From Dehalogenimonas etheniformans (GTDB lineage Bacteria; Chloroflexota; Dehalococcoidia; Dehalococcoidales; Dehalococcoidaceae), in NCBI RefSeq assembly GCF_014672715.2, contig NZ_CP058566.2, forward strand, positions 1,798,001 through 1,862,000: DNA of 64,000 bases. The letters run 5' to 3'. The position numbers and the translations under genes were made by a program. Below, in pieces: positions 1-64,000 of this stretch (within the stretch, counting starts at the first letter, position 1; each line of letters starts with the position of its first letter). The notes beneath the pieces were generated by a model that did not search any database, was not told the DNA's origin, and saw only the letters and a program-made list of their open reading frames with translations.

Positions 1-2
1 TC

Positions 3-200
3 GCATACAAAGCAATAATGGCGGAGAGGGATATCGGATTGTTCATGCCATGTAACGTCATTATTTATGAAGAAAACGGAAAGGTTTTTGTGGCCTCCGT
101 AAAGCCCACCCTGGCTATGAGCATGACCGGTAATCAGGCTCTGGAACCTCTCGCCCAACAAGTAGAAGCAAAACTGAAGAAGGCGATCGATAGCGTTTAG
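3..200 (+). CDS. DUF302 domain protein, C-terminal part (cut by window edge)
   Basis: The reading frame is open to the left edge, so the gene begins outside the window; 65 residues are visible. The segment AYKAIMAERDIGLFMPCNV followed by a beta-rich stretch and a final helix resembles the end of DUF302 proteins, which typically carry a PCNV-type motif. DUF302 proteins are small and of unclear function. A methionine at 18 is open as a start, but homology extends upstream of it, so I treat the gene as 5' truncated by the window. Confidence 0.6.
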   Translation, partial: AYKAIMAERDIGLFMPCNVIIYEENGKVFVASVKPTLAMSMTGNQALEPLAQQVEAKLKKAIDSV

Positions 201-217
201 ATGAGGGCTGACGTCCG

Positions 218-247
218 TTGCCGGAAAATCCGCACATAGGCTATAAT
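218..247 (+). promoter_or_regulatory. Promoter of tRNA-Thr
   Basis: TTGCCG (218-223) and a perfect TATAAT (242-247) are separated by 18 bp, and the tRNA begins 17 bp after the -10 box. This is a standard housekeeping sigma-type promoter. Confidence 0.7.
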
Positions 248-263
248 GGCCTTTGGCTCAGGC

Positions 264-339
264 GCCAGCGTAGCTCAGTCGGTAGAGCAGCTGTTTCGTA
301 AACAGCAGGTCGGAGGTTCGAGCCCTCTCGCTGGCTCCA
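264..339 (+). tRNA. tRNA-Thr (anticodon CGT)
   Basis: A 76-nt cloverleaf can be folded by hand. The acceptor stem is GCCAGCG with CGCTGGC, the D arm is GCTC...GAGC, and the anticodon arm GCTGT-TTCGTAA-ACAGC shows anticodon CGT, which reads ACG (threonine). The T arm contains GGTTCGAGCC, and the CCA end is encoded at 337-339. Confidence 0.95.
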
Positions 340-397
340 CTATTTGACGCGGCAAACACCTGGTCCAGTCAAAAAAATAAATTCCCAGGATAAAGAA

Positions 398-1108
398 ATG
401 GCCAATAAGTTCAGTGAGCAACTGGAAAAAATAATCCGTGGCGGTTCCCGCCCTTTGGGTTTCGGACAGTATGCCGCCCCTGCCAAACCAAGGCTCTTCG
501 TTTTGGCCGAAGCCCAAACCATGGATAACGGCATCAAATTAAAGGGCATAGATGCCGTTCTGGTACCGGGCCCCTGCAAATGTCCAGCCAAAAAGTCCGA
601 AATCCTCATGGGCTGCTCGATTCGAGAAAATATCGAGCACAAAGGGTGTGATTTCGTCGTGCTTGACCTTGAAGGCGCTATCGTCGGTATCGAAGAAAAT
701 ACCGCACGTGTTCTTCAAATCGGAGGCGATCTCACCGACGCTCAACTTCGGGCGTTGGGCGGATTGGATGCCGCAGCGCTGATCGCCGACGCCGGACTTG
801 GCGATTCGCTGATTTTCCGAGACCTCCTGGCAGTGCAACGGTTGGTGGATTTCTACGGCAAAACGCTGTTGCTCAGACTGCCGAAGATCTATGGGAAAGC
901 TGAAATGCAGGCTCTTTCAGACCGCGGCATCGCCGGTGTGGTCGTTGATGGGGCCAAGATCGATACCGCCGCGCTGCGTAAGGCAATCGAGGAACTGGAA
1001 CCGAAGAAAAAGGGCAAAGAAAAGAGCACCGCAATTGTAAACTGCCCGCCGCCCGCGGCACACACCGAGGAAACCGAACCGGAAATCGAGCCAGACGAAG
1101 ACGAATAG
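398..1108 (+). CDS. Hypothetical protein, 236 aa, acidic tail
   Basis: I do not recognise the family. I chose ATG 398, which follows AGGA at a normal spacing; an upstream TTG at 344 is in frame but sits just after the tRNA. The protein has no signal peptide or membrane segment. It carries a CKC motif near residue 70 and alternating strands and helices (for example DFVVLDLEGAIVG) that could form an alpha/beta domain. It then has a lysine-rich linker and ends in a highly acidic tail (about EETEPEIEPDEDE). It is followed after about 70 bp by rsmI on the same strand. Confidence 0.6.
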   Translation: MANKFSEQLEKIIRGGSRPLGFGQYAAPAKPRLFVLAEAQTMDNGIKLKGIDAVLVPGPCKCPAKKSEILMGCSIRENIEHKGCDFVVLDLEGAIVGIEENTARVLQIGGDLTDAQLRALGGLDAAALIADAGLGDSLIFRDLLAVQRLVDFYGKTLLLRLPKIYGKAEMQALSDRGIAGVVVDGAKIDTAALRKAIEELEPKKKGKEKSTAIVNCPPPAAHTEETEPEIEPDEDE

Positions 1109-1179
1109 GGCGAATAACCAAGGTACAAGAGACAACCAATCAGGATTACTAGTCAGTAAAAGTGTCCTTTGGGGGTAAT

Positions 1180-1998
1180 ATGCCGACGCTGTTCGTCGTC
1201 GCGACGCCAATCGGTAACCTGGAGGATATAACCCTCCGGGCGATGAGAATTCTCAAAGAGGTTAGTCTCATCGCCGCCGAAGACACCCGCCACACTCTAA
1301 AGCTGCTCAACGCCATGGGCATAAAGACGCCCCTGACCAGCTATTATGAGCACAACAAGTCGACCAAATTGGATTACGTCCTTGACCAACTCGAAAAGGG
1401 AGATGTTGCGCTGGTTTCGGACGCGGGGACTCCGGGCATCGCCGACCCGGGTAGCGAGCTTATCGCCGCGGCTATCAAACGGGGATTCAGGGTAGAGGCG
1501 GTTCCCGGCCCTTCCGCAGTGATGACAGCGCTGGTAGTCTCAGGGCTGCCGACGGCGCAATTCAAGTTCATCGCTTTCCTGCCGAGGAAGGTTTCCGAAC
1601 GGCGGACAGTGATCCAGGAATTGTCCGGTGAGACGGCTACCATTGTGTTCCTGGAGGCTCCGCACCGGTTTAGAACGACCGCTGAGGCACTTCTGGAGGG
1701 GCTAGGCGATCGGAGGGTGGCGATCTGCCGCGAACTCACCAAGATCCATGAGGAAGTATTCAGGGGCAAAATTTCAGATGCACTGGCGCATTTCATTGAA
1801 CCACGGGGTGAGTTCGTTTTAGTAGTTGAAGGCAAAGGGATAGTCGAAGCGAAACCCATGCCTGTCAACGAAGTCGAAACCCAACTATGCAAGTTGAAAC
1901 GAAACGGGGTTAGCGCCAAAGAAGCAACAACCATGTTGGCAGACAAAATGGGGCTGTCACGCCGTGAATTGTACAAGGCTTGGCTTAAATTGGAATAA
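1180..1998 (+). CDS. rsmI: 16S rRNA (cytidine1402-2'-O)-methyltransferase RsmI
   Basis: RsmI 2'-O-methylates C1402 in the decoding centre of 16S rRNA using S-adenosylmethionine. The 272-residue protein begins with the family signature ATPIGNLEDIT and continues with AAEDTRHT, LVSDAGTPGIADPG and VPGPSAVMTAL, all expected of the tetrapyrrole-methylase fold. ATG 1180 is preceded by a G-rich Shine-Dalgarno-like stretch; an in-frame GTG at 1162 is less likely because conservation begins at MPTLFVVATP. The length is normal for the family. Confidence 0.96.
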   Translation: MPTLFVVATPIGNLEDITLRAMRILKEVSLIAAEDTRHTLKLLNAMGIKTPLTSYYEHNKSTKLDYVLDQLEKGDVALVSDAGTPGIADPGSELIAAAIKRGFRVEAVPGPSAVMTALVVSGLPTAQFKFIAFLPRKVSERRTVIQELSGETATIVFLEAPHRFRTTAEALLEGLGDRRVAICRELTKIHEEVFRGKISDALAHFIEPRGEFVLVVEGKGIVEAKPMPVNEVETQLCKLKRNGVSAKEATTMLADKMGLSRRELYKAWLKLE

Positions 1999-2033
1999 AA
2001 CTATATAATACTAGGATATTTCTGGAGGCAAAG

Positions 2034-2249
2034 ATGCGACGCGGATGTATTTCATTGGGTAATATTAAGTGCGACAAATGCGGCCGGATCATCGGGTATC
2101 CGGAGCGTTATCTTGTCGTCGACGAGAAAAACGGCGAAGAAGTCGCCAAGGGCGACACAGTGCGCTATTGCGTGGAATGCGCCCTGGATAAAGGTTATGC
2201 CCATTATCGCGAAGAGAAGGGCGAACGGACACTGACCTTCCTGCCGTAG
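2034..2249 (+). CDS. Small zinc-ribbon protein, 71 aa
   Basis: This short protein has a good ribosome binding site (CTGGAGG) and two cysteine pairs, CDKCG near residue 13 and CVECA near residue 46, which could bind one zinc or iron. The intervening sequence, including YLVVDEKNGEEVAKGD, suggests a beta-rich treble-clef or ribbon fold. I cannot name the family. It lies 36 bp after rsmI and may be transcribed with it. Confidence 0.65.
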   Translation: MRRGCISLGNIKCDKCGRIIGYPERYLVVDEKNGEEVAKGDTVRYCVECALDKGYAHYREEKGERTLTFLP

Positions 2250-2275
2250 GCAGAATAACCAATAAATCAAGAAAT

Positions 2276-2345
2276 CAATGACCAAACAAATCCCAAATCC
2301 CAATCACCAATATTCAAGCGTTTGGACATTCGGATTTGGTCATTG
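2276..2345. repeat. Inverted repeat between the zinc-ribbon gene and metG
   Basis: CAATGACCAAA (2276-2286) is mirrored perfectly by TTTGGTCATTG (2335-2345), and the match extends a few imperfect bases further. The interior is A/C-rich with repeated CAAATCC-like words. The arms end six bases before the metG start codon. It could be a leftover of a small palindromic element or a structured metG leader; its function is unknown. Confidence 0.6.
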
Positions 2346-2350
2346 AATAG

Positions 2351-4024
2351 ATGACTGAACCGATCTTCATCGGCGTTGCCTGGCCCTACGCCAACAACCT
2401 GCTACACCTGGGTCATGTCGCCGGGGCATACCTGCCGCCTGACATTTTCGCGCGGTATCACCGCACCAAGGGCGACGATGTTTTAATGGTGTCCGGGTCC
2501 GACCAGCACGGAACGCCAGTAACTATAAGGGCGGAAACTGAGGGAAAATCACCAGCAGAGGTCGCCGCTTATTACCACCAAAAGTTCCTGGAAAGTTGGG
2601 CGGGCCTGGGCATCACTTTTGACCTTTATACTACCACCGGCACGCCGAACCATCGGGCGGTGGTGCAGGATATCTTCCTCAAGCTCCTTGAAAAGGGCTA
2701 TTTATACAAGGACATCGTTTCCCAACCTTATTGCCCTAAGTGCAAACGTTTCCTGCCCGACCGGTATGTCGAGGGCGTCTGCCCATCCTGCAAGATGCCG
2801 GGGGCACGCGGCGATCAGTGCGACGCCTGCGGCAAGCCGATGAATCCGGCCGATCTTATCAACGCCTGCTGCAAGCTGTGCGGCACACCGCCGGAATTTC
2901 GCGAGACCGAGCATTTCTTCCTGAGACTGTCCGCCTTTCAGGAACCCTTACTTGAATGGGTCAAGGAGCAGGAGAGCCACTGGCGTCCCAATGTTCAGCG
3001 CTTTACGCGGAGGTACCTCGAAGAGGGGTTGCGTGATCGCGCTATCACCAGGGATATCACCTGGGGCATACCAGTGCCCCTGCCGGGCTACGAGAACAAG
3101 CGCATTTACGTGTGGTTCGAAGCGGTCATCGGCTACCTTTCCGCCAGCAAGGAATGGGCTGAGCTCAAAGGCGACCCGGAGGCATGGCGAAAATTCTGGC
3201 AGGAACCCTGCAAAAGCTACTATTTTATCGGCAAGGATAACATCCCCTTCCACACTATCATCTGGCCGGCTATGCTGATGGGTTACGGCGGCTTGAACCT
3301 GCCTTACGATGTGCCTTCCAATGAATTCCTGACTATCGAAGCCCAGAAACTATCCAAGAGCAAAAACCTGGCTATCTGGCTGGAAGATTTCCTTTCGCGA
3401 TATCAACCGGACGCGCTGCGCTACATGCTCTCGGTGAACATGCCAGATACGTCCGATACCGATTTCTCCTGGCGCGAATTCGTGCGCCGCAATAACGATG
3501 AGCTTGTGGCGACTTATGGCAACCTGGTCAACAGGACACTCTCGATGCTGCAGAAGCATTTCGAAGGGCGGGTGCCCCAACACGGAGCCCTCGACGAAAG
3601 GTCGCTTGGCATGATCGCCAGGACCGAGGAAACTCTGAAAACCATGGATGAATTGCTTTATGCCTGCCGTTTCAAAGAAGCGATCAAAGCGGCGATGGCA
3701 CTGGCATCCGAGACCAACCGGTATCTCGACGAAAAAGCCCCGTGGAAAACGGTGAAGATGGATAAGGCCGCCGCCGCCGATGGGCTCTATACAGCGCTCT
3801 GCGTCATCTCCGGCCTGCGAACCGCCTTTTACCCATTCTTGCCTTTCAGTTCGGAGAGACTGCATCGCTTCCTCGGATACGAAGGCACCATACAAGCTGA
3901 CGGCTGGAAATTGCGCCGACCGGTCCCTGGTGCCGACCTGAACACGCCGGAAGCGCTTTATATTAAACTCGACGAATCTATTATCGAAGATGAAACCGCC
4001 CGCATGGGGCTTACCTCTACTTAA
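2351..4024 (+). CDS. metG: Methionyl-tRNA synthetase
   Basis: This class I aminoacyl-tRNA synthetase charges tRNA-Met with methionine. The HIGH-type motif is HLGH at residues 19-22 after VAWPYANN, and the KMSKS-type loop is KLSKS near residue 332. Between them lies the zinc knuckle region with CPKC, CPSC, CDAC and CKLC pairs, so the protein belongs to the four-cysteine-pair zinc type. The anticodon-binding helical domain follows. At 557 residues it lacks the C-terminal EMAP/Trbp111-like dimerisation domain found in longer MetG proteins. Confidence 0.97.
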   Translation: MTEPIFIGVAWPYANNLLHLGHVAGAYLPPDIFARYHRTKGDDVLMVSGSDQHGTPVTIRAETEGKSPAEVAAYYHQKFLESWAGLGITFDLYTTTGTPNHRAVVQDIFLKLLEKGYLYKDIVSQPYCPKCKRFLPDRYVEGVCPSCKMPGARGDQCDACGKPMNPADLINACCKLCGTPPEFRETEHFFLRLSAFQEPLLEWVKEQESHWRPNVQRFTRRYLEEGLRDRAITRDITWGIPVPLPGYENKRIYVWFEAVIGYLSASKEWAELKGDPEAWRKFWQEPCKSYYFIGKDNIPFHTIIWPAMLMGYGGLNLPYDVPSNEFLTIEAQKLSKSKNLAIWLEDFLSRYQPDALRYMLSVNMPDTSDTDFSWREFVRRNNDELVATYGNLVNRTLSMLQKHFEGRVPQHGALDERSLGMIARTEETLKTMDELLYACRFKEAIKAAMALASETNRYLDEKAPWKTVKMDKAAAADGLYTALCVISGLRTAFYPFLPFSSERLHRFLGYEGTIQADGWKLRRPVPGADLNTPEALYIKLDESIIEDETARMGLTST

Positions 4025-4031
4025 GACGCAG

Positions 4032-5012
4032 GTGGTTGAGTTGGACCTGAAAACGCTTTATGCCCCGGTCAAAAACGATCTAGCCGACGTCGAAGCCAAC
4101 TTCAAATCCCTCGCCGATTTCTGGAAAAGGGATTTTCCGGACCTCCATGACATGCTCCGCCATATCCTGATGGGCGGGAAAATCCTGCGTCCAGCCCTGA
4201 CATTCATGTCCGGCCGGTGTATTGATGGCAAAACCGGGCGCATCCTCGATATGGCCACGGCCAACGAATTGATGCACATCGCAACCCTTGTTCATGACGA
4301 CGCTATAGACAGGGCCGACACCCGCCGCGGCCGCGTTACGGTAAACAAGTTGTGGGGTACCGAAAAGGCGATACTGCTGGGCGACTTCCTGTTCGCCCGC
4401 GCCGGCGAGTTCGCCGCCTCCACCGATAATCTGCGAGTGACCAAGCTATTTTCCCAGACTCTTGGAATCATTGCCATTGGCGAGTTGAGACAAGCCCGTG
4501 ATCTCTATTCTCCGGCTCAAAACATGGAAGGCTACCTTCAGAGGATCGCCGGCAAAACCGCCGCCCTTTTGAAGATGTCAGCGGAATCCGGGGCTATCCT
4601 GGCCGGAGGCACCGAAGATCAAGTCCAAATTCTCACCGGGTACGGCTACAATCTCGGCCTGGCTTTCCAGATCGTCGACGACATCCTGGATTTCATCGGT
4701 ACCGAGAAGGAACTGGGCAAACCCGTCGGCTCTGATTTGAGGCAAGGGACGGTAACGCTCCCCGCTCTCATACTGATGGAAAGGCAACCGAAGTCCAATC
4801 CCGTGGCACAATTCCTCGCAGGGAAAGACCGGGAGAAAAACATTGGCCTTGCCATCGAGCAGATTAAGAGTGGCGGGATCATCGAAGAATGCTACCTCGA
4901 GGCCGAGAAGTACTCTGAAAAAGCCATTGAACTGTTAGCGGGATTACCGGAAAGCACCTGCAGGGAAGCCCTCAAGGCACTTGCGGTTTATTTGGTCAGG
5001 CGGCGGAATTAG
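4032..5012 (+). CDS. Polyprenyl (isoprenoid) diphosphate synthase
   Basis: A trans-prenyltransferase of the all-alpha isoprenoid synthase fold that extends an allylic diphosphate with isopentenyl diphosphate, giving precursors for quinones or other lipids. The first aspartate-rich motif is HDDAIDRADTRRG and the second is QIVDDILDF; GGKILRPAL and GKPVGSDLRQG are also typical. Several starts are possible: ATG 3990 would overlap metG by 35 bp, GTG is at 4032, and TTG at 4041 has AGGTGG just upstream. The conserved part begins near LDLKTLY, so I place the start at 4032 with low certainty. The chain length of the product cannot be read from the sequence. Confidence 0.93.
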   Translation: MVELDLKTLYAPVKNDLADVEANFKSLADFWKRDFPDLHDMLRHILMGGKILRPALTFMSGRCIDGKTGRILDMATANELMHIATLVHDDAIDRADTRRGRVTVNKLWGTEKAILLGDFLFARAGEFAASTDNLRVTKLFSQTLGIIAIGELRQARDLYSPAQNMEGYLQRIAGKTAALLKMSAESGAILAGGTEDQVQILTGYGYNLGLAFQIVDDILDFIGTEKELGKPVGSDLRQGTVTLPALILMERQPKSNPVAQFLAGKDREKNIGLAIEQIKSGGIIEECYLEAEKYSEKAIELLAGLPESTCREALKALAVYLVRRRN

Positions 5013-5102
5013 GCACCCAAGAATGGCAGGCCATGCCTTAATAAACGCCCCACCCTCTTATCCCTCTCTCGCCCAGGGAAAGGGAAGTTGAAAGAAGGGA
5101 TG

Positions 5103-5136
5103 AAAAAAGGGGCGGGTCTTAACCCACCCTTTTTTT
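5103..5136. terminator. Bidirectional intrinsic terminator
   Basis: The stem GGG(GC)GGGT/ACCC(A)CCC has a CTTA loop and is flanked by an A-run on the left and a T-run on the right, so it can stop transcription from both sides. It lies between the convergent prenyl synthase and ftsH genes. Confidence 0.8.
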
Positions 5137-5142
5137 GCGTTT

Positions 5143-7107
5143 CTAGGCCGGGGCGATCGCTGGCGCAGCCGTGCCGGGTTCCATCGGCTTCTCCTTAGGT
5201 TTCAAAACAGGGTCGGCTTTCTTCTCAGCCGGCGCCTCGTTCTTGGCTATGGGCGGTTCCACCGGAGCGGTCGGAGCGGCTGCTGGCAAAGATTCGGTGA
5301 AGAGTTTTTCCAGCTCATCGCCTTCGAGGGTTTCCTCAGCCATAAGCTGCGTTGCGATGTGAACCAGGCGGGCTTTGTTATCGGTCAGGATGGTCCTAGC
5401 TGAATTGTAGGCGTTCTGAATCAAAGCCTCGACTTCCTGGTCGATGAGGTCAGCAGTCTTTTCACCGTAATCGCGCTGTTCATGGATCTCTTTGCCCAGG
5501 AAGACCATCTCTTCTTTACTGCCGAAGGTGCGCGGGCCAAGCTTTTCGCTCATGCCGTAAGAGGTGACCATCTTTTTAGCCAGGTTGGTGGCTTCCTTGA
5601 AATCCTGGGAAGCGCCGGTCGACATTTCGTTGAACATGATTTCTTCGGCGATGCGGCCACCCATGGAGATGGCGAGCTTCGCCTTGAACTGAGAGTCAGT
5701 GGCGATGTAGCGGTCTTCAGCAGGCAGCTGTTTGGTGTAGCCGCCGGCCATGCCCCTGGCGACGATAGTTATCTTATGAACGGGGTCGGCGTTGGGCAGC
5801 ATGCGGGCTACCAGGGCGTGACCGGCCTCGTGGTAGGCGGTTATCTCGCGCTCGTGAGGCGAAACCTTGCGGCTCTTGCGCTCCGGCCCGGCGATAACCC
5901 GGTCGATGGACTCCTCAAGGTCGCACATCTCGATGGCTTTCTTGTCCTCGCGGGCGGCCAGGATGGCGGCTTCGTTCATCAGGTTGGATAGGTCGGCGCC
6001 GGAGAAGCCTATGGTCTGTTTGGCCAGGGTTTCCAGGTTAACGTCGGCGGCCAAGGGTTTGCCCTTGGCGTGGATGTTAAGAATTGCCAGTCGCCCGTGC
6101 AGATCCGGCATATCGAGGACAACGCGCCGGTCGAAACGACCGGGACGGAGGAGGGCAGGGTCGAGGACATCCGGGCGGTTGGTAGCGGCGATGACGATGA
6201 TAGTGGTGTTCGCCTCGAAACCGTCCATTTCAACGAGAATCTGGTTCAGTGTCTGTTCCCGTTCATCGTGGGAGCCGCCGAGGCCGGCGCCGCGCTGGCG
6301 GCCGACGGCGTCGATTTCATCGATGAAGATAATGCACGGGGCGTTGCGTTTGGCCTGGTCGAACAGATCGCGAACGCGGGAAGCGCCGACGCCGACGAAC
6401 ATTTCGACGAATTCGGAGCCTGAGATGGAGAAGAAGGGCACCCCAGCCTCGCCGGCGATGGCGCGGGCCAGGAGGGTTTTACCAGTTCCCGGGTAACCGA
6501 TCAGCAGTACGCCCTTCGGAATCCGGGCTCCAAGCGCCTGAAACTTCTCACGGGATTTCAAAAACTCGACAATTTCCTGGACTTCTTGCTTAGCCTCGTC
6601 TACGCCGGCGACGTTGTCGAAGCAGGTGGTGGGCTTGTCGACGTTGAACAGCTTGGCGCGGGAGCGGCCGAAGCTCATGGCCTGGTTGTTGGCGCCCCGG
6701 GCCTGGGAGAACAGGAAAATGATCATACCGCCGATAAGAAGCATCGGGATAAGGGTGCTTAAAAGCGAACCCCAATCGAAACTTGAAGGGCCTTTGGGGG
6801 TGATATCGATCCCCGCCGGATCGAATCCGGGAATTTCATAGATCGAAGTCAGCGTCTCTTTGTAAGTAAAAAACTCACCTGACGGGTCTCCCTGTTTGGG
6901 GTAATTGCCGGTGGTCGTGATGTTAATGCGATCGCCATCGATGACAATGCTTTTTATGAGATGTTCTTGAGAAAGGCTCACCATCGTATTCTGAGATATT
7001 TCGGTGGGCTTGTTCTGGTTGCTCGGGATGAGGATGGCGAAAATGACAATGCTGGCGATCAGCATGATGATATAGGCAATTGTGGTACGTTTCCAGTTAA
7101 ATTTCAT
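5143..7107 (-). CDS. ftsH: ATP-dependent zinc metalloprotease FtsH
   Basis: FtsH is the membrane-bound AAA+ protease that extracts and degrades membrane and regulatory proteins. The 654-residue protein has an N-terminal membrane segment (about 10-28), an extracytoplasmic domain and a second membrane segment (about 118-136). The AAA module carries Walker A GYPGTGKT near residue 202, Walker B IIFIDEID and the arginine-finger region RPGRFDRR. The zinc site HEAGH lies near residue 422. The C-terminus is a long Ala/Pro/Glu/Lys tail. A TATAAT-like -10 box lies at 7153-7158 on the minus strand. Confidence 0.97.
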
Positions 7108-7166
7108 GGATGCCTCTGTTTACTACTCGGGGAACAAACTAGTTTACAGAATATTATAGCAACAAT

Positions 7167-8003
7167 TTAGGTTCTTGGCGACAAATCAAGGTAAGTCCGC
7201 TGTAAAAGAAGGGTGTCTTCCTCGATGTTGGGGCTTTCGCAGATCAATAATCCGCCAGCTTTTACGTCCGCCAAGGCCTGGAGCAGTTCATCGTAGCGGA
7301 AATCCGATTCAGCCAGGTTGAGGTGCCGCCTTTCGCCGGTCTTGGCGTATTCAATGCCAGAAACGTGGAGGTGGAGATCGTCAAGCGACTCCCGTCCCAG
7401 TGCTTCGCCGACTCTGTTGAGCACCTCAGCAAATTCAGGGTAGCTGTTGTACCTCCCGGTAGACGCATGAAGATGAGCGAAATCTATCGCAGGAGCCACG
7501 CCCGGTAATTCCCTGGATAGTTTCAGGATTTCCGCCAGATTCCCGAATTGCGAGATTTTGCCAGCCAGTTCCGGACGCAAGGTAATCTCAGTCCCTTCAT
7601 CAAGCAACTTCCCCAATACGACCTCCATCTCGGCCTTGATGGCATCATAGACGGTCTCAGGGCTACCCTTGAGGTAGTACCCGGCGTGAAAGACGATGGT
7701 TCTCGCCCCAGCCCTGGCCGCGGTGCCGGCTGCGTGGTGGAGGACGCCGCCAGCCTGCCGACGCCGGACCTCGTCGGCGTGATTGAGATTGAGGTAATAA
7801 GGAGCATGGCACGACAATTTAAGGCCAAGCTTCTTGCCCACGTAAGCAACCGGGGGCACCATGTTGTCTTTGAGGTAGACACCGCGGACAAATTCGATCT
7901 CCATGCCCCCAAGACCGAGTTCGGCGATGCGCTTGAGGCCGGCGACGGTGTCACCGTTGGTCTTAGTCGAGGCGGGAATACCGGCAGTTCCGAATAAGAG
8001 CAT
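7167..8003 (-). CDS. Endonuclease IV-like AP endonuclease (TIM barrel)
   Basis: The 278-residue protein matches the metal-dependent AP endonuclease 2 / xylose-isomerase-like TIM barrel family. Likely metal ligands are visible in order: HAPYYLN, VFHAGYY, RPELAGK, IDFAHLHA, LHLHVSG and a late ICESP glutamate. Endonuclease IV proteins cleave DNA 5' of abasic sites. The protein is somewhat divergent from classical Nfo, so another sugar-phosphate activity of the same fold remains possible. TATACT (8012-8017, minus strand) sits 8 nt before the ATG, suggesting a very short or absent leader. Confidence 0.75.
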   Translation of the reverse strand: MLLFGTAGIPASTKTNGDTVAGLKRIAELGLGGMEIEFVRGVYLKDNMVPPVAYVGKKLGLKLSCHAPYYLNLNHADEVRRRQAGGVLHHAAGTAARAGARTIVFHAGYYLKGSPETVYDAIKAEMEVVLGKLLDEGTEITLRPELAGKISQFGNLAEILKLSRELPGVAPAIDFAHLHASTGRYNSYPEFAEVLNRVGEALGRESLDDLHLHVSGIEYAKTGERRHLNLAESDFRYDELLQALADVKAGGLLICESPNIEEDTLLLQRTYLDLSPRT

Positions 8004-8043
8004 GATTGCTCAGTATAACATCTTGCGAGATGTTAAAAACTAT

Positions 8044-9267
8044 TTAGAGTTCTACAGCCGAATCAATATCAGGAGTACCGAAGGTTCTCTCGCAAAGATG
8101 ACAACGGTGACAGAGGTTTCTGCAATTTTTGAGGGTATATTCCAGTTTTCTTCCCTTTTCGGTTAACCAAAGATCACCCAAGAGCTTATTATTGATCCTG
8201 TCGACATCCAATTCGCCTCTGTCACTTAGATACGGGCCAAATCCCCAGATATGCAAAGGTTCGATCGCATTTTCTATTAATTCAGAGAATGAACCAATAA
8301 AATAGCCATTCTCGCCTTTGGGAATGAACTGCCAACCGAACATCATTTTACCTGTACCATGCGGGTGGATTTTATTTAATCTACCACTGTATTTAAAAAT
8401 ATCAACTAGATTCGCGTACTCCTTAAAGGTGTCGAGACTGGTCCAATAGCAGTTTGTACCAAAGCGAGGGAGGAGGCTTCCGCCATTTTTATCGGTCCAC
8501 CGGTTGCAGGTGAGCGTACCCAGCTGGCTGTCCCAATAATTGATCTTCTTTAAATATATTTGCAAATCATCGTGTTCCCGTTTAAATGGGCAGGATGGCA
8601 GGCAGTCTTCCCACACCAATAAGCTCGTTTTAACGAGTTTCTCCGGGAATTTAACCCGGAAGCCCTCCACCACTTCTTTGACACGCTTGAGCTCATCAAT
8701 GTTGCGGTTCAAAGAACGATCTAGCTGTACAATGTTATAACCAAGATAAAGATAGTCCAGGACCTGCTGAGAATTTGACACCTGCTGATTGACAGTGTTT
8801 TTCCATTTCATATCCGGAAATCGCTTCTGAAGCAGGCCTGTCCTCATCAGGTGGTTGTTTGCCAGCGTACAATTCCTGAGACCCCGATAGTAATATTCAC
8901 CAACCCAATCGAGAAATGCCGAAACGACCCTGTCGTTTTTACTGTAGAACATTTCTACCGGAATATTTAACTGGTTTAACGTCAAAGAGATTTCGATGCC
9001 AAATTCAGTTTGGATTTTGAAGAGATTATCAACCTGGGCATCCGAAGCTTCCACACCCATGACATTGCCATACATAATTTCATGCGGTTTAGAATAAACA
9101 TCGTAAATCTCTTGCTCTCGATACTTGTAGCGGAATGTTTTCCCGAAATAAATATCAAATATTTCGTTTTTGAATTTCTGTGAGGAATTCTTGATAGCTT
9201 CGTAGTAAAGGTTTGGTTCTTGCCAGTTGTCGTAATGGGCTATAGAGAATTTTTTACTTAGATCCAT
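8044..9267 (-). CDS. U32-like TIM-barrel protein, uncharacterised
   Basis: This 407-residue protein has no clear close family that I recognise. The middle section resembles the U32 peptidase/hydroxylase barrel, in which successive strands read like SLTLNQLNIP, then VNQQVSNSQQVLDYL, then a YNIVQLDRSL-type strand. A CLPSCPFKREH motif follows near residue 225 and a C-terminal cluster CRNLCHRCHLC near residue 390; together these could bind an Fe-S cluster, as UbiU/UbiV of the U32 family do. The gene is visibly richer in A/T than its neighbours, which hints at a foreign origin. It is transcribed toward the endonuclease IV-like gene, 40 bp away. Confidence 0.5.
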   Translation of the reverse strand: MDLSKKFSIAHYDNWQEPNLYYEAIKNSSQKFKNEIFDIYFGKTFRYKYREQEIYDVYSKPHEIMYGNVMGVEASDAQVDNLFKIQTEFGIEISLTLNQLNIPVEMFYSKNDRVVSAFLDWVGEYYYRGLRNCTLANNHLMRTGLLQKRFPDMKWKNTVNQQVSNSQQVLDYLYLGYNIVQLDRSLNRNIDELKRVKEVVEGFRVKFPEKLVKTSLLVWEDCLPSCPFKREHDDLQIYLKKINYWDSQLGTLTCNRWTDKNGGSLLPRFGTNCYWTSLDTFKEYANLVDIFKYSGRLNKIHPHGTGKMMFGWQFIPKGENGYFIGSFSELIENAIEPLHIWGFGPYLSDRGELDVDRINNKLLGDLWLTEKGRKLEYTLKNCRNLCHRCHLCERTFGTPDIDSAVEL

Positions 9268-9345
9268 AAATCACCTGCCGAAATAATGGTTGATCGGAAT
9301 AGCATTAATCTAGCGGATGAACCGTCCGGGTGCAATAAAAAGTTG

Positions 9346-9378
9346 AGACCGCAGGTACCGGTTTGGTACCTGCGGTCT
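9346..9378 (-). terminator. Intrinsic terminator of rdhAB
   Basis: A perfect 14-bp stem (AGACCGCAGGTACC with its complement) has a five-base loop. On the minus strand it is followed by CAACTTTTTATTGC, giving the T-run expected of an intrinsic terminator just past rdhB. Confidence 0.8.
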
Positions 9379-9397
9379 ATTCGAATTTAGATTACAT

Positions 9398-9670
9398 TTA
9401 GGATGCTTTTTTTCTTCTTACAGCTAACTGCCAGGCTGCCACCATGAGAATCAATCCTGGCAGACCTACGAAAAGCAGGAACTTGTTGGCCGCGCTGGGG
9501 TTGAACTCATCCCTAACTTCAATGAAGTTCTGGGCAGCGAAAAGTACCAAGGCCAAGCCCACCAAGCCGATAATCCACTCATACCAGGAAAGGCTGAAGC
9601 CCTTGGAGCGCATGCCGAAGATGAGAGCTGCTGCGGCAAAGCCGATAATCAATGCAACCACTAACCACAT
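9398..9670 (-). CDS. rdhB: Reductive dehalogenase membrane anchor RdhB
   Basis: The 90-residue protein has three hydrophobic helices (about residues 2-20, 31-50 and 64-84) and the size and layout of RdhB, which is thought to tether the exported RdhA enzyme to the outer face of the membrane. The motif SWYEWIIG after the first helix is typical of Dehalococcoidia RdhB. It lies 21 bp downstream of rdhA and is clearly co-transcribed. Confidence 0.93.
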   Translation of the reverse strand: MWLVVALIIGFAAAALIFGMRSKGFSLSWYEWIIGLVGLALVLFAAQNFIEVRDEFNPSAANKFLLFVGLPGLILMVAAWQLAVRRKKAS

Positions 9671-9691
9671 ATTACTAACCTCCGTTTTATT

Positions 9692-11260
9692 CTATTTGTA
9701 TCCGCCGTGCTTGGCGCCGAGGGCGGTGGAGTAGCCGTAGGACGGAAGGGACATATCCCACCATTCTTCCTTAGCTTCGCCTTGCTTGAGGCCGAAACCA
9801 AAGGTCGTGTCCATCTGAGCGAAGAAGCCATTGAACAGGCTGGTGGTCGCCAGCGTGCCCCTGACCACATCATGGACCAAAGCGCCGTATTGTGAGTTGA
9901 AGACACACACGCCAAAGCACAATTGGCAACCGTTGGACAATGGGGCGCGGAACGCGGCACAAGTGATACCGTCGCTCCAGTAGGTCTTGCGGCCAAGCTT
10001 GTAGTACTCGGCTTCGCCTTCACCGACCGGGTTGAAGCCCCAACCGGGCAACGGCGGATGCTTGGGGTTAACGGACGAGGCATAAGGTTCATAGGAGATC
10101 TCTCGGCCGCCCTTGGGTTCGATAGACGCAGACGGGCAGTGATCCGCGCAGATTCCGCAGGATTGGCAGAAGCGCCAAATGCCGGCGTCGACGGGCTTAG
10201 TATGGGCCATTGGTAAATCGGAGTATAACTCAAACAGACCTACGGATGAGCCATGTTCGGGGCTGATGGCCATGATAGAATGGCGTCCGTTCTCCGCAAG
10301 ACCTGATAGGACGGCGCCGGCAATGCCCGGCATGGCACCATATGGCTCGTCGTTCATGTGCTGGTAGCCCAAGCCGCGGATAAACATCTGGGTGCAGGCG
10401 CGGATATTCTCACGCAAGCGATAGCGGGTAATGTTGGCGGCGCTGAAGATCGCTGAATTGGGTGTGGTGCGGAAGGCTTCATGCGATTGCGGGACGGTAT
10501 AGCTCAGGGTGTAAACACCGTGGTCAGGGATGGATGTCACCTGAGTGGCAGCATCATAGGAAAACTTAGAGTCATTGACCAGTTTCATTGGCTGGACAAA
10601 AGTTTCGGTCGGCGGCCAGGTGGTCTTACCTTCATAGGGGAAATAGGTCTGGGCGATGCTCTGCCGACCGTGAGTGGCAAGAAGTTTTTGGTGGTTGCCT
10701 TCCAGTGCGGCAGCTCCAATGTTGGAAGCGCCAAAATGGGCCATGGCTGCCTCCATCATCTTCAGGTTTTCTTCCGGCGTACCTTCCCAGCGAGGCACGC
10801 CCAAGTCGCTAGGTGTTTGTATGACAGCCAAGCGCTTATCGATAAACTTGTCGGTATCGAGGGCAGTAAAACCGACACCGCGGGAGGCGTTGTTGAGCGC
10901 CTGGTCTCTGAGCGTCAGACCCGGCTCGTTTTTAAGAATCTGTTGCTTCTTAGCCTCGGTCTGCTGGTTAATAAGGGCTGTATATTCTGCTAAGCCAAGA
11001 TAACGGGCGATGATGGCGCCAGACTGAGTGCTGTGGAAACTGTGATGGCGCTTCATGATATCCCAATCGATATCTACGGTTGGTTCATCGACTTCTTTGA
11101 CCCACCAGGCTCGTTTGCGCAATTCAGTAGATGATGACGTGAGCTCATCGATGTCGTGATACACCGGGGCGACCAGGCTGGCGCCTCCGACCGTTGCAGC
11201 TCCGAAGCCTAAAGCCTTCATAAAGGCCCGACGTGTGAGTGTGCTATGAAATTTGGACAT
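9692..11260 (-). CDS. rdhA: Reductive dehalogenase catalytic subunit RdhA (copy 1)
   Basis: RdhA is the terminal reductase of organohalide respiration: a corrinoid enzyme with two Fe-S clusters that removes halogen from organic compounds. The 522-residue preprotein has a Tat signal with TRRAFMK at residues 9-15 followed by a hydrophobic stretch. The first cluster motif CQSCGICADHCP is near residue 367. The second is of the shortened form, C-X10-CQLC-X3-C, near residues 433-448. The start has a clear ribosome binding site (AAGGAG). As usual for this family there is no obvious corrinoid-binding DXHXXG motif. The substrate cannot be predicted from sequence. A nine-codon ORF and a duplicated block lie upstream. 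Confidence 0.97.
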   Translation of the reverse strand: MSKFHSTLTRRAFMKALGFGAATVGGASLVAPVYHDIDELTSSSTELRKRAWWVKEVDEPTVDIDWDIMKRHHSFHSTQSGAIIARYLGLAEYTALINQQTEAKKQQILKNEPGLTLRDQALNNASRGVGFTALDTDKFIDKRLAVIQTPSDLGVPRWEGTPEENLKMMEAAMAHFGASNIGAAALEGNHQKLLATHGRQSIAQTYFPYEGKTTWPPTETFVQPMKLVNDSKFSYDAATQVTSIPDHGVYTLSYTVPQSHEAFRTTPNSAIFSAANITRYRLRENIRACTQMFIRGLGYQHMNDEPYGAMPGIAGAVLSGLAENGRHSIMAISPEHGSSVGLFELYSDLPMAHTKPVDAGIWRFCQSCGICADHCPSASIEPKGGREISYEPYASSVNPKHPPLPGWGFNPVGEGEAEYYKLGRKTYWSDGITCAAFRAPLSNGCQLCFGVCVFNSQYGALVHDVVRGTLATTSLFNGFFAQMDTTFGFGLKQGEAKEEWWDMSLPSYGYSTALGAKHGGYK

Positions 11261-11291
11261 CCCTTTCTCCTTATAGTTCAGCTAATTAATT

Positions 11292-11321
11292 CTAGATTTT
11301 CCGGTCTTTCCCGAATGTCAT
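11292..11321 (-). CDS. Short upstream ORF (leader peptide candidate) of rdhA copy 1
   Basis: A nine-residue ORF (MTFGKDRKI) on the rdhA strand has AGGAGGTG 11 nt upstream of its ATG and stops 31 bp before the rdhA start. The first codons resemble a 30-residue ORF before the second rdhA, whose peptide begins MAFGIDR. Shared position and sequence suggest either a regulatory leader peptide or simply common ancestry of the upstream DNA. Translation is not proven. Confidence 0.35.
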   Translation of the reverse strand: MTFGKDRKI

Positions 11322-11462
11322 CTTTCTGTGAACACCTCCTTATTCTTGTCATTTATTTCCAAGAGGCAAAGAATCTGAACTCGTAAAAACGAAAAAACAA
11401 CAAATTCATTGCCCTGACACAATCCGTCGGAATTTTTCATGAATCCCACTGTCTTTTGCAGA

Positions 11463-11788
11463 AACAATCGGAGTAGTTTTCTGCAGGGAAACATTCTAAC
11501 AGACTAAGGGTTATAGTCATCGTACTAAAGAACTAGTACCTATGCTGATTTATTATTATTAATGTTCTGTGAATAATAGTTATGGAGCAGCTTGTTATTA
11601 GTTGATTAATGTGATTAATATTTCAGAACAATCGGAGTGTTTTTTGCAGGGAAACATTCTAACGGACTAAGGGTTATAGTCATCGTACTAAAGAACTAGT
11701 ACCTATACTGATTTATTATTATTAATGTTCTGTGAATAATAGTTATGAAGTAGATTGTTACTAGTTGATTAATATGACTAATATTTCA
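11463..11788. repeat. Tandem duplication of about 163 bp upstream of rdhA
   Basis: Two near-identical copies run from 11463 to 11625 and from 11627 to 11788, starting at AACAATCGGAGT and ending at ATATTTCA. Only scattered substitutions and one indel separate them. Each contains the inverted repeat GTACTA-N6-TAGTAC (11522-11539 and 11685-11702) and an A/T-rich stretch with ATTATT/AATAAT symmetry. The block occupies most of the 615-bp gap between the divergent rdhA and the gene starting at 11879, so duplicated operator or promoter DNA is the natural reading. I see no gene in it. Confidence 0.85.
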
Positions 11789-11866
11789 TACATATCAAAC
11801 AATGACTCCTGTTGTGGGATCATACCCCCATCGGGCAATCAGTTTTTATGATGTCATGTTCTGGGC

Positions 11867-11872
11867 TATAAT
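11867..11872 (+). promoter_or_regulatory. -10 box adjoining the start of the GT-C gene
   Basis: TATAAT ends six bases before GTG 11879, so transcription should begin at or next to the start codon. The -35 region is weak (T-rich, near 11844). Confidence 0.45.
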
Positions 11873-11878
11873 CGTTTG

Positions 11879-13300
11879 GTGCCTGAAACACCGAAAAACC
11901 TGAGTTTCAACGACCGAATCGGTATAGCATTCTGCAGCTTCCAACACCGCTTTTTCACTTCGAGATTGGCGCTTTTCCTATTCGCTATTGTCTTCCTAGT
12001 CGCAGCCGCTGCCAGGATCGTTGCGGCACCCTACTCCGCCACCCAAGACATAGCCCAATTCTGGTCTTTCGCCCAATTATTCAAAGAACACGGATTGGAC
12101 TTCTACAGGTATTACAGCGGCTATGATCCGATAAATCCGTGGCAGGGATGGGGTTACGTTTATCCGCCAGTATGGATACTGATCCTGGGCATCGGCTTGG
12201 CGGCTGTTCCCGGGGCAATGGCCGATAAATTTTTCGTGGACACGGCCTGGCGAATCGCCGAGAAAGCGCCCATCATCGCCGCCGACCTTGCCATCGGGGT
12301 TCTTCTTTTCATCGGCATCCCCGGATCGCGCTGGAAAAAATTATTCTTTGCCGCTTTATGGATGCTAAATCCGGTCGCCTGGTACCAGTCAGGGGTGTTC
12401 GGGCAATTCGATGCCATCGCCTCCGCATTTCTCATCGGGTCGCTCATCCTGCTTGAACGGGGCCACGACCGCTGGGCGTTCGCCGTGGCCGCGCTGGCGG
12501 TGATGACCAAGCAGCATACCCTGATCCCGATCGCTTTCATGATGGCGGTGACTTTAAGGACCATGCCCTGGAAACGGTTTGCGGTGAACTTCGCGATTTT
12601 TGCGGGAGTCATCGCAGCATTCTCGTTGCCCTTCATAGTCACGGGCAATATCGTGGAATACACCAAAGCGGTGGTGCTGCCGGGGCAGGCGCCGGCTTAC
12701 CAGGAACCGATGTTGTACACCTTCTCTGGCACGGGAGCGGCTTTGACTTACCTGCACGACCAATACGGCTGGGACACCTTGAGCTGGTTCGGCTATACTA
12801 TCCCAGTCCTCATCATCGCCATCCTCGGCGGAATGGTGCTGGCATATTTCAAACGGCTATCGCCGCTCCGGGCGATGCTTGTTGGCATACTCCTGTTCAT
12901 CGCGCTGTTCTATCGCATAAATTACCAGTACCTGGTGGTTTTCATCCCGTTGGCCATCCTGGCCCTGGCAAGAACCACCTACGTCTCGGAACGAATCCTC
13001 ACGCTTTGGCTGGCGATTTTCCCGGCGGTCTGGCTATGGTATTTCGACGTGTCGTTCTGGTTCACCTACCTGACACCGGACCACCCAGAGGTGGTCCCAT
13101 TTTTCGAACGGATCGGCCTAACCCACCTGACCGCCTCGGACACCGTTTATATGCGCATCGCTCTAACGATCGCTGTACTTTGCCTTGCATACACCTTCTT
13201 TGCTTTCACTCGATGGAAGCAACCTCATGCTGGCTCCATCCCGAGGTGGTCAAACATCAACCAGCCTTTCAATGAATTTGGTGGTCGCCGGATGGCGTAA
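11879..13300 (+). CDS. GT-C-type polytopic membrane glycosyltransferase
   Basis: A polytopic membrane protein of about 473 residues with roughly ten hydrophobic helices. The first loop holds a short acidic pattern (TQDIAQFWS), and the segment GVFGQFDAIASAFLIGS is characteristic of PIG-M/ALG-type and GT87/GT39-like mannosyltransferases, which use lipid-linked sugar donors. The substrate and acceptor are unknown. No Shine-Dalgarno sequence is visible; TTG 11876 and GTG 11879 are both open, and I prefer GTG 11879 because the -10 box points to a leaderless message starting there. The gene is divergent from rdhA. Confidence 0.75.
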   Translation: MPETPKNLSFNDRIGIAFCSFQHRFFTSRLALFLFAIVFLVAAAARIVAAPYSATQDIAQFWSFAQLFKEHGLDFYRYYSGYDPINPWQGWGYVYPPVWILILGIGLAAVPGAMADKFFVDTAWRIAEKAPIIAADLAIGVLLFIGIPGSRWKKLFFAALWMLNPVAWYQSGVFGQFDAIASAFLIGSLILLERGHDRWAFAVAALAVMTKQHTLIPIAFMMAVTLRTMPWKRFAVNFAIFAGVIAAFSLPFIVTGNIVEYTKAVVLPGQAPAYQEPMLYTFSGTGAALTYLHDQYGWDTLSWFGYTIPVLIIAILGGMVLAYFKRLSPLRAMLVGILLFIALFYRINYQYLVVFIPLAILALARTTYVSERILTLWLAIFPAVWLWYFDVSFWFTYLTPDHPEVVPFFERIGLTHLTASDTVYMRIALTIAVLCLAYTFFAFTRWKQPHAGSIPRWSNINQPFNEFGGRRMA

Positions 13301-13357
13301 TATTATGTCATTATCAACTTGAGATGTTCCGCCACCGTTCCCGATTCAAAACAAGAG

Positions 13358-13387
13358 TTGATGTTCCATAGCGCTTGATATTATTAT
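13358..13387 (+). promoter_or_regulatory. Possible promoter of the rubrerythrin gene
   Basis: TTGATG (13358-13363) and TATTAT (13382-13387) are separated by 18 bp and lie just upstream of the rubrerythrin ribosome binding site. An overlapping TATTAT at 13379 gives a 15-bp spacer. Confidence 0.4.
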
Positions 13388-13413
13388 GACCATAACAAGA
13401 AAGGGAGGATTAT

Positions 13414-13989
13414 ATGAAATCGATCAGAGGCTCACGAACGGAAGTCAATTTATTAACAGCCTTCGCCGGCGAATCACAAGCCAGGAACCGCTACACCTAT
13501 TTTGCTTCCGCAGCCCGGAAAGAAGGATTCGAACAGATAGCCAATATCTTTATTGAGACGGCTGAAAATGAGAAGGAGCATGCCAAGGTCTTTTTCAAGT
13601 ACCTGGAGGGCGGTGACGTTCAGATCACGGCCAGTTATCCTGCGGGGGCAATCGGCACGACTCTTAAAAACCTTGAAGCGGCGGCGGCGGGAGAAAACCT
13701 GGAATGGACCAAGATTTATGCCGATTTTGCCCAAACGGCCAAAGAAGAAGGATTCCCCGAAGTGGCCCAGTCTTTTGAACAGATTGCCAAGGTGGAACGA
13801 TTCCATGAATCACGATATAGCCGGCTGATTTCCAATGTTGTCAAAGGCGAAGTCTTCAAGAAAAGCGGCACGGTTAAATGGCACTGCATCAATTGCGGGT
13901 ACGTCCATGAGGGTCCGGAGGCGCCACAGACCTGCCCTGCTTGCAAGCATCCCCAGTCTTTTTATGAAGTACTTGCCGAAAATTGGTAG
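13414..13989 (+). CDS. rbr: Rubrerythrin
   Basis: Rubrerythrin is a non-heme iron peroxidase that protects anaerobes from hydrogen peroxide. The 191-residue protein has the N-terminal ferritin-like diiron domain, with FAGESQARNRY near residue 18 and AENEKEHAKVFFKYL and KVERFHESRY supplying Glu and His ligands. A C-terminal rubredoxin domain follows with CINCGYVHEG and CPACKHP. The start has a strong GGGAGG ribosome binding site. Size and domain order are typical, and the gene appears to stand alone. Confidence 0.97.
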   Translation: MKSIRGSRTEVNLLTAFAGESQARNRYTYFASAARKEGFEQIANIFIETAENEKEHAKVFFKYLEGGDVQITASYPAGAIGTTLKNLEAAAAGENLEWTKIYADFAQTAKEEGFPEVAQSFEQIAKVERFHESRYSRLISNVVKGEVFKKSGTVKWHCINCGYVHEGPEAPQTCPACKHPQSFYEVLAENW

Positions 13990-13990
13990 G

Positions 13991-14080
13991 CTAATCATCA
14001 TTAACAAAAAGATGGGAGACTTTCAGGTCGGCTACCCAGGCGATCGCGCTGACAGCTGCGGCGAGAAGTACCAGTAACAT
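13991..14080 (-). CDS. Candidate 29-aa single-helix membrane peptide
   Basis: A short ORF converging on rubrerythrin has GGGAGG six bases before ATG 14080. It encodes a hydrophobic helix (MLLVLLAAAVSAIAWVADL) followed by a polar tail. An ATG two codons earlier is too close to the Shine-Dalgarno sequence to be used. The ribosome binding site and hydrophobic composition favour a real small membrane protein, but no homology can be claimed. Confidence 0.35.
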   Translation of the reverse strand: MLLVLLAAAVSAIAWVADLKVSHLFVNDD

Positions 14081-14121
14081 TTCCATCCTCCCGATTGATT
14101 TATGCTAAGAGCATAAAACAG

Positions 14122-14160
14122 AAATCCCCCCGGGAAATCGGCTTTCCGGGGGGATTTTTT
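14122..14160 (+). terminator. Intrinsic terminator downstream of rubrerythrin
   Basis: A long G/C-rich hairpin (AAATCCCCCCGG... with TTTCCGGGGGGATTT, one bulged G) is followed by TTTTTT. The A-rich left flank means it may also serve transcripts coming from the other side. Confidence 0.8.
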
Positions 14161-14187
14161 GTATCCGGGAGGTGAGTTATTTACAGG

Positions 14188-14826
14188 TCATTTGACCAGT
14201 TTCTGTTTTAATGCCAGGGAGACGGCTTCTGTCCGGCTGGCCACTCCCAGCTTGGAAAGGACGTTGGAAACGTGGAACTTGGCGGTGGAGGGGCTCACCC
14301 CCAGCTTATCGGCGATCTCAGTGTTGGGCAGGCCGTCCACCATGAGCTTAAGGATTTCCTTCTCTCGGGCGGTCAGGTCATAGTCCCGGGCCGATGGGCT
14401 CCTCATCTCCTGGATGAGCACCTGGGTGGCCTCGGAAGAAAGTTTGGATTGTCCCGCCATGGCACCCCGGATGGCAGAGACCAATTCCGAGGCGGATACT
14501 GTCTTTAAGAGGTAGCTCATAGCCCCGGCCTTGAGCGCCCCATCTACCTGCTCCCGCTCCTTGAAACTGGTGAGAACGATGATCCTGATGTCAGGGTAAC
14601 GATCGTGGATGGCTTTGGTGGCGGCTACCCCGTCCATTACCGGCATCAGGAGGTCCATCAGGATGACGTCGGGCTTGAAGCGCTCGACGAACCTGACGGC
14701 TTCGCTGCCGTCGGCCGCTTCCCCGGCCAGTTCCAGATCGTCTTCTGCGGCAAGCATAGCCTTGAGCCCGGAGCGGACGACGCTGTGGTCATCTACCAGC
14801 ATTACACGGATAGGTTTAGTCTCCAT
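14188..14826 (-). CDS. NarL/FixJ-family response regulator
   Basis: A 212-residue regulator with a receiver domain (acidic residues in LVDDHS, phospho-acceptor Asp in VILMDLLMP near residue 55, conserved Thr/Ser in VLTS and Lys in LLKTV). A LuxR-type helix-turn-helix follows (LTAREKEILKLMVDGLPNTEIADKL split across the domain, ending in KFHVSNVLSKLGV). It overlaps the upstream histidine kinase gene by 11 bp and is almost certainly its partner. Targets are unknown. Confidence 0.94.
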   Translation of the reverse strand: METKPIRVMLVDDHSVVRSGLKAMLAAEDDLELAGEAADGSEAVRFVERFKPDVILMDLLMPVMDGVAATKAIHDRYPDIRIIVLTSFKEREQVDGALKAGAMSYLLKTVSASELVSAIRGAMAGQSKLSSEATQVLIQEMRSPSARDYDLTAREKEILKLMVDGLPNTEIADKLGVSPSTAKFHVSNVLSKLGVASRTEAVSLALKQKLVK

Positions 14827-16597
14827 TATCGTTTGCCTCCTTAACCGGCATCTGCCATTTCACGGTGACCATGGTCCCTTGACCGGGTTTACTTTCGATG
14901 GAAAGGTCGGCGCCGATCTCCCGGGATCTTTCGGTCATAATACCAAGTCCAAGGCTGCCCGGGCGGGTATGAGCCCGGTCAAACCCCTGGCCGTTGTCAA
15001 TAACTCTAAGGAAAATGGAATCGTCTTCGCACCATAAATGAATCGATATCTGAGTCGCCTGGGCATGTTTGGCAACATTGTTCAAAGCCTCTTGGGCGAT
15101 ACGGTAGAAAGCGACCTTGACTTCCGCGCTCATGCCACACTCGTCATCAATCTTAAGGTCCACGGGTATGCGATGGCGAGTTCCGAACGACTCTACAAGC
15201 TGACGCAATAAGTAGTTGATCTCCGCATCGAGGAGGGCTTGCGGCCTTAATTCGAACAACAGAGTGCGCATTTCAGCCAGAGCGCCCCGGGTCAGTTGCT
15301 GTATTTCGGCCAACCTGCGATGTCCTTCCTCCGGATTTTTGTTCCATAACTTCGGCAAGACCTCGGCTATGATAGAAGCCGAAAACAATGTCTGGCTTAC
15401 AGCGTCATGGAGTTCTCGTGCCAGGCGGTTGCGTTCCTCGGCCGCAACGTGCTCAAGCTTACCTTCGGTGGTCTGAAGCCGTTCGATCATCTGGTCAAAC
15501 GAGCGCGAAAGCTGACCGATCTCATCGCTTCGCTCCATCGGTTTGATGCGTTTTAAAGCACCGGTGCGGGCAATGTCATTCGTCGTCGCGGTTAGAGTGA
15601 CGATCGGTTTAGCCACGCCGTTTACAGCGCGGAAAATGGCGGCTGTACCCAGAAAAGCCATGAACATCCAGATACCGATAACGGCGGCACCCATGCGGCT
15701 GATGGGAATGTTGGTCTCGGAGGCGGACTGCTCAATGACGACCCCCCATCCGGTCAATCCCCCGACAGGGCTGAAAGCTGCCAGGATCAAACCGCGGGCA
15801 GGATCACGGTATTCCGCAAAACCCTCGTTACCGCTTAACAATGGCGTGAGAGAGTCCTTGATAGGTTGGCCCAAGCCCGATGATTCGGGGTAGGCGATAA
15901 TGAACCCTTCGCGCGAAACGATGTAAGTGAAGCCGGTCTGACCGAAGGTGATTTGATCGATTCGTTCCCACATGGCCTGGAGATCGATCTCCAATACGAC
16001 GATAGCCGCACTACCCTCTATCGGATTCAATGGCAAGCCCAGATAAAGGACAGGGACATTCCCCAGGTTTGTGTATTGAACTTCCGAGACATACGTGCCG
16101 CCAGTTGAGGACTGCCGGAAGGCATTCATCACCAGTTCGTCTACGCTAATCGGAGAACGGGTTAGGATATCGGCGCTTCTTAACCGGAGGAGGGAGTCGA
16201 TGCTGTCATTCACGAAAAGCTTAAGCCTGCCCTGAGGGTCGAACTGATAAATGCCCCGGTACTGCTGCGGTGCCGATAAACGAAGCGATATCGCCGCCGA
16301 AGCCTGGGCATCCAGGTCGGGGCTCAGGAGTTCAAGGTGCCGGGTGAAATTCCGGGCATCGGCAAGAGTGCCGTTCATCTGGGAGTTCAGGTCACGGCTG
16401 ATGATAGAGGCTGTCTGGACGTTGCGATCCCGGGTTTCGTTAAGCATCTGTTGCTGGCCAAAACCCAGAAAGGTGAATGCGATGATGGTCACAGCGACAA
16501 TCCAGAAAATCGCGCTGGACACGACCAACCGGCGCCTTAAACTCACCGACGCCCACCGGATGATGCGAGACCATAGGGGCGGACGACTTGGAGACAT
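14816..16597 (-). CDS. Membrane sensor histidine kinase (HisKA_3, Cache, HAMP)
   Basis: A 593-residue kinase with a first membrane helix at about 22-44, an extracytoplasmic Cache-like sensor region (about 45-295), a second helix at about 300-322 and a HAMP linker. The HisKA_3 dimerisation domain carries ELHDAVSQTLF near residue 396, and the HATPase domain shows EALNNVAKHA and DNGQGFD. It belongs to the NarX-type class that pairs with NarL-like regulators. Its start codon overlaps the stop of a BMP-type binding protein (TAATG), so the sensed ligand may be delivered by that lipoprotein; this is inference. Confidence 0.94.
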   Translation of the reverse strand: MSPSRPPLWSRIIRWASVSLRRRLVVSSAIFWIVAVTIIAFTFLGFGQQQMLNETRDRNVQTASIISRDLNSQMNGTLADARNFTRHLELLSPDLDAQASAAISLRLSAPQQYRGIYQFDPQGRLKLFVNDSIDSLLRLRSADILTRSPISVDELVMNAFRQSSTGGTYVSEVQYTNLGNVPVLYLGLPLNPIEGSAAIVVLEIDLQAMWERIDQITFGQTGFTYIVSREGFIIAYPESSGLGQPIKDSLTPLLSGNEGFAEYRDPARGLILAAFSPVGGLTGWGVVIEQSASETNIPISRMGAAVIGIWMFMAFLGTAAIFRAVNGVAKPIVTLTATTNDIARTGALKRIKPMERSDEIGQLSRSFDQMIERLQTTEGKLEHVAAEERNRLARELHDAVSQTLFSASIIAEVLPKLWNKNPEEGHRRLAEIQQLTRGALAEMRTLLFELRPQALLDAEINYLLRQLVESFGTRHRIPVDLKIDDECGMSAEVKVAFYRIAQEALNNVAKHAQATQISIHLWCEDDSIFLRVIDNGQGFDRAHTRPGSLGLGIMTERSREIGADLSIESKPGQGTMVTVKWQMPVKEANDNGD

Positions 16598-17580
16598 TAT
16601 TCTGCCTTTACCACGATCTGACCAGTGATGATTTTCTGCTTAAGTTCATCGAGGCGGGCGGTGATCTGAGGGGTGACTATATTCTGGTCAAACGGTCCCA
16701 GAGTCAGTCCGTTTTCTTTCAAACCAAGCGACCTGACACCCGGTTTGAATGAGTCATTGTACACCTCATCGACCAGCAACATGACCGCCGTGTCCACCCT
16801 TTTAGGCCGGTTACCGACCATGTTGCCGGGAGCCAGGTAGCGCTGGTCGCCGCTGGTACCGGTAACCAGCTTGTTTACTTGCGCTGCAGCCTGGATGATC
16901 CCGAGGCCGGTTTTTGAGGCGGCGTTATGGATGACATCCACGCCTTCGCCAAAACGCTTCAACGCCAATGACAATCCGACTGCCGGATCAGCGAAGGTTC
17001 CAGCAAAGTCAGTCAAAACGGTGACTCCCGGATCTTGGTATGCCGCCCCCTGGACATATCCGGTCATGATGCGATGGATGGCGGGGATGTCAGTGCCACC
17101 AATGACATCGACCTTCTTTGTTTTGGTCAGCATGGCAGCCAGGGCTCCCATCAGGAAATCACCTTCCTGTTCGCGATAGACGATGGAAGATACGTTATCC
17201 GCGGTCAGCTCGAAATCTATCCCCGCAAAATGCGTATCCGGAAACTCGGCAGCGACCGCCTGAAGACTTGCCATGTTCTCAAAAGCTACGGCGATAATCA
17301 GGTCATAATTGTTACGGGCAAACAGGCTGAGGGCATCTTTGTTAGCTTCCAAGGTGCCGGTATCTACAGTCTCAAAGCGGATGTTGTATTTCTTCTGAGC
17401 TTCGAGCAAACCGGCATAAGCCGAATCGTTGAACGACCGGTCGCCCAGGCCGCCGCTCCCCAGGAGAAGTCCAATATTCAGCACTTTGGCGGGTTGCGAG
17501 GGTTGGCTGCAGCCAAAAACCGGGATAATCAGAGAGATCGAAATTAGAATTATGACCAAACGCCGCCTGGCTAAAAACAT
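16597..17580 (-). CDS. BMP-family (PnrA-like) substrate-binding lipoprotein
   Basis: The 327-residue protein has a lipoprotein signal with cysteine 24 in VFGC. It continues with the BMP/PnrA signature GLGDRSFNDSAYAGLLEA, then DLIIAVAFENMASLQAVA and FAGIDFEL. Family members bind nucleosides or related ligands for ABC importers. No permease or ATPase gene is next to it; instead its stop overlaps the start of the histidine kinase, which suggests a sensing role in that two-component system. The ligand is unknown. Confidence 0.92.
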   Translation of the reverse strand: MFLARRRLVIILISISLIIPVFGCSQPSQPAKVLNIGLLLGSGGLGDRSFNDSAYAGLLEAQKKYNIRFETVDTGTLEANKDALSLFARNNYDLIIAVAFENMASLQAVAAEFPDTHFAGIDFELTADNVSSIVYREQEGDFLMGALAAMLTKTKKVDVIGGTDIPAIHRIMTGYVQGAAYQDPGVTVLTDFAGTFADPAVGLSLALKRFGEGVDVIHNAASKTGLGIIQAAAQVNKLVTGTSGDQRYLAPGNMVGNRPKRVDTAVMLLVDEVYNDSFKPGVRSLGLKENGLTLGPFDQNIVTPQITARLDELKQKIITGQIVVKAE

Positions 17581-17767
17581 AAGCTAACTCTCAGGTAACG
17601 CAATCGTCATAATCGTAAATGGGACATTAATAAATGTCAATCGAAATCTTTACGTTTTCCTCATAAAAGGCGCGACCTTATCCCGCCACAAGTCCAGTAT
17701 TAAAAACTAGCCATTAATATAGTCAAAATCCGTCCATTTCCACGGCGTCAATAAAAAGCGCCGGTCT

Positions 17768-17773
17768 TATACT
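17768..17773 (+). promoter_or_regulatory. -10 box adjoining the DUF998 start codon
   Basis: TATACT lies seven bases before GTG 17781 with no room for a ribosome binding site, implying a leaderless transcript. The -35 element is weak. Confidence 0.4.
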
Positions 17774-17780
17774 TGCCACT

Positions 17781-18548
17781 GTGAACATTTCAAACATCCG
17801 GGATAGAGCCAAATTCGAATTGAAAACACTGGGCAAATCAACCAGGCCTATCGGCAGGCAAGCTGCCAACGCATTATGCCTCGGTTTTCCGGCTGTTTTC
17901 CTGCTTGGCACGACCGCATTGGAGATATATCAGCCGGGATACAACCGGCTGACAAGCACCATCAGCGAATTGGTCTGGGGGCCGGCGGGGTGGCTAGAAA
18001 ACATCTTGTTCCTGGTATTCGCCATTACCCTCGCGTTATTTGCATTGAGATTGCGCACCGCTTTCATACCTCTGGCTGCCGCCTCATTGGGATTCGTGCT
18101 TATTGCTATTTTCCCAACCAGGGCGATAGGTGGGGAGATAACGATGATTTCTTTAATCCACGAATACTCGGCTCAGGGAATCGCGCTAGCCCTGCCTGCG
18201 GCCTGCTTCCTTTTGGCAAAAAAGTTGGACAATAATGAAAAACATCGTTTCCTGGTCACCTGCAGCATTACAGCCGGGGTGATCGGGATTGCCGTAAATA
18301 TCTGCGGTTTTTTGGCGCTGCACAACGAATCTGCCTGGGTCGGAGCGGCTGAACGACTCATAGTGTTGAACGGCCTCTTCTGGCTGCAGCTCGCCGGCAT
18401 CCACCTTTGGCTCTTGCAAAAAGATACAACAACCGCTCAGCCTCCAAAACATTATCGCAGCTCGAGATTCTCCACAGCGCCCTGTCCGGCGGCAAATCCG
18501 GTTAGTACGGCCGCGACGGTCCAAAATGACACCTCAAGATGGTATTGA
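17781..18548 (+). CDS. DUF998 family membrane protein
   Basis: A 255-residue protein with about six hydrophobic helices. The pattern NALCLGFPAVFLLGTTALEIYQPGY (split here as NALCLGFPAVF then LEIYQPGYNRLTSTISEL) matches DUF998 integral membrane proteins, in which the first helix is followed by a YxxxxxTISEL loop. Their function is unknown. The C-terminal 35 residues are polar and low-complexity. It is divergent from the BMP lipoprotein gene. Confidence 0.7.
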   Translation: MNISNIRDRAKFELKTLGKSTRPIGRQAANALCLGFPAVFLLGTTALEIYQPGYNRLTSTISELVWGPAGWLENILFLVFAITLALFALRLRTAFIPLAAASLGFVLIAIFPTRAIGGEITMISLIHEYSAQGIALALPAACFLLAKKLDNNEKHRFLVTCSITAGVIGIAVNICGFLALHNESAWVGAAERLIVLNGLFWLQLAGIHLWLLQKDTTTAQPPKHYRSSRFSTAPCPAANPVSTAATVQNDTSRWY

Positions 18549-18567
18549 CCCTTCGGCGTCAAGTTCA

Positions 18568-18596
18568 TTGACGGCCAGGATTAGAAGTACTAATAT
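18568..18596 (+). promoter_or_regulatory. Promoter of the 138-aa lipoprotein gene
   Basis: TTGACG (18568-18573) and TAATAT (18591-18596) are 17 bp apart. The start codon at 18605 lies eight bases past the -10 box, so the message would have almost no leader. Confidence 0.65.
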
Positions 18597-18604
18597 AGCG
18601 GCAT

Positions 18605-19021
18605 ATGCTTGGGACAAAGATCGTCAGGGTCGCTGCTGTTGCGGTGTTGGCGGTTTCTCTTCTTCTGGCGTCAGGTTGCGATAGTGTCAAAGGCGTTTTT
18701 GATTCCAAAGACGACACGTCAACCACGACCGCTCTACCGGTAACATCCATGCCCAAACCCAAACCGGTGGTGAAATCCGTTGAAGCCACGACGAGCGGTA
18801 TGGACAGTCACTACTACGCCATACTGGAAATCACCATCGAGAACAAAGGCTCCGACGGCACCGTGATCGTCAGGGCGACGCTGACCCAGGGCGGAGTCAC
18901 CCAAACCAACGACATGATCACCAACCTCGATAAAGATAAGACACAGACCCTTCCCCTGGTTTTCCCGCTCAAATGGCAAGGCGGCGATTGGACTCAGACG
19001 GTCGACGTGATCGTCCCTTAA
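18605..19021 (+). CDS. Lipoprotein, uncharacterised, 138 aa
   Basis: The N-terminus is a classical lipoprotein signal ending LLLASGC (cysteine 25). A Thr/Ser/Pro/Lys-rich linker follows, and then a compact beta-rich domain in which ILEITIENKGSDGTVIVRA resembles an immunoglobulin-like or FxLYD-type extracellular fold. No function can be assigned. It is expected on the outer face of the membrane. Confidence 0.75.
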   Translation: MLGTKIVRVAAVAVLAVSLLLASGCDSVKGVFDSKDDTSTTTALPVTSMPKPKPVVKSVEATTSGMDSHYYAILEITIENKGSDGTVIVRATLTQGGVTQTNDMITNLDKDKTQTLPLVFPLKWQGGDWTQTVDVIVP

Positions 19022-19123
19022 GTATCCCCAAACGTCTCTCTGCTTCTATCGCATCATCTCCTTATAATTTGCCCGTACCGATGGGATAAGATACATTGGT
19101 ATTACGAGGCAAAAAGGATAAAC

Positions 19124-20143
19124 GTGATTCCAGGAAACCCAACCGGAAAAGAACTTGCACCTTCTCAAGCCAGGCTCCTGTCGACCAGAATCGCCGACCT
19201 GCAACTATCGATACACGGGACCAGACTCGAATTCCTACTGAAAGATCTGTACAAGGAGCTTGAAACGGCGGGGCTGGCGAATTTCAAGCCGGAGGCTTAC
19301 CTGTCTGACGAGTGGGGCTGCCCGGCGGGGGTGCCTGTCATCGGCATTCCGTTTTACCTGGCCAGCCCCGACCTATGCGAACTGGAATGCCGGGTTACCG
19401 GCGTCGAAGCGGAAAGCGACGATGAGATAATGATGTACCTCCGCCACGAAGCCGGACATGCCTTCAACTACGCCCACAAATTGTATGAACAGGCGGAATG
19501 GTCAAAGATATTCGGCAATTATAAGTCAGCCTATCGCGAAACTTACGGCGTAGTGCCATTCAGCAGCAAGTTTGTGCGGCATATTCCCGGATGGTATGCC
19601 CAAAAGCATCCCGACGACGACTTTGCCGAGACCTTTGCGGTATGGCTTACCCCGGGAAGCGAGTGGGCTAAAGTGTACAAGGGCACTCAGGCGTTAAAAA
19701 AACTGCTCTACGTCGATAAAGTAGCCGAACGGCACAACCACCAACCTACGGTCATCACTAAGAGAGCGCTGGACACGCCTGTTGAAGAGATGACGATGAC
19801 CCTCGACTCATGGTACCGGACATTCTCGCAACACATCCATGAAAAACAAATCACTAACCCGATCCTCGATGAAGATCTGAAGAGGGCGTTTCCCGACGTT
19901 ACCGGCGAACCGGCTGCAGGGGTCATCGAACAGGAAAAAATCCAGCTGGTCTACGAGATCAACAGGTGGACCGGGCTCGAGAGGCATATCGTGTCAGAAT
20001 TGGTAGAAGAGCTGATAAAACGAACCGAAACGCTTGGATTGAAAATCGAACCGGCAAACAAAGAGGCCAGCCTGAAGACTTTTGCCATCATCGCGACTAC
20101 ACTGGCAACGAATTTTCTAAGCCGGGGAACATTCATCGAATAA
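19124..20143 (+). CDS. Putative zinc metallopeptidase (HEXXH)
   Basis: A cytosolic-looking 339-residue protein starting at GTG with AAAAAGGA upstream. The zinc motif HEAGHAFNYAH lies near residue 109, and DDFAETFAVWL near residue 165 supplies a plausible third ligand, as in family members listed as putative zinc-binding metallopeptidase. Substrate and role are unknown. The next gene, 30 bp downstream, is a D-Ala-D-Ala-ligase-like ATP-grasp enzyme, so the pair may make and cut a peptide; this is inference. Confidence 0.75.
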   Translation: MIPGNPTGKELAPSQARLLSTRIADLQLSIHGTRLEFLLKDLYKELETAGLANFKPEAYLSDEWGCPAGVPVIGIPFYLASPDLCELECRVTGVEAESDDEIMMYLRHEAGHAFNYAHKLYEQAEWSKIFGNYKSAYRETYGVVPFSSKFVRHIPGWYAQKHPDDDFAETFAVWLTPGSEWAKVYKGTQALKKLLYVDKVAERHNHQPTVITKRALDTPVEEMTMTLDSWYRTFSQHIHEKQITNPILDEDLKRAFPDVTGEPAAGVIEQEKIQLVYEINRWTGLERHIVSELVEELIKRTETLGLKIEPANKEASLKTFAIIATTLATNFLSRGTFIE

Positions 20144-20173
20144 AGTTTCACGGCAGACTCTGAGGATAGCAAC

Positions 20174-21307
20174 ATGGACAAGCTCAAGATAACCGTCCTT
20201 TTCTGGGAAGAGCGCGGGCCGGAAAAAGCGAAACATGACGAGGTCGTTGATGAGGTTTTCGCCGCACTGAAGGCATCCGGTCACGATGTAGCCCTGCTTG
20301 GGTTGTGCGACGACCTTCGGGAGCTGCTGGATAAACTCGATGAACAGCGGCCTGACCTGGTGTTCAACCTATGCGAACGCTTTGCCGATAACGACGCGTT
20401 CGAGATGAACGTCACCGCCGTACTGGAGATGGTCGGTCAACCGTTTACGGGGACCGGACCCCAGGGTATGGCCATGCGGCAAGACAAGGTCCTGACCAAG
20501 AAACTTCTTCAGTTTCACAACGTTCCCTACCCCAACTACGCCATTTTCGACAAGCACAACATCGAGTTTGCCGGAAAAATGCACTTCCCCCTCTTCGTAA
20601 AACCTCTAAAAGGCGATACGTCTCTTGGCATAGAGGGCTCGTCCCTGGTCACCGAATATTCCAAGATGGTTGAGCGGATCGATTTCATCCATAGCCAACT
20701 GAAGGAACAAGCCCTGGTTGAAGAGTATATCGAGGGCCGAGAGTTCTATGTGGGCGTTTTGGGCAACGATCAGTCTGAGGCGCTGCCTGTGATGGAACTT
20801 GATTTCTCCGGGTTGCCCGCCGGAACGCCGCGGGTGTTCGCCCGGAATTATAAAGACGAGTCGAGCCCAGACTATAAATTCGTAAATGTTGAAGTAGCCA
20901 CCGACCTCAATCCCGAGACACGGGCCAGGATCACTGCGACGGGTAAGGAAGCGGCTTATGCTCTAAAAGTGAGAGATTACGCCCGGGTAGACATCAGGCT
21001 ATCGCCCACCGGCACCGCCGTGGTCGTTGAAGTCAACGCCAATCCGTACCTGGAGCGGACCAGCACGTTTGCCCTGGCGGCGCTCCAGGCCGGCTTGGGA
21101 TACAACACATTGATCAACCGAATCGTCGAAGCCGCCTGGAAGCGGTATGAACCGACGCCGTTTCTGGCTCAGTTACAAAAAGCCCGATCGGAGCGGGTGA
21201 GGACACGAAGACAGGTTTCTAGATTGATTGAAACGTGTGAAAAACCGGAGCTGGCCAAGGTCACTGAAACGAGGCCACCGGTCATCGGCACGAACCCGCC
21301 AGCTTAG
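20174..21307 (+). CDS. ATP-grasp ligase, D-Ala-D-Ala ligase-like
   Basis: The 377-residue protein shows the ATP-grasp fold of the D-alanine-D-alanine ligase family: an N-terminal domain with DLVFNLCERF, a GTGPQGMAMRQDKVLTK segment, ATP-binding PLFVKPLKGDTSLGI, EEYIEGREFYVGVLG, and metal-binding VVVEVNANPYLE near the C-terminus. Dehalococcoidia have no conventional peptidoglycan, so ligation of some other amino acid or peptide is likely. It is paired with the zinc peptidase upstream and runs tail to tail with a radical SAM gene. Confidence 0.85.
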   Translation: MDKLKITVLFWEERGPEKAKHDEVVDEVFAALKASGHDVALLGLCDDLRELLDKLDEQRPDLVFNLCERFADNDAFEMNVTAVLEMVGQPFTGTGPQGMAMRQDKVLTKKLLQFHNVPYPNYAIFDKHNIEFAGKMHFPLFVKPLKGDTSLGIEGSSLVTEYSKMVERIDFIHSQLKEQALVEEYIEGREFYVGVLGNDQSEALPVMELDFSGLPAGTPRVFARNYKDESSPDYKFVNVEVATDLNPETRARITATGKEAAYALKVRDYARVDIRLSPTGTAVVVEVNANPYLERTSTFALAALQAGLGYNTLINRIVEAAWKRYEPTPFLAQLQKARSERVRTRRQVSRLIETCEKPELAKVTETRPPVIGTNPPA

Positions 21308-21309
21308 TT

Positions 21310-23463
21310 TCAGATAATAGCCTTATCAGCGGCTAGATAACCCTCGTTTTTTAACTGATTTAAGGCGTCCAAGCAAAAAGCTTCAACCGCCGCCTCAGGA
21401 ATATTGTGCCTTTGAGAAAGCTGCCTGGCGATCATCCGGATGGTACGCCCCCTACCCAACAGGTCAAGCATTTCAGAGACGTTGGGACCGATCGGCCTGA
21501 TCTTTCGGTTTTCTGGATCGAAAAGAACGCGAACCGGCGAAGGCACCGCGTCACGTTCCCAGTTCAGAAGCAGGTTCTTCATGATGTCCGGTAGATCAAA
21601 ATTGAGTGTGGTTCTAAAAACACCGGGGGATGTTTTAAGTTGAGAGTCAAGGGTTAATTCGACTCCCGGCGCCGAAACCGTCGGGGATCTCTTGATCTTT
21701 GTAAGAGCAGGATCCGTTGACTCGAAATGCGAGAGGTAGAGGAGCAAATCCTCTTTGGACAACAGATCCAGAACTCTACTCGTCGGATACTCTTTCGACA
21801 AGATGGCCCATGCCTCCCGGCTCAGTTCGGCAGCCCGCGAGCTTGAAATGCCACTGGACGGGGCATAGGAATAAACCATGGCCAAATCATCGAGCCGCGC
21901 CTGGCTGATCTTGATCCCGTAATCTCCCGGCATCCGCATGACCTCGGAACCTCGGCCCAGGGAAAAACTGCCGAGATTAAAGGAACGGATGATGCTGGCA
22001 TTCTCCGAAAGAAACGTTATCGTTTCCTGGGCATCGTTTTCAGATTCGCCGGGAAAGCCAAGGAAGATGTACAGATGGTCCCAGATACCCGCGTTTACAA
22101 GGTTGCGGCAGACTTCGATTGCGGTATCTTTGTTGAAGCCCTTTTTCATTAAACCGAGAACCCGGTCGCACCCGGACTCCTGCCCCAGATAGACAACCCT
22201 GAAGCCAGCTATGTGCATCGTCTCGCAGAGTGCCGGGGTAAACTGCGGTTCGATCCGGATATTTGTAGAGAAGCGAAAATCCGTTTTGTCCTCGATCAGC
22301 CTCGAAGTTACCTCGCGCATGACCTTCGGGGCGATCGCTTCATCGGAAAAAGCGAAGTGCTTGACTCCATATTTTCGGTGGAGTGCCTCCAGGTCAGCAA
22401 CGATTTTCTCGCCCGAGTGTGGACGGTACTTGTTTTCATATGATACGTTGTGCGAACAAAAGGCACATCTACCCCAGTAGCAGCCCCGTGAAGCCAGAAC
22501 AGGCAACACCGGATCCGGGGCGAGGTATTCTTGAAGAGGCAACCCGTCGAAATCAGGCGCCGGGAGCCCTTCCATTGGTTCGGGTGGGGACACCTGGTTC
22601 GCTCTGACACTTCCGTCGTCGAAGTAAATCAGGTTCGGCACGGACTCAAGGCTCTGATGAGATTCAAGTCTGCGGACCAGTTCAAGCAGGGGGCGCTCGC
22701 CTTCAAGTACTAACAGGCTGTCGCAATATTCCTCGAACAATTTGCGATGACGGGTCAAGGAGTCGGCAAGCAACGTCACAACGTAGCCGCCAAGAACAAC
22801 ATGGCAGTCAAAATTCTTTTTAACCAGCCGCGCGAGAGTCAGGGCAGGAATTAATTGGCTCTCGCCGGCAATTGAGATACCGATGACCCCAGGGGCCTGT
22901 TCGCGAACATACGGCAATACATTTTTCTCAAAATATTCGAAATAGGGGTTTCCCTGAATGTTGGAGGTAAGTTTTTCGATGGTCTCAAACTTACCGTCGT
23001 ATTCCGGCATCGAAAATGACATCAACTCAAGGCGAGCCGGGTAATGGGCGATAGAGACCGTTGTCAGAGCGTTTTCAATAGTCTTGCGGGCTGTATTTAG
23101 AGTTTCCGCATTATAGTAGCGCCGACCGCGAAAAACTTTAACGGCATCTTCTATGTTATCGGCGAGATGATACAAGGAAGACTTGGCTATGAAGATATCA
23201 CTATAAACCTGTTGTTCCGGGCTGGCGGACAAGCGCGGTTTGGAATTGAATTCGTCGAATTTGGAATCCAACGCTGATTTCAAGGAACGTAAATATTTGC
23301 GAGTGAGGAATTGGTTGTATGATCCTACGTTCAGATCTTTCTGGACGGTCTCGACCCCGTTAGAGCGCAGAAAAGCAGCCAAAGAGGGCAAGGCGAGGTG
23401 TGGGTAATAAGGTACCCACTGCGGCGGAAAAAGAAGTAATACTTTCATGTTCATATTAAACAA
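21310..23463 (-). CDS. B12-binding radical SAM protein with C-terminal PqqD-like domain
   Basis: The 717-residue protein starts with a cobalamin-binding-like Rossmann segment (KVLLLFPPQWVPYYP, then LPSLAAFLRSNGV). The radical SAM cluster motif is CYWGRCAFC near residue 329. A C-terminal domain of about 90 residues (including IRPIGPNVSEMLDLLGRG and LNQLKNEGYLA) looks like PqqD, a peptide-recognition fold used with radical SAM enzymes in peptide modification. In-frame ATGs lie a few codons apart at the start. Substrate is unknown. Its end is 2 bp from the end of the ATP-grasp gene. Confidence 0.85.
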   Translation of the reverse strand: MFNMNMKVLLLFPPQWVPYYPHLALPSLAAFLRSNGVETVQKDLNVGSYNQFLTRKYLRSLKSALDSKFDEFNSKPRLSASPEQQVYSDIFIAKSSLYHLADNIEDAVKVFRGRRYYNAETLNTARKTIENALTTVSIAHYPARLELMSFSMPEYDGKFETIEKLTSNIQGNPYFEYFEKNVLPYVREQAPGVIGISIAGESQLIPALTLARLVKKNFDCHVVLGGYVVTLLADSLTRHRKLFEEYCDSLLVLEGERPLLELVRRLESHQSLESVPNLIYFDDGSVRANQVSPPEPMEGLPAPDFDGLPLQEYLAPDPVLPVLASRGCYWGRCAFCSHNVSYENKYRPHSGEKIVADLEALHRKYGVKHFAFSDEAIAPKVMREVTSRLIEDKTDFRFSTNIRIEPQFTPALCETMHIAGFRVVYLGQESGCDRVLGLMKKGFNKDTAIEVCRNLVNAGIWDHLYIFLGFPGESENDAQETITFLSENASIIRSFNLGSFSLGRGSEVMRMPGDYGIKISQARLDDLAMVYSYAPSSGISSSRAAELSREAWAILSKEYPTSRVLDLLSKEDLLLYLSHFESTDPALTKIKRSPTVSAPGVELTLDSQLKTSPGVFRTTLNFDLPDIMKNLLLNWERDAVPSPVRVLFDPENRKIRPIGPNVSEMLDLLGRGRTIRMIARQLSQRHNIPEAAVEAFCLDALNQLKNEGYLAADKAII

Positions 23464-23516
23464 ATGAGGCGACAGGATTATACACCCTGCTGCCTCATTT
23501 GATGACCTACAAAATA

Positions 23517-24143
23517 TTACTGAATTTCAATCTCGCTGTAACCCCGAGCGGCATGAGCACCGTTTTCCTCCGGATCGAAGCCGACCGCCCACATGATTTT
23601 GTTGGTCCCTTTAATTATTGTCTGATCCCGATTATCGCCGGTGTTCAGTTTGCGCTTGAACTCGATCAGGGTCGTATTGCCGTTGATCGAGCCGCTAGAT
23701 TGCTCAACGTCATTTTTGCTATCGTTCGGATGAGGGCCGATGACGCCTGTGATAAAGGTATCGACAACGGTAGCTTTACCCGCCACGACGAAACCGATGA
23801 TGGCATCGGTGTTCATCTTCTGCATCGACGGTGTCCAATTAGATGGCAGAAACCCAAGACCGACATACCCAGCACTGATCGGAGATGTTCCCTCCATTGC
23901 GATGTAGATGTAGGTCGAATCGGTGTTCCACCAAAGAGTGAAAGTATCACTGATAATCTTGGTCGATGTGTATTCACCCTCTGAAACGACGCCATCGGAT
24001 TTCCAGGTGACACCACTGGAATTTGTGGTGCCGGATGGGGTTCCGTCGGTTCCTCCACAAGCTGTAAATAAACCCAGAAACAGTATTATACCCACTAAAG
24101 CAATAAGCGGGCTGATACCGAGGTGCTGGAGTTTTCGTTGCAT
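23517..24143 (-). CDS. DOMON-domain lipoprotein
   Basis: A 208-residue protein with a lipoprotein signal ending LGLFTAC, a Ser/Thr/Gly linker and a DOMON-like beta sandwich. The pattern includes TFTLWWNTDSTYIYIAMEG, GYVGLGFLPS, LIEFKRKLNTGD and a final AARGYSEIEIQ. DOMON domains bind heme or sugar and often act in extracytoplasmic electron transfer. It lies downstream of the second rdhA on the same strand, separated by a strong hairpin, and has its own ribosome binding site (GGAGG). Confidence 0.8.
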   Translation of the reverse strand: MQRKLQHLGISPLIALVGIILFLGLFTACGGTDGTPSGTTNSSGVTWKSDGVVSEGEYTSTKIISDTFTLWWNTDSTYIYIAMEGTSPISAGYVGLGFLPSNWTPSMQKMNTDAIIGFVVAGKATVVDTFITGVIGPHPNDSKNDVEQSSGSINGNTTLIEFKRKLNTGDNRDQTIIKGTNKIMWAVGFDPEENGAHAARGYSEIEIQ

Positions 24144-24176
24144 TGGCTCTCCTCCAATTACTACGGGGTATTAATA

Positions 24177-24205
24177 ATACGGGTGGGGAAAATCCCCACC
24201 CGTAT
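24177..24205 (-). terminator. Hairpin between rdhA copy 2 and the DOMON gene
   Basis: A perfect 13-bp stem (ATACGGGTGGGGA with its complement) has an AAA loop. The sequence after it on the minus strand (TATTAATACC) is only moderately T-rich, so termination may be partial or the hairpin may stabilise the rdhA message end. Confidence 0.6.
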
Positions 24206-24227
24206 TCTACAGAATAAACCGGTCCAT

Positions 24228-25649
24228 TTAGTAGGTAGAATGCGTGACGCCGACAGTAGTGTCAAAACCAAGACTCGGTTGAGTTAGGTTCCACCAATTT
24301 TCCTTGTCCTCATGTGCGCCATAACCCCACCATTTGTCGGCACGCCACAGGAAGTCATTAAACATGGGGGTACTAGCCAGCGTTGCTTTAACATAGCTGT
24401 GAATACCGGCTGCTCCGGTATTGAAGGTACAAATGCCCATGCACTGGCCGCAGCCGCCGAAGGTAGCCTTCAAGCTCCAGCAGGAAACGCCATCGGTCCA
24501 GAACTGCTTCTTGCCCGGAACATGGGTATTATCTGCCTTGCCATAGATCTGGGGGATGTCCCATCTGGGCTCCTTATCATCAGGAATAGAGCCGGTCGGG
24601 CAGGCCTCGGAGCACTTGTGGCAGGTCTGGCAGAAGCGCCAGATACCCGCATCGATCGGCGGAGTCGGTGCTACCGGAATGTCCATAACCACAGAGAAGG
24701 CGCCAACGGTAGAACCATACTCCGGGGAGATGCAGACACCGTTGTTACGACCACCCTCAACGGTACCCGTTAAGGTGTTGGTGGCGATAGTCGGAATGGC
24801 GCCGCAAACAGGGGTGGTATAACCGTAGATTTGATAACCCAGGGTGCGGGCAAACTGCTGCAACCGCGGCTGGATTATGGACCATTGGCTGTACCGGATA
24901 GAGTTGCCTGCGCCGCCGATATTGGAGCTAGGCCAAGTGCGATACATTTCCTTGGACAACGGATGCAGGAAAGCCATATCGTATAGGGGAACACTAGCAG
25001 GCAGAACGAGTTTGTCCGTGCCTTCATAGCCGACGGCAACATCTTCGAAAATGTATTTCTTGTGTGAGGCAGCTTTGTCATATTCGCGGACCAGTTTATC
25101 CTTGTACTGCTGGGAAATCTCAGCGAAACCAACAGTAGCCATCCCGTAGAATCGAGCAGCCGCGCGCATCATCTTAGCGTTTTCTTCCGGCGTGCCCGAC
25201 CACTTAGGAACTCCGAGCTGGGCTGGGGTTTTTGAGGTCTGCAAGCCCATGTAACTAATGGGGGCCTGGTATATTCCACTTGATAAGGCGGTATCACGAA
25301 GGTTCATACCAGGGGCATTTGCCTTCAATTTTTCGGCCGTATACGCCGTTGCTTGAGCAGATCTTTTCTTTTGTTCATCAGCGCCCATGAAGTAAGTCTG
25401 GCAAGAGGCATCCTGACCGGTCCACTTGCCGTCTGACCTTTTCATCTGGCTCCAATCCAGTTCAACCGTAGGATTTTCCAGTTCGCGGTCCTTGATCCAC
25501 CACGCACGGTTCAACTTGCCTTCAGGCGAACTTATTACTTCATCCAGATCCTTGAAGGTCGGCGCTGTTAATGCAGCTGCACCTACTGCAGTCAAACCAA
25601 GCGCTTTCATAAAATCGCGACGACTCAGTGAGCTGTGAAATTGTGACAT
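24228..25649 (-). CDS. rdhA: Reductive dehalogenase catalytic subunit RdhA (copy 2), no adjacent rdhB
   Basis: The 473-residue preprotein has a Tat signal (SRRDFMK at residues 9-15). The first ferredoxin-like motif is CQTCHKCSEACP near residue 340. The shortened second motif, C-X9-CGQC-X3-C, lies near residues 388-404. It is about 50 residues shorter than copy 1. No RdhB-like gene follows; the next gene downstream is a DOMON lipoprotein. A MarR-family gene is divergent, an arrangement known for regulated rdh operons in Dehalococcoides. The substrate cannot be predicted. Confidence 0.97.
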   Translation of the reverse strand: MSQFHSSLSRRDFMKALGLTAVGAAALTAPTFKDLDEVISSPEGKLNRAWWIKDRELENPTVELDWSQMKRSDGKWTGQDASCQTYFMGADEQKKRSAQATAYTAEKLKANAPGMNLRDTALSSGIYQAPISYMGLQTSKTPAQLGVPKWSGTPEENAKMMRAAARFYGMATVGFAEISQQYKDKLVREYDKAASHKKYIFEDVAVGYEGTDKLVLPASVPLYDMAFLHPLSKEMYRTWPSSNIGGAGNSIRYSQWSIIQPRLQQFARTLGYQIYGYTTPVCGAIPTIATNTLTGTVEGGRNNGVCISPEYGSTVGAFSVVMDIPVAPTPPIDAGIWRFCQTCHKCSEACPTGSIPDDKEPRWDIPQIYGKADNTHVPGKKQFWTDGVSCWSLKATFGGCGQCMGICTFNTGAAGIHSYVKATLASTPMFNDFLWRADKWWGYGAHEDKENWWNLTQPSLGFDTTVGVTHSTY

Positions 25650-25717
25650 ATTCTCATTCCTTTCCTATCATTTTTCTTGGTCTTCCCCAATGCCATCCGG
25701 TCTATCCCGAAGGCCAT
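25625..25717 (-). CDS. Short upstream ORF overlapping the start of rdhA copy 2
   Basis: A 30-codon ORF begins MAFGIDRMALGK at 25717 and runs out of frame across the rdhA start codon, ending inside the Tat signal coding region. The opening codons closely resemble the nine-residue ORF before rdhA copy 1. A GGGGGAG stretch lies upstream at a longer-than-ideal distance. Overlap with the rdhA start would allow translational coupling. Translation is unproven. Confidence 0.35.
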   Translation of the reverse strand: MAFGIDRMALGKTKKNDRKGMRICHNFTAH

Positions 25718-25771
25718 TTTCCTATCAGTCTCCCCCTTTCGGCGTAACGTCATATTACCTATTTGTGTCTT

Positions 25772-25797
25772 ATTATAACGTATTATTCTACATAGAA
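25772..25797 (-). promoter_or_regulatory. Probable rdhA copy 2 promoter with palindromic operator
   Basis: On the minus strand TATAAT (25777-25772) forms a perfect -10 box. Just upstream, in the spacer, lies the palindrome TTCTA-N2-TAGAA (25786-25797), a suitable site for the divergent MarR-type regulator. The -35 box is poor, which fits a regulated promoter. Confidence 0.5.
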
Positions 25798-25919
25798 CAT
25801 CCGCCAACATGCGTATTTTTAATTAGGATTTACTTACTTTTGCATTAAATAGGTTTAATACCATAAATTCTCTTTTTTCGATCAATTCCTTGAATGACCT
25901 CAATTTTTTCCTTGTCAAT

Positions 25920-25948
25920 TTGCCACAAACGCTGGATTTTCATAGAAT
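25920..25948 (+). promoter_or_regulatory. Promoter of the MarR-family gene
   Basis: TTGCCA (25920-25925) and TAGAAT (25943-25948) are 17 bp apart, placing the transcript start a little before the GGAGG ribosome binding site. Confidence 0.6.
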
Positions 25949-25968
25949 GGTGCGAGAATGGAGGAAAA

Positions 25969-26436
25969 ATGCCTCAGACAACCGTCACAAGTTATTCCGA
26001 TCCGATACTCGATCGCTGGGCCCGTTTTATGCGAACGAGGAACCTTTTATATAATATCTTCAGGCGCGATCTAGCCGAATTGGGTATCAAACCGGAACAA
26101 CTCGGTATTTTGAACATCGTAAATATGGCCGAGGGACCGGTTACTCCTTCATTTATTTCACGTATCTATCGTCGAGAGCCGCACACGGTTTCCGTTAATT
26201 TAAAAAGGCTCGAAGCTAGAGGGTTAATTAAGTTGGTCAAGGACATGCAACGAAGAAACATGATCCGTGTAACGATTACCAAAGCGGGTGAAGATGTTTG
26301 GGAAAGAGGTATAAAGAAAACAGACAATGTCGGCCTCATTTTTGCTGAACTCTCTCCGGCTGAATCAGACCAACTGGATACCATCATAAACAAGCTGGCC
26401 GAAGCCTCCCTAAGAGTAGCAAAACGGCATAAATAG
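25969..26436 (+). CDS. MarR-family transcriptional regulator
   Basis: The 155-residue protein has the MarR winged-helix layout: an N-terminal dimerisation helix, a recognition region around ISRIYRREPHTVSVNLKRLEARG, a wing with RRNMIRVTITKAGEDVWE and a C-terminal dimerisation helix. ATG 25969 is preceded by GGAGG; an earlier in-frame start at 25894 lacks one. It is divergent from rdhA copy 2, so it is the likely repressor or sensor for it, as shown for MarR-type Rdh regulators in Dehalococcoides (established for relatives, inferred here). Confidence 0.92.
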   Translation: MPQTTVTSYSDPILDRWARFMRTRNLLYNIFRRDLAELGIKPEQLGILNIVNMAEGPVTPSFISRIYRREPHTVSVNLKRLEARGLIKLVKDMQRRNMIRVTITKAGEDVWERGIKKTDNVGLIFAELSPAESDQLDTIINKLAEASLRVAKRHK

Positions 26437-26550
26437 ATGGACAAATACTTCACCTCCGTATCTTCTTTCGTCAGTTTTTAGTTCGCATTGTTTACCTGGC
26501 CTGTTATCAATTTCTAATCCGAACCAATCGTAAATCATAGCTACAAACGA

Positions 26551-26579
26551 TTTACACCAATTGAAATCTGTGATATATT
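26551..26579 (+). promoter_or_regulatory. Promoter of the Hyb-type hydrogenase operon
   Basis: TTTACA (26551-26556) and TATATT (26574-26579) are 17 bp apart, about 100 bp before the hybA start. There is no other gene in this gap. Confidence 0.5.
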
Positions 26580-26676
26580 TTTCCGATGGTATTAATCCTT
26601 GGAACTCATTACTTAAACAAGTACCGCAATTCTCATTTTTTCCGCTAATAAGCATTTTTACGCAAAGGAGACCGCT

Positions 26677-27465
26677 ATGCCCGTTGGAATGCTGATCGAC
26701 ACCACAAAGTGCATCCTGTGCCTGAGGTGCGAGAATGAATGCCACAATTTTTACGGCCTGAAAAACAAGCGTCTTGAGGGCAGCAGCGAGAAGCCTGAAC
26801 TGGATGCTTATCACTATGTGGTGGTAAAGAGCTACGAAGTCCCGACGCCTAACGGAACCAAGGTCATCGGGGTCAGCAAACGCTGCCTGCATTGCTTCAG
26901 CCCGGCATGCGTTTCAGTTTGCCCGGTAGGCGCCCTTCACAAAACGCCCGAAGGCGCGGTGATCTGGGATGAAGGACGTTGCATCGGCTGCCGCTACTGC
27001 CAGAACGCCTGCCCGTTCGAAATCCCCAAGTTCGAATGGGATGTCGCCTGGCCGAAGATCCAGAAGTGCATTTTTTGCCTTGAGCGACGTATAAGAAACG
27101 GGCAGAACCCAGTATGCTCCGATGTCTGCCCGACCCAGGCTATCCGTTTCGGCGACAGGGCTGACCTTGTCGCGGAAGCGCATAAACGTATCGCCGAAAA
27201 TCCGGATGTTTATTTCGATCACGTCTACGGTGAGACCGAAGTCGGCGGCACTTTCAAAATGTACATCGGCGCGGTTGACATGCGCGAACTGGGATTCCCC
27301 GAGACCGAGACCGAGATGTACCCCAATTTCACCCATGAATTCTTGAGCAAGATCCCAGTGGAAATCGCCTCCCTTGCTCTTGTACTGGGCGGGATATACA
27401 CCTTCCGCTCGCGGCGCATGGCAGCCGCCGGCCAAGACAACTCCCATAACGAAAAGCGAGGTTAA
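26677..27465 (+). CDS. hybA: Hydrogenase Fe-S electron-transfer subunit (HybA-like)
   Basis: The 262-residue protein carries four cysteine-rich motifs for four [4Fe-4S] clusters: CILCLRCENEC, CLHCFSPACVSVCP, CIGCRYCQNACP and CIFCLERR...CSDVCP. A C-terminal membrane helix (about residues 228-245) fits HybA, which links the hydrogenase core to the HybB membrane subunit. Unlike E. coli HybA no Tat signal is evident at the N-terminus. It is the first gene of a four-gene operon. Confidence 0.92.
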   Translation: MPVGMLIDTTKCILCLRCENECHNFYGLKNKRLEGSSEKPELDAYHYVVVKSYEVPTPNGTKVIGVSKRCLHCFSPACVSVCPVGALHKTPEGAVIWDEGRCIGCRYCQNACPFEIPKFEWDVAWPKIQKCIFCLERRIRNGQNPVCSDVCPTQAIRFGDRADLVAEAHKRIAENPDVYFDHVYGETEVGGTFKMYIGAVDMRELGFPETETEMYPNFTHEFLSKIPVEIASLALVLGGIYTFRSRRMAAAGQDNSHNEKRG

Positions 27466-27467
27466 TC

Positions 27468-28523
27468 GTGACTGTCAAATTAACGCGCCGCCATTTCATC
27501 GAACTCTCCGCCGGATCGACCGCAGCGCTTGGCATGTCGCTGTTCAAGCATCCCGAATTTCACAAACTGTTCGCCCAAGCGCTTACCGAGGTGCCGGTCA
27601 TCTGGTTCCAGGGATCCGGCTGCAACGGCTGCAGCGTATCGTTATTGAACACTTTCCCGATCACCATTCAGAACCTCCTCCTGTCCGAAGTAGTTAACGG
27701 AAAGCATGTCAGCCTGCGCTTCCACAACACGGTAATGGCCGCCCAGGGCGACCTGGCGATGAAGGCGCTGACCGACACCGAGGTCGCCGGGCCTTTTGCC
27801 CTGGTGGTCGAGGGCGGCATTCCGTTAAAAGACGACGGCTTCTATTGCGAGGTGGGCGAGAAAGGCGGTAAAGGCATTCCGATGACCGAGACCATCGCAC
27901 GCCTCGGCCCCAAAGCAATAGCCACCATCGCTGTCGGCACCTGCGCCTCGTCCGGAGGCATTTCTTCGACACCGCCCAATATCGGAGAGGTGGTCGGCGT
28001 CCATGAGTTTTACAAACAGAAGGGCATCACCACTCCGGTTATCAACACTCCCGGTTGCCCCCCCCACCCCGATTGGTTCGTCGGCACCCTCGCCCAGGTC
28101 CTCATGAACGGACCCGAATCGGTCAAGGTCGATGGCGACCTGAGGCCGACGGCTTTCTACGGTGGAACCATTCACGACCAGTGCCCCAGACGAGGCAGCT
28201 TCACGGCCAAGCAGTTCGCCAAGAATTTTGGCGAACCCGACTGCCTGTACCTCCTGGGTTGCAAAGGGCCGATCACCCACGCCGACTGCAACGCCCGCCT
28301 GTGGAACAACAAGACCAACTGGTGTATCGGTTCCGGAGCGCCTTGCATCGGGTGCGCCGAGTTGAAATTCCCCGGCCACCTCGGACCGATTCACGAACCG
28401 ATCGACCTGACCCAAACTATGGATAAGGCCGCTATCGGCATTGTCGGCGCCACTGCCGCGATCGTGGTCGGTGGAGCGATTGCCGCCGCTTCCGCTTCCG
28501 GCGACAAAAAATCCGAACATTAA
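27468..28523 (+). CDS. hybO: [NiFe] hydrogenase small subunit (Hyb type)
   Basis: The 351-residue preprotein has a Tat signal (TRRHFIE near residue 6) and the proximal cluster motif GSGCNGCSVS. Further cysteines lie in VGTCASSGG, NTPGCPPHPDW, DQCPRRG, LLGCKGP and CIGSGAPCIGCAE, supplying three Fe-S clusters that carry electrons away from the active site. A C-terminal hydrophobic helix (about 318-340) anchors it in the membrane. Its start is 2 bp after the hybA stop. Confidence 0.95.
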   Translation: MTVKLTRRHFIELSAGSTAALGMSLFKHPEFHKLFAQALTEVPVIWFQGSGCNGCSVSLLNTFPITIQNLLLSEVVNGKHVSLRFHNTVMAAQGDLAMKALTDTEVAGPFALVVEGGIPLKDDGFYCEVGEKGGKGIPMTETIARLGPKAIATIAVGTCASSGGISSTPPNIGEVVGVHEFYKQKGITTPVINTPGCPPHPDWFVGTLAQVLMNGPESVKVDGDLRPTAFYGGTIHDQCPRRGSFTAKQFAKNFGEPDCLYLLGCKGPITHADCNARLWNNKTNWCIGSGAPCIGCAELKFPGHLGPIHEPIDLTQTMDKAAIGIVGATAAIVVGGAIAAASASGDKKSEH

Positions 28524-28547
28524 TCGAGGATTGAAAAGGATAAATAA

Positions 28548-30116
28548 ATGGGAAACATAGTCATCGATCCCATCAGCCGAATCGAAGGGCACCTGAAGAT
28601 TGACGTCGTCGTCGAAAACGGCGTGGTCAAGGACGCTCACTCTTCCGGGACGCTGTTCCGCGGTTTCGAGATGTTCATGAAGGGCCATAACCCGACCGAT
28701 GCCCAGCATTACACCCAGCGCATCTGCGGCGTTTGCCCTGTATCTCACGGAGTGACTTCGGTGCTGAACCTGGACAGCGCTTTCGGCGTCGACGATAAGA
28801 TTCCGGCCAACGGGCGGATCATCCGCAACCTTATCCAAGCCGGCAACACCATCCAGTCCCACATCCTCCACTTCTATCACCTGGCAGCGCTCGACTATGT
28901 CGACGTCACCGCCGCGGCCGGCTACACCGGAAACGACCCGGGGCTGATCAAAGTGGCGGATTTTATTAAACGGGCCGGCAGCGACACCGCAAAGCTCGGT
29001 CCTTTCTTCCCCCGTTACGAAGGCGATTACCGCCTGTCCAAGGCGATCAACCAGAAGGCCGTCGCCGATTATGTCACCGCCCTCGATATGCGGCGGTTGG
29101 CGCACGAGATGACTTCAATCTATTTTGGGCGCGTTCCCCACGGGCCGGGACTGGTGGTCGGCGGCGTCACCCAGGGACCGACCGCTGACAACATTGCCCT
29201 GTACCGCCAGAAACTGACTGTGCTGCGGGATTTCATCGATAACGTTTACATCCCCGACGTCATCGCCGTGGCTGAGGCCTATGCCGACCATTTCTCACAA
29301 GGTGCGGGCTGCGGCAACGTCCTGTCATACGGCGTGTTCGATCTTGATTCCACCGCCGACCTGACCAAGCGCAGGCGTTTCCAGCCCCAGGGTTCGGCGA
29401 ACACCAAGCTGCAGTTGGCGGCGATGGATCCGAAGGCGATCACCGAAGACGTCAAATACAGCCGGTTCTCCAGCGTATCCGGGGCTTATCCCGGCAACGG
29501 GGATACCCAGGACAGCCCGGACAAGTCCGGCGCCTATTCCTGGCTGAAGGCGCCCCGGTATAAGGGCGGCGTCTATGAAGTAGGTCCGATGCCCCGCATG
29601 CTGGTGGCTTACCTCTCCGGCGACGCCACCGTCAAGGCGATGGTCGACTCGACACTAGCTCATTTCCAAGCTCCCCCATCCGTGCTCTTCAGCACGCTGG
29701 GGCGCCATGCCGCCCGCGCCCTTGAATGCAAGCTGGTCGCCGATGCCGCCGACGGTTGGCTGAACGAACTCAAGGTCGGTGAACCCTTCAATGTGCCTTT
29801 CGAAATCCCCGATCAGGCAGAAGGCATGGGCTTGTGGGAGGCACCCCGCGGCGCTCTTGGCCATTGGATCACGATCAAGGACAAGAAGATCGAACGCTAC
29901 CAGTGCGTCGTACCGTCAACCTGGGACTGCTCACCGCGCGATGACAAGGACCAGCCCGGTCCCATTGAACAATCACTGATCGGCGCCAAGGTCAAGGACG
30001 AAGCCAACCCGTTCGAAGTCGTCCGCATTGTCCGCGCCTATGATCCGTGCCTGGCTTGCGCCGTGCACCTAGTCAGACCTAACGGCGATGTGATCGGCCA
30101 ATACCGGGTAGCATAG
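28548..30116 (+). CDS. hybC: [NiFe] hydrogenase large subunit (Hyb type)
   Basis: The 522-residue catalytic subunit has the N-terminal nickel ligands in RICGVCPVSH and the C-terminal ligands in DPCLACAVH. Fifteen residues follow the final histidine and would be removed by a maturation endopeptidase after nickel insertion. It has no signal of its own and would be exported by piggy-back on the Tat signal of the small subunit. DPISRIEGHLKI at the N-terminus is typical. No maturation (hyp) or endopeptidase gene is present in the window. Confidence 0.96.
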   Translation: MGNIVIDPISRIEGHLKIDVVVENGVVKDAHSSGTLFRGFEMFMKGHNPTDAQHYTQRICGVCPVSHGVTSVLNLDSAFGVDDKIPANGRIIRNLIQAGNTIQSHILHFYHLAALDYVDVTAAAGYTGNDPGLIKVADFIKRAGSDTAKLGPFFPRYEGDYRLSKAINQKAVADYVTALDMRRLAHEMTSIYFGRVPHGPGLVVGGVTQGPTADNIALYRQKLTVLRDFIDNVYIPDVIAVAEAYADHFSQGAGCGNVLSYGVFDLDSTADLTKRRRFQPQGSANTKLQLAAMDPKAITEDVKYSRFSSVSGAYPGNGDTQDSPDKSGAYSWLKAPRYKGGVYEVGPMPRMLVAYLSGDATVKAMVDSTLAHFQAPPSVLFSTLGRHAARALECKLVADAADGWLNELKVGEPFNVPFEIPDQAEGMGLWEAPRGALGHWITIKDKKIERYQCVVPSTWDCSPRDDKDQPGPIEQSLIGAKVKDEANPFEVVRIVRAYDPCLACAVHLVRPNGDVIGQYRVA

Positions 30117-30155
30117 TGTCTCTTATGCAATCTACTAAAAGTCTGGAGGCTTGAT

Positions 30156-31319
30156 TTGAACAACAAGAACATACCTCTCTTTAGCTTCTGGGGCGTCGTC
30201 CAGATCCTGCTAGCGCTGGGGGCACTCGGCGTACTCACCGCCAAGATGATCTGGGGTCTGGGTGCCGTCACCAACCTCTCCGACAACTGGCCATGGGGCC
30301 TGTGGGTCGCCTTTGACGTCGGCATCTACATCGCCTCGGCGGCCGGCGGCTTCGTCCTGGCGGCGCTGGTCTACATCTTCAAGATCGAGGCTTTCCGTCC
30401 CCTGGTCAAGCCGGCCATCCTGATCGCCGCCCTGGGCTACACCATCGGCGCTCTTGGTATTGCCGTCGACCTCGGCCGCAGCCCGCTCATTGTTCACCCC
30501 CTGTGGATGTGGCAGCCTGGCTCCATCATGTTCGAAGTGGCCTGGTGCGTCATGATGTACTTGACCGTCCTGTATCTCGAATTTTCACCCAATATCCTCG
30601 CCCGCTTCGGACTTGAGAGATCTGAAAAGGTGCATCATGCCCTGGCGGTACCGCTGGTCACCTTCGGCATCCTCTTGTCCTTCCTGCACCAATCGTCTTT
30701 GGGCGCCCTGTTCCTGATCACCCCGGACCAGCAGCCGCTGTGGCACCTGCCGCTCATGGGATATCTCTTCGTCATCTCCGCCATGTCGCTGGGTCTTTCG
30801 GTGCTGACTATCTTCACCATCGTCACCGCCAAGTCCTGGAAGCTGACTTTGAGGATAGACGTGCTGTCCAAGGTCATGTCCATCGCCGCCTGGATATTGG
30901 TCTTCTACCTTGGCCTCAGGTTCTATGATACCGCCCAGTCGGGCCACTTCTCGGCCTTCAAGTTCGATAGCTTCGGCTGGCTATACATCGCCGAAGTCGG
31001 CGTGGGCATGATCCTGCCGGTCATCCTCATCGCCATGAAGAAGGTCAGGGAGTCCAGAGCCGGACTGCTGTGGGCATCATCCCTCATCTTCTTCGGCATG
31101 CTTCTAAACCGCATCAATACCCTGGTGCTGTCTCATGCACCCGCCCGTACCGGCAGCTACTTCCCGACGGTGTGGGAGTTCATCTTCACCCTGGGTCTTA
31201 TCGCCGGTGCCATCTACGTCTTCCGGCTGGCGGCCAAGTATCTGCCGCTCTTCTCCGACAACAAGGCCGGCTTGCCCGAGACTGTGGCCAAGAACAACCC
31301 GGTGGTCGTACCGGCTTAA
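30156..31319 (+). CDS. hybB: Hydrogenase integral membrane subunit (HybB/NrfD-like)
   Basis: A 387-residue protein with about ten membrane helices and the look of the NrfD/HybB family (for example the early GLWVAFDVGIYIASAAGGF stretch and LGRSPLIVHPLWMWQPGS). HybB proteins connect periplasmic hydrogenases to the quinone pool or a membrane partner. The start is TTG at 30156, chosen because TCTGGAGG lies eight bases upstream. It completes a HybA-O-C-B-like complex. Confidence 0.93.
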   Translation: MNNKNIPLFSFWGVVQILLALGALGVLTAKMIWGLGAVTNLSDNWPWGLWVAFDVGIYIASAAGGFVLAALVYIFKIEAFRPLVKPAILIAALGYTIGALGIAVDLGRSPLIVHPLWMWQPGSIMFEVAWCVMMYLTVLYLEFSPNILARFGLERSEKVHHALAVPLVTFGILLSFLHQSSLGALFLITPDQQPLWHLPLMGYLFVISAMSLGLSVLTIFTIVTAKSWKLTLRIDVLSKVMSIAAWILVFYLGLRFYDTAQSGHFSAFKFDSFGWLYIAEVGVGMILPVILIAMKKVRESRAGLLWASSLIFFGMLLNRINTLVLSHAPARTGSYFPTVWEFIFTLGLIAGAIYVFRLAAKYLPLFSDNKAGLPETVAKNNPVVVPA

Positions 31320-31378
31320 CCTCGCCCTCCTATCCCTCTACCAGTCGCGGGAGAGGGAAGCTGAAGGGAGTGCAGTTT

Positions 31379-31413
31379 AAGGGGAGCGGTTCGCAAGAAC
31401 CGCTCCCCTTTTT
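31379..31413 (+). terminator. Intrinsic terminator of the hyb operon
   Basis: A perfect 14-bp stem (AAGGGGAGCGGTTC with its complement) has a GCAA tetraloop and is followed by TTTTT. Confidence 0.9.
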
Positions 31414-31949
31414 CGTGCCGGTAAGATTCGTTTTCGTTTTTTCTGCTGAAAAGTTTTATAGAGAAATGAATCATCCATTTTTAGCTTTAGCTCAATCGTG
31501 GGATTCGTTTCCAAAAACGAAGGAAAACCAATCTGCCACAAATCCGGATTTCGAATATCGAAATACGAAATGCCGATTCGTCCCTCGTGCCATATCCCCA
31601 TCCGGTGAAGAATGCAAAAACGATTGAAACGACTCGTTGATGCTTGGCGCTAAAACGAATGAAACGAATCCTGCCCTCAGTGTGCGTTCGCCTCAAGAAT
31701 CGCGGGAGACGGTTGTTTGTACAGGTGTTCTGATATTCACGGGTGATATTATAGCACCGGCGTTCTCGTGAGTGTCAAGCGTCTCGTGTCGTTTTTGGTG
31801 CCATTTTCAAAAAATATTTTAAGCCAGAAATTCAGCTTCCTGTCTTAAGTTGTTGGATATGCTGAACTGACGAGGACTGGACACCCCTCCAGTTACAACC
31901 ACCATACAATCCGTCAGATTGTTCTAATAACGCTTTTGGAGATTTTACT
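31414..31949. other. Gene-free stretch
   Basis: About 535 bp without a convincing gene on either strand. It contains degenerate A/T-rich words with repeated cgaat/cgttt motifs (for example TTTCGAATATCGAAATACG around 31549), which looks like decayed repeat DNA. Confidence 0.5.
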
Positions 31950-32363
31950 TCATCCATCCAATAAGATGACGAAAAAAGGTTTACCTTGATCCTTCCAATA
32001 CGAAGCGCTGGATCGAAAAATTTCCTTAATAACCTCAAAGTCCTCAGGCATTTTGTTCTTAAGGGATTGAAAGTGAGTAATTAGAATGACGTAGCCCTTG
32101 GCAGGTTTCCACGAAAGATCAGTAAGGCTGTCTTTGAGGGCGTCCCAGTTATGTCCGAAGTAGACTGGGAAATGAAATACTTTGGCAACCCGCCTTAGAA
32201 AACCCAGTTTCGTGCTGATTCGATCAAAACTAAGGGACGTCATTTCGAAACCATACTTTTCGGTTGCCTGTCGAATCTCTGACTTCCCATATTTGGTATC
32301 CGCCGAGTATAGGCCCGAGTTTGTTGTTGAACTGAATAACACATTAAAGTCTATCACGTTCAT
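31950..32363 (-). CDS. Barstar-family ribonuclease inhibitor
   Basis: The last 90 or so residues of this 137-residue protein follow the barstar fold: VFHFPVYFGHNWDALKDSL corresponds to the barstar helix that blocks the barnase active site (LPEYYGENLDALWDCL in the Bacillus protein), then a WKPAKGYVILI strand and a PFFVILLDG end strand. The first 45 residues are an extra N-terminal region. It overlaps the preceding RNase gene by 4 bp (ATGA), the expected toxin-inhibitor arrangement. Lacking a signal peptide, it would protect the cytosol. Confidence 0.85.
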   Translation of the reverse strand: MNVIDFNVLFSSTTNSGLYSADTKYGKSEIRQATEKYGFEMTSLSFDRISTKLGFLRRVAKVFHFPVYFGHNWDALKDSLTDLSWKPAKGYVILITHFQSLKNKMPEDFEVIKEIFRSSASYWKDQGKPFFVILLDG

Positions 32364-32773
32364 CTCACAATCAACCTGAAACTAGCATAATGGTCGTCTG
32401 TATAATAAGATTCTCCGTTGGCGCCGATCACAATCCTTCGCGGTCCTCGGTCACTCGATCCCGGAGTAATGACTGTGTACTCATGGTAATAGCCTGATCC
32501 CTTTTTGGGAAGTAGCATTTCGAAATTATTGAACACGGAACCGTCTTGCGGGAAGGGGAAGGGTCCCCGGATGTCAATCAGATGCAGGGTAGTTTTGGCT
32601 TCGGTAGGCAGATCGGAATATCTGATAGTCCTGTAACTAGTTTCTCCGTTCGTCGAACCTGAAGGAACTAATGCGCATCCTACTAAGGAAATTACACCCG
32701 AAAGAAGAACAATCAACGTAATAGAAATTATCCGAGTTCTCGGGGTAGAAAGAATAGAAACCAGATGATCCAT
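32360..32773 (-). CDS. Guanyl-specific ribonuclease (RNase Sa/barnase family), predicted lipoprotein
   Basis: The 137-residue protein has a hydrophobic signal ending SLVGC (cysteine 33), so it should be exported and lipidated. The mature part closely follows RNase Sa-type enzymes: LPTEAKTTLHLI, GPFPFPQDGSVFNN, YYHEYTVITPG, RRIV and DDHYASF. These supply the catalytic Glu (HEYTV), Arg and His (DHYASF). Enzymes of this family cut single-stranded RNA after guanosine. It starts 3 bp after the glmS stop and overlaps the barstar gene, so toxin, inhibitor and glmS share a transcript. Confidence 0.88.
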   Translation of the reverse strand: MDHLVSILSTPRTRIISITLIVLLSGVISLVGCALVPSGSTNGETSYRTIRYSDLPTEAKTTLHLIDIRGPFPFPQDGSVFNNFEMLLPKKGSGYYHEYTVITPGSSDRGPRRIVIGANGESYYTDDHYASFRLIVR

Positions 32774-32776
32774 CGT

Positions 32777-34561
32777 TTATTCGACCGTGACGCTCTTAGC
32801 TAAGTTTCTCGGGAAATCAATCGGGCAATCACGGAATTTGGCCGCGAAATAAGCTAATAATTGCAGAGCAACGGTATTAATTATTGGCGATAGGAGAGTA
32901 TGCGTGACTGGGATTCGGATCGTGAAATCGACCAGTCCTGGAATTTCAGTATCGGTCTCCTGTACCAAAGCAATCACAGGCGCTTTGCGAGACTTTATTT
33001 CTTTTATATTGGTAACCATTGCATCATAACAGGCGTCCCGATTAACTATGGCGACCACAGGGGTATCTTGTTGCAGCAGAGAGAACGGACCGTGTTTCAG
33101 TTCACCCGCGGCATAACCCTCGGCATGGATATAACTGATCTCTTTAAGCTTCAGAGCCCCCTCGAGGGCGACCGGATAATTGATGCCTCGACCAATAAAA
33201 AAGACATTTGAGAACCGCGTTAAATAGCGCGAACAGGCTTTTATCTGATCTTGATTGTCAATTACACTTTGCACTAAGTCCGGAAGTTGGCTCAACCGGA
33301 CTATCAGTTGCTCGCGCAAGTTCTCTTCCGTGTCCTGTTGCAGCAAAGCAAGTCGATAAAGTTCCATAAGTTGGGCGATGAAGGTTTTAGTGGCAGCCAC
33401 ACCGAATTCTGGGCCAGCATGGGTGTAGGTGACCTTGTCGGCCAATTGAGTAACAGAACTGCCTTTGACATTAGTGATGGCCAAGGTGGCGCAGCCCGCT
33501 TGTTTTAATCTACTGAGCGACGTCAAAACGTCAGCGGTCTCCCCAGATTGGGTGATAGCGATGACATTGGCGACAGGAATAGTGCGTTCACGGTGGTTGA
33601 CCTCTGATGCCAACTCCACCCGAACAGGTATGTCCAACAATTCTTCGATAACATATTTTCCAATTAAACCTGCATGGTAGGACGTGCCACAGGCGAAAAT
33701 CAAAAGTCCTTTACCCTTTTTATATCGCATAAACTCAGCGTCGATTACCGGAGCAGTTCGGTGGAAAAAACCCTCAAGAGCCTGGTTGATTATCCTAGGT
33801 TGTTCGTATATCTCTTTAAGCATGAAATGTTCAAATTCATTCTTCTCAACCTGATCGGCAGACCAATCAATTGGAACGATAGCCCTGGTTGTCTCTTTGC
33901 CATTTTTCAAAATTTTCAAGCTATTTTGGTCGGCAACACCGATTTCACCGTCTTCAAGGTAAATCACCTTGTTAGTGTGTTCTAGAAGAGGTGGGATGTC
34001 AGACGCAACTAAGATCTCACTCTCTCCGATGCCGATGACCAGGGGGCTCTGCTGGCGGGCAAATACCAGCTTATGTTCGCCTTCAGCGATCGCGACAATC
34101 GCATAGGAGCCCTTTAACTGGACAATGGTTTCCGCCAATGCCTGTTCGAGGTTTCCTGTGTAATGCTTTTCTATCAGATGAGGGATGACCTCAGTATCGG
34201 TCTCCGAAAGAAATACGTGGCCTTCGGCAATCAGCTTCTCCTTCAATGGTCGATAGTTTGAAACGACGCCGTTATGGACCAGAGCAATTTTGCCGCCGCA
34301 ATCAAGATGGGGATGAGCGTTGACTTTCGAAGGTTCTCCGTGGGTGGCCCAGCGGGTATGCCCGATTCCGACGGTACCCACAAACCTGGGAGATGAATTT
34401 CTTAGATTGCCGACCCGGCAAGCACCCTTATAAACGTTAATTACATCATCTAGTACTGCAATACCCGATGAGTCATAACCCCGGTATTCCAGCTGTTCCA
34501 TTGCCCTCAGCAGTACAAACTGAGCGGATTTGTTCCCAATGTAACCAACGATGCCACACAT
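32777..34561 (-). CDS. glmS: Glutamine-fructose-6-phosphate aminotransferase (isomerizing)
   Basis: GlmS makes glucosamine-6-phosphate, the entry to amino-sugar and UDP-GlcNAc synthesis. The 594-residue protein has the glutaminase domain with catalytic Cys2 in MCGIVGYIG, GHTRWATHG and SETDTEVIPHL. Two SIS domains follow, with FACGTSYHAG, ITQSGETADV and EGYAAGELKHGPF, and the protein ends in the usual KSVTVE. It is first in an operon with the RNase and barstar genes. A promoter and a structured leader with a terminator-like hairpin lie upstream. Confidence 0.97.
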   Translation of the reverse strand: MCGIVGYIGNKSAQFVLLRAMEQLEYRGYDSSGIAVLDDVINVYKGACRVGNLRNSSPRFVGTVGIGHTRWATHGEPSKVNAHPHLDCGGKIALVHNGVVSNYRPLKEKLIAEGHVFLSETDTEVIPHLIEKHYTGNLEQALAETIVQLKGSYAIVAIAEGEHKLVFARQQSPLVIGIGESEILVASDIPPLLEHTNKVIYLEDGEIGVADQNSLKILKNGKETTRAIVPIDWSADQVEKNEFEHFMLKEIYEQPRIINQALEGFFHRTAPVIDAEFMRYKKGKGLLIFACGTSYHAGLIGKYVIEELLDIPVRVELASEVNHRERTIPVANVIAITQSGETADVLTSLSRLKQAGCATLAITNVKGSSVTQLADKVTYTHAGPEFGVAATKTFIAQLMELYRLALLQQDTEENLREQLIVRLSQLPDLVQSVIDNQDQIKACSRYLTRFSNVFFIGRGINYPVALEGALKLKEISYIHAEGYAAGELKHGPFSLLQQDTPVVAIVNRDACYDAMVTNIKEIKSRKAPVIALVQETDTEIPGLVDFTIRIPVTHTLLSPIINTVALQLLAYFAAKFRDCPIDFPRNLAKSVTVE

Positions 34562-34598
34562 ATCAGTTCCTTTAAAAAGATTGTGCTAAAAATAAAAT

Positions 34599-34626
34599 AA
34601 CCGACATGATCCTTCTAATGTCGGTT
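34599..34626 (-). terminator. Terminator-like hairpin in the glmS leader
   Basis: AACCGACAT (34599-34607) pairs with ATGTCGGTT (34618-34626). On the minus strand the stem is followed by TTATTTTATTTTTAG, and the glmS ribosome binding site comes just after. It may be an attenuator controlling read-through into glmS. Confidence 0.6.
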
Positions 34627-34634
34627 TCACTATT

Positions 34635-34681
34635 GGCTCCCCACCACCCAAGTGACCAGATAAAGGTGGCAGTTCACAGCC
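34635..34681 (-). promoter_or_regulatory. Structured element in the glmS 5' leader (riboswitch-like)
   Basis: Nested pairings can be drawn: GGCT/AGCC outside (34635-34638 with 34678-34681), CCACC/GGTGG inside (34644-34648 with 34665-34669), and loop bases GTGA (34652-34655) can pair with TCAC (34674-34677), giving a pseudoknot. It precedes the terminator-like hairpin. I do not recognise a glmS ribozyme core or another known class, so identity is open. Confidence 0.35.
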
Positions 34682-34715
34682 TCATCTATTTATTCTTTTA
34701 TACTTAGTAACTCAA

Positions 34716-34745
34716 ATTATCCATTTTTGTCAGGATGATTGACAA
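34716..34745 (-). promoter_or_regulatory. Promoter of glmS-RNase-barstar
   Basis: On the minus strand TTGTCA (34745-34740) and GATAAT (34721-34716) are 18 bp apart. Transcription would start near 34709, giving a leader of about 148 nt. Confidence 0.65.
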
Positions 34746-34946
34746 TACTACCTTAGTATGATTACTTTTGTTCATAAGTAGGAATATAGTGCTAATTATT
34801 ATTAATGATAATAACAATATTCTGCAGTTTTGCTTTAGACGGCAATCTAACCATCTTCAATATAAACTTAGATATTGTCGAGCGGCTTCCACGGGTCGTC
34901 AATTTACGGAGTACCATTCGCACAGAACGAAATTTTAAAAATTTAA

Positions 34947-34975
34947 GGAGGGCATCTCTTTGATGGATGCCCTCC
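34947..34975 (-). terminator. Hairpin terminator after a decayed module
   Basis: GGAGGGCATC and GATGCCCTCC form a 10-bp stem with a nine-base loop. On the minus strand an A/T-rich, T-run-containing stretch (TTAAATTTTTAAAATTT) follows. Confidence 0.65.
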
Positions 34976-35002
34976 GGCTAACCGACGACTGTACGATAGG
35001 AG

Positions 35003-35155
35003 TTAGTTCTTGTCTTCTCTCTGAGCTTTGCCGGTTCTCCTTTTCACCAGATTGTTGTATCTTTCTGGCGCAAGGGCTTTTCCTTCCACCTTGGGGTCTT
35101 GATTCTTTTTGTGGTTAGTATCTACAGATGCATTTCTAACAATTCTTGGGATCAA
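35003..35155 (-). pseudogene. Possible remnant of a small lysine-rich gene
   Basis: An open frame ends at 35003 and encodes a basic tail including NQDPKVEGKALAPERYNN and KRRTGKAQREDKN. It lies between the decayed DUF4332 copy and a terminator, the same position that the intact 42-residue lysine-rich gene holds after the intact DUF4332 gene. No good start or ribosome binding site is visible; it could be a live 50-residue ORF from a TTG. Confidence 0.3.
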
Positions 35156-35361
35156 TATTCCACGACACGCGGCAATTCTTTGGCTTGCTTAACCCAATCA
35201 GCTACCGAGGTAGCGTGGGGTAAACGGCGTATCAATTGTTCTCTTTGTTCGCGTCAACCAGTTTTGCCAAGAGATTTTCAGGTTTCCGTTGGCCTAGTTT
35301 TTTAACCATATCGACGCCTGCAGCTTCAAGTAGGTCACTAACCTCTTCGCCAACACCTTTA
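35152..35361 (-). pseudogene. Degenerate partial copy of the DUF4332 gene
   Basis: This stretch aligns over its length with the 3' half of the intact DUF4332 gene at 35964-36368 at high nucleotide identity, including the shared end CCGCGTGTCGTGGA. Frameshifts and stop codons break the frame, and the 5' half is missing. It is a decayed duplicate. Confidence 0.85.
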
Positions 35362-35393
35362 AATTACGAATCCTTCACCACTCGCTTAGGAAA

Positions 35394-35645
35394 CTATTTA
35401 TTTTTCAATTGTCTCCAACCGAATAATAATAGTAATGCTCCGCCCGTTGCTAACAATAGGGTGGTTAGATTAAATCCAGTGACTGAACCTATTCCCAACA
35501 AATTTCCGATAAAGCCACCAATCAAACCACCAGCGATACCGATGAGTATAGTTACTATAATATTCCCTGGATCCTTGCCAGGCATGATTAATTTGGCTAA
35601 AGCACCTGCTACAAGACCTACAAAAATCCAAGATAGAATCCCCAT
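35394..35645 (-). CDS. GlsB/YeaQ/YmgE-family stress membrane protein
   Basis: An 83-residue protein with three glycine-rich membrane helices. The patterns WIFVGLVAGALAKLIMPGKDPGN and GIAGGLIGGFIGNLLG (in two parts) match the GlsB/YeaQ/YmgE family, small stress-induced membrane proteins of unknown mechanism. The start has a GGAG ribosome binding site. It sits between the intact DUF4332 module and its decayed copy. Confidence 0.9.
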   Translation of the reverse strand: MGILSWIFVGLVAGALAKLIMPGKDPGNIIVTILIGIAGGLIGGFIGNLLGIGSVTGFNLTTLLLATGGALLLLFGWRQLKNK

Positions 35646-35756
35646 TTATTTCTCCTACAAAAAAATACTTGTCGAATTGCTTGAAACAACTTCGAGGTGC
35701 ACCAATAGCCTAGAGTAATCCAACGTGCTGAGGCTTGAGGGTGGGGAATAAAACAC

Positions 35757-35801
35757 TTCCGTCCTAAGGGGTAGCCGAATAAGCTACCCCTTAGGACGGA
35801 A
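35757..35801 (-). terminator. Strong intrinsic terminator
   Basis: A perfect 19-bp stem (TTCCGTCCTAAGGGGTAGC with its complement) has a seven-base loop. On the minus strand GTGTTTTATT follows shortly after. It terminates the 42-aa gene just upstream. Confidence 0.8.
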
Positions 35802-35804
35802 TGA

Positions 35805-35933
35805 TTACTCGGAGTCTTTCTTAGCTTTACCTTTGGCTTTGCCAATAGCCTTCTCTCCGGCTTGCTTAATTTGACCGGGTGCGGAGGACTTTCCTTTTGC
35901 TTTCCCTCGCGGGTCTTTTTCCTGCTTGGCCAT
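35805..35933 (-). CDS. Small lysine-rich basic protein, 42 aa
   Basis: The protein (beginning MAKQEKDPRGKAKGK and ending KAIGKAKGKAKKDSE) is almost entirely Lys, Ala, Gly and charged residues. A GGAG lies upstream of ATG 35933 and a strong terminator directly follows its stop. The composition and the QIKQAGEKAIGKAKG pattern recall CsbD-like stress proteins, but it is too short to assign. It is probably co-transcribed with the DUF4332 gene. Confidence 0.6.
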   Translation of the reverse strand: MAKQEKDPRGKAKGKSSAPGQIKQAGEKAIGKAKGKAKKDSE

Positions 35934-35963
35934 TTCTTATTTGACTCCTATACGCGGATTTAA

Positions 35964-36368
35964 TCAATACTCCACGACACGCGGCAATTCCTTGGCCTGC
36001 TTGACCCAATCAGCTACCGAGGTAGCATAGGGCAAGCGGCGTACTAACTGTTTCTCTTTGTTCACCTCAACCAGTTTTGCCAAGAGATTTTCAGGTTTTC
36101 GTTGGGCCAATTCTTTAACCGTGTCGACGCCAGCAGCTTCAAGTAGATCGCTGAATTCCTCACCTACTCCTTTTATCCTAAACAGGTCAGCCCGATTGAC
36201 CCATTCCAGAATTAAGGCATCACTGATTTGGGTCTTTTCTGCTAGCTCTTTTCTACCCTTCGCAGAGGCCCCGGAAGTTAACAATTTCTCGACTGTGTTA
36301 ATTCCAATTGCCTTCAACTTTTCCGCAAATTTTGGACCGATTCCCTCGATTTCTACAATGCTTGACAT
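35964..36368 (-). CDS. DUF4332 (helix-hairpin-helix-like) protein
   Basis: A 134-residue protein made of two helix-hairpin-helix-like halves: IEGIGPKFAEKLKAIGINTV at the start and GVGEEFSDLLEAAGVDTVKE in the middle, followed by a helical tail ending LPRVVEY. This is the DUF4332 pattern; such folds bind DNA or protein in other families, but the role here is unknown. The 3' half has a decayed duplicate at 35152-35361. ATG 36368 has an AGGAG-type site. Confidence 0.85.
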   Translation of the reverse strand: MSSIVEIEGIGPKFAEKLKAIGINTVEKLLTSGASAKGRKELAEKTQISDALILEWVNRADLFRIKGVGEEFSDLLEAAGVDTVKELAQRKPENLLAKLVEVNKEKQLVRRLPYATSVADWVKQAKELPRVVEY

Positions 36369-36403
36369 GTTTTCTCCTTCTCGTTATTTCCTAGCTAGGT
36401 ATT

Positions 36404-36874
36404 CTAGCGTAGTTCCGAGGTGCAATTGGGACATCTTTTAGCCTTGACCGAAATAGTCGTAGCACAGTAAGGGCAGTCCTTGGTGGTCGCGGCAGCGGGA
36501 GTAGCGGCGGCAGCCTTCTTGGCGGCCTCTTTGGCGGCTATCATGTTGAGCGGCTTGACCACCACGAAGAAGATAGCCGCGGCGACGATTATAAAGCTGA
36601 TAAGGACGTTGATAAATAGACCGAAATTCATGGTGACGGCGCCCGCAGCCTGGGCGGCGGCCAGTGAATCATACGGCCCGGAGGTAGCGCCTTCCTTGAG
36701 GATGGCATACATATTGGTGAAGTCGACTCCACCGAGGAGCATACCAATCGGCGGCATCAAAATGTCCGTGACGAAGGAGTTGATGACGGCGCCGAAGGCT
36801 GCGCCGATGACAATGCCGACTGCCAGGTCGACGACATTGCCACGCATGATGAACGTCTTGAATTCTTTGAGCAT
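36404..36874 (-). CDS. mscL: Large-conductance mechanosensitive channel MscL with zinc-ribbon tail
   Basis: MscL opens under membrane tension and releases solutes on osmotic downshock. The N-terminus (MLKEFKTFIMRGNVVDLAVG) and the first helix with GIVIGAAFGAVINSFV are classical, and the second helix follows near residue 85. After an Ala/Lys linker the 156-residue protein ends in CPYCATTISVKAKRCPNC, a four-cysteine zinc ribbon replacing the usual short tail. The tail is unusual for the family, though related Chloroflexota may share it. Confidence 0.94.
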   Translation of the reverse strand: MLKEFKTFIMRGNVVDLAVGIVIGAAFGAVINSFVTDILMPPIGMLLGGVDFTNMYAILKEGATSGPYDSLAAAQAAGAVTMNFGLFINVLISFIIVAAAIFFVVVKPLNMIAAKEAAKKAAAATPAAATTKDCPYCATTISVKAKRCPNCTSELR

Positions 36875-37103
36875 TTACCCTCCTTTTTTCCCGTCTTATG
36901 TATTTTGTATAACCTTACTCCTGAAATCACGACATAGCAAGAGATAATTGCTGGTCAGGAGCACCGTCTTTAAATTCATGAATAAACTATGTATGAATTC
37001 TGCCCTAAAGTACAACCATGATTAGTCCTTTAGGACGGTGTTTTTCACTTTATAAAGAGTATGATTGTGTTGAATGGTGCTCTAGAATACAAAAGGAGGA
37101 GAC

Positions 37104-37322
37104 ATGGATCTTAAAAAAATCGCCGACAAAGGGAAGGAAATGGCTGCACAGGGCAAACAAGCCGCTGGCAAAGTAATGAATAAGGTGGATGTGACTTGCG
37201 ACGCCTGCGGTAAATTGATGAAACCAGGCGGCATAGTAAAGAAAACAATCGGAGACAAAGATTACCAATTCTGTAGCAACGCCTGTGTGGCCACGTTTAA
37301 ACCAGGGCAGAAAACAAAGTAA
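37104..37322 (+). CDS. Small protein with TRASH-like cysteine motifs, 72 aa
   Basis: A lysine-rich N-terminal helix is followed by CDACGKLMKPGG and FCSNACVATF. The spacing of the cysteines resembles TRASH/YHS-type metal-binding domains. A strong AGGAGG site precedes ATG 37104. Its role is unknown; metal sensing or storage is possible. It is divergent from mscL, with the palindrome GTCCTTTAGGAC (about 37025-37036) between them. Confidence 0.7.
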   Translation: MDLKKIADKGKEMAAQGKQAAGKVMNKVDVTCDACGKLMKPGGIVKKTIGDKDYQFCSNACVATFKPGQKTK

Positions 37323-37436
37323 AGAATTTCCTCTCGATAAGTCAATCGGTTAAGCGCAATTTGTGTGCGAAGGGTTTGTTTTTGTCCAAATCAATAGGAC
37401 GTTTATTCACTGAATAGTCGCATAAGGAGATTTGGA

Positions 37437-38537
37437 ATGAACTGGCTAGCTTTCCTGATCGGCGCCCTATTCCTTGGTTTTCTTCTTTATCTGTTAATCA
37501 ACTACATCTTGGACCCAAACCGCAAAAGTTCTAAAGCTGCCATCCAGGAAAAACTTGAACTGGCTAACAAAGAGAATTTTTCACTGAAAACCCAAGTATC
37601 AGGAAATCAGGGTTTACAAGCCCGCCTGGAAGCTGCGAACAGCGAGACCGAGGCACTGAAAACGCAACTTGGGAACATGAAAGCCTTAAGTGCTCGCCTG
37701 GACGGCGCCAACGGCCAGATATCAGAACTACAGGCGCAATTGGCCGGGATGAAAGACCTTCAGGCGCGCTTAGATGGCGCCAATGTCGAATTGGATTCTC
37801 TAAGGGCACAATTGAGCACGGCGAAGGACCTGAAAATGCGCCTCGATGGTGCCAATGGCCAGATATCCGGGCTGCAATCGCAATTGGCCGGGATGAAAGA
37901 CCTTCAGGCACGCTTAGATGGCGCCAATGTCGAATTGGATTCTCTAAGGGCACAATTGAGCACGGCGAAGGACCTGGAAATGCGCCTCGATGGCGCCAAT
38001 GGCCAGATATCCGGGCTGCAATCGCAATTGGCCGGGATGAAAGACCTTCAGGCACGCTTAGATGGCGCCAATGTCGAATTGGATTCTCTAAGGGCACAAT
38101 TGAGCACGGCGAAGGATCTGAAAATGCGCCTCGATGGCGCCAATGTCGAAATGGAGTCGCTGAGGGCACAGGTCGGGAGCATGAAAGGGATAAAGGCTGA
38201 TCTCGATACTTGTCAAACCAAGACAGCACAACAAAACGTCGAAATCGAACGCCTACACAAAGAATTAGCAGCTTTCAAGCCCGATGACCTGACGATCATC
38301 GAAGGGATTGGATTGAAGATCGGCGAGCTCCTGAACCAGAACGGCATCCATACCTTTGCCCAACTAGCTACGACAAGCGTGCAACGTCTGCAAACCATCC
38401 TCAACACGGGTGGGACTCGCTTCGCTATTGCCGATCCGGGAACATGGCCGGAGCAGGCAAAGCTTGCCCGGGATGGTAAATGGGACGCTTTTAAAACCCT
38501 TACCGACAACCTTAAGGGCGGGCGTCGCACTGAATAA
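37437..38537 (+). CDS. Membrane-anchored coiled-coil repeat protein with HhH-like C-terminal domain
   Basis: The 366-residue protein has one N-terminal membrane helix (about 4-24). A long coiled coil of 24-residue repeats follows, each built on RLDGANxxxxxLxxQLxxxKDL. The C-terminal 85-residue domain includes IEGIGLKIGELLNQNGIHTF and GTWPEQAKLARDGKWD, a helix-hairpin-helix-like module seen at the end of several bacterial coiled-coil proteins. A TAAGGAG site precedes the start. A structural or scaffolding role is possible; no enzyme motif is visible. Confidence 0.8.
   Translation: MNWLAFLIGALFLGFLLYLLINYILDPNRKSSKAAIQEKLELANKENFSLKTQVSGNQGLQARLEAANSETEALKTQLGNMKALSARLDGANGQISELQAQLAGMKDLQARLDGANVELDSLRAQLSTAKDLKMRLDGANGQISGLQSQLAGMKDLQARLDGANVELDSLRAQLSTAKDLEMRLDGANGQISGLQSQLAGMKDLQARLDGANVELDSLRAQLSTAKDLKMRLDGANVEMESLRAQVGSMKGIKADLDTCQTKTAQQNVEIERLHKELAAFKPDDLTIIEGIGLKIGELLNQNGIHTFAQLATTSVQRLQTILNTGGTRFAIADPGTWPEQAKLARDGKWDAFKTLTDNLKGGRRTE
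37742..38173 (+). repeat. 144-bp in-frame tandem DNA repeats
   Basis: Three near-identical units begin at 37742, 37886 and 38030, each 144 bp (two 24-codon halves). Identity is so high at the DNA level that recent expansion or homogenisation is likely. Confidence 0.9.
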
Positions 38538-38661
38538 GCTGGGTGACATCCAACTATAAACAAATAAATAAACGAAACCGAATTGAGAAAGACAAGCGTT
38601 CGGTTGAAAAAATCTGATCGGGCGCTTGTCCTCAGGTCAAGAGGCTTCATGAGAGGATAAA

Positions 38662-39036
38662 ATGGAACTCTTGGATCAGTTGACAACCAAACTCGGAGTA
38701 AGTGAGTCTCAGGCTAAAGGTGGGGTGGGTTTACTTTTCAAACAAGCTAAGGAACGTCTGACGGCATCGGATTTTTCGAAAGTCTCGGCGAGCGTACCCG
38801 GTGTGGACAGTCTAATAAAAGCGGCACCTTCGTCTACTAGTAATTCGGGCGTTTTCGGCAAGATATTTTCTGCTTTTAGCGGAAACAAAGGCGGTGTCTT
38901 AGAGCTTGCAGGGGGGTTCTCAAAACTAGGTTTAAATAGCAGTATGATAAGTAAGTTTATTCCAATTATTCTGGCTTTCGTCCAGAGCAAGGGCGGCGAT
39001 GGAGTAAAAGGTCTTCTGGAAAAAGCCTTGAAATAG
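38662..39036 (+). CDS. DUF2780-like protein, 124 aa
   Basis: A helical protein with LTTKLGVSESQAKGGVGLLF near the N-terminus, ASVPGVDSLIKAAP in the middle and a C-terminal pattern with GVKGLLEKAL. This is the layout of the DUF2780 (VcgC/VcgE-like) family of unknown function. There is no signal peptide. It follows the coiled-coil gene by 124 bp. Confidence 0.75.
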   Translation: MELLDQLTTKLGVSESQAKGGVGLLFKQAKERLTASDFSKVSASVPGVDSLIKAAPSSTSNSGVFGKIFSAFSGNKGGVLELAGGFSKLGLNSSMISKFIPIILAFVQSKGGDGVKGLLEKALK

Positions 39037-39073
39037 ATACAACTTGGGAGTTGAAAGGATTTAACAAGCATAA

Positions 39074-39277
39074 ATGGATAGAACTTTCCGGGTGCCAACA
39101 AAATTCCCCTTAAGTGAGGAACAATGCATCACAATAGGGGGGCATTGCTATATCAGATCAAACATGGTTTCCCAAACCATGCCACCGATCTATCACCGCC
39201 ATTGCAAGCACTGCGGTCATACACAACATGGTCGGGCACAAGAAAACATCTCCTGGAGCGATACAGAAAGGGTTTGA
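39074..39277 (+). CDS. Possible small Cys/His protein, 67 aa
   Basis: An ORF fitting the gap between two genes encodes HRHCKHCGHTQHG near its end and an earlier CITIGGHCY, which could bind zinc. The ribosome binding site is weak and distant. I am not sure it is expressed. Confidence 0.4.
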   Translation: MDRTFRVPTKFPLSEEQCITIGGHCYIRSNMVSQTMPPIYHRHCKHCGHTQHGRAQENISWSDTERV

Positions 39278-39344
39278 AATAATCGGCTATCAGAGCGTGG
39301 CAACTCCAATCCCGTGGGCATTTGTGTCGTTAGTGAGGAAATAG

Positions 39345-39959
39345 ATGGTCTTTGATCGATTCCTGAGGATCTTGACACAGCGGTCGATAAAACCCCAGCC
39401 TACGCCAACTCGGCAAACACCAACCAGGATTCCTCAAGCGATGAGGTCGGGAAACTTAATCATCACCCACCCCGAAGAAGCAATGAACCCTTCTGCAACA
39501 CTCGCAAACACCAATCTGGCTGAAATAATAAACAAATGGCTGGCAGATTGGGATGTACCGGCTCAACATTGGGAATACTGGAAAACGGCGATTGATATTC
39601 AGGTATATGAAACCTATCCCGCTTTTCTCACGACATCAGGAATGAGCCAGAATACACCAGCTGGTGCCTGGGATGCAGACGGTAAACGGCATCTAGCAGT
39701 GAAGCCCCAGTGGTTAAATCCCGGCGTCATCGCGCATGAGCAGGCACATAACAGCTACGCCTTACTCCCACCGGCTCAAAAGGTAGCATTTTCAAGCGCC
39801 TATTCACTTCTTAAACACACCGATCCACTCATCAGACTCCTATATTCAAAAAATCAATACGGACTAACCAATGATGTTGAAGGACATGCCGAGGTCTACC
39901 GCTATTTAGGAAATCAGATGCCGGTCGAGCTTAAAATGTATTATCCATTATTATTTTGA
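39345..39959 (+). CDS. Uncharacterised HEXXH protein, 204 aa
   Basis: The middle of the protein holds HEQAHNSY near residue 131, a zinc-peptidase-like HEXXH motif, and EGHAEVYRYL about 45 residues later, whose Glu/His could complete the site. The first 50 residues are basic and proline-rich. GAGG precedes the ATG. It may be a metallopeptidase of unknown substrate; I cannot name a family. Confidence 0.6.
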   Translation: MVFDRFLRILTQRSIKPQPTPTRQTPTRIPQAMRSGNLIITHPEEAMNPSATLANTNLAEIINKWLADWDVPAQHWEYWKTAIDIQVYETYPAFLTTSGMSQNTPAGAWDADGKRHLAVKPQWLNPGVIAHEQAHNSYALLPPAQKVAFSSAYSLLKHTDPLIRLLYSKNQYGLTNDVEGHAEVYRYLGNQMPVELKMYYPLLF

Positions 39960-40015
39960 TCCAAAAAGATCCCTTGTTGAAGGTTTGATCAGGAAAATAA
40001 ATTAAGAGGTTAAGA

Positions 40016-40222
40016 ATGTCAATTTCAAGAATCACCGAGGTAAAATCAGCCTCTCCAATTAGCTTTGACGATGCAATTAGACAGGGCGTCGCCCGCGCCG
40101 AAAAAACTCTTAAGAATATTAAATCAGCCTGGATCGCTAATCAGGAAGTATTAGTGAATGAAAACGGTGATATCTCGGAATATCGGGTTCACATGAAGAT
40201 TACATTTCTATTAGAAGAATAA
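40016..40222 (+). CDS. Dodecin-family flavin-binding protein
   Basis: A 68-residue protein with the dodecin pattern: SFDDAIRQGVARAEKTLKNI, a WI residue pair in the flavin stacking position (SAWIANQE) and a final beta strand with YRVHMKITFLLEE. Dodecins form hollow dodecamers that store or buffer riboflavin or FMN. AGAGG precedes the start. Confidence 0.9.
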   Translation: MSISRITEVKSASPISFDDAIRQGVARAEKTLKNIKSAWIANQEVLVNENGDISEYRVHMKITFLLEE

Positions 40223-40291
40223 ACAGATTAAGTCGTACGAAGCTGACATTTAGATATCGTGAAGAGGATATAGAGCCACTATAGGTTCGCC

Positions 40292-41128
40292 ATGAAAACA
40301 AAGGACCGAAGAAAGAGTCAGAATATCGAAGACCGTAGGGGTGCTCCGCGAGGAATTGTTGGAGGTGGCATCGGGGCGCTCGTAATTCTGGTTTTAGCGG
40401 CTTTACTTAATGGTGGGGATCTGACAGGGGTACTTGATATCTTCACAGGGCAACAGGAAAATGCCCCATACACAGAAACACCTGCAGAAAAAGAACTCTC
40501 AGAATTTGTATCGGTTGTTCTTGCTGAGACGGAGGACACCTGGACTACTCTGTTCAGGGAACAAAACCAGGTTTATAGTTACCCCTTCTTAGTGTTATAT
40601 ACCGGGAGCGTTCAGTCTGCCTGTGGTGTATCAGGTGCATCGACAGGACCTTTTTATTGCCCGGGTGACAAGAAGGTATACATAGACCTAAGCTTTTTCA
40701 ATGAATTGAAATTAAAATTTCAAGCTCCCGGGGATTTTGCTATTGCTTACGTCATTGCTCATGAGGTTGGGCATCACGTCCAGACACTTCTAGGCATTAC
40801 CCAACAAATGGATGCCTTGCGAGGAAAATTGTCGGAGAAGGAATACAATAAATACTCAATTCGTTTTGAATTGCAGGCTGATTATTTTGCCGGAGTCTGG
40901 GCTCATTATGCCAACAGGATGAACCTTTTAGAACCGGGCGATGTAGACGAAGCCCTTAATGCTGCTGCCGCTGTAGGCGACGATAGGATTCAACAAAATA
41001 CCCAAGGGTATACAATACCTGATAGTTTCACACATGGGACATCAGCCCAGAGACAGGGTTGGTTTTACAAGGGGTATGTCTACGGTACGATCAAAGACGG
41101 CGACACTTTTACGCTTTCGGATCCTTAA
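40292..41128 (+). CDS. Neutral zinc metallopeptidase, YpfJ family
   Basis: A 278-residue protein with an N-terminal membrane helix (about 23-40) and an extracytoplasmic peptidase domain. Diagnostic segments are QSACGVSGASTGPFYCPGD, YIDLSFF, VIAHEVGHHVQ (zinc site near residue 158), ELQADYFAGVWAHY and ADDRIQQ-like VGDDRIQQ. This is the YpfJ/putative neutral zinc metallopeptidase family; substrates are unknown. Confidence 0.92.
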   Translation: MKTKDRRKSQNIEDRRGAPRGIVGGGIGALVILVLAALLNGGDLTGVLDIFTGQQENAPYTETPAEKELSEFVSVVLAETEDTWTTLFREQNQVYSYPFLVLYTGSVQSACGVSGASTGPFYCPGDKKVYIDLSFFNELKLKFQAPGDFAIAYVIAHEVGHHVQTLLGITQQMDALRGKLSEKEYNKYSIRFELQADYFAGVWAHYANRMNLLEPGDVDEALNAAAAVGDDRIQQNTQGYTIPDSFTHGTSAQRQGWFYKGYVYGTIKDGDTFTLSDP

Positions 41129-41255
41129 ATATCAGCCAAGAGAATTTCCTGCTGATTACGAAAAACAGACAGATCGCGACCAACATTTTCCGTTTTTACG
41201 TCCCCAACGCATTTAGATAAACTTCGGAAATCGCGACTTGAGAATCTATAAACTT

Positions 41256-41285
41256 AAAAGGAGAGCCCTTTCGGGCTCTCCTTTT
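41256..41285. terminator. Bidirectional intrinsic terminator
   Basis: AAAAGGAGAGCCC and GGGCTCTCCTTTT form a perfect 13-bp stem with a TTTC loop, serving the converging YpfJ-type and hupL genes. Confidence 0.85.
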
Positions 41286-41307
41286 ACCAGCGCTTCAGAG
41301 AAATCTT

Positions 41308-42915
41308 TTAGAGATTGACCACCTTAATGTCGTTTGTACTCGGATCGATGATATGGACACCGCAGGCGATACAAGGATCGAAGGAGCGAATGATGCGGAC
41401 GATGTTGATCGGATTGTCGATGTCCGGCACCGGCGCACCGATAAGGGCTTGCTCGTACGGACCGCGAACCCCTTTTTCATCTCGGGGTCCGGCATTCCAA
41501 GTGGACGGAACGACCATCTGATAATTCTTGATCTTCCAATTATCCACCGATACCCAATGACCGAGGGCGCCGCGGGGGGCGTCCCAGACGCCGAAACCCT
41601 GGGCGGTCTTGGGCACTGCCTTCTCGTTCATGCCGACAATCGGACCCGCTGTCCTGAGAGAAATCAACTGATCAATCCAGGCGATACCGGCGTCCACAAT
41701 CTGCTTGGTAATCAAGGCACGGCACAGATGACGGGCGACGACGCCCTCGCGACCGCCTGCCTTGAAGAAATCAATCAGTACCGGGAACTTATTGACCAAA
41801 CCGCGCGCCAGGGGACCGACTTCCATGGTCTGCGAGTTGTAGCGGGGAGACTTGAAGAAGGAGTAGGCGCCCGCCTTGTTGACGTTGAATTCGGTGACGC
41901 CGGCGGACGGATGGAGCGCCGTGGTCCCGGAGGGGTAATTGTACCAGGAATTGGTCACCGATTCGGTGATCTTACTGTAGTCAACCGCTCCCACGGTCAA
42001 GCCGGCCACATCGGTTATGCTGCCGGGAGCGCCGGTAGAAGTGATGACGCCGCCCTTGAACATCGGATTGGAACCGCCAAACGAGGTATCCGAAGGAGTT
42101 GCCGAGGGATTCTGAGGCAGCATCGGATAAGCAAGGTAATTGCCGGCGGTAGCGCCGAGGGCTATCTTAGCCAACGGGAAGAGAGGACCGGTTCCGACAG
42201 CCAGGACATCCGGCAGGTAATAGTTGTCAACGAATGCTTTCTGCTCCATCCACAGTTCACGGAAAGCCAGCAGCTGTTCGCGCGAAGGAGTAGCGACGCA
42301 CCCGCCCACGGTGATGGTATTGGGATGGGGCTGGATGCCGGTGATGTAAGCCAGCATTTTCTGCGATTTGGCTTTCATTTCCAGGGACTTGATGTAATGG
42401 GAAACAAGGGTAGTAACGGTGTCCGGATCATTCAGAGAGAAGGCGTCCGGAGTGTAGCGGGGTACAAATGGGGAGGCATCGCCCCGGGTGACCAAGCCGA
42501 CGATCTTGTCCCTTATCGCCAGAAGCCCGGCATCGGATCCCTTGTAGTTGGCGACAGCCAGGATATCAAGGTAGTCCAGGGCGGACAGATTGTAAAAATG
42601 GACATAGTGGTCGTGGACATAATATCCGGCGCAAAAGAGGTTCCTGAGCAGCCGGCCGGCTTCGGTGAGTTCGATGCCAAAGGCGTTCTCCATGGCCTGA
42701 GCGGAGGCGATGGCGTGAACACCTTCGCAGACGCCGCAAACGCGGCTGGTGACGTAGGGAGCGTCCCAGGGATCCCGGCCTTGGAGCAGTATCTCAAAGC
42801 CGCGGGCCATGGTCCCGGCAGACCAAGCATCGGTAACAACTCCGTTGTTGACCTCTACTTCAATCCGGAGGTGACCTTCAATTCGCGTCATCGGATCGAC
42901 GACAACTCGGGTCAT
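41308..42915 (-). CDS. hupL: [NiFe] hydrogenase large subunit (Hup type)
   Basis: The 535-residue catalytic subunit begins VVVDPMTRIEGHLRIEVEV and carries the nickel ligands in RVCGVCEGVH and DPCIACGVH. A 16-residue tail after the last motif should be cleaved during maturation. Sequence differs clearly from the Hyb-type large subunit at 28548, so the two enzymes are not recent duplicates. It is the third gene of an operon with cytochrome c and HupS. Confidence 0.95.
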   Translation of the reverse strand: MTRVVVDPMTRIEGHLRIEVEVNNGVVTDAWSAGTMARGFEILLQGRDPWDAPYVTSRVCGVCEGVHAIASAQAMENAFGIELTEAGRLLRNLFCAGYYVHDHYVHFYNLSALDYLDILAVANYKGSDAGLLAIRDKIVGLVTRGDASPFVPRYTPDAFSLNDPDTVTTLVSHYIKSLEMKAKSQKMLAYITGIQPHPNTITVGGCVATPSREQLLAFRELWMEQKAFVDNYYLPDVLAVGTGPLFPLAKIALGATAGNYLAYPMLPQNPSATPSDTSFGGSNPMFKGGVITSTGAPGSITDVAGLTVGAVDYSKITESVTNSWYNYPSGTTALHPSAGVTEFNVNKAGAYSFFKSPRYNSQTMEVGPLARGLVNKFPVLIDFFKAGGREGVVARHLCRALITKQIVDAGIAWIDQLISLRTAGPIVGMNEKAVPKTAQGFGVWDAPRGALGHWVSVDNWKIKNYQMVVPSTWNAGPRDEKGVRGPYEQALIGAPVPDIDNPINIVRIIRSFDPCIACGVHIIDPSTNDIKVVNL

Positions 42916-42970
42916 TTCATCTATCCTCTTTCTTAACCTATTTCCAGATTCCCTTTAGCTTGATTGAATG

Positions 42971-43927
42971 TCACACACCGAAGTTGAAATCATGGGCCAG
43001 GAGCATGTTACCTTTTTCGAAGAATTCGGGCTGCGAGCAAGCGACGCAAGGGAAGCTACTCTGAATGCAATAGCTGGCGCGGTTGTTCCACAAGCGCTCC
43101 CAGCAGTCCTGGAAGGCGATAGGGCCCTTACAACCCTTGAGAATCAGGCAGTAGCCCTGCTGCTTCGGGTCGTTGAAATTGGTGACAAAGCGTCGGGCTT
43201 CAAACTGGCCACGGCGAGCACAGTTGTCATGCTGCAGCTTACCATAGAAGGCCAACGGCCGATGGAAGGAATCAAGGTCGGGAGCCTTGCCAAAAGTTAA
43301 ATAGTAAACCAGAGTTGCTACCAGGCGCTCATTGTGAACGGGGCAGGTCGGAAGGTTGATGACCGGGGTCTTGATATCGGCGAAGGTGTTGTGAGGTGTG
43401 GTGCCGTTGTAGAGAATACCGACGCCCCCGGTGGGCCCGAAGCGGGGGATGCCGCCAAACGACGAGCAGACTCCGGCGGCGACAATCACCGCGGCGTTCT
43501 TGGCGGCGGCTTTGAACTGGTCGACAAAGGTCTGACCGCCGATGGTGCAATACTTGCCGTTCTCCGCCAGCGGGATGGCGCCGTCGACGACCAGAACGTA
43601 TCCGCCCTTGGCGATGGTCTGGGCCAGGGCGTCTTCTGCCTGGTAACCCGAACCGGCCATCACGGTCTCGTTGTACCGCAGCGAGATGGTGTCGAGGAGC
43701 AGGTCAACGGCGGTCGGCTCCAGGTTGTTGACGAACGATTCCACGCAACCGGTGCAGCTCTGGCCGTTAAGCCAGATGACCGCCGGCTTGGCGGCTTGTT
43801 CTTCAAGGGCGTTCACGATCGTGGGGGTCAAGGCTTGGCTCAGGCCGAAATAGGTTACGGTCATCCCGGCGATCTTGACGAAATCCCGGCGGTTAAGTTC
43901 CTGTTTGGTCAGGATTGAAAGATCCAT
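42971..43927 (-). CDS. hupS: [NiFe] hydrogenase small subunit (Hup type)
   Basis: The 318-residue preprotein has a Tat signal with NRRDFVKIAG near residue 12 and the proximal cluster motif GQSCTGCVES. Further cysteines lie in GVCSSFGG, LPTCPVHNER, DNCARRG, KGCKGP and CIQSSFPCVACSQ. Unlike the Hyb-type small subunit it has no C-terminal membrane helix, so attachment must come from a partner, perhaps the lipidated cytochrome encoded just upstream. Confidence 0.94.
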   Translation of the reverse strand: MDLSILTKQELNRRDFVKIAGMTVTYFGLSQALTPTIVNALEEQAAKPAVIWLNGQSCTGCVESFVNNLEPTAVDLLLDTISLRYNETVMAGSGYQAEDALAQTIAKGGYVLVVDGAIPLAENGKYCTIGGQTFVDQFKAAAKNAAVIVAAGVCSSFGGIPRFGPTGGVGILYNGTTPHNTFADIKTPVINLPTCPVHNERLVATLVYYLTFGKAPDLDSFHRPLAFYGKLQHDNCARRGQFEARRFVTNFNDPKQQGYCLILKGCKGPIAFQDCWERLWNNRASYCIQSSFPCVACSQPEFFEKGNMLLAHDFNFGV

Positions 43928-43986
43928 TTTTGCTCCTTCAGCGGGCTGTCGCTCCGCGCTATTTTTACGTTCAGGACCTGTCCGTA

Positions 43987-44598
43987 CTAGGGCACCGTCT
44001 TCAGGTAATGAGCCAGGATATCCTGGCGGTCCTTGCTCAGGTTGGATCCGGTAAAGTGAGCCGAGATGAAGGTGCTTAATTGAGCTTCGGTATTAAAATT
44101 GGTCAGTTGAACCGCGGTGATATTCGGACCGCCCAAACCGCCGGTGCGACTGGAACCGTGGCACAAGGCGCAATTGCTGGAGTACAAGACTATCGGATCG
44201 GTGCTGAAGGCGGGGCTGGTGGACGTAGCCGGCTTGGACTTGATCTTAAGGTAATCAGCGAGGATGTCCCGCAGCGGCTGGGTCATTCCGGGCGCCGGAT
44301 GAACGCCGAGGAAAGTGCTTAAGAAAGCGGCGCTGAAATTGCTGGTGTCGGTGATGTCCGGGCCGGCCGCTCCGCCCTGCAGGTTTATGCCATGGCAAAC
44401 GGAGCACTTGCTGACGTAGAGAAGGTCGGCATCAACGCCGGCGACGGTGGGCAGTAAGGCGGTCGAAACCGGGGTGGTGGTGGGCGGCGGCGAGGTGGTC
44501 TCAGTCGTTGGATTATTGGAAGTACAGGCGCTCAGAATGGGTATTAACAACACTACCAGGGCGAGGATGAGGCTGGGGACGCCGTGTCTTTTCATCAT
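43987..44598 (-). CDS. Diheme c-type cytochrome, predicted lipoprotein
   Basis: A 203-residue protein with a lipoprotein signal ending PILSAC (cysteine 25), a Thr/Pro linker and two cytochrome c domains with heme motifs CSVCH (near residue 65) and CALCH (near residue 145). Each domain has a following Met-containing or GGxGGP-type loop typical of small class I cytochromes. It is first in the operon with hupS and hupL, so it is the likely electron acceptor or relay for HupSL. Confidence 0.9.
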   Translation of the reverse strand: MMKRHGVPSLILALVVLLIPILSACTSNNPTTETTSPPPTTTPVSTALLPTVAGVDADLLYVSKCSVCHGINLQGGAAGPDITDTSNFSAAFLSTFLGVHPAPGMTQPLRDILADYLKIKSKPATSTSPAFSTDPIVLYSSNCALCHGSSRTGGLGGPNITAVQLTNFNTEAQLSTFISAHFTGSNLSKDRQDILAHYLKTVP

Positions 44599-44709
44599 TC
44601 AACTCTCCTGTCTAATATCGCCGCTTGTTTAGTTCCTCAGCATATTCAATTTTAGTTCTTCGGCGGGTTTATTTCGCTCCGGCCGAAAACAACTTTTCAA
44701 ACTTGGCGG

Positions 44710-44739
44710 ATTGTAACACCGCGGTATTAATACTGTCAA
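44710..44739 (-). promoter_or_regulatory. Promoter of cytochrome-hupSL with palindromes in the spacer
   Basis: On the minus strand a perfect TTGACA (44739-44734) and TACAAT (44715-44710) are 18 bp apart. The spacer contains the palindromes GTATTAATAC and ACCGCGGT, good candidates for operator sites. The rest of the 342-bp gap between 44598 and 44941 holds no gene that I can see. Confidence 0.7.
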
Positions 44740-44940
44740 AGGCGACTTACGCTAGTTGGATAAGATGTCCAATTCCCAATCTTAACCGAAACCACGACAT
44801 CATAATTTTACAACCCTTTTATTTGATATCAAAAAAGAAATCAACATATTCACGATTAATCCATACAACTGCCAAAATATTTTTTGATTTCATGGGCAAA
44901 AGAGGTGAAAGCTGAGGATGACTTCCAGTCCGGCTTATCC

Positions 44941-45510
44941 CTATTGAATCGGATTGCATTTTAGCCTGAGCGTCCAGTCGTAGAGGGCATTTAGCAGTTG
45001 TTTGACGAGATCACGGGCTTTTTGATCGATCAAATTGCCATCCGAATCGAAAGCCTGCGCGGCCAGGGGCACCATTACTTCCGGCTTGTTTACCGGATGC
45101 ATCTCCAGGAACACCATCATCTGCCTGAGATGATACTGCGCCCTGGCTCCGCCAAGCGAACTTGTCGAGGCGCTCATGATCGCCGCCGGCTTATCTTTGA
45201 AGGAATTATCGCCGTGAGGGCGCGATGCCCAGTCGATGGCATTTTTCATGACTCCGGGAACGGAGTAGTTGGCTTCAGGAGTAACGAACAGTATCGCGTC
45301 AGCGGCATCGATGAGCGACTTGAATTCCCGGACTACACCGGGCAGGCTGTGTTCCTGGTCCTGGTTGAAAGGGGGGATCGGGGCAAGATCGAATACCTGA
45401 AGATCGATGCCGGGAGGCGCCAGTTCAACAGCCGTCTTCAGGAGCATTCTGTTGAACGAACCTTGGCGAAGGCTGCCGGCGAAACCGAGCACCTTGATCT
45501 TGGTCTGCAT
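44941..45510 (-). CDS. NADPH-dependent FMN reductase family protein
   Basis: A 189-residue flavodoxin-fold protein with FAGSLRQGSFNRMLLK near the N-terminus (phosphate-binding loop), TPEANYSVPGVMKNAIDW and a SLGGARAQYHLRQMM segment. These are typical of the YieF/ChrR/AzoR-like NAD(P)H:FMN or quinone reductase family. The electron acceptor is unknown. It is transcribed away from the upstream large activase gene, with about 95 bp between them. Confidence 0.92.
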   Translation of the reverse strand: MQTKIKVLGFAGSLRQGSFNRMLLKTAVELAPPGIDLQVFDLAPIPPFNQDQEHSLPGVVREFKSLIDAADAILFVTPEANYSVPGVMKNAIDWASRPHGDNSFKDKPAAIMSASTSSLGGARAQYHLRQMMVFLEMHPVNKPEVMVPLAAQAFDSDGNLIDQKARDLVKQLLNALYDWTLRLKCNPIQ

Positions 45511-45605
45511 CGAAATTGATTATAGTGCGGCGTGCGGCAAACTCAAATTGAGAATCTAAAGGCGTTCGCCGGGATAACGAGAAGAGTCGAAAGGGGCAGG
45601 GCGGG

Positions 45606-48600
45606 TTAAAAATCCGCCCCTACATGGGACGAAATCGAAGAAGCTGAGTACTTGATGATCTCGGCGAAGTTCTGGATGCGGGTGCGGTTATTGCTCTCCA
45701 TGATGCCATCGTAGGTCAGGGTGATCCACGGTTTGTGCAGAGTCAAAGCCAGCTTTTCCGACATGGCGGCTACGATACCCCCCGGCATGCAGCCGTGGGG
45801 CATGACCGAGATCACGCCGGCAAAATCCCGGCTCTCCAGCCACTCCAGCCCCGACCCTATCGAAAGCACCGCTTCGCTGCCGCACCGAGGCGACAGGTGA
45901 CGTCCCGATTTATTCAGAACTTCCTCGATCGGACCCTCCTTCAAACCGCCCACGATATGTTCGATCAGGCCGATGCTCTTCCGGTAGTCGTTGTCCAAAA
46001 CGTGGCGCCTGAGGTAGCTTTTAAGGAGCTTGCCGTACCGCCGGAACCTTAGGTTATCCTCGTGGGCGCGGTGGAAAATGTACCTCAACCATTCGGCAGT
46101 GGGCGAAACAGTAACTTCAAGCCCGGCGGCCTCGCAGCAGAGGACCAGGTCGTTGTTGGCAAAGCGGTTAGCCCGAAGATAGATCTCTCCATTGATTCCG
46201 ACCAGGGGGCGGCGGGGCAGGGTTGGATCCATAATGTTATTAAAATCACGCGCCGCACCGGACAGCAACCCGTTCAGATTCTCCCTGCGACGGGCGCTTT
46301 CCCGGAATTTCGATAAATACGACTCGAACAGCGCGTCGGCCAGTCCGGCCTGTTTTTCATACGGTCTGGCACGCCACAACAGTTTTTCCAGGGCATCCGA
46401 GGCGAAAATGGCATCCGCAGCGCGCCGAGGGAAATCGGGACCGAGATTCATATCCTCGTAAGCCTTGTTGGAAGTGGTCGATCTGATCTCGATGTCGTAA
46501 CCGGCTTGTTTCAGCGCGACACCTTGTTCCAGGGCATATTTCCCCAAACGGCAGGGACCGTAGGCGCTGGCCATGATAAACTCGGACGAGGTCACGACTC
46601 CCCGGTTATCCTGGCAGAACCTCAGGAAGTCTCCCAGGGTAGCCCGATAAGGCAAACATTCGGTTCCGGCGGTGACGCGGTTGGACAACTGGAGACTGCG
46701 GGCATCGGTTTCCGGCAATACCTCCACTTTCGGGCCGCTGGATTCGACCACCCCCGCCAGGACCTTGATGAATGGCGCCATCAGCGGTATGACGAACGTC
46801 TTGTGATTGACCATTATTGGCAAAGTCTGTCTTCGAAACTCAATTGGCACCATTTCATGCTGCTGCGGCGTCCGCGAATACCCGTTAATAGTATCGACGA
46901 AAGCCTCAAGCCTGGTGATGACGCCGGCTTCGGCTGCATGTTCGTCGATCTCCAACTGTCCCAGGGGTTTGCCGCCCATGATATCTTCCAGCATCGGCAG
47001 GATAAATGAGTTCGGGCCGCAGCCAAAATTGGTGATCATCAGGCCGTAGAGACCAGGCTCCTGAAAGATAATGACCGAAGCGGCGATGAATTTGCTCTCA
47101 TACGACCAGTACGGCCGGTCGGAGTATTTACTGATATCGACCGAATCGAGGGGCAAATAGTCCATGGGGATGGGCTCGACGCCGAGTTGAGCCAGGGCAT
47201 CAGCTATTCCCAAGTTAGCCCCTGGGTCCCCCGCCATATAGGACCGGGAGATGATGACAACCCCGGTTTTACCGCCGGATTTCAATTTCGCGAGGGCTTC
47301 CCTGCCGGCCGCCGCTCTCTCCGATTCAAACAGCCTCTGGGAATGGATGCCCGCCAGAGCCGCCCGTCTGGCCACCGACGGATCAGCGCCGAGTTCGCGG
47401 GCGGCGGCGGCGAGGTTGGCGGCAACCTCATCGTCACCGAGGCTGAAATCAAGGACCGGCGATAAAAGACGAGCCCCCAGCCCGAGAACCTCCCTGACGA
47501 TGAAAGGCGAAGCCTGCACCAGCGGGCAGGCATACTTCTGATTTTCATCCCCTTCCTTAGGACCCAGCCTGATGGCGGCGGGACACAGGATGAAATCAAC
47601 CCGGTCTTTGAGGGACGCGACGTGCCCGTGGAGGAGCTTCACCGGAAAACAGCTGTCGGTATAGGCCAGTTCCACGGAGTGTTCGATAATCTTGGCTGTC
47701 GTCCGGGAGGAAACCACTACCCTGGCATCGAGGGCATTGAGGAATCCTATCAGAAGCGGCGCCAGGTCATGGGCCAGGAGCGCCCGTGGAATGCCGACCC
47801 GGGGCCCGTTGCCGGCGCCTTCGTTAAAACCTTTAAGCAAGAGTTGTTCTCTATCATCAAAAGCCGTCCGGACTTTGGCCTTTTCGGTCCGTGCGTCGTA
47901 GCGGTCGCAGCGGCTGCCGTAAAAAGAAAGAACACCACCCGGCAACTTCATTTGGGTGATGGTGCAATTGTTGTCACAGTGATAACAGGGGAACGTCGTC
48001 AGATTGCAGTTACTTTCGGACAAGACCCGGAATCCTTTGAAGATCGAAGACCTCGGAATAAGCCCGTTCTGGTCTCGGGCGAGAAGAGCCGCGCCCATGG
48101 CACCACTGACTTCCCGGTGTTCCGCCACCGAAAGAGTATGCTCCGGAAGCTGCTGCCGGAATGCGGACACCACTGCTTCGTTGTAAAAAACGGCGCCCGT
48201 CAAGATGATGTTGTTGCCCAGCTTGCGGTGGGCAACGACCTTCGATAGATAGTTCTTGGCTATGGCATTCGCCAGCGACGCCGTGATTACGGGAAGAGAC
48301 ACCCCGTCCTGCTGGGCCGAAGTGATCGACTGGCTCATGAAGGCCGCGCATCTTGTTCCCAGATCGATCATATAGGGTGCGGTAAACGCCAGGCGGGCGA
48401 AATCGCCGTTGGTGACCTTAACCCCCAATTGGTCAGCCAGTTCGTCTATAAAGCTCCCCGTACCGGCGGCGCAGGCTTTATTCATCTGGCAATCGATAAC
48501 TACACCATTTCGCTTCAGCACCAGTTTGGAGTCCTGACCGCCGATCTCGATTATATCCGCGTCTTTGTCGATGACAGCGGCCGCCCTAGTCTGAGCGGTG

Positions 48601-49754
48601 ATCTCATTCTTGATCAAATCGGCGCCGACGAAACCTCCCACCAGGTAACGTCCGGAACCGGTTACGCCGGCTCCGGCGATATCAATGTTGCCGGCTCCCT
48701 TTTTCAGCAGTTCGACCATCACCTGTTTGACGGCATCGATCGGACGGCCGGCCGTCATCAGATAGGTCTTGGCGATTATCTTGCCGGTCACACTGTCCAG
48801 GATGACCGCCTTGGTGCTGGTGGAACCGACATCGATTCCCAAGTAACCGCTGCGGCGCTCCGTGACCGGAGGCAGGGCAGGGGGTACGAGTATCGCCTGG
48901 TGTTCAAGAGCCGGAGTTTGGAAATAACTTCGGCGGTTTTCGGCAACCGGCAAAGAACTGACCCTGGAGTGTTTTCCTATCGACAACAGGGCGGCACCGA
49001 AAGCTTCGGCGTAAACGGCGTCATCCGGCACGATCGCCTTAACTTCGCGACCGTTCCTGCCGGCAAGCAAACCGTTCAGAGCCCGCTCTACGGCGCCATT
49101 AGCGGCGACACCGCCGACGAGATAAACCGGTTCCTCGAAGGAGCCCTTCTTTAATGAAACGATCATCCGGGCGATGCTCTCGCACAGCGCGTACAGGATG
49201 GCTGAAAGGGGAACTCCTTTTTGCTGCAGGTGGATAATATCGCTCTTGGCGAAAACGCTGCACCGCGCGGCGACGCGGGGCGCAGGCCCCCGTTGTGATA
49301 GCGCTATGGTGGTGAAATCATCCATGGTAATGCCCAGCCGGTATGCCTGCTGTTCAAGGAAGCGACCGGTGCCCGCGGCGCAAAGGGGATTGGATACAAC
49401 CTTCCAGGGTTTTCTCAACCCGTCTTCCAAGCTGATGACCAGGGATGTCTGTCCGCCGATCTCGATTATCGTCCGGGCATCAGGATAGCCGTGCAATACT
49501 CCCGAGGCGACCGCCAGAGGGCTGGAATACGCCCCCCAACCCCATTCTCCGGGGATAATGTCCTTACCTGATCCGGCAACACCCGCCCCGGCGACAGATC
49601 CTATCTGCTCCAAACGTTCCAGCAAGGTGTTGACGGCCAGGCGCGCATCAAACACGATCTTCTCGAGATCGCGCTTGACAACGTTCCCTTTGCCGTCGAT
49701 GAGACAAAGTTTAACGTTGACCGAACCTACATCCAGCCCCAGGTAATAGCTCAT
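45606..49754 (-). CDS. CoA-substrate-specific enzyme activase / 2-hydroxyacyl-CoA dehydratase-type fusion
   Basis: A very large protein (1,382 residues) of the HgdC/BadF-type ASKHA ATPase family. Two ATPase modules follow each other, the first starting YYLGLDVGSVNVKL and the second YLGIDVGSTSTKAVILD near residue 306. Each has a CAAGTG motif that binds the activase Fe-S cluster. The rest carries DUF2229 and HgdB-like segments (for example RVGIPRALLAHDLAPLLIGF and cysteine-rich FPCYHCDNNC). Such proteins couple ATP hydrolysis to low-potential electron transfer. ATG 49754 is preferred over an in-frame TTG at 49793. The natural client is unknown. Confidence 0.88.
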   Translation of the reverse strand: MSYYLGLDVGSVNVKLCLIDGKGNVVKRDLEKIVFDARLAVNTLLERLEQIGSVAGAGVAGSGKDIIPGEWGWGAYSSPLAVASGVLHGYPDARTIIEIGGQTSLVISLEDGLRKPWKVVSNPLCAAGTGRFLEQQAYRLGITMDDFTTIALSQRGPAPRVAARCSVFAKSDIIHLQQKGVPLSAILYALCESIARMIVSLKKGSFEEPVYLVGGVAANGAVERALNGLLAGRNGREVKAIVPDDAVYAEAFGAALLSIGKHSRVSSLPVAENRRSYFQTPALEHQAILVPPALPPVTERRSGYLGIDVGSTSTKAVILDSVTGKIIAKTYLMTAGRPIDAVKQVMVELLKKGAGNIDIAGAGVTGSGRYLVGGFVGADLIKNEITAQTRAAAVIDKDADIIEIGGQDSKLVLKRNGVVIDCQMNKACAAGTGSFIDELADQLGVKVTNGDFARLAFTAPYMIDLGTRCAAFMSQSITSAQQDGVSLPVITASLANAIAKNYLSKVVAHRKLGNNIILTGAVFYNEAVVSAFRQQLPEHTLSVAEHREVSGAMGAALLARDQNGLIPRSSIFKGFRVLSESNCNLTTFPCYHCDNNCTITQMKLPGGVLSFYGSRCDRYDARTEKAKVRTAFDDREQLLLKGFNEGAGNGPRVGIPRALLAHDLAPLLIGFLNALDARVVVSSRTTAKIIEHSVELAYTDSCFPVKLLHGHVASLKDRVDFILCPAAIRLGPKEGDENQKYACPLVQASPFIVREVLGLGARLLSPVLDFSLGDDEVAANLAAAARELGADPSVARRAALAGIHSQRLFESERAAAGREALAKLKSGGKTGVVIISRSYMAGDPGANLGIADALAQLGVEPIPMDYLPLDSVDISKYSDRPYWSYESKFIAASVIIFQEPGLYGLMITNFGCGPNSFILPMLEDIMGGKPLGQLEIDEHAAEAGVITRLEAFVDTINGYSRTPQQHEMVPIEFRRQTLPIMVNHKTFVIPLMAPFIKVLAGVVESSGPKVEVLPETDARSLQLSNRVTAGTECLPYRATLGDFLRFCQDNRGVVTSSEFIMASAYGPCRLGKYALEQGVALKQAGYDIEIRSTTSNKAYEDMNLGPDFPRRAADAIFASDALEKLLWRARPYEKQAGLADALFESYLSKFRESARRRENLNGLLSGAARDFNNIMDPTLPRRPLVGINGEIYLRANRFANNDLVLCCEAAGLEVTVSPTAEWLRYIFHRAHEDNLRFRRYGKLLKSYLRRHVLDNDYRKSIGLIEHIVGGLKEGPIEEVLNKSGRHLSPRCGSEAVLSIGSGLEWLESRDFAGVISVMPHGCMPGGIVAAMSEKLALTLHKPWITLTYDGIMESNNRTRIQNFAEIIKYSASSISSHVGADF

Positions 49755-49867
49755 TGCTTTGGCAATTATGCTAAAAAACCCTTGAGTTGGCAAATCAAAA
49801 GGATAATGTCTGAATTCGAAGGATCTTTGACTGAAATTCTGAACGGATTACCGGAGAATCTTGAAGG

Positions 49868-50224
49868 TCACCCGGCCGCGATATCCCTCAACAACTGGAT
49901 AAATACTTCTGGTGGATCATTCTTACTGATGAATGCCCTGGCACCGCAGACCAGCGCTTCTTTTCTTGATTCCGGAAGGGCGCTGAGGACGACCACGGCA
50001 GCACCAGGACACCGGGTCTTTAAATCCTGCAGCAGGCTGAAACGATCTTCGCCCGGGAGTTCCCAATCCAGCAAGATCAAATCCGAGGAAGCGCACTGAT
50101 GCAGTTCCAACAGTTGTCCCGCGGCGGATATTTCTTCAACCGCCACATCGTCGAATTGCTGCTCGATGAGGAGCCGTAAAGCTCCCCTCACCTGGAAATC
50201 ATCGTCAGCAATTAGTATACGCAC
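49868..50224 (-). CDS. Stand-alone response regulator receiver protein
   Basis: A 118-residue receiver domain with no output domain. The acidic triad (ADDD), the phospho-acceptor in LILLDWELPG near residue 54, a Ser in VVLSALPE and the Lys in FISKND are all present. It follows a small membrane protein gene on the same strand by 18 bp. No kinase is adjacent. Confidence 0.88.
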   Translation of the reverse strand: MRILIADDDFQVRGALRLLIEQQFDDVAVEEISAAGQLLELHQCASSDLILLDWELPGEDRFSLLQDLKTRCPGAAVVVLSALPESRKEALVCGARAFISKNDPPEVFIQLLRDIAAG

Positions 50225-50242
50225 GATCGACTTCCTTGGAAT

Positions 50243-50398
50243 TTAGCTATCTAGCAAGCGGCTGATCCCGCCGGCGGGGGTTTCGCCCTCATGATTGGCA
50301 TTCGGCGCATCCCCGGATCTTACAGTCAGTTGTTCCGGTTTGGGTTCAGTAAACCAGATAAAAACGATAAGCGCTGCTATAAATATAATTAGCCACAT
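50243..50398 (-). CDS. Small single-helix membrane protein, 51 aa
   Basis: MWLIIFIAALIVFIWFTEPK forms one membrane helix followed by a 32-residue polar tail ending SRLLDS. AGAAGG lies seven bases before the ATG. It is 18 bp upstream of the receiver gene on the same strand, so the two are probably co-transcribed. Function unknown. Confidence 0.5.
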   Translation of the reverse strand: MWLIIFIAALIVFIWFTEPKPEQLTVRSGDAPNANHEGETPAGGISRLLDS

Positions 50399-50572
50399 AT
50401 TCTGCCTTCTTTCTTTACATGAAGAAGCATAAAACAGAATCCGGAAGGGCGTATCTGCGGTTAGGCGGGATTTGGGGTGGACGGAGGAGGGGTTTTTAAT
50501 TAGCCGTTCGGCCAGTATTGGACTATGAATGTCCTCAAAAAATCGGAACTATGATGTTCGTTGGCGTTTTGG

Positions 50573-53503
50573 CTAGAAGAACCTGCCGTGCTGACGGACG
50601 CGGGCTTTGTACCATTCCAGCAAACCAATCGGAATCAGTGCAAAAACCAGCGCAACTATCCAATCCACCACAGTCAGACGTATTATTTCAAGATTGATGG
50701 AGAGGTTATTATTCAAGAATTCCTGAAGCCCAGGAATATACATAAGCGCCACATGCAGAACCGGAACGAATAGCAGGAACGGCCAGACAAACCAATAATT
50801 GTCATCGTTGAGGGTTCTGAACGCCGATTTGTTCAAACGGCGTAAGCACAGTACGAGTAAGGTCTCGCTCAAAAGCGCAACGGTCAGCAGCATGGTACGG
50901 GCTTTGGCTTGCGCCCACCCTACCGGATCAAGAGCACCGCCTCCGAAATCCGGGATTATGCCCAGATGGTTCCCGTCCCATACCGGCAACAGCCCGGAAG
51001 AAGCAACAAGGTAGATCAATGAAAGCACCGAGGCCAGCGATACGATGAACAACGCCATGGCGAGAGTGGTATTCCGGTTGAAAATGTCCTCGCCGTCACG
51101 GGGTTTTTCGGACATGACGTCCCGGCTAAGACGATCCGAAATGAAAGCCAGCGGCGGAATTGCATGGGCGGTGGTAAAAATGTATATCCTCTGCCAGGAA
51201 TTCAAAAGATTGAAATCCGGAATGAAGGAGGCGCCGAAATAGACCAGGGCTTCGGCGGCGTTGACTGAAATGTAGAAAAATATAAGAGACCGGATCTTCT
51301 GGAAAAGTCCCCGGCCTTCACGGATTCCCACCACCACCGAATTGAACGAGTCGTCGGCGATGATCATATCCGACGACTGTTTGGCGACATCTGTCCCGGT
51401 CACGCCCATGGCGATACCCACGTCCGCCGTCGACAAAGCGGGCGCATCGTTCACCCCGTCCCCGGTGACGGCGACGGTACGATTAGCCTGCTTGTAGCGC
51501 TGGACGATAGCCATTTTGTCCTCGGGCGAAACCCGGGCGAAGACCGAGGTTTTAAAGAATTCCTGATCGGGGAGGTCCCGGTTGTAAGCCATTGAAGCTA
51601 AATCGCCGTCGCGGACGATCCCCACCTGGCCGGCGATGCTGCGGGCGGTTTCCAGACTGTCGCCGGTGACCATCACCGACCGGACCCCGGCCTTTTCAGC
51701 TTCAGCGACCGATTCCAGGACGCCGTCACGAGGAGGATCGATAATCGCAACAAAACCGAGATAGATAAGGCCGCCTTCGACCGAGTCCCTGGAGGGTTGC
51801 TGCTCAGTCCCATCGATACATTTGAACGCCAGCGAGATGACCCGATAGCCGCGCGCCGCGAATTCTCCGGCTTTTTTTAAAAGATGCCCTTTTTCTTTTT
51901 CACCGAGGCCTACTGAATCTTCCATGGAGCCGAAAACCAGAGATAAACTTCTTTCTAGCACTCTTTCAGTGGCGCCCTTGGTAAACGCCAATAATTTTCC
52001 GGTCCTGCTGTCTTCGAAAACTTTGCTTACCCGCTTTAGATTAGAGTCGAAAGGATATGAGGCAATTTCACGGAAGGCCGAGCGGTAAACATCTTCATCG
52101 AGCCCAGATTTTCCGAAAAGAGTCAGGAGCGCGGCATCGGTGGTATCGCCCACGGCACAAAAAGTTGCCCCTTCGCCAGTTTTACCAGCCTTTGGAGCCG
52201 GGATCTTTACTATCGAACTTTCATTGTTCAACATACCCGAGACGAGCAGCATTTCTAGCGCCGAGTCACGGGCGACCGTTGCGGCTGGCCTGGAATCCGG
52301 CACCTGGTCGAATTCGAATCCACCCGCTGCCTCCGATGTATCCGACACAGCAAACAATCGTCCGTGCGGATCGAAACCGGTACCGGTAGCGCCAAAAATG
52401 TGATCGGCGCCATTAAGTTCGGGTAGACAGACCCACCTGACCGTCATCTCGTTTTTGGTTATCGTCCCCGTCTTATCGGTACATACAACCGAAATACGCC
52501 CCAGGCTCTCGACGGCCGAGAGGTCCCGGATCACCACCTGCTGCCGGGCCATAGCCAGGGTTCCGGCCAATAGAATAATGGTTGTCAGAAGGGGAATGTT
52601 GATGGGCATGATGCTCATCGAGGTGATAAGGCTCCGGGAGGCGGTCTCAGCCAGCAAACGCGCGTTCAAGGCTCCGTCAACCACGAGAAGGCCTTCCCGG
52701 GACAAAGAAACCAGGTGATACGCAAGAGAAATCAGGAGATATACGGCGACCGCCGAAGCGAGATAGCGGGCAACCTTGTTAACTTTTTGCCTGAGGGGGA
52801 TGTCGCCGGTGTTTAACCTGACGACGGTTTCCGCGATACCGCCAAGGCGCGTCCGGCTACCCGTCGCGACCACAAGCGCGGTTGTGGTGCCCGATGTAAC
52901 ATATGTTCCCAAGTAAACCATGTTACCGTTTTCTGAAACTGAAGAGGCGCTCTCCGAGGTTTTTTCCACGGGCACGGATTCACCGGTTAGCGGCGCTTCG
53001 TTCACGGTAAGGAACGATGCCTTTATGAGTCTCGAATCCGCAGGCACCCGGTCTCCCTGCTCCAGCTTGATCAGGTCACCCGGGACTAACTCCTCGGATT
53101 TGATCTCTTTAACCTCGCCGTCACGGATGACCTTGCTTTTGGGCGGAGACATGTTCTCAAGCGCTTCAAGCTTTTTCTGCGCCCGGATTTGTTGAATGAT
53201 GGCGACGGCGGCGTTAAGCACAATGAAAATTATCCAGAAGGTCACCTGCCCCCATAGGTCAGGGAGGACAAAGATCGCCAGTAACGCCAGGATTGTCGTG
53301 ATGACGAGGTAAATATTGACCAGCCAATTGAGGAGCGGGGCTATGTATACCTGGAAAAGATTTCGGGACGGCCTGGGAATAACGTTTAGCCCGTATCGAT
53401 CCAGCCGTTTTCCAGCTTCATCCTGGGACAGCCCGGAATTAAGGCTGGCCCCAAGGTGGCGCGCCAGTTCGTCAAGTGATTTCGGCGAATTATCGGAAAC
53501 CAT
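50573..53503 (-). CDS. P-type cation-transporting ATPase (E1-E2 type)
   Basis: A pump of about 976 residues with the P-type plan: N-terminal cation-ATPase domain, actuator motif TGESVPVEK, phosphorylation motif DKTGTIT near residue 341, GDGVNDAPAL hinge and ten predicted helices. The fourth-helix ion-binding segment reads PINIPL rather than the PEGLP of calcium pumps, so the transported ion is uncertain. ATG 53503 sits seven bases after TATAAA with no Shine-Dalgarno sequence, suggesting a leaderless message; an in-frame TTG at 53539 would add 12 residues. Confidence 0.92.
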   Translation of the reverse strand: MVSDNSPKSLDELARHLGASLNSGLSQDEAGKRLDRYGLNVIPRPSRNLFQVYIAPLLNWLVNIYLVITTILALLAIFVLPDLWGQVTFWIIFIVLNAAVAIIQQIRAQKKLEALENMSPPKSKVIRDGEVKEIKSEELVPGDLIKLEQGDRVPADSRLIKASFLTVNEAPLTGESVPVEKTSESASSVSENGNMVYLGTYVTSGTTTALVVATGSRTRLGGIAETVVRLNTGDIPLRQKVNKVARYLASAVAVYLLISLAYHLVSLSREGLLVVDGALNARLLAETASRSLITSMSIMPINIPLLTTIILLAGTLAMARQQVVIRDLSAVESLGRISVVCTDKTGTITKNEMTVRWVCLPELNGADHIFGATGTGFDPHGRLFAVSDTSEAAGGFEFDQVPDSRPAATVARDSALEMLLVSGMLNNESSIVKIPAPKAGKTGEGATFCAVGDTTDAALLTLFGKSGLDEDVYRSAFREIASYPFDSNLKRVSKVFEDSRTGKLLAFTKGATERVLERSLSLVFGSMEDSVGLGEKEKGHLLKKAGEFAARGYRVISLAFKCIDGTEQQPSRDSVEGGLIYLGFVAIIDPPRDGVLESVAEAEKAGVRSVMVTGDSLETARSIAGQVGIVRDGDLASMAYNRDLPDQEFFKTSVFARVSPEDKMAIVQRYKQANRTVAVTGDGVNDAPALSTADVGIAMGVTGTDVAKQSSDMIIADDSFNSVVVGIREGRGLFQKIRSLIFFYISVNAAEALVYFGASFIPDFNLLNSWQRIYIFTTAHAIPPLAFISDRLSRDVMSEKPRDGEDIFNRNTTLAMALFIVSLASVLSLIYLVASSGLLPVWDGNHLGIIPDFGGGALDPVGWAQAKARTMLLTVALLSETLLVLCLRRLNKSAFRTLNDDNYWFVWPFLLFVPVLHVALMYIPGLQEFLNNNLSINLEIIRLTVVDWIVALVFALIPIGLLEWYKARVRQHGRFF

Positions 53504-53667
53504 CGGACATTTTATAAACAATAACACTGCAATAATCAAACGAGGACTGAGGTTACCGTGTCCAGGCTCCTAACTTTAAAGGCATACCGGCGTTAATACT
53601 CTTGATATTATTTCTTGTGTTAGAATACGAAACGAATTTGACCGCAGACAGGTAGACCGCCCAAATA

Positions 53668-54627
53668 ATGGAGACCTCCAAAAAACCGCGTCATATCAAC
53701 CCCGTAGTTTGGGGTTTACTGTTGTTCGTGATCGCACAGGTCTTGACCCTACTCATGGTCAACCGCATCGATCCCTTCCTGGCTGAAAAGAACATCTATG
53801 TACCAACCCAACCCCCTCAAGATGTGACTATCTGGCCAGGAGAAACCACCCTTCCCTCCGGTGAAGTAGTCGATGTCCCGGTCTATTCTTCGCTTGGACC
53901 GATATTGATCTACTTTGCGGTCGTGGTCGCTATCGTGGGGCTAGTGTTGGCGCTGATACCGGTCAGGATGTTGAAAACGGTCCTCCGGGGCGTCTTCGCA
54001 CTGGTTTTCGGGTGGGGATCTTTCATCATGGCGGCGTTATGGCTGCCTTTTCAGTTCGCGATAGCGATTGCCCTGGCAGTCAGCTTGATCTGGTTCTTCA
54101 TCCCCCGTGTCTGGTTCCACAACGCCGCACTTGTCATTTCATTCGTGAGCCTCGGCGCGGTTTTCGGGAGGTTCATCACTCCGTGGACCGGGATGATCAT
54201 CATCGGGGCGCTTGCTATCTACGATTATTTGGCTGTCAGATCTGGTTTCATGGTCTGGATGGCCGATAAGATGACCCAAACCGCAGCACTACCCGCATTG
54301 GTCATTCCAAGATACGCCGGCGAATGGGGAGACAGCATCAAGGAAAAAGGCGTCCAAACTATCGTCCAGACAGAACCCACCGACAGGAAATACTCGATCG
54401 TCGGCGGCGGAGATATCAGTTTCCCGTGCCTGCTTACAGCCTCGGTCTATTTTTCCCAGGCGCAGGGCCTGGCTCCCGGCATCATCATGGCCATCGCTGG
54501 AACCGCCGGTTTGGGTGGCGCCTATCTCATCCAAAAATTCATCGTCAAGGGCAAACCGGTCCCCGCTCTCCCACCCATTGCAATTTGTACACTTATCGGT
54601 TTATTCATTATCCGCTCGATCTGGTAA
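53668..54627 (+). CDS. Presenilin-like intramembrane aspartyl protease (A22/PSH-type)
   Basis: A 319-residue protein with about nine membrane helices. The sixth-to-seventh helix region has the two catalytic aspartates of the presenilin/SPP family: AIYDYLAV near residue 186 and the GxGD motif VGGGDISFP near residue 249. The ninth helix starts with PALPP near residue 298, the PAL-type motif. This matches archaeal presenilin homologues (DUF1119). Bacterial examples are uncommon. Substrates are unknown. Confidence 0.85.
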   Translation: METSKKPRHINPVVWGLLLFVIAQVLTLLMVNRIDPFLAEKNIYVPTQPPQDVTIWPGETTLPSGEVVDVPVYSSLGPILIYFAVVVAIVGLVLALIPVRMLKTVLRGVFALVFGWGSFIMAALWLPFQFAIAIALAVSLIWFFIPRVWFHNAALVISFVSLGAVFGRFITPWTGMIIIGALAIYDYLAVRSGFMVWMADKMTQTAALPALVIPRYAGEWGDSIKEKGVQTIVQTEPTDRKYSIVGGGDISFPCLLTASVYFSQAQGLAPGIIMAIAGTAGLGGAYLIQKFIVKGKPVPALPPIAICTLIGLFIIRSIW

Positions 54628-54773
54628 TCCGGCAGTTGTGCCGCCAGCCTCGCAGGGATTAAAATCTCTCTGATCGCACGGGAGATCCCAACTTACATTT
54701 GATTGCCGCCCGCCTGTTTATTGCATCAGAGCACGGCGACAATTCGTGCCCCAAAAGGTATCGGTAACCAGAT

Positions 54774-57584
54774 TTGAACGCGAAACGCGGTAAATCAAAT
54801 AAATCCGCTCTAGATACACTCGGACTGTTCGAACATCCGACAATCAGTTTCGTTCGCGGCAGCATTGTTTACGACAAAGAATCCAAGCCAATCGATTATG
54901 AAATTCTGGACGTTAATGACGCCTTTCTAAAATTCACCGGCTTAACCAAAGAAAAGGTCATTGGCCGCAATTCATCAAATCTCTTTTCTGGCGAGGGGAA
55001 AGTCGCGCTTCCGCCCCTTAATCTCATCGTTAAGACAGTCGAGTCTGGCAAACCCCAATCGGTCGAACTGTTCTTCGAAAGTTCAAAACGGTGGTTTTCA
55101 ATCGCAGCGTACAGGCCGTCCGCCGACCAATTTGTCGCTATGTTCGAAGACATCACCGATCGAAAAAGATCAGAACTATCACTCAAAGCCTCCGAGGAAC
55201 GTTTCAGACTCCTTTTCGATCTGTGCAACGATGGAGCCATGGTACACGGGATGTCTACGGACGGAAGCCCGACTCCTTTTATCGAAGTCAACGTGGCGGC
55301 TTGCCAGAGACTTGGCTACACCCGCGATGAACTTCTCAAAATGACGCCGGGCGACATTGACGACAAGAATTCTTCGGGAACTACGGCCATACACAAATTC
55401 ATGAGCGACGGACGTGTGGTATTCGAACAAACACACGTGGCGAAGGATGGCCGCCGTATTCCAGTTGAAATAAGTTCCAAGTTAGCAGAGATCGAAGGGA
55501 AGCCTTTCGCCATCTCAATGGTCAGGGACATCACCGACAGAAAGCTCGACAGAGAGAGACTGGAAGCCCTGGTCGACCTGCGGACACAAGAATTGACCGA
55601 AGCCAACCGGCGGCTAATTGCCGAAATCGATGAGCGCATCAAAGCGGAGGCCGAACTACAAAAAAGCGAAGCCTATTTCAGATCTCTGTATGAAAAACTG
55701 CCGGTCGGTTATCAATCACTGAACGCTGAAGGGTATTTTCTAGAGGTGAATCCCGCCTGGCTGCAAACCATGGGTTACGAACGCGAAGAAGTCATCGGCC
55801 GCAAGTTTTGCGAATTTTTAATCCCGGAGCAAGTGCCATTATTCCTGGAAAGATTCCCGATTTTCAAGGAACGCGGCGAGGTTCAAACGGAATTCACAAT
55901 GCTGAGGAAAAACGGGTCACACGCCTTGATCTCGGTCACCGGGAGGATCGATTATGACCCTGAAGGCAAAGTAAGAAAAACCCACTGCTTGATGTTGGAC
56001 ATCACCGAACAACGCCGTATCGAGAAGGAACTTTACAGGTTAGCTTCATTTCCCCTGGTTAATCCAAATCCGGTTATGCGATGCTCGCCGCAGGGCGAAA
56101 TACTTTTTGCTAACAACGCCAGCCAGCCGATACTGGAGTGCTGGAACACCCGGATCGGCGGAACGCTGCCGGACTATTGGAGATCTCAAATCAGCGAAAT
56201 TTTCGCCAGCGGCCAAATGAAAGATTTTGAGATCGTCTGCGGTAAGCGCTTCTTTGATCTTAAAGTATTCCCTAACCTGGAACTGGGCGTACTCAATATT
56301 TATGCACTTGAGATTACTAAAAGAAAACAAATCGCTAAAGATCTTGAAATCAGCGAAGCCAACTATCGCATGCTCTTCGATAAAGCTTCCGACGCCATGA
56401 TCCTATGGGAAATCGAGGCTGACGGAGCCTACCGCGTCAGGGAAGCGAATAGAATGGCGCTAGAGCGCTACGGATACACTAAAGAAGAGATGTTAAAGCT
56501 GGGCGGGCAAGATTTAAATACTCCCGATAGCTTCAAATATACCTCCGATGCAGTCGATCAAATGAAAAATACGGGCTACGCAGTTTACGAGCTGACTCAC
56601 AGAACCAAAGACGGACGGCCGATTCCGAGTGAAGTCTATGGACACGCCTTCGAGTTGAATGGAAAGCAGGTGGTCCTTTCCGTAATCCGTGATATATCCG
56701 AGCGCAAACGGGCTGACGCCGAAAAAGCCAGGTACCAGGCGCAGCTTGAATCTATGGTAGAAGAACGGACGGCGGCATTGTCGGCCGAGATCGCGTCGCG
56801 GCAGAAAGCCGAGGAAGCGATCAAGACCCTGTATGAACACGAGCGGTCTCTTAGTCAAGCCCTGAAACGTCAGATCGACGAGAGAATATTTTTTACCAGG
56901 GCGCTGGTCCATGAACTCAAAACGCCGTTGACGCCTCTTCTTGGTTCAAGTGAAATAATGGCTAAAATGACTAAGGAAGAACCCTTGGGCAGCTTGAGCC
57001 GCAATATCCACAGCGGGGCTTTACAACTTCAACGACGCATCGACCAATTATTAGATCTGGCAAAAAGCGAGGTCGGTCTGCTCAAATTAAGACTGGTGCC
57101 TGTTGATCTTTTGGAATTGATCAAAGATGTCGCCGCTTATACAACTCCGGCGGCAGCAAAGAAGGAAATCAAGTTTTTACTGAACCTGCCAGACTCAATG
57201 CCGAAGATTCAGGGTGAAAGGGAATATCTTAACCGCTTACTCCTAAATTTGATTGACAACGCCTTCAAATATACCCCCAAGAGCGGTCAAGTTACTATCG
57301 GAGCTACCCTGGAAAAAGAGGTAATAACGGTAGAGGTTGTCGACACCGGGATCGGCATTTCGCCCGAGAAACTGGGCCGCTTGTTCGTGCCGTACTCCCG
57401 GGTGGCGGCGGACGAATCCAAATTCGCCGGCTTGGGCCTCGGTCTTGCCCTGTGTAAAACAATTATCGAGCTTCACGGCGGGAGCATCTGGATCGAAAGT
57501 CCCGGGCACGGCACAACGGTACGGTTCACTCTTCCGGTTGGTCAAAAACGAGTTAAAATAGTCGAGGAGGACCCCGAGCAATGA
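54774..57584 (+). CDS. Soluble multi-PAS sensor histidine kinase
   Basis: A 936-residue cytosolic kinase without membrane helices. It carries about five PAS-like domains (roughly 20-130, 140-255, 290-420, a degenerate one at 425-520 and 525-640), linked by coiled coils such as RLEALVDLRTQELTEANRR. HisKA follows with ALVHELKTPLTPLLG (His near residue 713), then a HATPase domain with NLIDNAFKYTP, DTGIGISPEKL and GLGLGLALCKTI. The start is TTG. Its stop overlaps the start of the OmpR-type regulator gene by 4 bp. Confidence 0.93.
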   Translation: MNAKRGKSNKSALDTLGLFEHPTISFVRGSIVYDKESKPIDYEILDVNDAFLKFTGLTKEKVIGRNSSNLFSGEGKVALPPLNLIVKTVESGKPQSVELFFESSKRWFSIAAYRPSADQFVAMFEDITDRKRSELSLKASEERFRLLFDLCNDGAMVHGMSTDGSPTPFIEVNVAACQRLGYTRDELLKMTPGDIDDKNSSGTTAIHKFMSDGRVVFEQTHVAKDGRRIPVEISSKLAEIEGKPFAISMVRDITDRKLDRERLEALVDLRTQELTEANRRLIAEIDERIKAEAELQKSEAYFRSLYEKLPVGYQSLNAEGYFLEVNPAWLQTMGYEREEVIGRKFCEFLIPEQVPLFLERFPIFKERGEVQTEFTMLRKNGSHALISVTGRIDYDPEGKVRKTHCLMLDITEQRRIEKELYRLASFPLVNPNPVMRCSPQGEILFANNASQPILECWNTRIGGTLPDYWRSQISEIFASGQMKDFEIVCGKRFFDLKVFPNLELGVLNIYALEITKRKQIAKDLEISEANYRMLFDKASDAMILWEIEADGAYRVREANRMALERYGYTKEEMLKLGGQDLNTPDSFKYTSDAVDQMKNTGYAVYELTHRTKDGRPIPSEVYGHAFELNGKQVVLSVIRDISERKRADAEKARYQAQLESMVEERTAALSAEIASRQKAEEAIKTLYEHERSLSQALKRQIDERIFFTRALVHELKTPLTPLLGSSEIMAKMTKEEPLGSLSRNIHSGALQLQRRIDQLLDLAKSEVGLLKLRLVPVDLLELIKDVAAYTTPAAAKKEIKFLLNLPDSMPKIQGEREYLNRLLLNLIDNAFKYTPKSGQVTIGATLEKEVITVEVVDTGIGISPEKLGRLFVPYSRVAADESKFAGLGLGLALCKTIIELHGGSIWIESPGHGTTVRFTLPVGQKRVKIVEEDPEQ

Positions 57585-58264
57585 AAATCATGGTGGTAGA
57601 GGACGACCGTGATATCATCGAATTCATTTCCCTCGCGCTTGGTATCGGCTGGCCAGGGATTGAAATCGAGGTTGCCGAGACAGGTGAAAAAGGAATAGAA
57701 CTGGCCGGAAAAATCAATCCGGATATTATCACTGTCGACCTCGGCTTGCCCGGGTTGAATGGTTTTGAAGTCATCAGGTCGATAAGGTCATTCTCCAAAG
57801 TTCCAATAATCGTCCTTACGGTTCGTGGTGAAGAAAGAGACATCGTCAGGGGGTTGGAACTCGGCGCCGACGAATACGTCGTGAAACCTTTCGGGCAGAT
57901 GGAACTCATCGCCCGCATCAGGGCGCTCATGCGTCGAAATCAATCACAGGACGAGCTCAAACCGATCGTTTACGGCAATATAAGCCTGGACACGGTCAAA
58001 AGAACGATAAGCAACGGAACCAAGCAAGTAGTTCTAACCTCCACCAAGACCAATATCCTGAAACAACTTATGTCCAAACAGGGTGAAACGACCACACACT
58101 CGGCGATAGCAGAAAAAATCTGGGGCTCAAATTATCCGGAGGCATCGGAGGCCATCAAGGTCCATATCCGTCACATTCGGGAAAAAATAGAAGATGACCC
58201 GGGGAATCCTCAAATTATTCTTACCCGCTTTGGAGTGGGTTATTATATTGCCAGACCGGAGTGA
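57581..58264 (+). CDS. OmpR/PhoB-family response regulator
   Basis: A 227-residue regulator with a complete receiver domain (VVEDDRD, phospho-acceptor in ITVDLGLPG near residue 53, LTVRG and VVKPFG). The winged-helix output domain includes AIKVHIRHIREKIEDDP and the final FGVGYYIARPE. It overlaps the PAS kinase gene by ATGA, so the pair forms one two-component system. Confidence 0.95.
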   Translation: MKIMVVEDDRDIIEFISLALGIGWPGIEIEVAETGEKGIELAGKINPDIITVDLGLPGLNGFEVIRSIRSFSKVPIIVLTVRGEERDIVRGLELGADEYVVKPFGQMELIARIRALMRRNQSQDELKPIVYGNISLDTVKRTISNGTKQVVLTSTKTNILKQLMSKQGETTTHSAIAEKIWGSNYPEASEAIKVHIRHIREKIEDDPGNPQIILTRFGVGYYIARPE

Positions 58265-58444
58265 ATATTTTTGCCAGTCTCCGGGGAAGCAATTCTGGAT
58301 TTGTCATCATGTTAACCATTGACACTTGCGATTGTTAAATCGGTTAAATTCACTTAATTCCTGGGCGCCTACCCGTATCAGACCGTAATTCAAAATACGC
58401 ACGTTGGCGGATATCCCCCTGCTCTGTTTCTGGTTATAATCCTA

Positions 58445-58462
58445 GTGTTAAATTATTAACAC
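58445..58462. promoter_or_regulatory. Inverted repeat near the start of the degenerate OmpR regulator gene
   Basis: GTGTTAA-N4-TTAACAC is a perfect palindrome just after a TATAAT box (58435-58440) and ten bases before the start codon. Related GTTAA words recur at 58309-58346 (for example two GTTAAAT repeats nine bases apart). Autoregulation by an OmpR-type protein is possible. Confidence 0.45.
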
Positions 58463-58471
58463 GGCAGGGCA

Positions 58472-59167
58472 ATGAATTTTCTGGTTGTAGCTCCCAACAA
58501 AGAAGAAGCCGATTCCGCCTCCGCGGTCTTCAAGATGCTGTGGCAAGGCACCAACATTCTGACCTCGACCTGTTGCCAAGAGGCTCTCTCAATCTTGGAA
58601 AAGTGCCGCCCAGATTTTCTACTGCTTAACCTGGCCGTTCCCTCTGGGGATTGGCTAGACCTAATCCGCGACGTCCGCCTTTTTTCCTCAATCCCGTTAG
58701 TCGTTGTTTCAAACGACGCCAACGAGTCAACAATGGTGCGTTCTTTCGAACTTGGCGCCGACGATTATTTTATTAAACCCTATAAACCGTTGGAGTTGGT
58801 CTTAAGAACGAAGGCGATCATCAGGCGGGCTAGCGGGGTTAACGAAGGGGAATCTCTGGTCGTCGGACTGCTCCGGCTCCACGCCCTCCTCCACCGGGTG
58901 TACGTCGGCGACAAAGAAGTATCCCTTACGCCGACAGAGAACAACATACTGCGCCACATGATGGAAAATGTCGGCCACATCGTGACTTACAGCAGCCTTG
59001 CCCAGCAGGTATGGGGCGACGACTATCCTGACGCCTCAGCGACTCTGAAGGTCTATATTAAGCGTTTGAGACAGAAACTGGGCGACGACTCTAAGCGGCC
59101 TTCGATGATTTTAAACGAAACCGGTTTAGGCTACAGGCTGGTCAAACCTGTCATGCTCCCCGCATAA
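58472..59167 (+). CDS. Atypical OmpR-family regulator lacking the phosphorylation site
   Basis: The 231-residue protein has the receiver plus winged-helix layout (GADDYFIKPYKPLEL in the receiver, TLKVYIKRLRQKLGDD in the output domain). The usual acidic pair is replaced by AP (VVAPNKEE), and the phospho-acceptor position reads LLNLAVP with Asn near residue 52. It should not be phosphorylated in the normal way, although the conserved lysine is kept. No kinase is adjacent; it lies about 200 bp after the PAS-kinase partner. Confidence 0.88.
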   Translation: MNFLVVAPNKEEADSASAVFKMLWQGTNILTSTCCQEALSILEKCRPDFLLLNLAVPSGDWLDLIRDVRLFSSIPLVVVSNDANESTMVRSFELGADDYFIKPYKPLELVLRTKAIIRRASGVNEGESLVVGLLRLHALLHRVYVGDKEVSLTPTENNILRHMMENVGHIVTYSSLAQQVWGDDYPDASATLKVYIKRLRQKLGDDSKRPSMILNETGLGYRLVKPVMLPA

Positions 59168-59230
59168 TCATACCGGTTAAATCGTAACTTTTTTTCCCGC
59201 CAGTTTCAAGGCACCTTGCTGTCAGGCTTT

Positions 59231-59677
59231 TCATATGTTGCCCGACTCCTTCAATGCTTCAAAAACCGATCGAGCCCAAGTTTTGACACTCGTAGGATAA
59301 CATTCAAGACCTCCGGCGATGACATCCTTAACGGTCATCGTCCACTTCGGAGGGCAGCGGTATTTTCCACTAGTGGAATCTCGCGCAGTTACCGGCCAGT
59401 CTCTGCGATCATTCTGGACATTTCTGGCTTCGCTGCGACGAATCATGTCCGGAGTTGTTCCATTTTCCAGGAATTCAACCAGGAGACCTTTGGCGTGCTC
59501 CAACCCTTCTCGGGAATACAAGCCCGGGTGCTGCAAGTGGAAACACAACACAGTCAAATGGTGAACGGACCCCGCCACAACCGGGTCCTCGAAATCCCAG
59601 GCTAGCGCCTGATGAAAGTAGGCCGCGCAAGTCCGGTCATCCGGTAATTCCGCGTTGCACTCCCCGCACGTAGCCAT
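59231..59677 (-). CDS. DUF5946-like protein, 148 aa
   Basis: The protein begins MATCGECNAELPDDRTCAAY with a cysteine cluster, followed by HHLTVLCFHLQHPGLYS and a tryptophan-rich end (DVIAGGLECYPTSVKTWARS). This resembles DUF5946, of unknown function. ATG 59677 is chosen because a CATAAT box (minus strand, 59689-59684) lies exactly six bases upstream, pointing to a leaderless transcript. It is divergent from the fur-feoB operon. Confidence 0.65.
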   Translation of the reverse strand: MATCGECNAELPDDRTCAAYFHQALAWDFEDPVVAGSVHHLTVLCFHLQHPGLYSREGLEHAKGLLVEFLENGTTPDMIRRSEARNVQNDRRDWPVTARDSTSGKYRCPPKWTMTVKDVIAGGLECYPTSVKTWARSVFEALKESGNI

Positions 59678-59734
59678 AGCCCAATTATGGCACAGTCGGC
59701 TATTTCTAACATCCGGTATACTGCCTGGCCATGG

Positions 59735-59786
59735 TTGACTCTTAAGAAAATATCCCCTATAATTATTGCTAATGATTAGTATTTGC
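59735..59786 (+). promoter_or_regulatory. Promoter of the iron operon with Fur-like box
   Basis: TTGACT (59735-59740) and TATAAT (59758-59763) are 17 bp apart. Immediately downstream, ATTGCTAATGATTAGTATT (within 59764-59786) is an A/T-rich inverted repeat (CTAAT-G-ATTAG) of the Fur-box type, placed to block transcription when the regulator binds. Confidence 0.7.
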
Positions 59787-59814
59787 ATCTCACAGACGGC
59801 TTCAAGGAGGCTCT

Positions 59815-60228
59815 ATGACGCCGCTGGGTAGGACGGAACTCAAAGCTACAAGCCAACGCTCGGTGATTTTAGATATCGTCAGAGCGGGCAAAGGACACCT
59901 CGATGCCGACGAGATCTACCAGCGCGCGCGCGAAAGACTGCCACGCCTTTCCCTATCGACCGTCTATCGCGCTTTAGCCAAATTCAAAGAGACCGGGCTC
60001 ATCGAAGAGAGGCACCTCGATGAAAACCACCATCATTACGAGATTTCACACCACGACGAGCACCATCACCTGATCTGTACCGGATGCGGCAAGGTTGTGG
60101 AATTCAAATTGCCGATCACCGAGATCATAATCGAAAAAGTTCCCCAGGCGGCGGGTTTCAAGATAAATCACAGCGGCGAACTCAGCCTCTCGGGCATGTG
60201 CCCGGATTGTCAGAAGAAAGCAACATAA
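59815..60228 (+). CDS. Fur-family metal-dependent regulator
   Basis: A 137-residue regulator with a winged-helix DNA-binding half (TSQRSVILDIVRAGKGHLDADE and LSLSTVYRALAKF) and a metal-binding half with HHDEHHHLICTGCGKVVEF and a second CPDC pair for structural zinc. It is the first gene of an operon with FeoB and is preceded by AAGGAGG. Operon content favours iron sensing, but PerR- or Zur-type specificity cannot be excluded from sequence alone. Confidence 0.93.
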   Translation: MTPLGRTELKATSQRSVILDIVRAGKGHLDADEIYQRARERLPRLSLSTVYRALAKFKETGLIEERHLDENHHHYEISHHDEHHHLICTGCGKVVEFKLPITEIIIEKVPQAAGFKINHSGELSLSGMCPDCQKKAT

Positions 60229-60230
60229 AT

Positions 60231-62270
60231 ATGGCTCGACCCGACACCGTCATCGACTATCCCGATAACTGTGCCGCCTGCCACGAGCGTCGGCCCAAGA
60301 AGATAACACAGAGACTTGCCTCCGCACAGGCCTTGAAAATAGCCCTAGTTGGCAGCCCCAACGTGGGTAAAAGTTCCGTCTTCCACGCGCTCACCGGCAG
60401 AAGGGTCATCATTTCCAATTACCCCGGCACGACGGTGGACATTTTCCGCGGCAACGCGGTTTTCGACGGTCACCCGGTGGAAGTCATCGATACGCCGGGC
60501 ATGTACTCCCTCCACTCGATCACAGAAGAGGAACGGGTGGGCCGCGCCATCCTGCTCAAAGAAAAACCGGATGTCGTCCTCCATGTGCTAGACGCCAAGA
60601 ACCTGGAACGTATGCTGCCGATGACATTCCAACTCATCGAAGCCGGACTCCCGTTAATTGTGGTTTTAAATATGGTCGACGAGGCCGAAGCTCACGGAAT
60701 AGTAATCGACATAAAGCAATTGTCGAGCGCACTCGGGGTGCCGGTGTTAACCACCGCCGCCAGCCTCGGACGGGGAGTGCCGGAACTCAAACAGGCGATC
60801 CTCGATTACAAATCGCAGGGATTCTTTCAACCCATTGTTTATGATGAAACCATCGAGAACGCAATCGACAGCCTTATCCCGTTGGTCAAGGACAGCCCGC
60901 CGGCAGAGCGAATCTCCGCACGTTCGGTTGCACTGCTTCTCCTAAGGCAGGACGAACAGATCCGGCGACTGGTAGCCGGCGAAGGCAAAGACCTGTCAAC
61001 AGTTGACATGATCGTCGAAAAAACAACGCTTGGGCTATCTCAACCACCGGCATATTTATTAGCTTTGGCTTTGCAGCGGGAAGCCACCAAATTAACATCT
61101 TCGGTGATGACCCACCGTGAAACGCCCGGGATCCGCTTCAACGAAAGGCTCTCCCGCGCCATGATGCATCCGCTGAGCGGCGGGATCATCCTGGCGGTGG
61201 TGCTTTTCGCCATGTACTACATCGTCGGTATATTCGGGGCTGGCTTCCTCGTCGGCTGGCTCGAAAAAGCGCTATTCGGCCAAATTATCAATCCATTCTT
61301 TCAAAACACGCTCTCAACTTTGATCCCGGTCAAAGCGATCTCAGACCTTTTCGTCGGGCAATACGGCATAATCACCCTGGGCTTGACCTACGCCATCGCC
61401 ATCATCTTGCCGATCGTGACGACATTCTTCCTGGTATTTTCGATGATCGAAGACTCCGGATACCTGCCCCGTTTGGCAATGCTCATCGACCGGCTGTTCA
61501 AGTTCATCGGCCTTAACGGCCGGGCGGTCATCCCGATGGTACTCGGCTTCGGCTGCGACACAATGGCCACCATCGTCACCAGGACCCAAGAGACCAAACG
61601 GGAGAGGATTATCACCACCCTGTTGCTGGCTCTGGCCATCCCCTGTTCGGCCCAACTCGGGGTGATCTTCGGCATTTTGTCGGTATCGACAGGTATGCTT
61701 ATCACCTGGCTGGGGATCATCGCCCTGATCTTCGTCCTAGTAGGCTGGCTGGCTTCCAGAATCATTCCCGGCGAGCGCGCCTGTTTCTACATGGAGGTGC
61801 CCCCGCTGCGTCTGCCCCGCCTGTCCAATGTGCTGCAAAAGACCTACGCGCGGCTGGAGTGGTATCTCCTGGAGGTCATCCCGATCTTCATCCTGGCCAG
61901 CGTCGTTCTGTGGGCTGGGGACCTCATCGGGCTGCTCGACTTATTGATAAAAGGTCTGCGTCCCGTCGTCGAGTTCGCCGGTATCCCAGCCGCTGCCTCA
62001 GTGGCATTTGTCATCGGGTTCTTCCGGCGGGATTTCGGCGCCGCCGGATTGTACGCCCTGGCGACCCAGGGGATTCTGACAGGCAACGCCCTCCTCGTCT
62101 CGGCGGTGGTAATGACCCTTTTCGTGCCCTGTATCGCCCAGTTCAGCGTGATGATCAAGGAGCGCGGACTTAAAACCGCCCTGGCCATTGCCGGGTTCAT
62201 TTTCCCGTTCGCTTTCCTGGTCGGTTTTGTCCTAAACCATGCACTTAATTTACTAGGGATTAACTTATGA
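60231..62270 (+). CDS. feoB: Ferrous iron transporter FeoB
   Basis: FeoB imports Fe(II) under anaerobic conditions. The 679-residue protein has an N-terminal cysteine pair (CAACHERR), then a G domain with GSPNVGKSS near residue 41, NYPGTTVD, DTPGMYSL and NMVDEAEA. The membrane part has two gate domains (YLPRLAMLIDRLFKFIGLNG and PCSAQLGVIF among the cues). It starts 2 bp after the Fur-family gene stop; a longer in-frame reading upstream overlaps that gene and is not needed. The following gene overlaps by 4 bp. Confidence 0.96.
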   Translation: MARPDTVIDYPDNCAACHERRPKKITQRLASAQALKIALVGSPNVGKSSVFHALTGRRVIISNYPGTTVDIFRGNAVFDGHPVEVIDTPGMYSLHSITEEERVGRAILLKEKPDVVLHVLDAKNLERMLPMTFQLIEAGLPLIVVLNMVDEAEAHGIVIDIKQLSSALGVPVLTTAASLGRGVPELKQAILDYKSQGFFQPIVYDETIENAIDSLIPLVKDSPPAERISARSVALLLLRQDEQIRRLVAGEGKDLSTVDMIVEKTTLGLSQPPAYLLALALQREATKLTSSVMTHRETPGIRFNERLSRAMMHPLSGGIILAVVLFAMYYIVGIFGAGFLVGWLEKALFGQIINPFFQNTLSTLIPVKAISDLFVGQYGIITLGLTYAIAIILPIVTTFFLVFSMIEDSGYLPRLAMLIDRLFKFIGLNGRAVIPMVLGFGCDTMATIVTRTQETKRERIITTLLLALAIPCSAQLGVIFGILSVSTGMLITWLGIIALIFVLVGWLASRIIPGERACFYMEVPPLRLPRLSNVLQKTYARLEWYLLEVIPIFILASVVLWAGDLIGLLDLLIKGLRPVVEFAGIPAAASVAFVIGFFRRDFGAAGLYALATQGILTGNALLVSAVVMTLFVPCIAQFSVMIKERGLKTALAIAGFIFPFAFLVGFVLNHALNLLGINL

Positions 62271-62464
62271 ACGAAACAGGCAATGACAAAATCAAATGCC
62301 CTTTTTGCGGCTTCGAGTTCGATGCCGCCTCAGGCACCGGTTATTGCGGTTCCTGCCCCCTGGCCAAAAACTGCAAGCTGCTGCGCTGCCCCAATTGCGC
62401 TTACGAGATGCCGGCCGAGACCAAAATCTTTGCGGCGATCAGGAAACTGAGGAGAAAACAATGA
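62267..62464 (+). CDS. Small cysteine-rich zinc-ribbon protein, 65 aa
   Basis: The protein has CPFCGFEF, CGSCPLAKNC and CPNCAYEMP motifs, enough for one or two metal sites, and a basic end (AIRKLRRKQ). It overlaps feoB by 4 bp and the DtxR-like gene by 4 bp, so it is a translationally coupled part of the iron operon. A role as a FeoC-like accessory or iron-sensing factor is possible but unproven. Confidence 0.8.
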   Translation: MNETGNDKIKCPFCGFEFDAASGTGYCGSCPLAKNCKLLRCPNCAYEMPAETKIFAAIRKLRRKQ

Positions 62465-63123
62465 ACATAGACGAACATGGCGAAGAAATCCTGGAAACGA
62501 TGTGGATTCGAACGCAGGAGGAAAAGGCTCCGGTGAAGGCTGACGAATTTCAAGCTCACAAAGCCCTTGAGCAACTGATCGAAGGAGGCATGATAATCTC
62601 AGCCGGCGATGGTTCACTCGCTCTAACGGAAAAAGGATTGCCCGAGGCCCGCAGCGTCGTGCGCCGCCACCGTCTGGCCGAGAGGTTGCTTTACGACGTC
62701 CTGGGCACGCGGGACCGTTTGATGCACGACAAGGCCTGCAAATTCGAGCACTTGCTCGACAAAGGGCTAGACGAAAATATCTGCATCCTGCTCGGTCATC
62801 CGAAGGTTTGCCCGCACAACAAGCCGATCCCCGCTGGCAGATGCTGCCAGGAAGCCGCCGGGAAGCCGCAAAAACTGGTGTCCCCGCTTTCCGAATTGCG
62901 GCCGGGTCAACACGGAACCGTGGCATACCTCTATGCCCCGGAAGCTGGCAAACTGCAAAAATTGATGGCGATGGGGGTTTTGCCGGGGGCGCCGGTCAAA
63001 CTCATCCAGAGCTTCCCCTCTTACGTGTTCCAGGCTGGCATGAGCCAGTTCGCCACCGACCGCGAGATGTCTGACGCTATTTACGTGCGCCTGACCGAGG
63101 AGCAGCGCCCGATTGCGCGATAA
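62461..63123 (+). CDS. DtxR/MntR-like metalloregulator with FeoA domain
   Basis: A 220-residue protein with an N-terminal winged-helix-like part ending ALTEKGLPEARSVVRRHRLAE (in two pieces), a dimerisation and metal-binding region (RLMHDKACKFEHLLDKG and a GHPKVCPHNKPIP loop), and a C-terminal FeoA/SH3-like domain (PLSELRPGQHGTV, KLMAMGVLPGAPVKL). This is the full DtxR/IdeR plan, as a regulator or as a FeoA partner for FeoB. The start at 62461 overlaps the zinc-ribbon gene stop. Confidence 0.88.
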   Translation: MNIDEHGEEILETMWIRTQEEKAPVKADEFQAHKALEQLIEGGMIISAGDGSLALTEKGLPEARSVVRRHRLAERLLYDVLGTRDRLMHDKACKFEHLLDKGLDENICILLGHPKVCPHNKPIPAGRCCQEAAGKPQKLVSPLSELRPGQHGTVAYLYAPEAGKLQKLMAMGVLPGAPVKLIQSFPSYVFQAGMSQFATDREMSDAIYVRLTEEQRPIAR

Positions 63124-63136
63124 CGGAAACGGCTGA

Positions 63137-63142
63137 TATAAT
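63137..63142 (+). promoter_or_regulatory. -10 box of tRNA-Ala
   Basis: A perfect TATAAT lies 15 bp before the tRNA 5' end. A matching -35 is not clear. Confidence 0.5.
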
Positions 63143-63157
63143 TCAGGCGTCTTTTAT

Positions 63158-63233
63158 GGGGCTGTAGCTCAGCTGGGAGAGCGCCGCCTTTGCAAGGCGG
63201 ATGTCAGGGGTTCGAGCCCCCTCAGCTCCACCA
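63158..63233 (+). tRNA. tRNA-Ala (anticodon TGC)
   Basis: A 76-nt cloverleaf: acceptor GGGGCTG with CAGCTCC (one G-T pair), D arm GCTC...GAGC, anticodon arm CCGCC-TTTGCAA-GGCGG with anticodon TGC, T arm with GGTTCGAGCC, and an encoded CCA end. Confidence 0.96.
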
Positions 63234-63307
63234 ATAGTTCAACAGGAAGATCCTTCCATCCCGATTTCTCTAGACCGTACCCGGTATCCTTTTTCCGCCG
63301 ATTTCGT

Positions 63308-63313
63308 TAATAT
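63308..63313 (+). promoter_or_regulatory. -10 box adjoining the 169-aa lipoprotein start
   Basis: TAATAT ends exactly six bases before ATG 63320, placing the expected transcript start on the A of the start codon (leaderless). The -35 is weak. Confidence 0.4.
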
Positions 63314-63319
63314 GGTTGG

Positions 63320-63829
63320 ATGAAATCCAAACGATTCTTACCCCTATTGGTATCTCTGACGCTAGTCTTGGGCTTGATCGCCTCCGGTTGCGCCGGACGA
63401 GGGGGGGAGGGATTCGCCATATACCTGACCGGTCGGGACCCTGCCGGCACCTGGTCCCCGGCTTCATCGCCTGAGATTAGCGGCGCGCCTGTCATCACCC
63501 TAGTGGATATTCAATCGTATGACAGGAACCACCACTGGTTGACGCTGACCAGTACCGCCATCGAAAGGTTAGCTGGACTCGACGTGCCGGTCGGCGGTAA
63601 GGGATTTGCCGTCTGTGTCGATAAGGAAGTGATCTACACCGGGGCGTTTTGGACGCCGATGTCGTCGCTGTCTTACAACGGCCCGGTGATAGTACAACCG
63701 ACAAAAGGCCAGGATTCGAGAGTTTTGACGATTGAACTCGGTTACCCCTCCAGTGCCTATGTCACAGCTTCAGATCCGAGGTCGGACCCCAGGGTTCTGG
63801 AGGGTCTGGCGGGGAGATTGGTCGGGTAG
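63320..63829 (+). CDS. Lipoprotein, uncharacterised, 169 aa
   Basis: A lipoprotein signal ends LGLIASGC (cysteine 24), followed by a Gly-rich stretch and a beta-rich domain. The segments AIYLTGRDP, VQPTKGQDSRVLTIELG and VCVDKEVIYTGAFW recall the SecDF P1-like/peptidase-propeptide-type module seen in some lipoproteins, but I cannot name the family with certainty. It would sit on the outer face of the membrane. Confidence 0.7.
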   Translation: MKSKRFLPLLVSLTLVLGLIASGCAGRGGEGFAIYLTGRDPAGTWSPASSPEISGAPVITLVDIQSYDRNHHWLTLTSTAIERLAGLDVPVGGKGFAVCVDKEVIYTGAFWTPMSSLSYNGPVIVQPTKGQDSRVLTIELGYPSSAYVTASDPRSDPRVLEGLAGRLVG

Positions 63830-63915
63830 CACCAGCCGGCGTTTCAAACCTGCTTCTGCCGTGACATTCTTCGTGATAGAATGAGACACTTCTGGGCTTC
63901 ACCGGAGATGTCTCT

Positions 63916-64000
63916 TTGGAAAACCTTGGCCTTGGATTTGAACTCATCATCGTGTTGGTGGCCGCGGTAGCCGGAGGCATCCTTGCCCACCGTCTAAAAC
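63916..64000 (+). CDS. Kef-type cation/proton antiporter, N-terminus (cut by window edge)
   Basis: From TTG 63916, preceded by GGAG, an open frame runs to the window end and encodes a first membrane helix with GFELIIVLVAAVAGGILAH and the following RLK. This is the typical start of CPA2/Kef-type sodium or potassium/proton antiporters. Only 28 residues are visible, so the call is provisional. Confidence 0.55.
   Translation, partial: MENLGLGFELIIVLVAAVAGGILAHRLK

Follow-up and report, generated by a model that had tools for sequence, protein, structure and literature searches.

Sequence covariation supports a structured RNA hairpin element in the leaders of reductive dehalogenase genes in Dehalogenimonas and its family

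Two rdhA leaders in the window

The stretch of DNA analysed here (the window, 64,000 nucleotides of the Dehalogenimonas etheniformans genome) carries two genes, rdhA copy 1 and rdhA copy 2, which encode reductive dehalogenases (PF13486), as the first-pass annotation had held. Each is preceded by a short open reading frame (ORF) which that annotation had also reported and which is indeed present in the sequence (Table 1). In copy 1 it reads ATG ACA TTC GGG AAA GAC CGG AAA ATC TAG (MTFGKDRKI*), and its ATG stands 13 nt from the upstream AGGAGG, farther than a good start site allows. The 30-codon ORF of copy 2 begins MAFGIDRMALGKTKKN... and overlaps the ATG of its rdhA out of frame, again as described; its in-frame repeat, MAFGIDR/MALGKTK, had been missed and corresponds to two tandem RNA units of 21 nt. 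The core common to both leaders, TTCGGGA-AGACCGGA, is not a chance likeness, as it recurs before other rdhA genes in the same orientation. It is also an inverted repeat, a feature that had escaped the earlier description. The leaders in the window have no Rfam match at the gathering score, and six leader loci compared with Rfam gave no credible match at E ≤ 5.

Two further features of the window were recorded. A 150-nt direct repeat lies upstream of rdhA copy 1 (11476-11788), its two copies being 163 nt apart and 94% identical, and a c-di-GMP-II riboswitch scoring above the Rfam gathering threshold is located at 34610-34693 on the reverse strand.

Table 1. Features of the two rdhA leaders and their surroundings, in window coordinates (SD1, upstream Shine-Dalgarno-like site)
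Feature	Position	Strand	Basis
SD1, copy 1, AGGAGG	11335..11340	-	sequence
UGRC box TGAC, copy 1; with the preceding A, the ATG of the first-pass annotation	11317..11320	-	sequence
Hairpin, copy 1, single unit: UUCGG[GAAAGA]CCGGA	11300..11315	-	fold z = -2.93; R1 match E 1.2e-6
Short ORF MTFGKDRKI, copy 1; judged incidental	11292..11321	-	
rdhA SD, copy 1, AAGGAG	11267..11272	-	sequence
rdhA copy 1, reductive dehalogenase, Tat signal; ATG at 11260	9692..11260	-	PF13486, E 9.3e-72
SD1-like site, copy 2, AGGGGG	25732..25737	-	
UGRC box, copy 2 unit 1, TGGC	25713..25716	-	
Hairpin 1, copy 2: UUCGG[GAUAGA]CCGGA	25696..25711	-	fold; R1 and R2 matches
UGRC box, copy 2 unit 2, TGGC	25692..25695	-	
Hairpin 2, copy 2: UUGG[GGAAGA]CCAA	25677..25690	-	fold; R2 match at G000 1823675-1823717, E 1.2e-21
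30-codon ORF MAFGIDRMALGK..., copy 2; internal repeat = two 21-nt RNA units; judged incidental	25625..25717	-	
Purine-rich SD region of rdhA copy 2, AGGAAAGGA	25658..25666	-	sequence
rdhA copy 2, reductive dehalogenase, Tat signal; ATG at 25649	24228..25649	-	PF13486, E 1.6e-47
Divergent MarR-family regulator beside rdhA copy 2; would act on DNA if acting here	25969..26436	+	PF12802

Covariation and anatomy of the element

The core has the consensus UYCGG-GANAGA-CCGGR, with an asymmetric and conserved loop. From leader to leader the arms co-vary (ACCGG/CCGGU, AUCGG/CCGAU, CUCAG/CUGAG, UCUGG/CCAGA) and the loop stays constant. Among 77 distinct sequences of hairpin 1, the five pairs are standard in 90, 95, 97, 100 and 100%. 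In the two-hairpin alignment 94.8% of the cells are paired, a value which falls to about 45% when the partners are slid by one column. Double-change cells number 43 against 14.1 ± 3.6 in shuffled alignments, and the covariation score is 0.568 against 0.255; in neither case did any of 500 shuffles reach the observed value. Predicted folds gave a mean unpaired probability of 0.92 for the loop and 0.07 for the stem. Of the three options raised by the first-pass annotation, namely a leader peptide, translational coupling or a structured RNA, the last is borne out by covariation in both hairpins across 84 copies from two genera. The sequence comparison thus strongly supports the shared core as a covarying RNA hairpin element, a structured cis-regulatory RNA.

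The anatomy was derived from 84 aligned elements, with five irregular ones besides, across the two genera. A unit consists of a UGRC box, 2 nt, a stem of 4-5 bp (5 bp in hairpin 1) and a hexaloop of RARAGA type, mostly GAGAGA or GAAAGA. UGRC is kept in 81 of the 84 elements, loop positions A4 and G5 are invariant and A2 nearly so in hairpin 1, although conservation percentages are upper estimates because the models used for collecting the elements favour UGRC and the loop. The base that precedes the box, the first of [N]TGRC, is T in 33, A in 29, C in 17 and G in 5 elements. A second unit of like design (stem of at least 3 bp, loop 20-21 nt further downstream) is found in 46 of 84, and the number of units varies from one to five with a period of about 21 nt. 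Rows of three to five hairpin units, with a period of ~19-21 nt, were seen at L199 (genome G166) and at L145, L151 and L111 (G001, G006 and G002).

The layout around the units is conserved as well. On the upstream side they are flanked by SD1, in most cases followed by an AUG ~8 nt ahead of UGRC, and on the downstream side by the SD of rdhA; rdhA itself starts at a median of 69 nt after UGRC. SD1 (AGGAGG) begins mostly 16-20 nt before UGRC and matches in at least five of six positions in 74/84 elements. An ATG follows SD1 at 3-10 nt in 49/84, compared with a mean of 17 and a maximum of 28 in 500 shuffles of the spacer; in the other 35, both window copies among them, no ATG stands at a normal distance from the SD. 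No fixed position of a -10 promoter was found upstream of the elements.

A reading in which UGRC closes hairpin 1 from outside, through G-C and C-G pairs on either side of an R-R mismatch, was rejected because single-hairpin elements keep UGRC (37 of 38) and mostly lose its partner: GRC follows hairpin 1 in 41 of the 46 leaders with a hairpin 2, compared with 10 of the 38 without. Judged from these counts, UGRC is a separate box.

The short ORFs

Beyond the two window loci, the core is conserved across rdhA leaders with neither codon-wise constraint nor a conserved frame. When the first ATG lying before UGRC is taken (n = 45, a stricter count than the 49 above), its frame relative to UGRC is distributed 15/15/15, and in 40 of the 45 leaders it stands 7-9 nt before the box. 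The upstream ORFs are 1 to 112 codons long and their peptides are not conserved. Translational coupling may operate, given the enriched SD and AUG before the hairpin, but most of these ORFs terminate ahead of rdhA and just one of 43 shares its frame. The ATG singled out by the first-pass annotation belongs to the [N]TGRC box, a point that it had missed. In its register GRC follows a TTG codon in 33 copies, ATG in 28, CTG in 17 and GTG in 3, a mix which indicates that this is not a selected start, and the likeness of the peptides stems from the RNA consensus, which translates in that frame to x-T/A-x-G-K/R-D-R.

Regulation of rdhA by translation of such ORFs (MTFGKDRKI and the like), whether as leader peptides or through attenuation, would be in keeping with the enrichment of SD1 with a well-spaced AUG and with ORFs as minimal as M-x-x-stop, of which there are several. 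Yet the random frame, the scattered lengths, the unconserved peptides and the many leaders without a spaced ATG all speak against it, and the changes in the core follow base pairing rather than codons. Enrichment of the AUG with a random frame instead points towards placement of a ribosome beside the RNA structure.

Distribution in the genome and the family

The exact core TTCGGGAWAGACCGGA occurs at two sites in the 2.07-Mb genome, both inside the window. With up to two mismatches there are 14 sites genome-wide (the two exact ones and 12 with one or two mismatches), most of which adjoin rdhA genes on the upstream side in the same orientation. A covariance model of hairpin 1 (R1) gave 22 strong matches (E < 0.002) in the same genome. 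Of these, 21 precede rdhA or rdhA-like Tat genes, always on the strand of the gene, and the remaining match sits within a coding region. The E-values are rough owing to short calibration, and hits of R1 and of the two-hairpin model R2 that fell inside coding regions, or within a transposase-like gene repeated in G004, were left out. One of the 21 leader matches belongs to a decayed rdhA (L076, G000:601732-601759), in which a complete hairpin leader is followed by the C-terminal part alone, an apparent deletion remnant.

The element is present in 11/11 family genomes, eight of eight from the window's own genus and three of three from the sister genus; the two genera are inferred to be Dehalogenimonas and Dehalococcoides. 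In the window's own genome (G000) it precedes ~20 rdhA genes, and about half of the rdhA genes there do without it, so that rdhA expression does not depend on it. An rdhA with a signal region resembling that of TceA/TdrA, at G000:1686309 (L054, L065) and in G005 (L096), is preceded by a single-unit element nearly identical in the two genomes.

Leaders of other types were also noted. A structured leader termed class B precedes the G000 rdhA genes at 212095-, 1456248-, 1460972+ and 1590764+ (L165, L166, alignment A5). Its CCGGCGGCC hairpin is followed by a second stem, which GGAAG...CTTCC closes together with GTAAAGACTGCCGG...GGGTCAGA, and its four copies share 24 consensus pairs, three with double changes. 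There was no credible Rfam match to it, and its exact pattern is absent from the ten related family genomes. A DNA-like box, AATCAGCATAAATGCGTATTTACA, palindromic TAAATGCGTATTTA, occurs in the hairpin-free leaders of the G000 rdhA genes at 36998-, 88157+, 89927+, 93245+, 1446681-, 1458738+ and 1592947+ and is possibly an operator. Finally, the sequence CCTTTAGKACGATGT recurs in the leaders of the G000 rdhA genes at 31762-, 298251- and 1451232+.

Occurrence before other genes

R2 was searched against 245 genomes of the class and a 400-genome sample of the phylum; at E ≤ 1e-7 it had no match outside the class in that sample. Beyond the family, a few other Dehalococcoidia have strong matches, which stand before unrelated, non-rdh genes. 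These encode a family-5 solute-binding lipoprotein (PF00496) and its homologue, a CARDB protein (PF07705), a recurrent small family starting MNPGTKAKTIGMILL, and proteins starting MNKRIMSLLLAVGLVL and MRKTLLIGLLVVVVALG. An N-terminal signal-like segment is found at 10 of the 11 loci (maximum 15-residue Kyte-Doolittle value of 2.6-3.0 after one to three K/R), and at the eleventh, L197, a peptidase-like ORF lies about 180 nt downstream. Most of the non-rdh leaders have an SD and an AUG 9 nt before the first UGRC, like the rdhA leaders, and the leader at L199 carries five consecutive units. As RdhA is exported through Tat as well, exported proteins are the common denominator in this small sample of about five independent gene families, export being predicted from sequence. 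A degenerate three-unit pattern was also scanned for in genome contigs and was discarded as too unspecific, with at least 119 stretches in many phyla.

Tentatively, and with more doubt than confidence, the element may be a signal used throughout the Dehalococcoidia on mRNAs for exported proteins, comprising a ribosome-docking site and an array of identical hairpins read by a protein; it would control or target the synthesis of these proteins and would have been recruited to a large part of the rdhA genes in the organohalide-respiring family.

Possible modes of action

With roughly even confidence, we propose that the element acts in cis in the 5' leader of rdhA mRNA, where hairpin units read by a protein, together with ribosome docking, would set translation or mRNA stability. 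The multiplicity of the units and their invariant loops suggest a multivalent protein ligand, from which we infer a trans-acting protein. This RNA-binding protein would read the UGRC boxes and the loops, with more units giving a stronger effect. As the stem begins ~13 nt after the A of the AUG, a ribosome initiating at SD1 and this AUG would sit with its front edge at hairpin 1; such initiation cannot be general, given that 35 of 84 leaders lack a normally spaced ATG. The translation or the mRNA stability of an abundant exported protein would then depend on whether ribosome or protein is bound, and the short peptide would be an incidental by-product.

An unlikely but serious alternative is that the element is a ribosome-bound 5' stabiliser, in which SD1 holds a 30S subunit in the manner of a STAB-SD and the hairpins keep nucleases out, no specific protein being involved. 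The conservation of SD1 even where no start codon follows, the precedent of cry3A (PMC4113751) and targets that are likely abundant exported proteins agree with this explanation. However, plain stabilising hairpins would need neither an invariant loop nor a UGRC box nor a repeated module.

It is improbable that the tandem hairpins are a small riboswitch which binds a metabolite or a halide directly. The guanidine-II riboswitch does bind its ligand with two hairpins. Further, a motif upstream of rdhA has been published as a weak riboswitch candidate (PMC11109978). Against this stand the make-up of the element, one to five identical 20-nt units with no complex fold and no terminator seen, and its occurrence before unrelated exported-protein genes. 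Sequestration of the rdhA SD by the hairpin array was considered and rejected, as the SD shows no consistent pairing (mean unpaired probability 0.55), which makes a simple ligand switch acting through it less likely.

A DNA operator, with a transcription factor bound to tandem inverted repeats, would fit the inverted-repeat core and a spacing of 20-21 bp, or two helical turns, but is very improbable, as the arms change in a compensatory manner around a fixed asymmetric loop and the element is always in the sense orientation at a fixed position between two SDs. A leader peptide, for the reasons given with the short ORFs, is scarcely credible.

Which of its dozens of rdhA genes an organohalide respirer expresses, and how, is a practical and long-standing question. 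Published work on rdhA regulation, in the text available, concerns DNA-level regulators (two-component systems, MarR, CRP/FNR), and the available part of a 2026 comparative study of Dehalogenimonas describes control of rdhA by these same three kinds and does not mention leader RNA. A modular RNA element shared by ~20 leaders of one genome and by all 11 family genomes would move much of this control to the mRNA level and, if the proposal is true, would add a post-transcriptional layer to the regulation of reductive dehalogenases. The single hairpin unit is a compact object for experiments and can be swapped in number. That the element also stands before genes for unrelated exported proteins in other parts of the class is a hint of a new RNA-binding system.

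Comparison with known systems

Leaders regulated by CsrA/RsmA likewise carry several GGA-like hairpins near SDs. Unlike these, the present element has second-unit loops such as CAAAGA that lack GGA, the conserved part being AAGA/AGA. This identity was rejected, CsrA being found in 0/11 family genomes, whereas three control genomes gave a match. ANTAR-target RNAs (PMC3369931) share two small tandem hairpins, hexanucleotide loops, conserved purines and the position in a leader. Their loops, however, conserve A1 and G4, whereas the present element conserves A2, A4 and G5, with no terminator seen. The ANTAR reading was rejected on this loop register; a search for ANTAR proteins in the window's own genome came back empty, as it did in the control genomes.

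The STAB-SD of Bacillus thuringiensis cry3A (PMC4113751) is also an SD-like sequence in a 5' leader for which a translation start is not needed. As a stabiliser it is defined by a bound 30S subunit that blocks 5'-3' exonuclease and prolongs the life of the mRNA. In the description given there it has no array of hairpins with conserved loops, and in the present element an AUG is enriched after SD1.

The closest known relative is WRC-34-1, an rdhA motif published as a weak riboswitch candidate with 18 representatives, mostly from Dehalococcoides (PMC11109978, NAR 2024). Both it and the present element are structured RNAs immediately upstream of reductive dehalogenase genes, a position in which ours is also met in the inferred Dehalococcoides genomes. 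In contrast to the present element, the available text on WRC-34-1 makes no mention of tandem units, of an upstream SD and AUG or of targets other than rdhA. The class B leader is a less likely counterpart of WRC-34-1, because its exact pattern does not extend to the other ten family genomes. Judged from its text description, the present element is probably WRC-34-1, which had been seen with few members.
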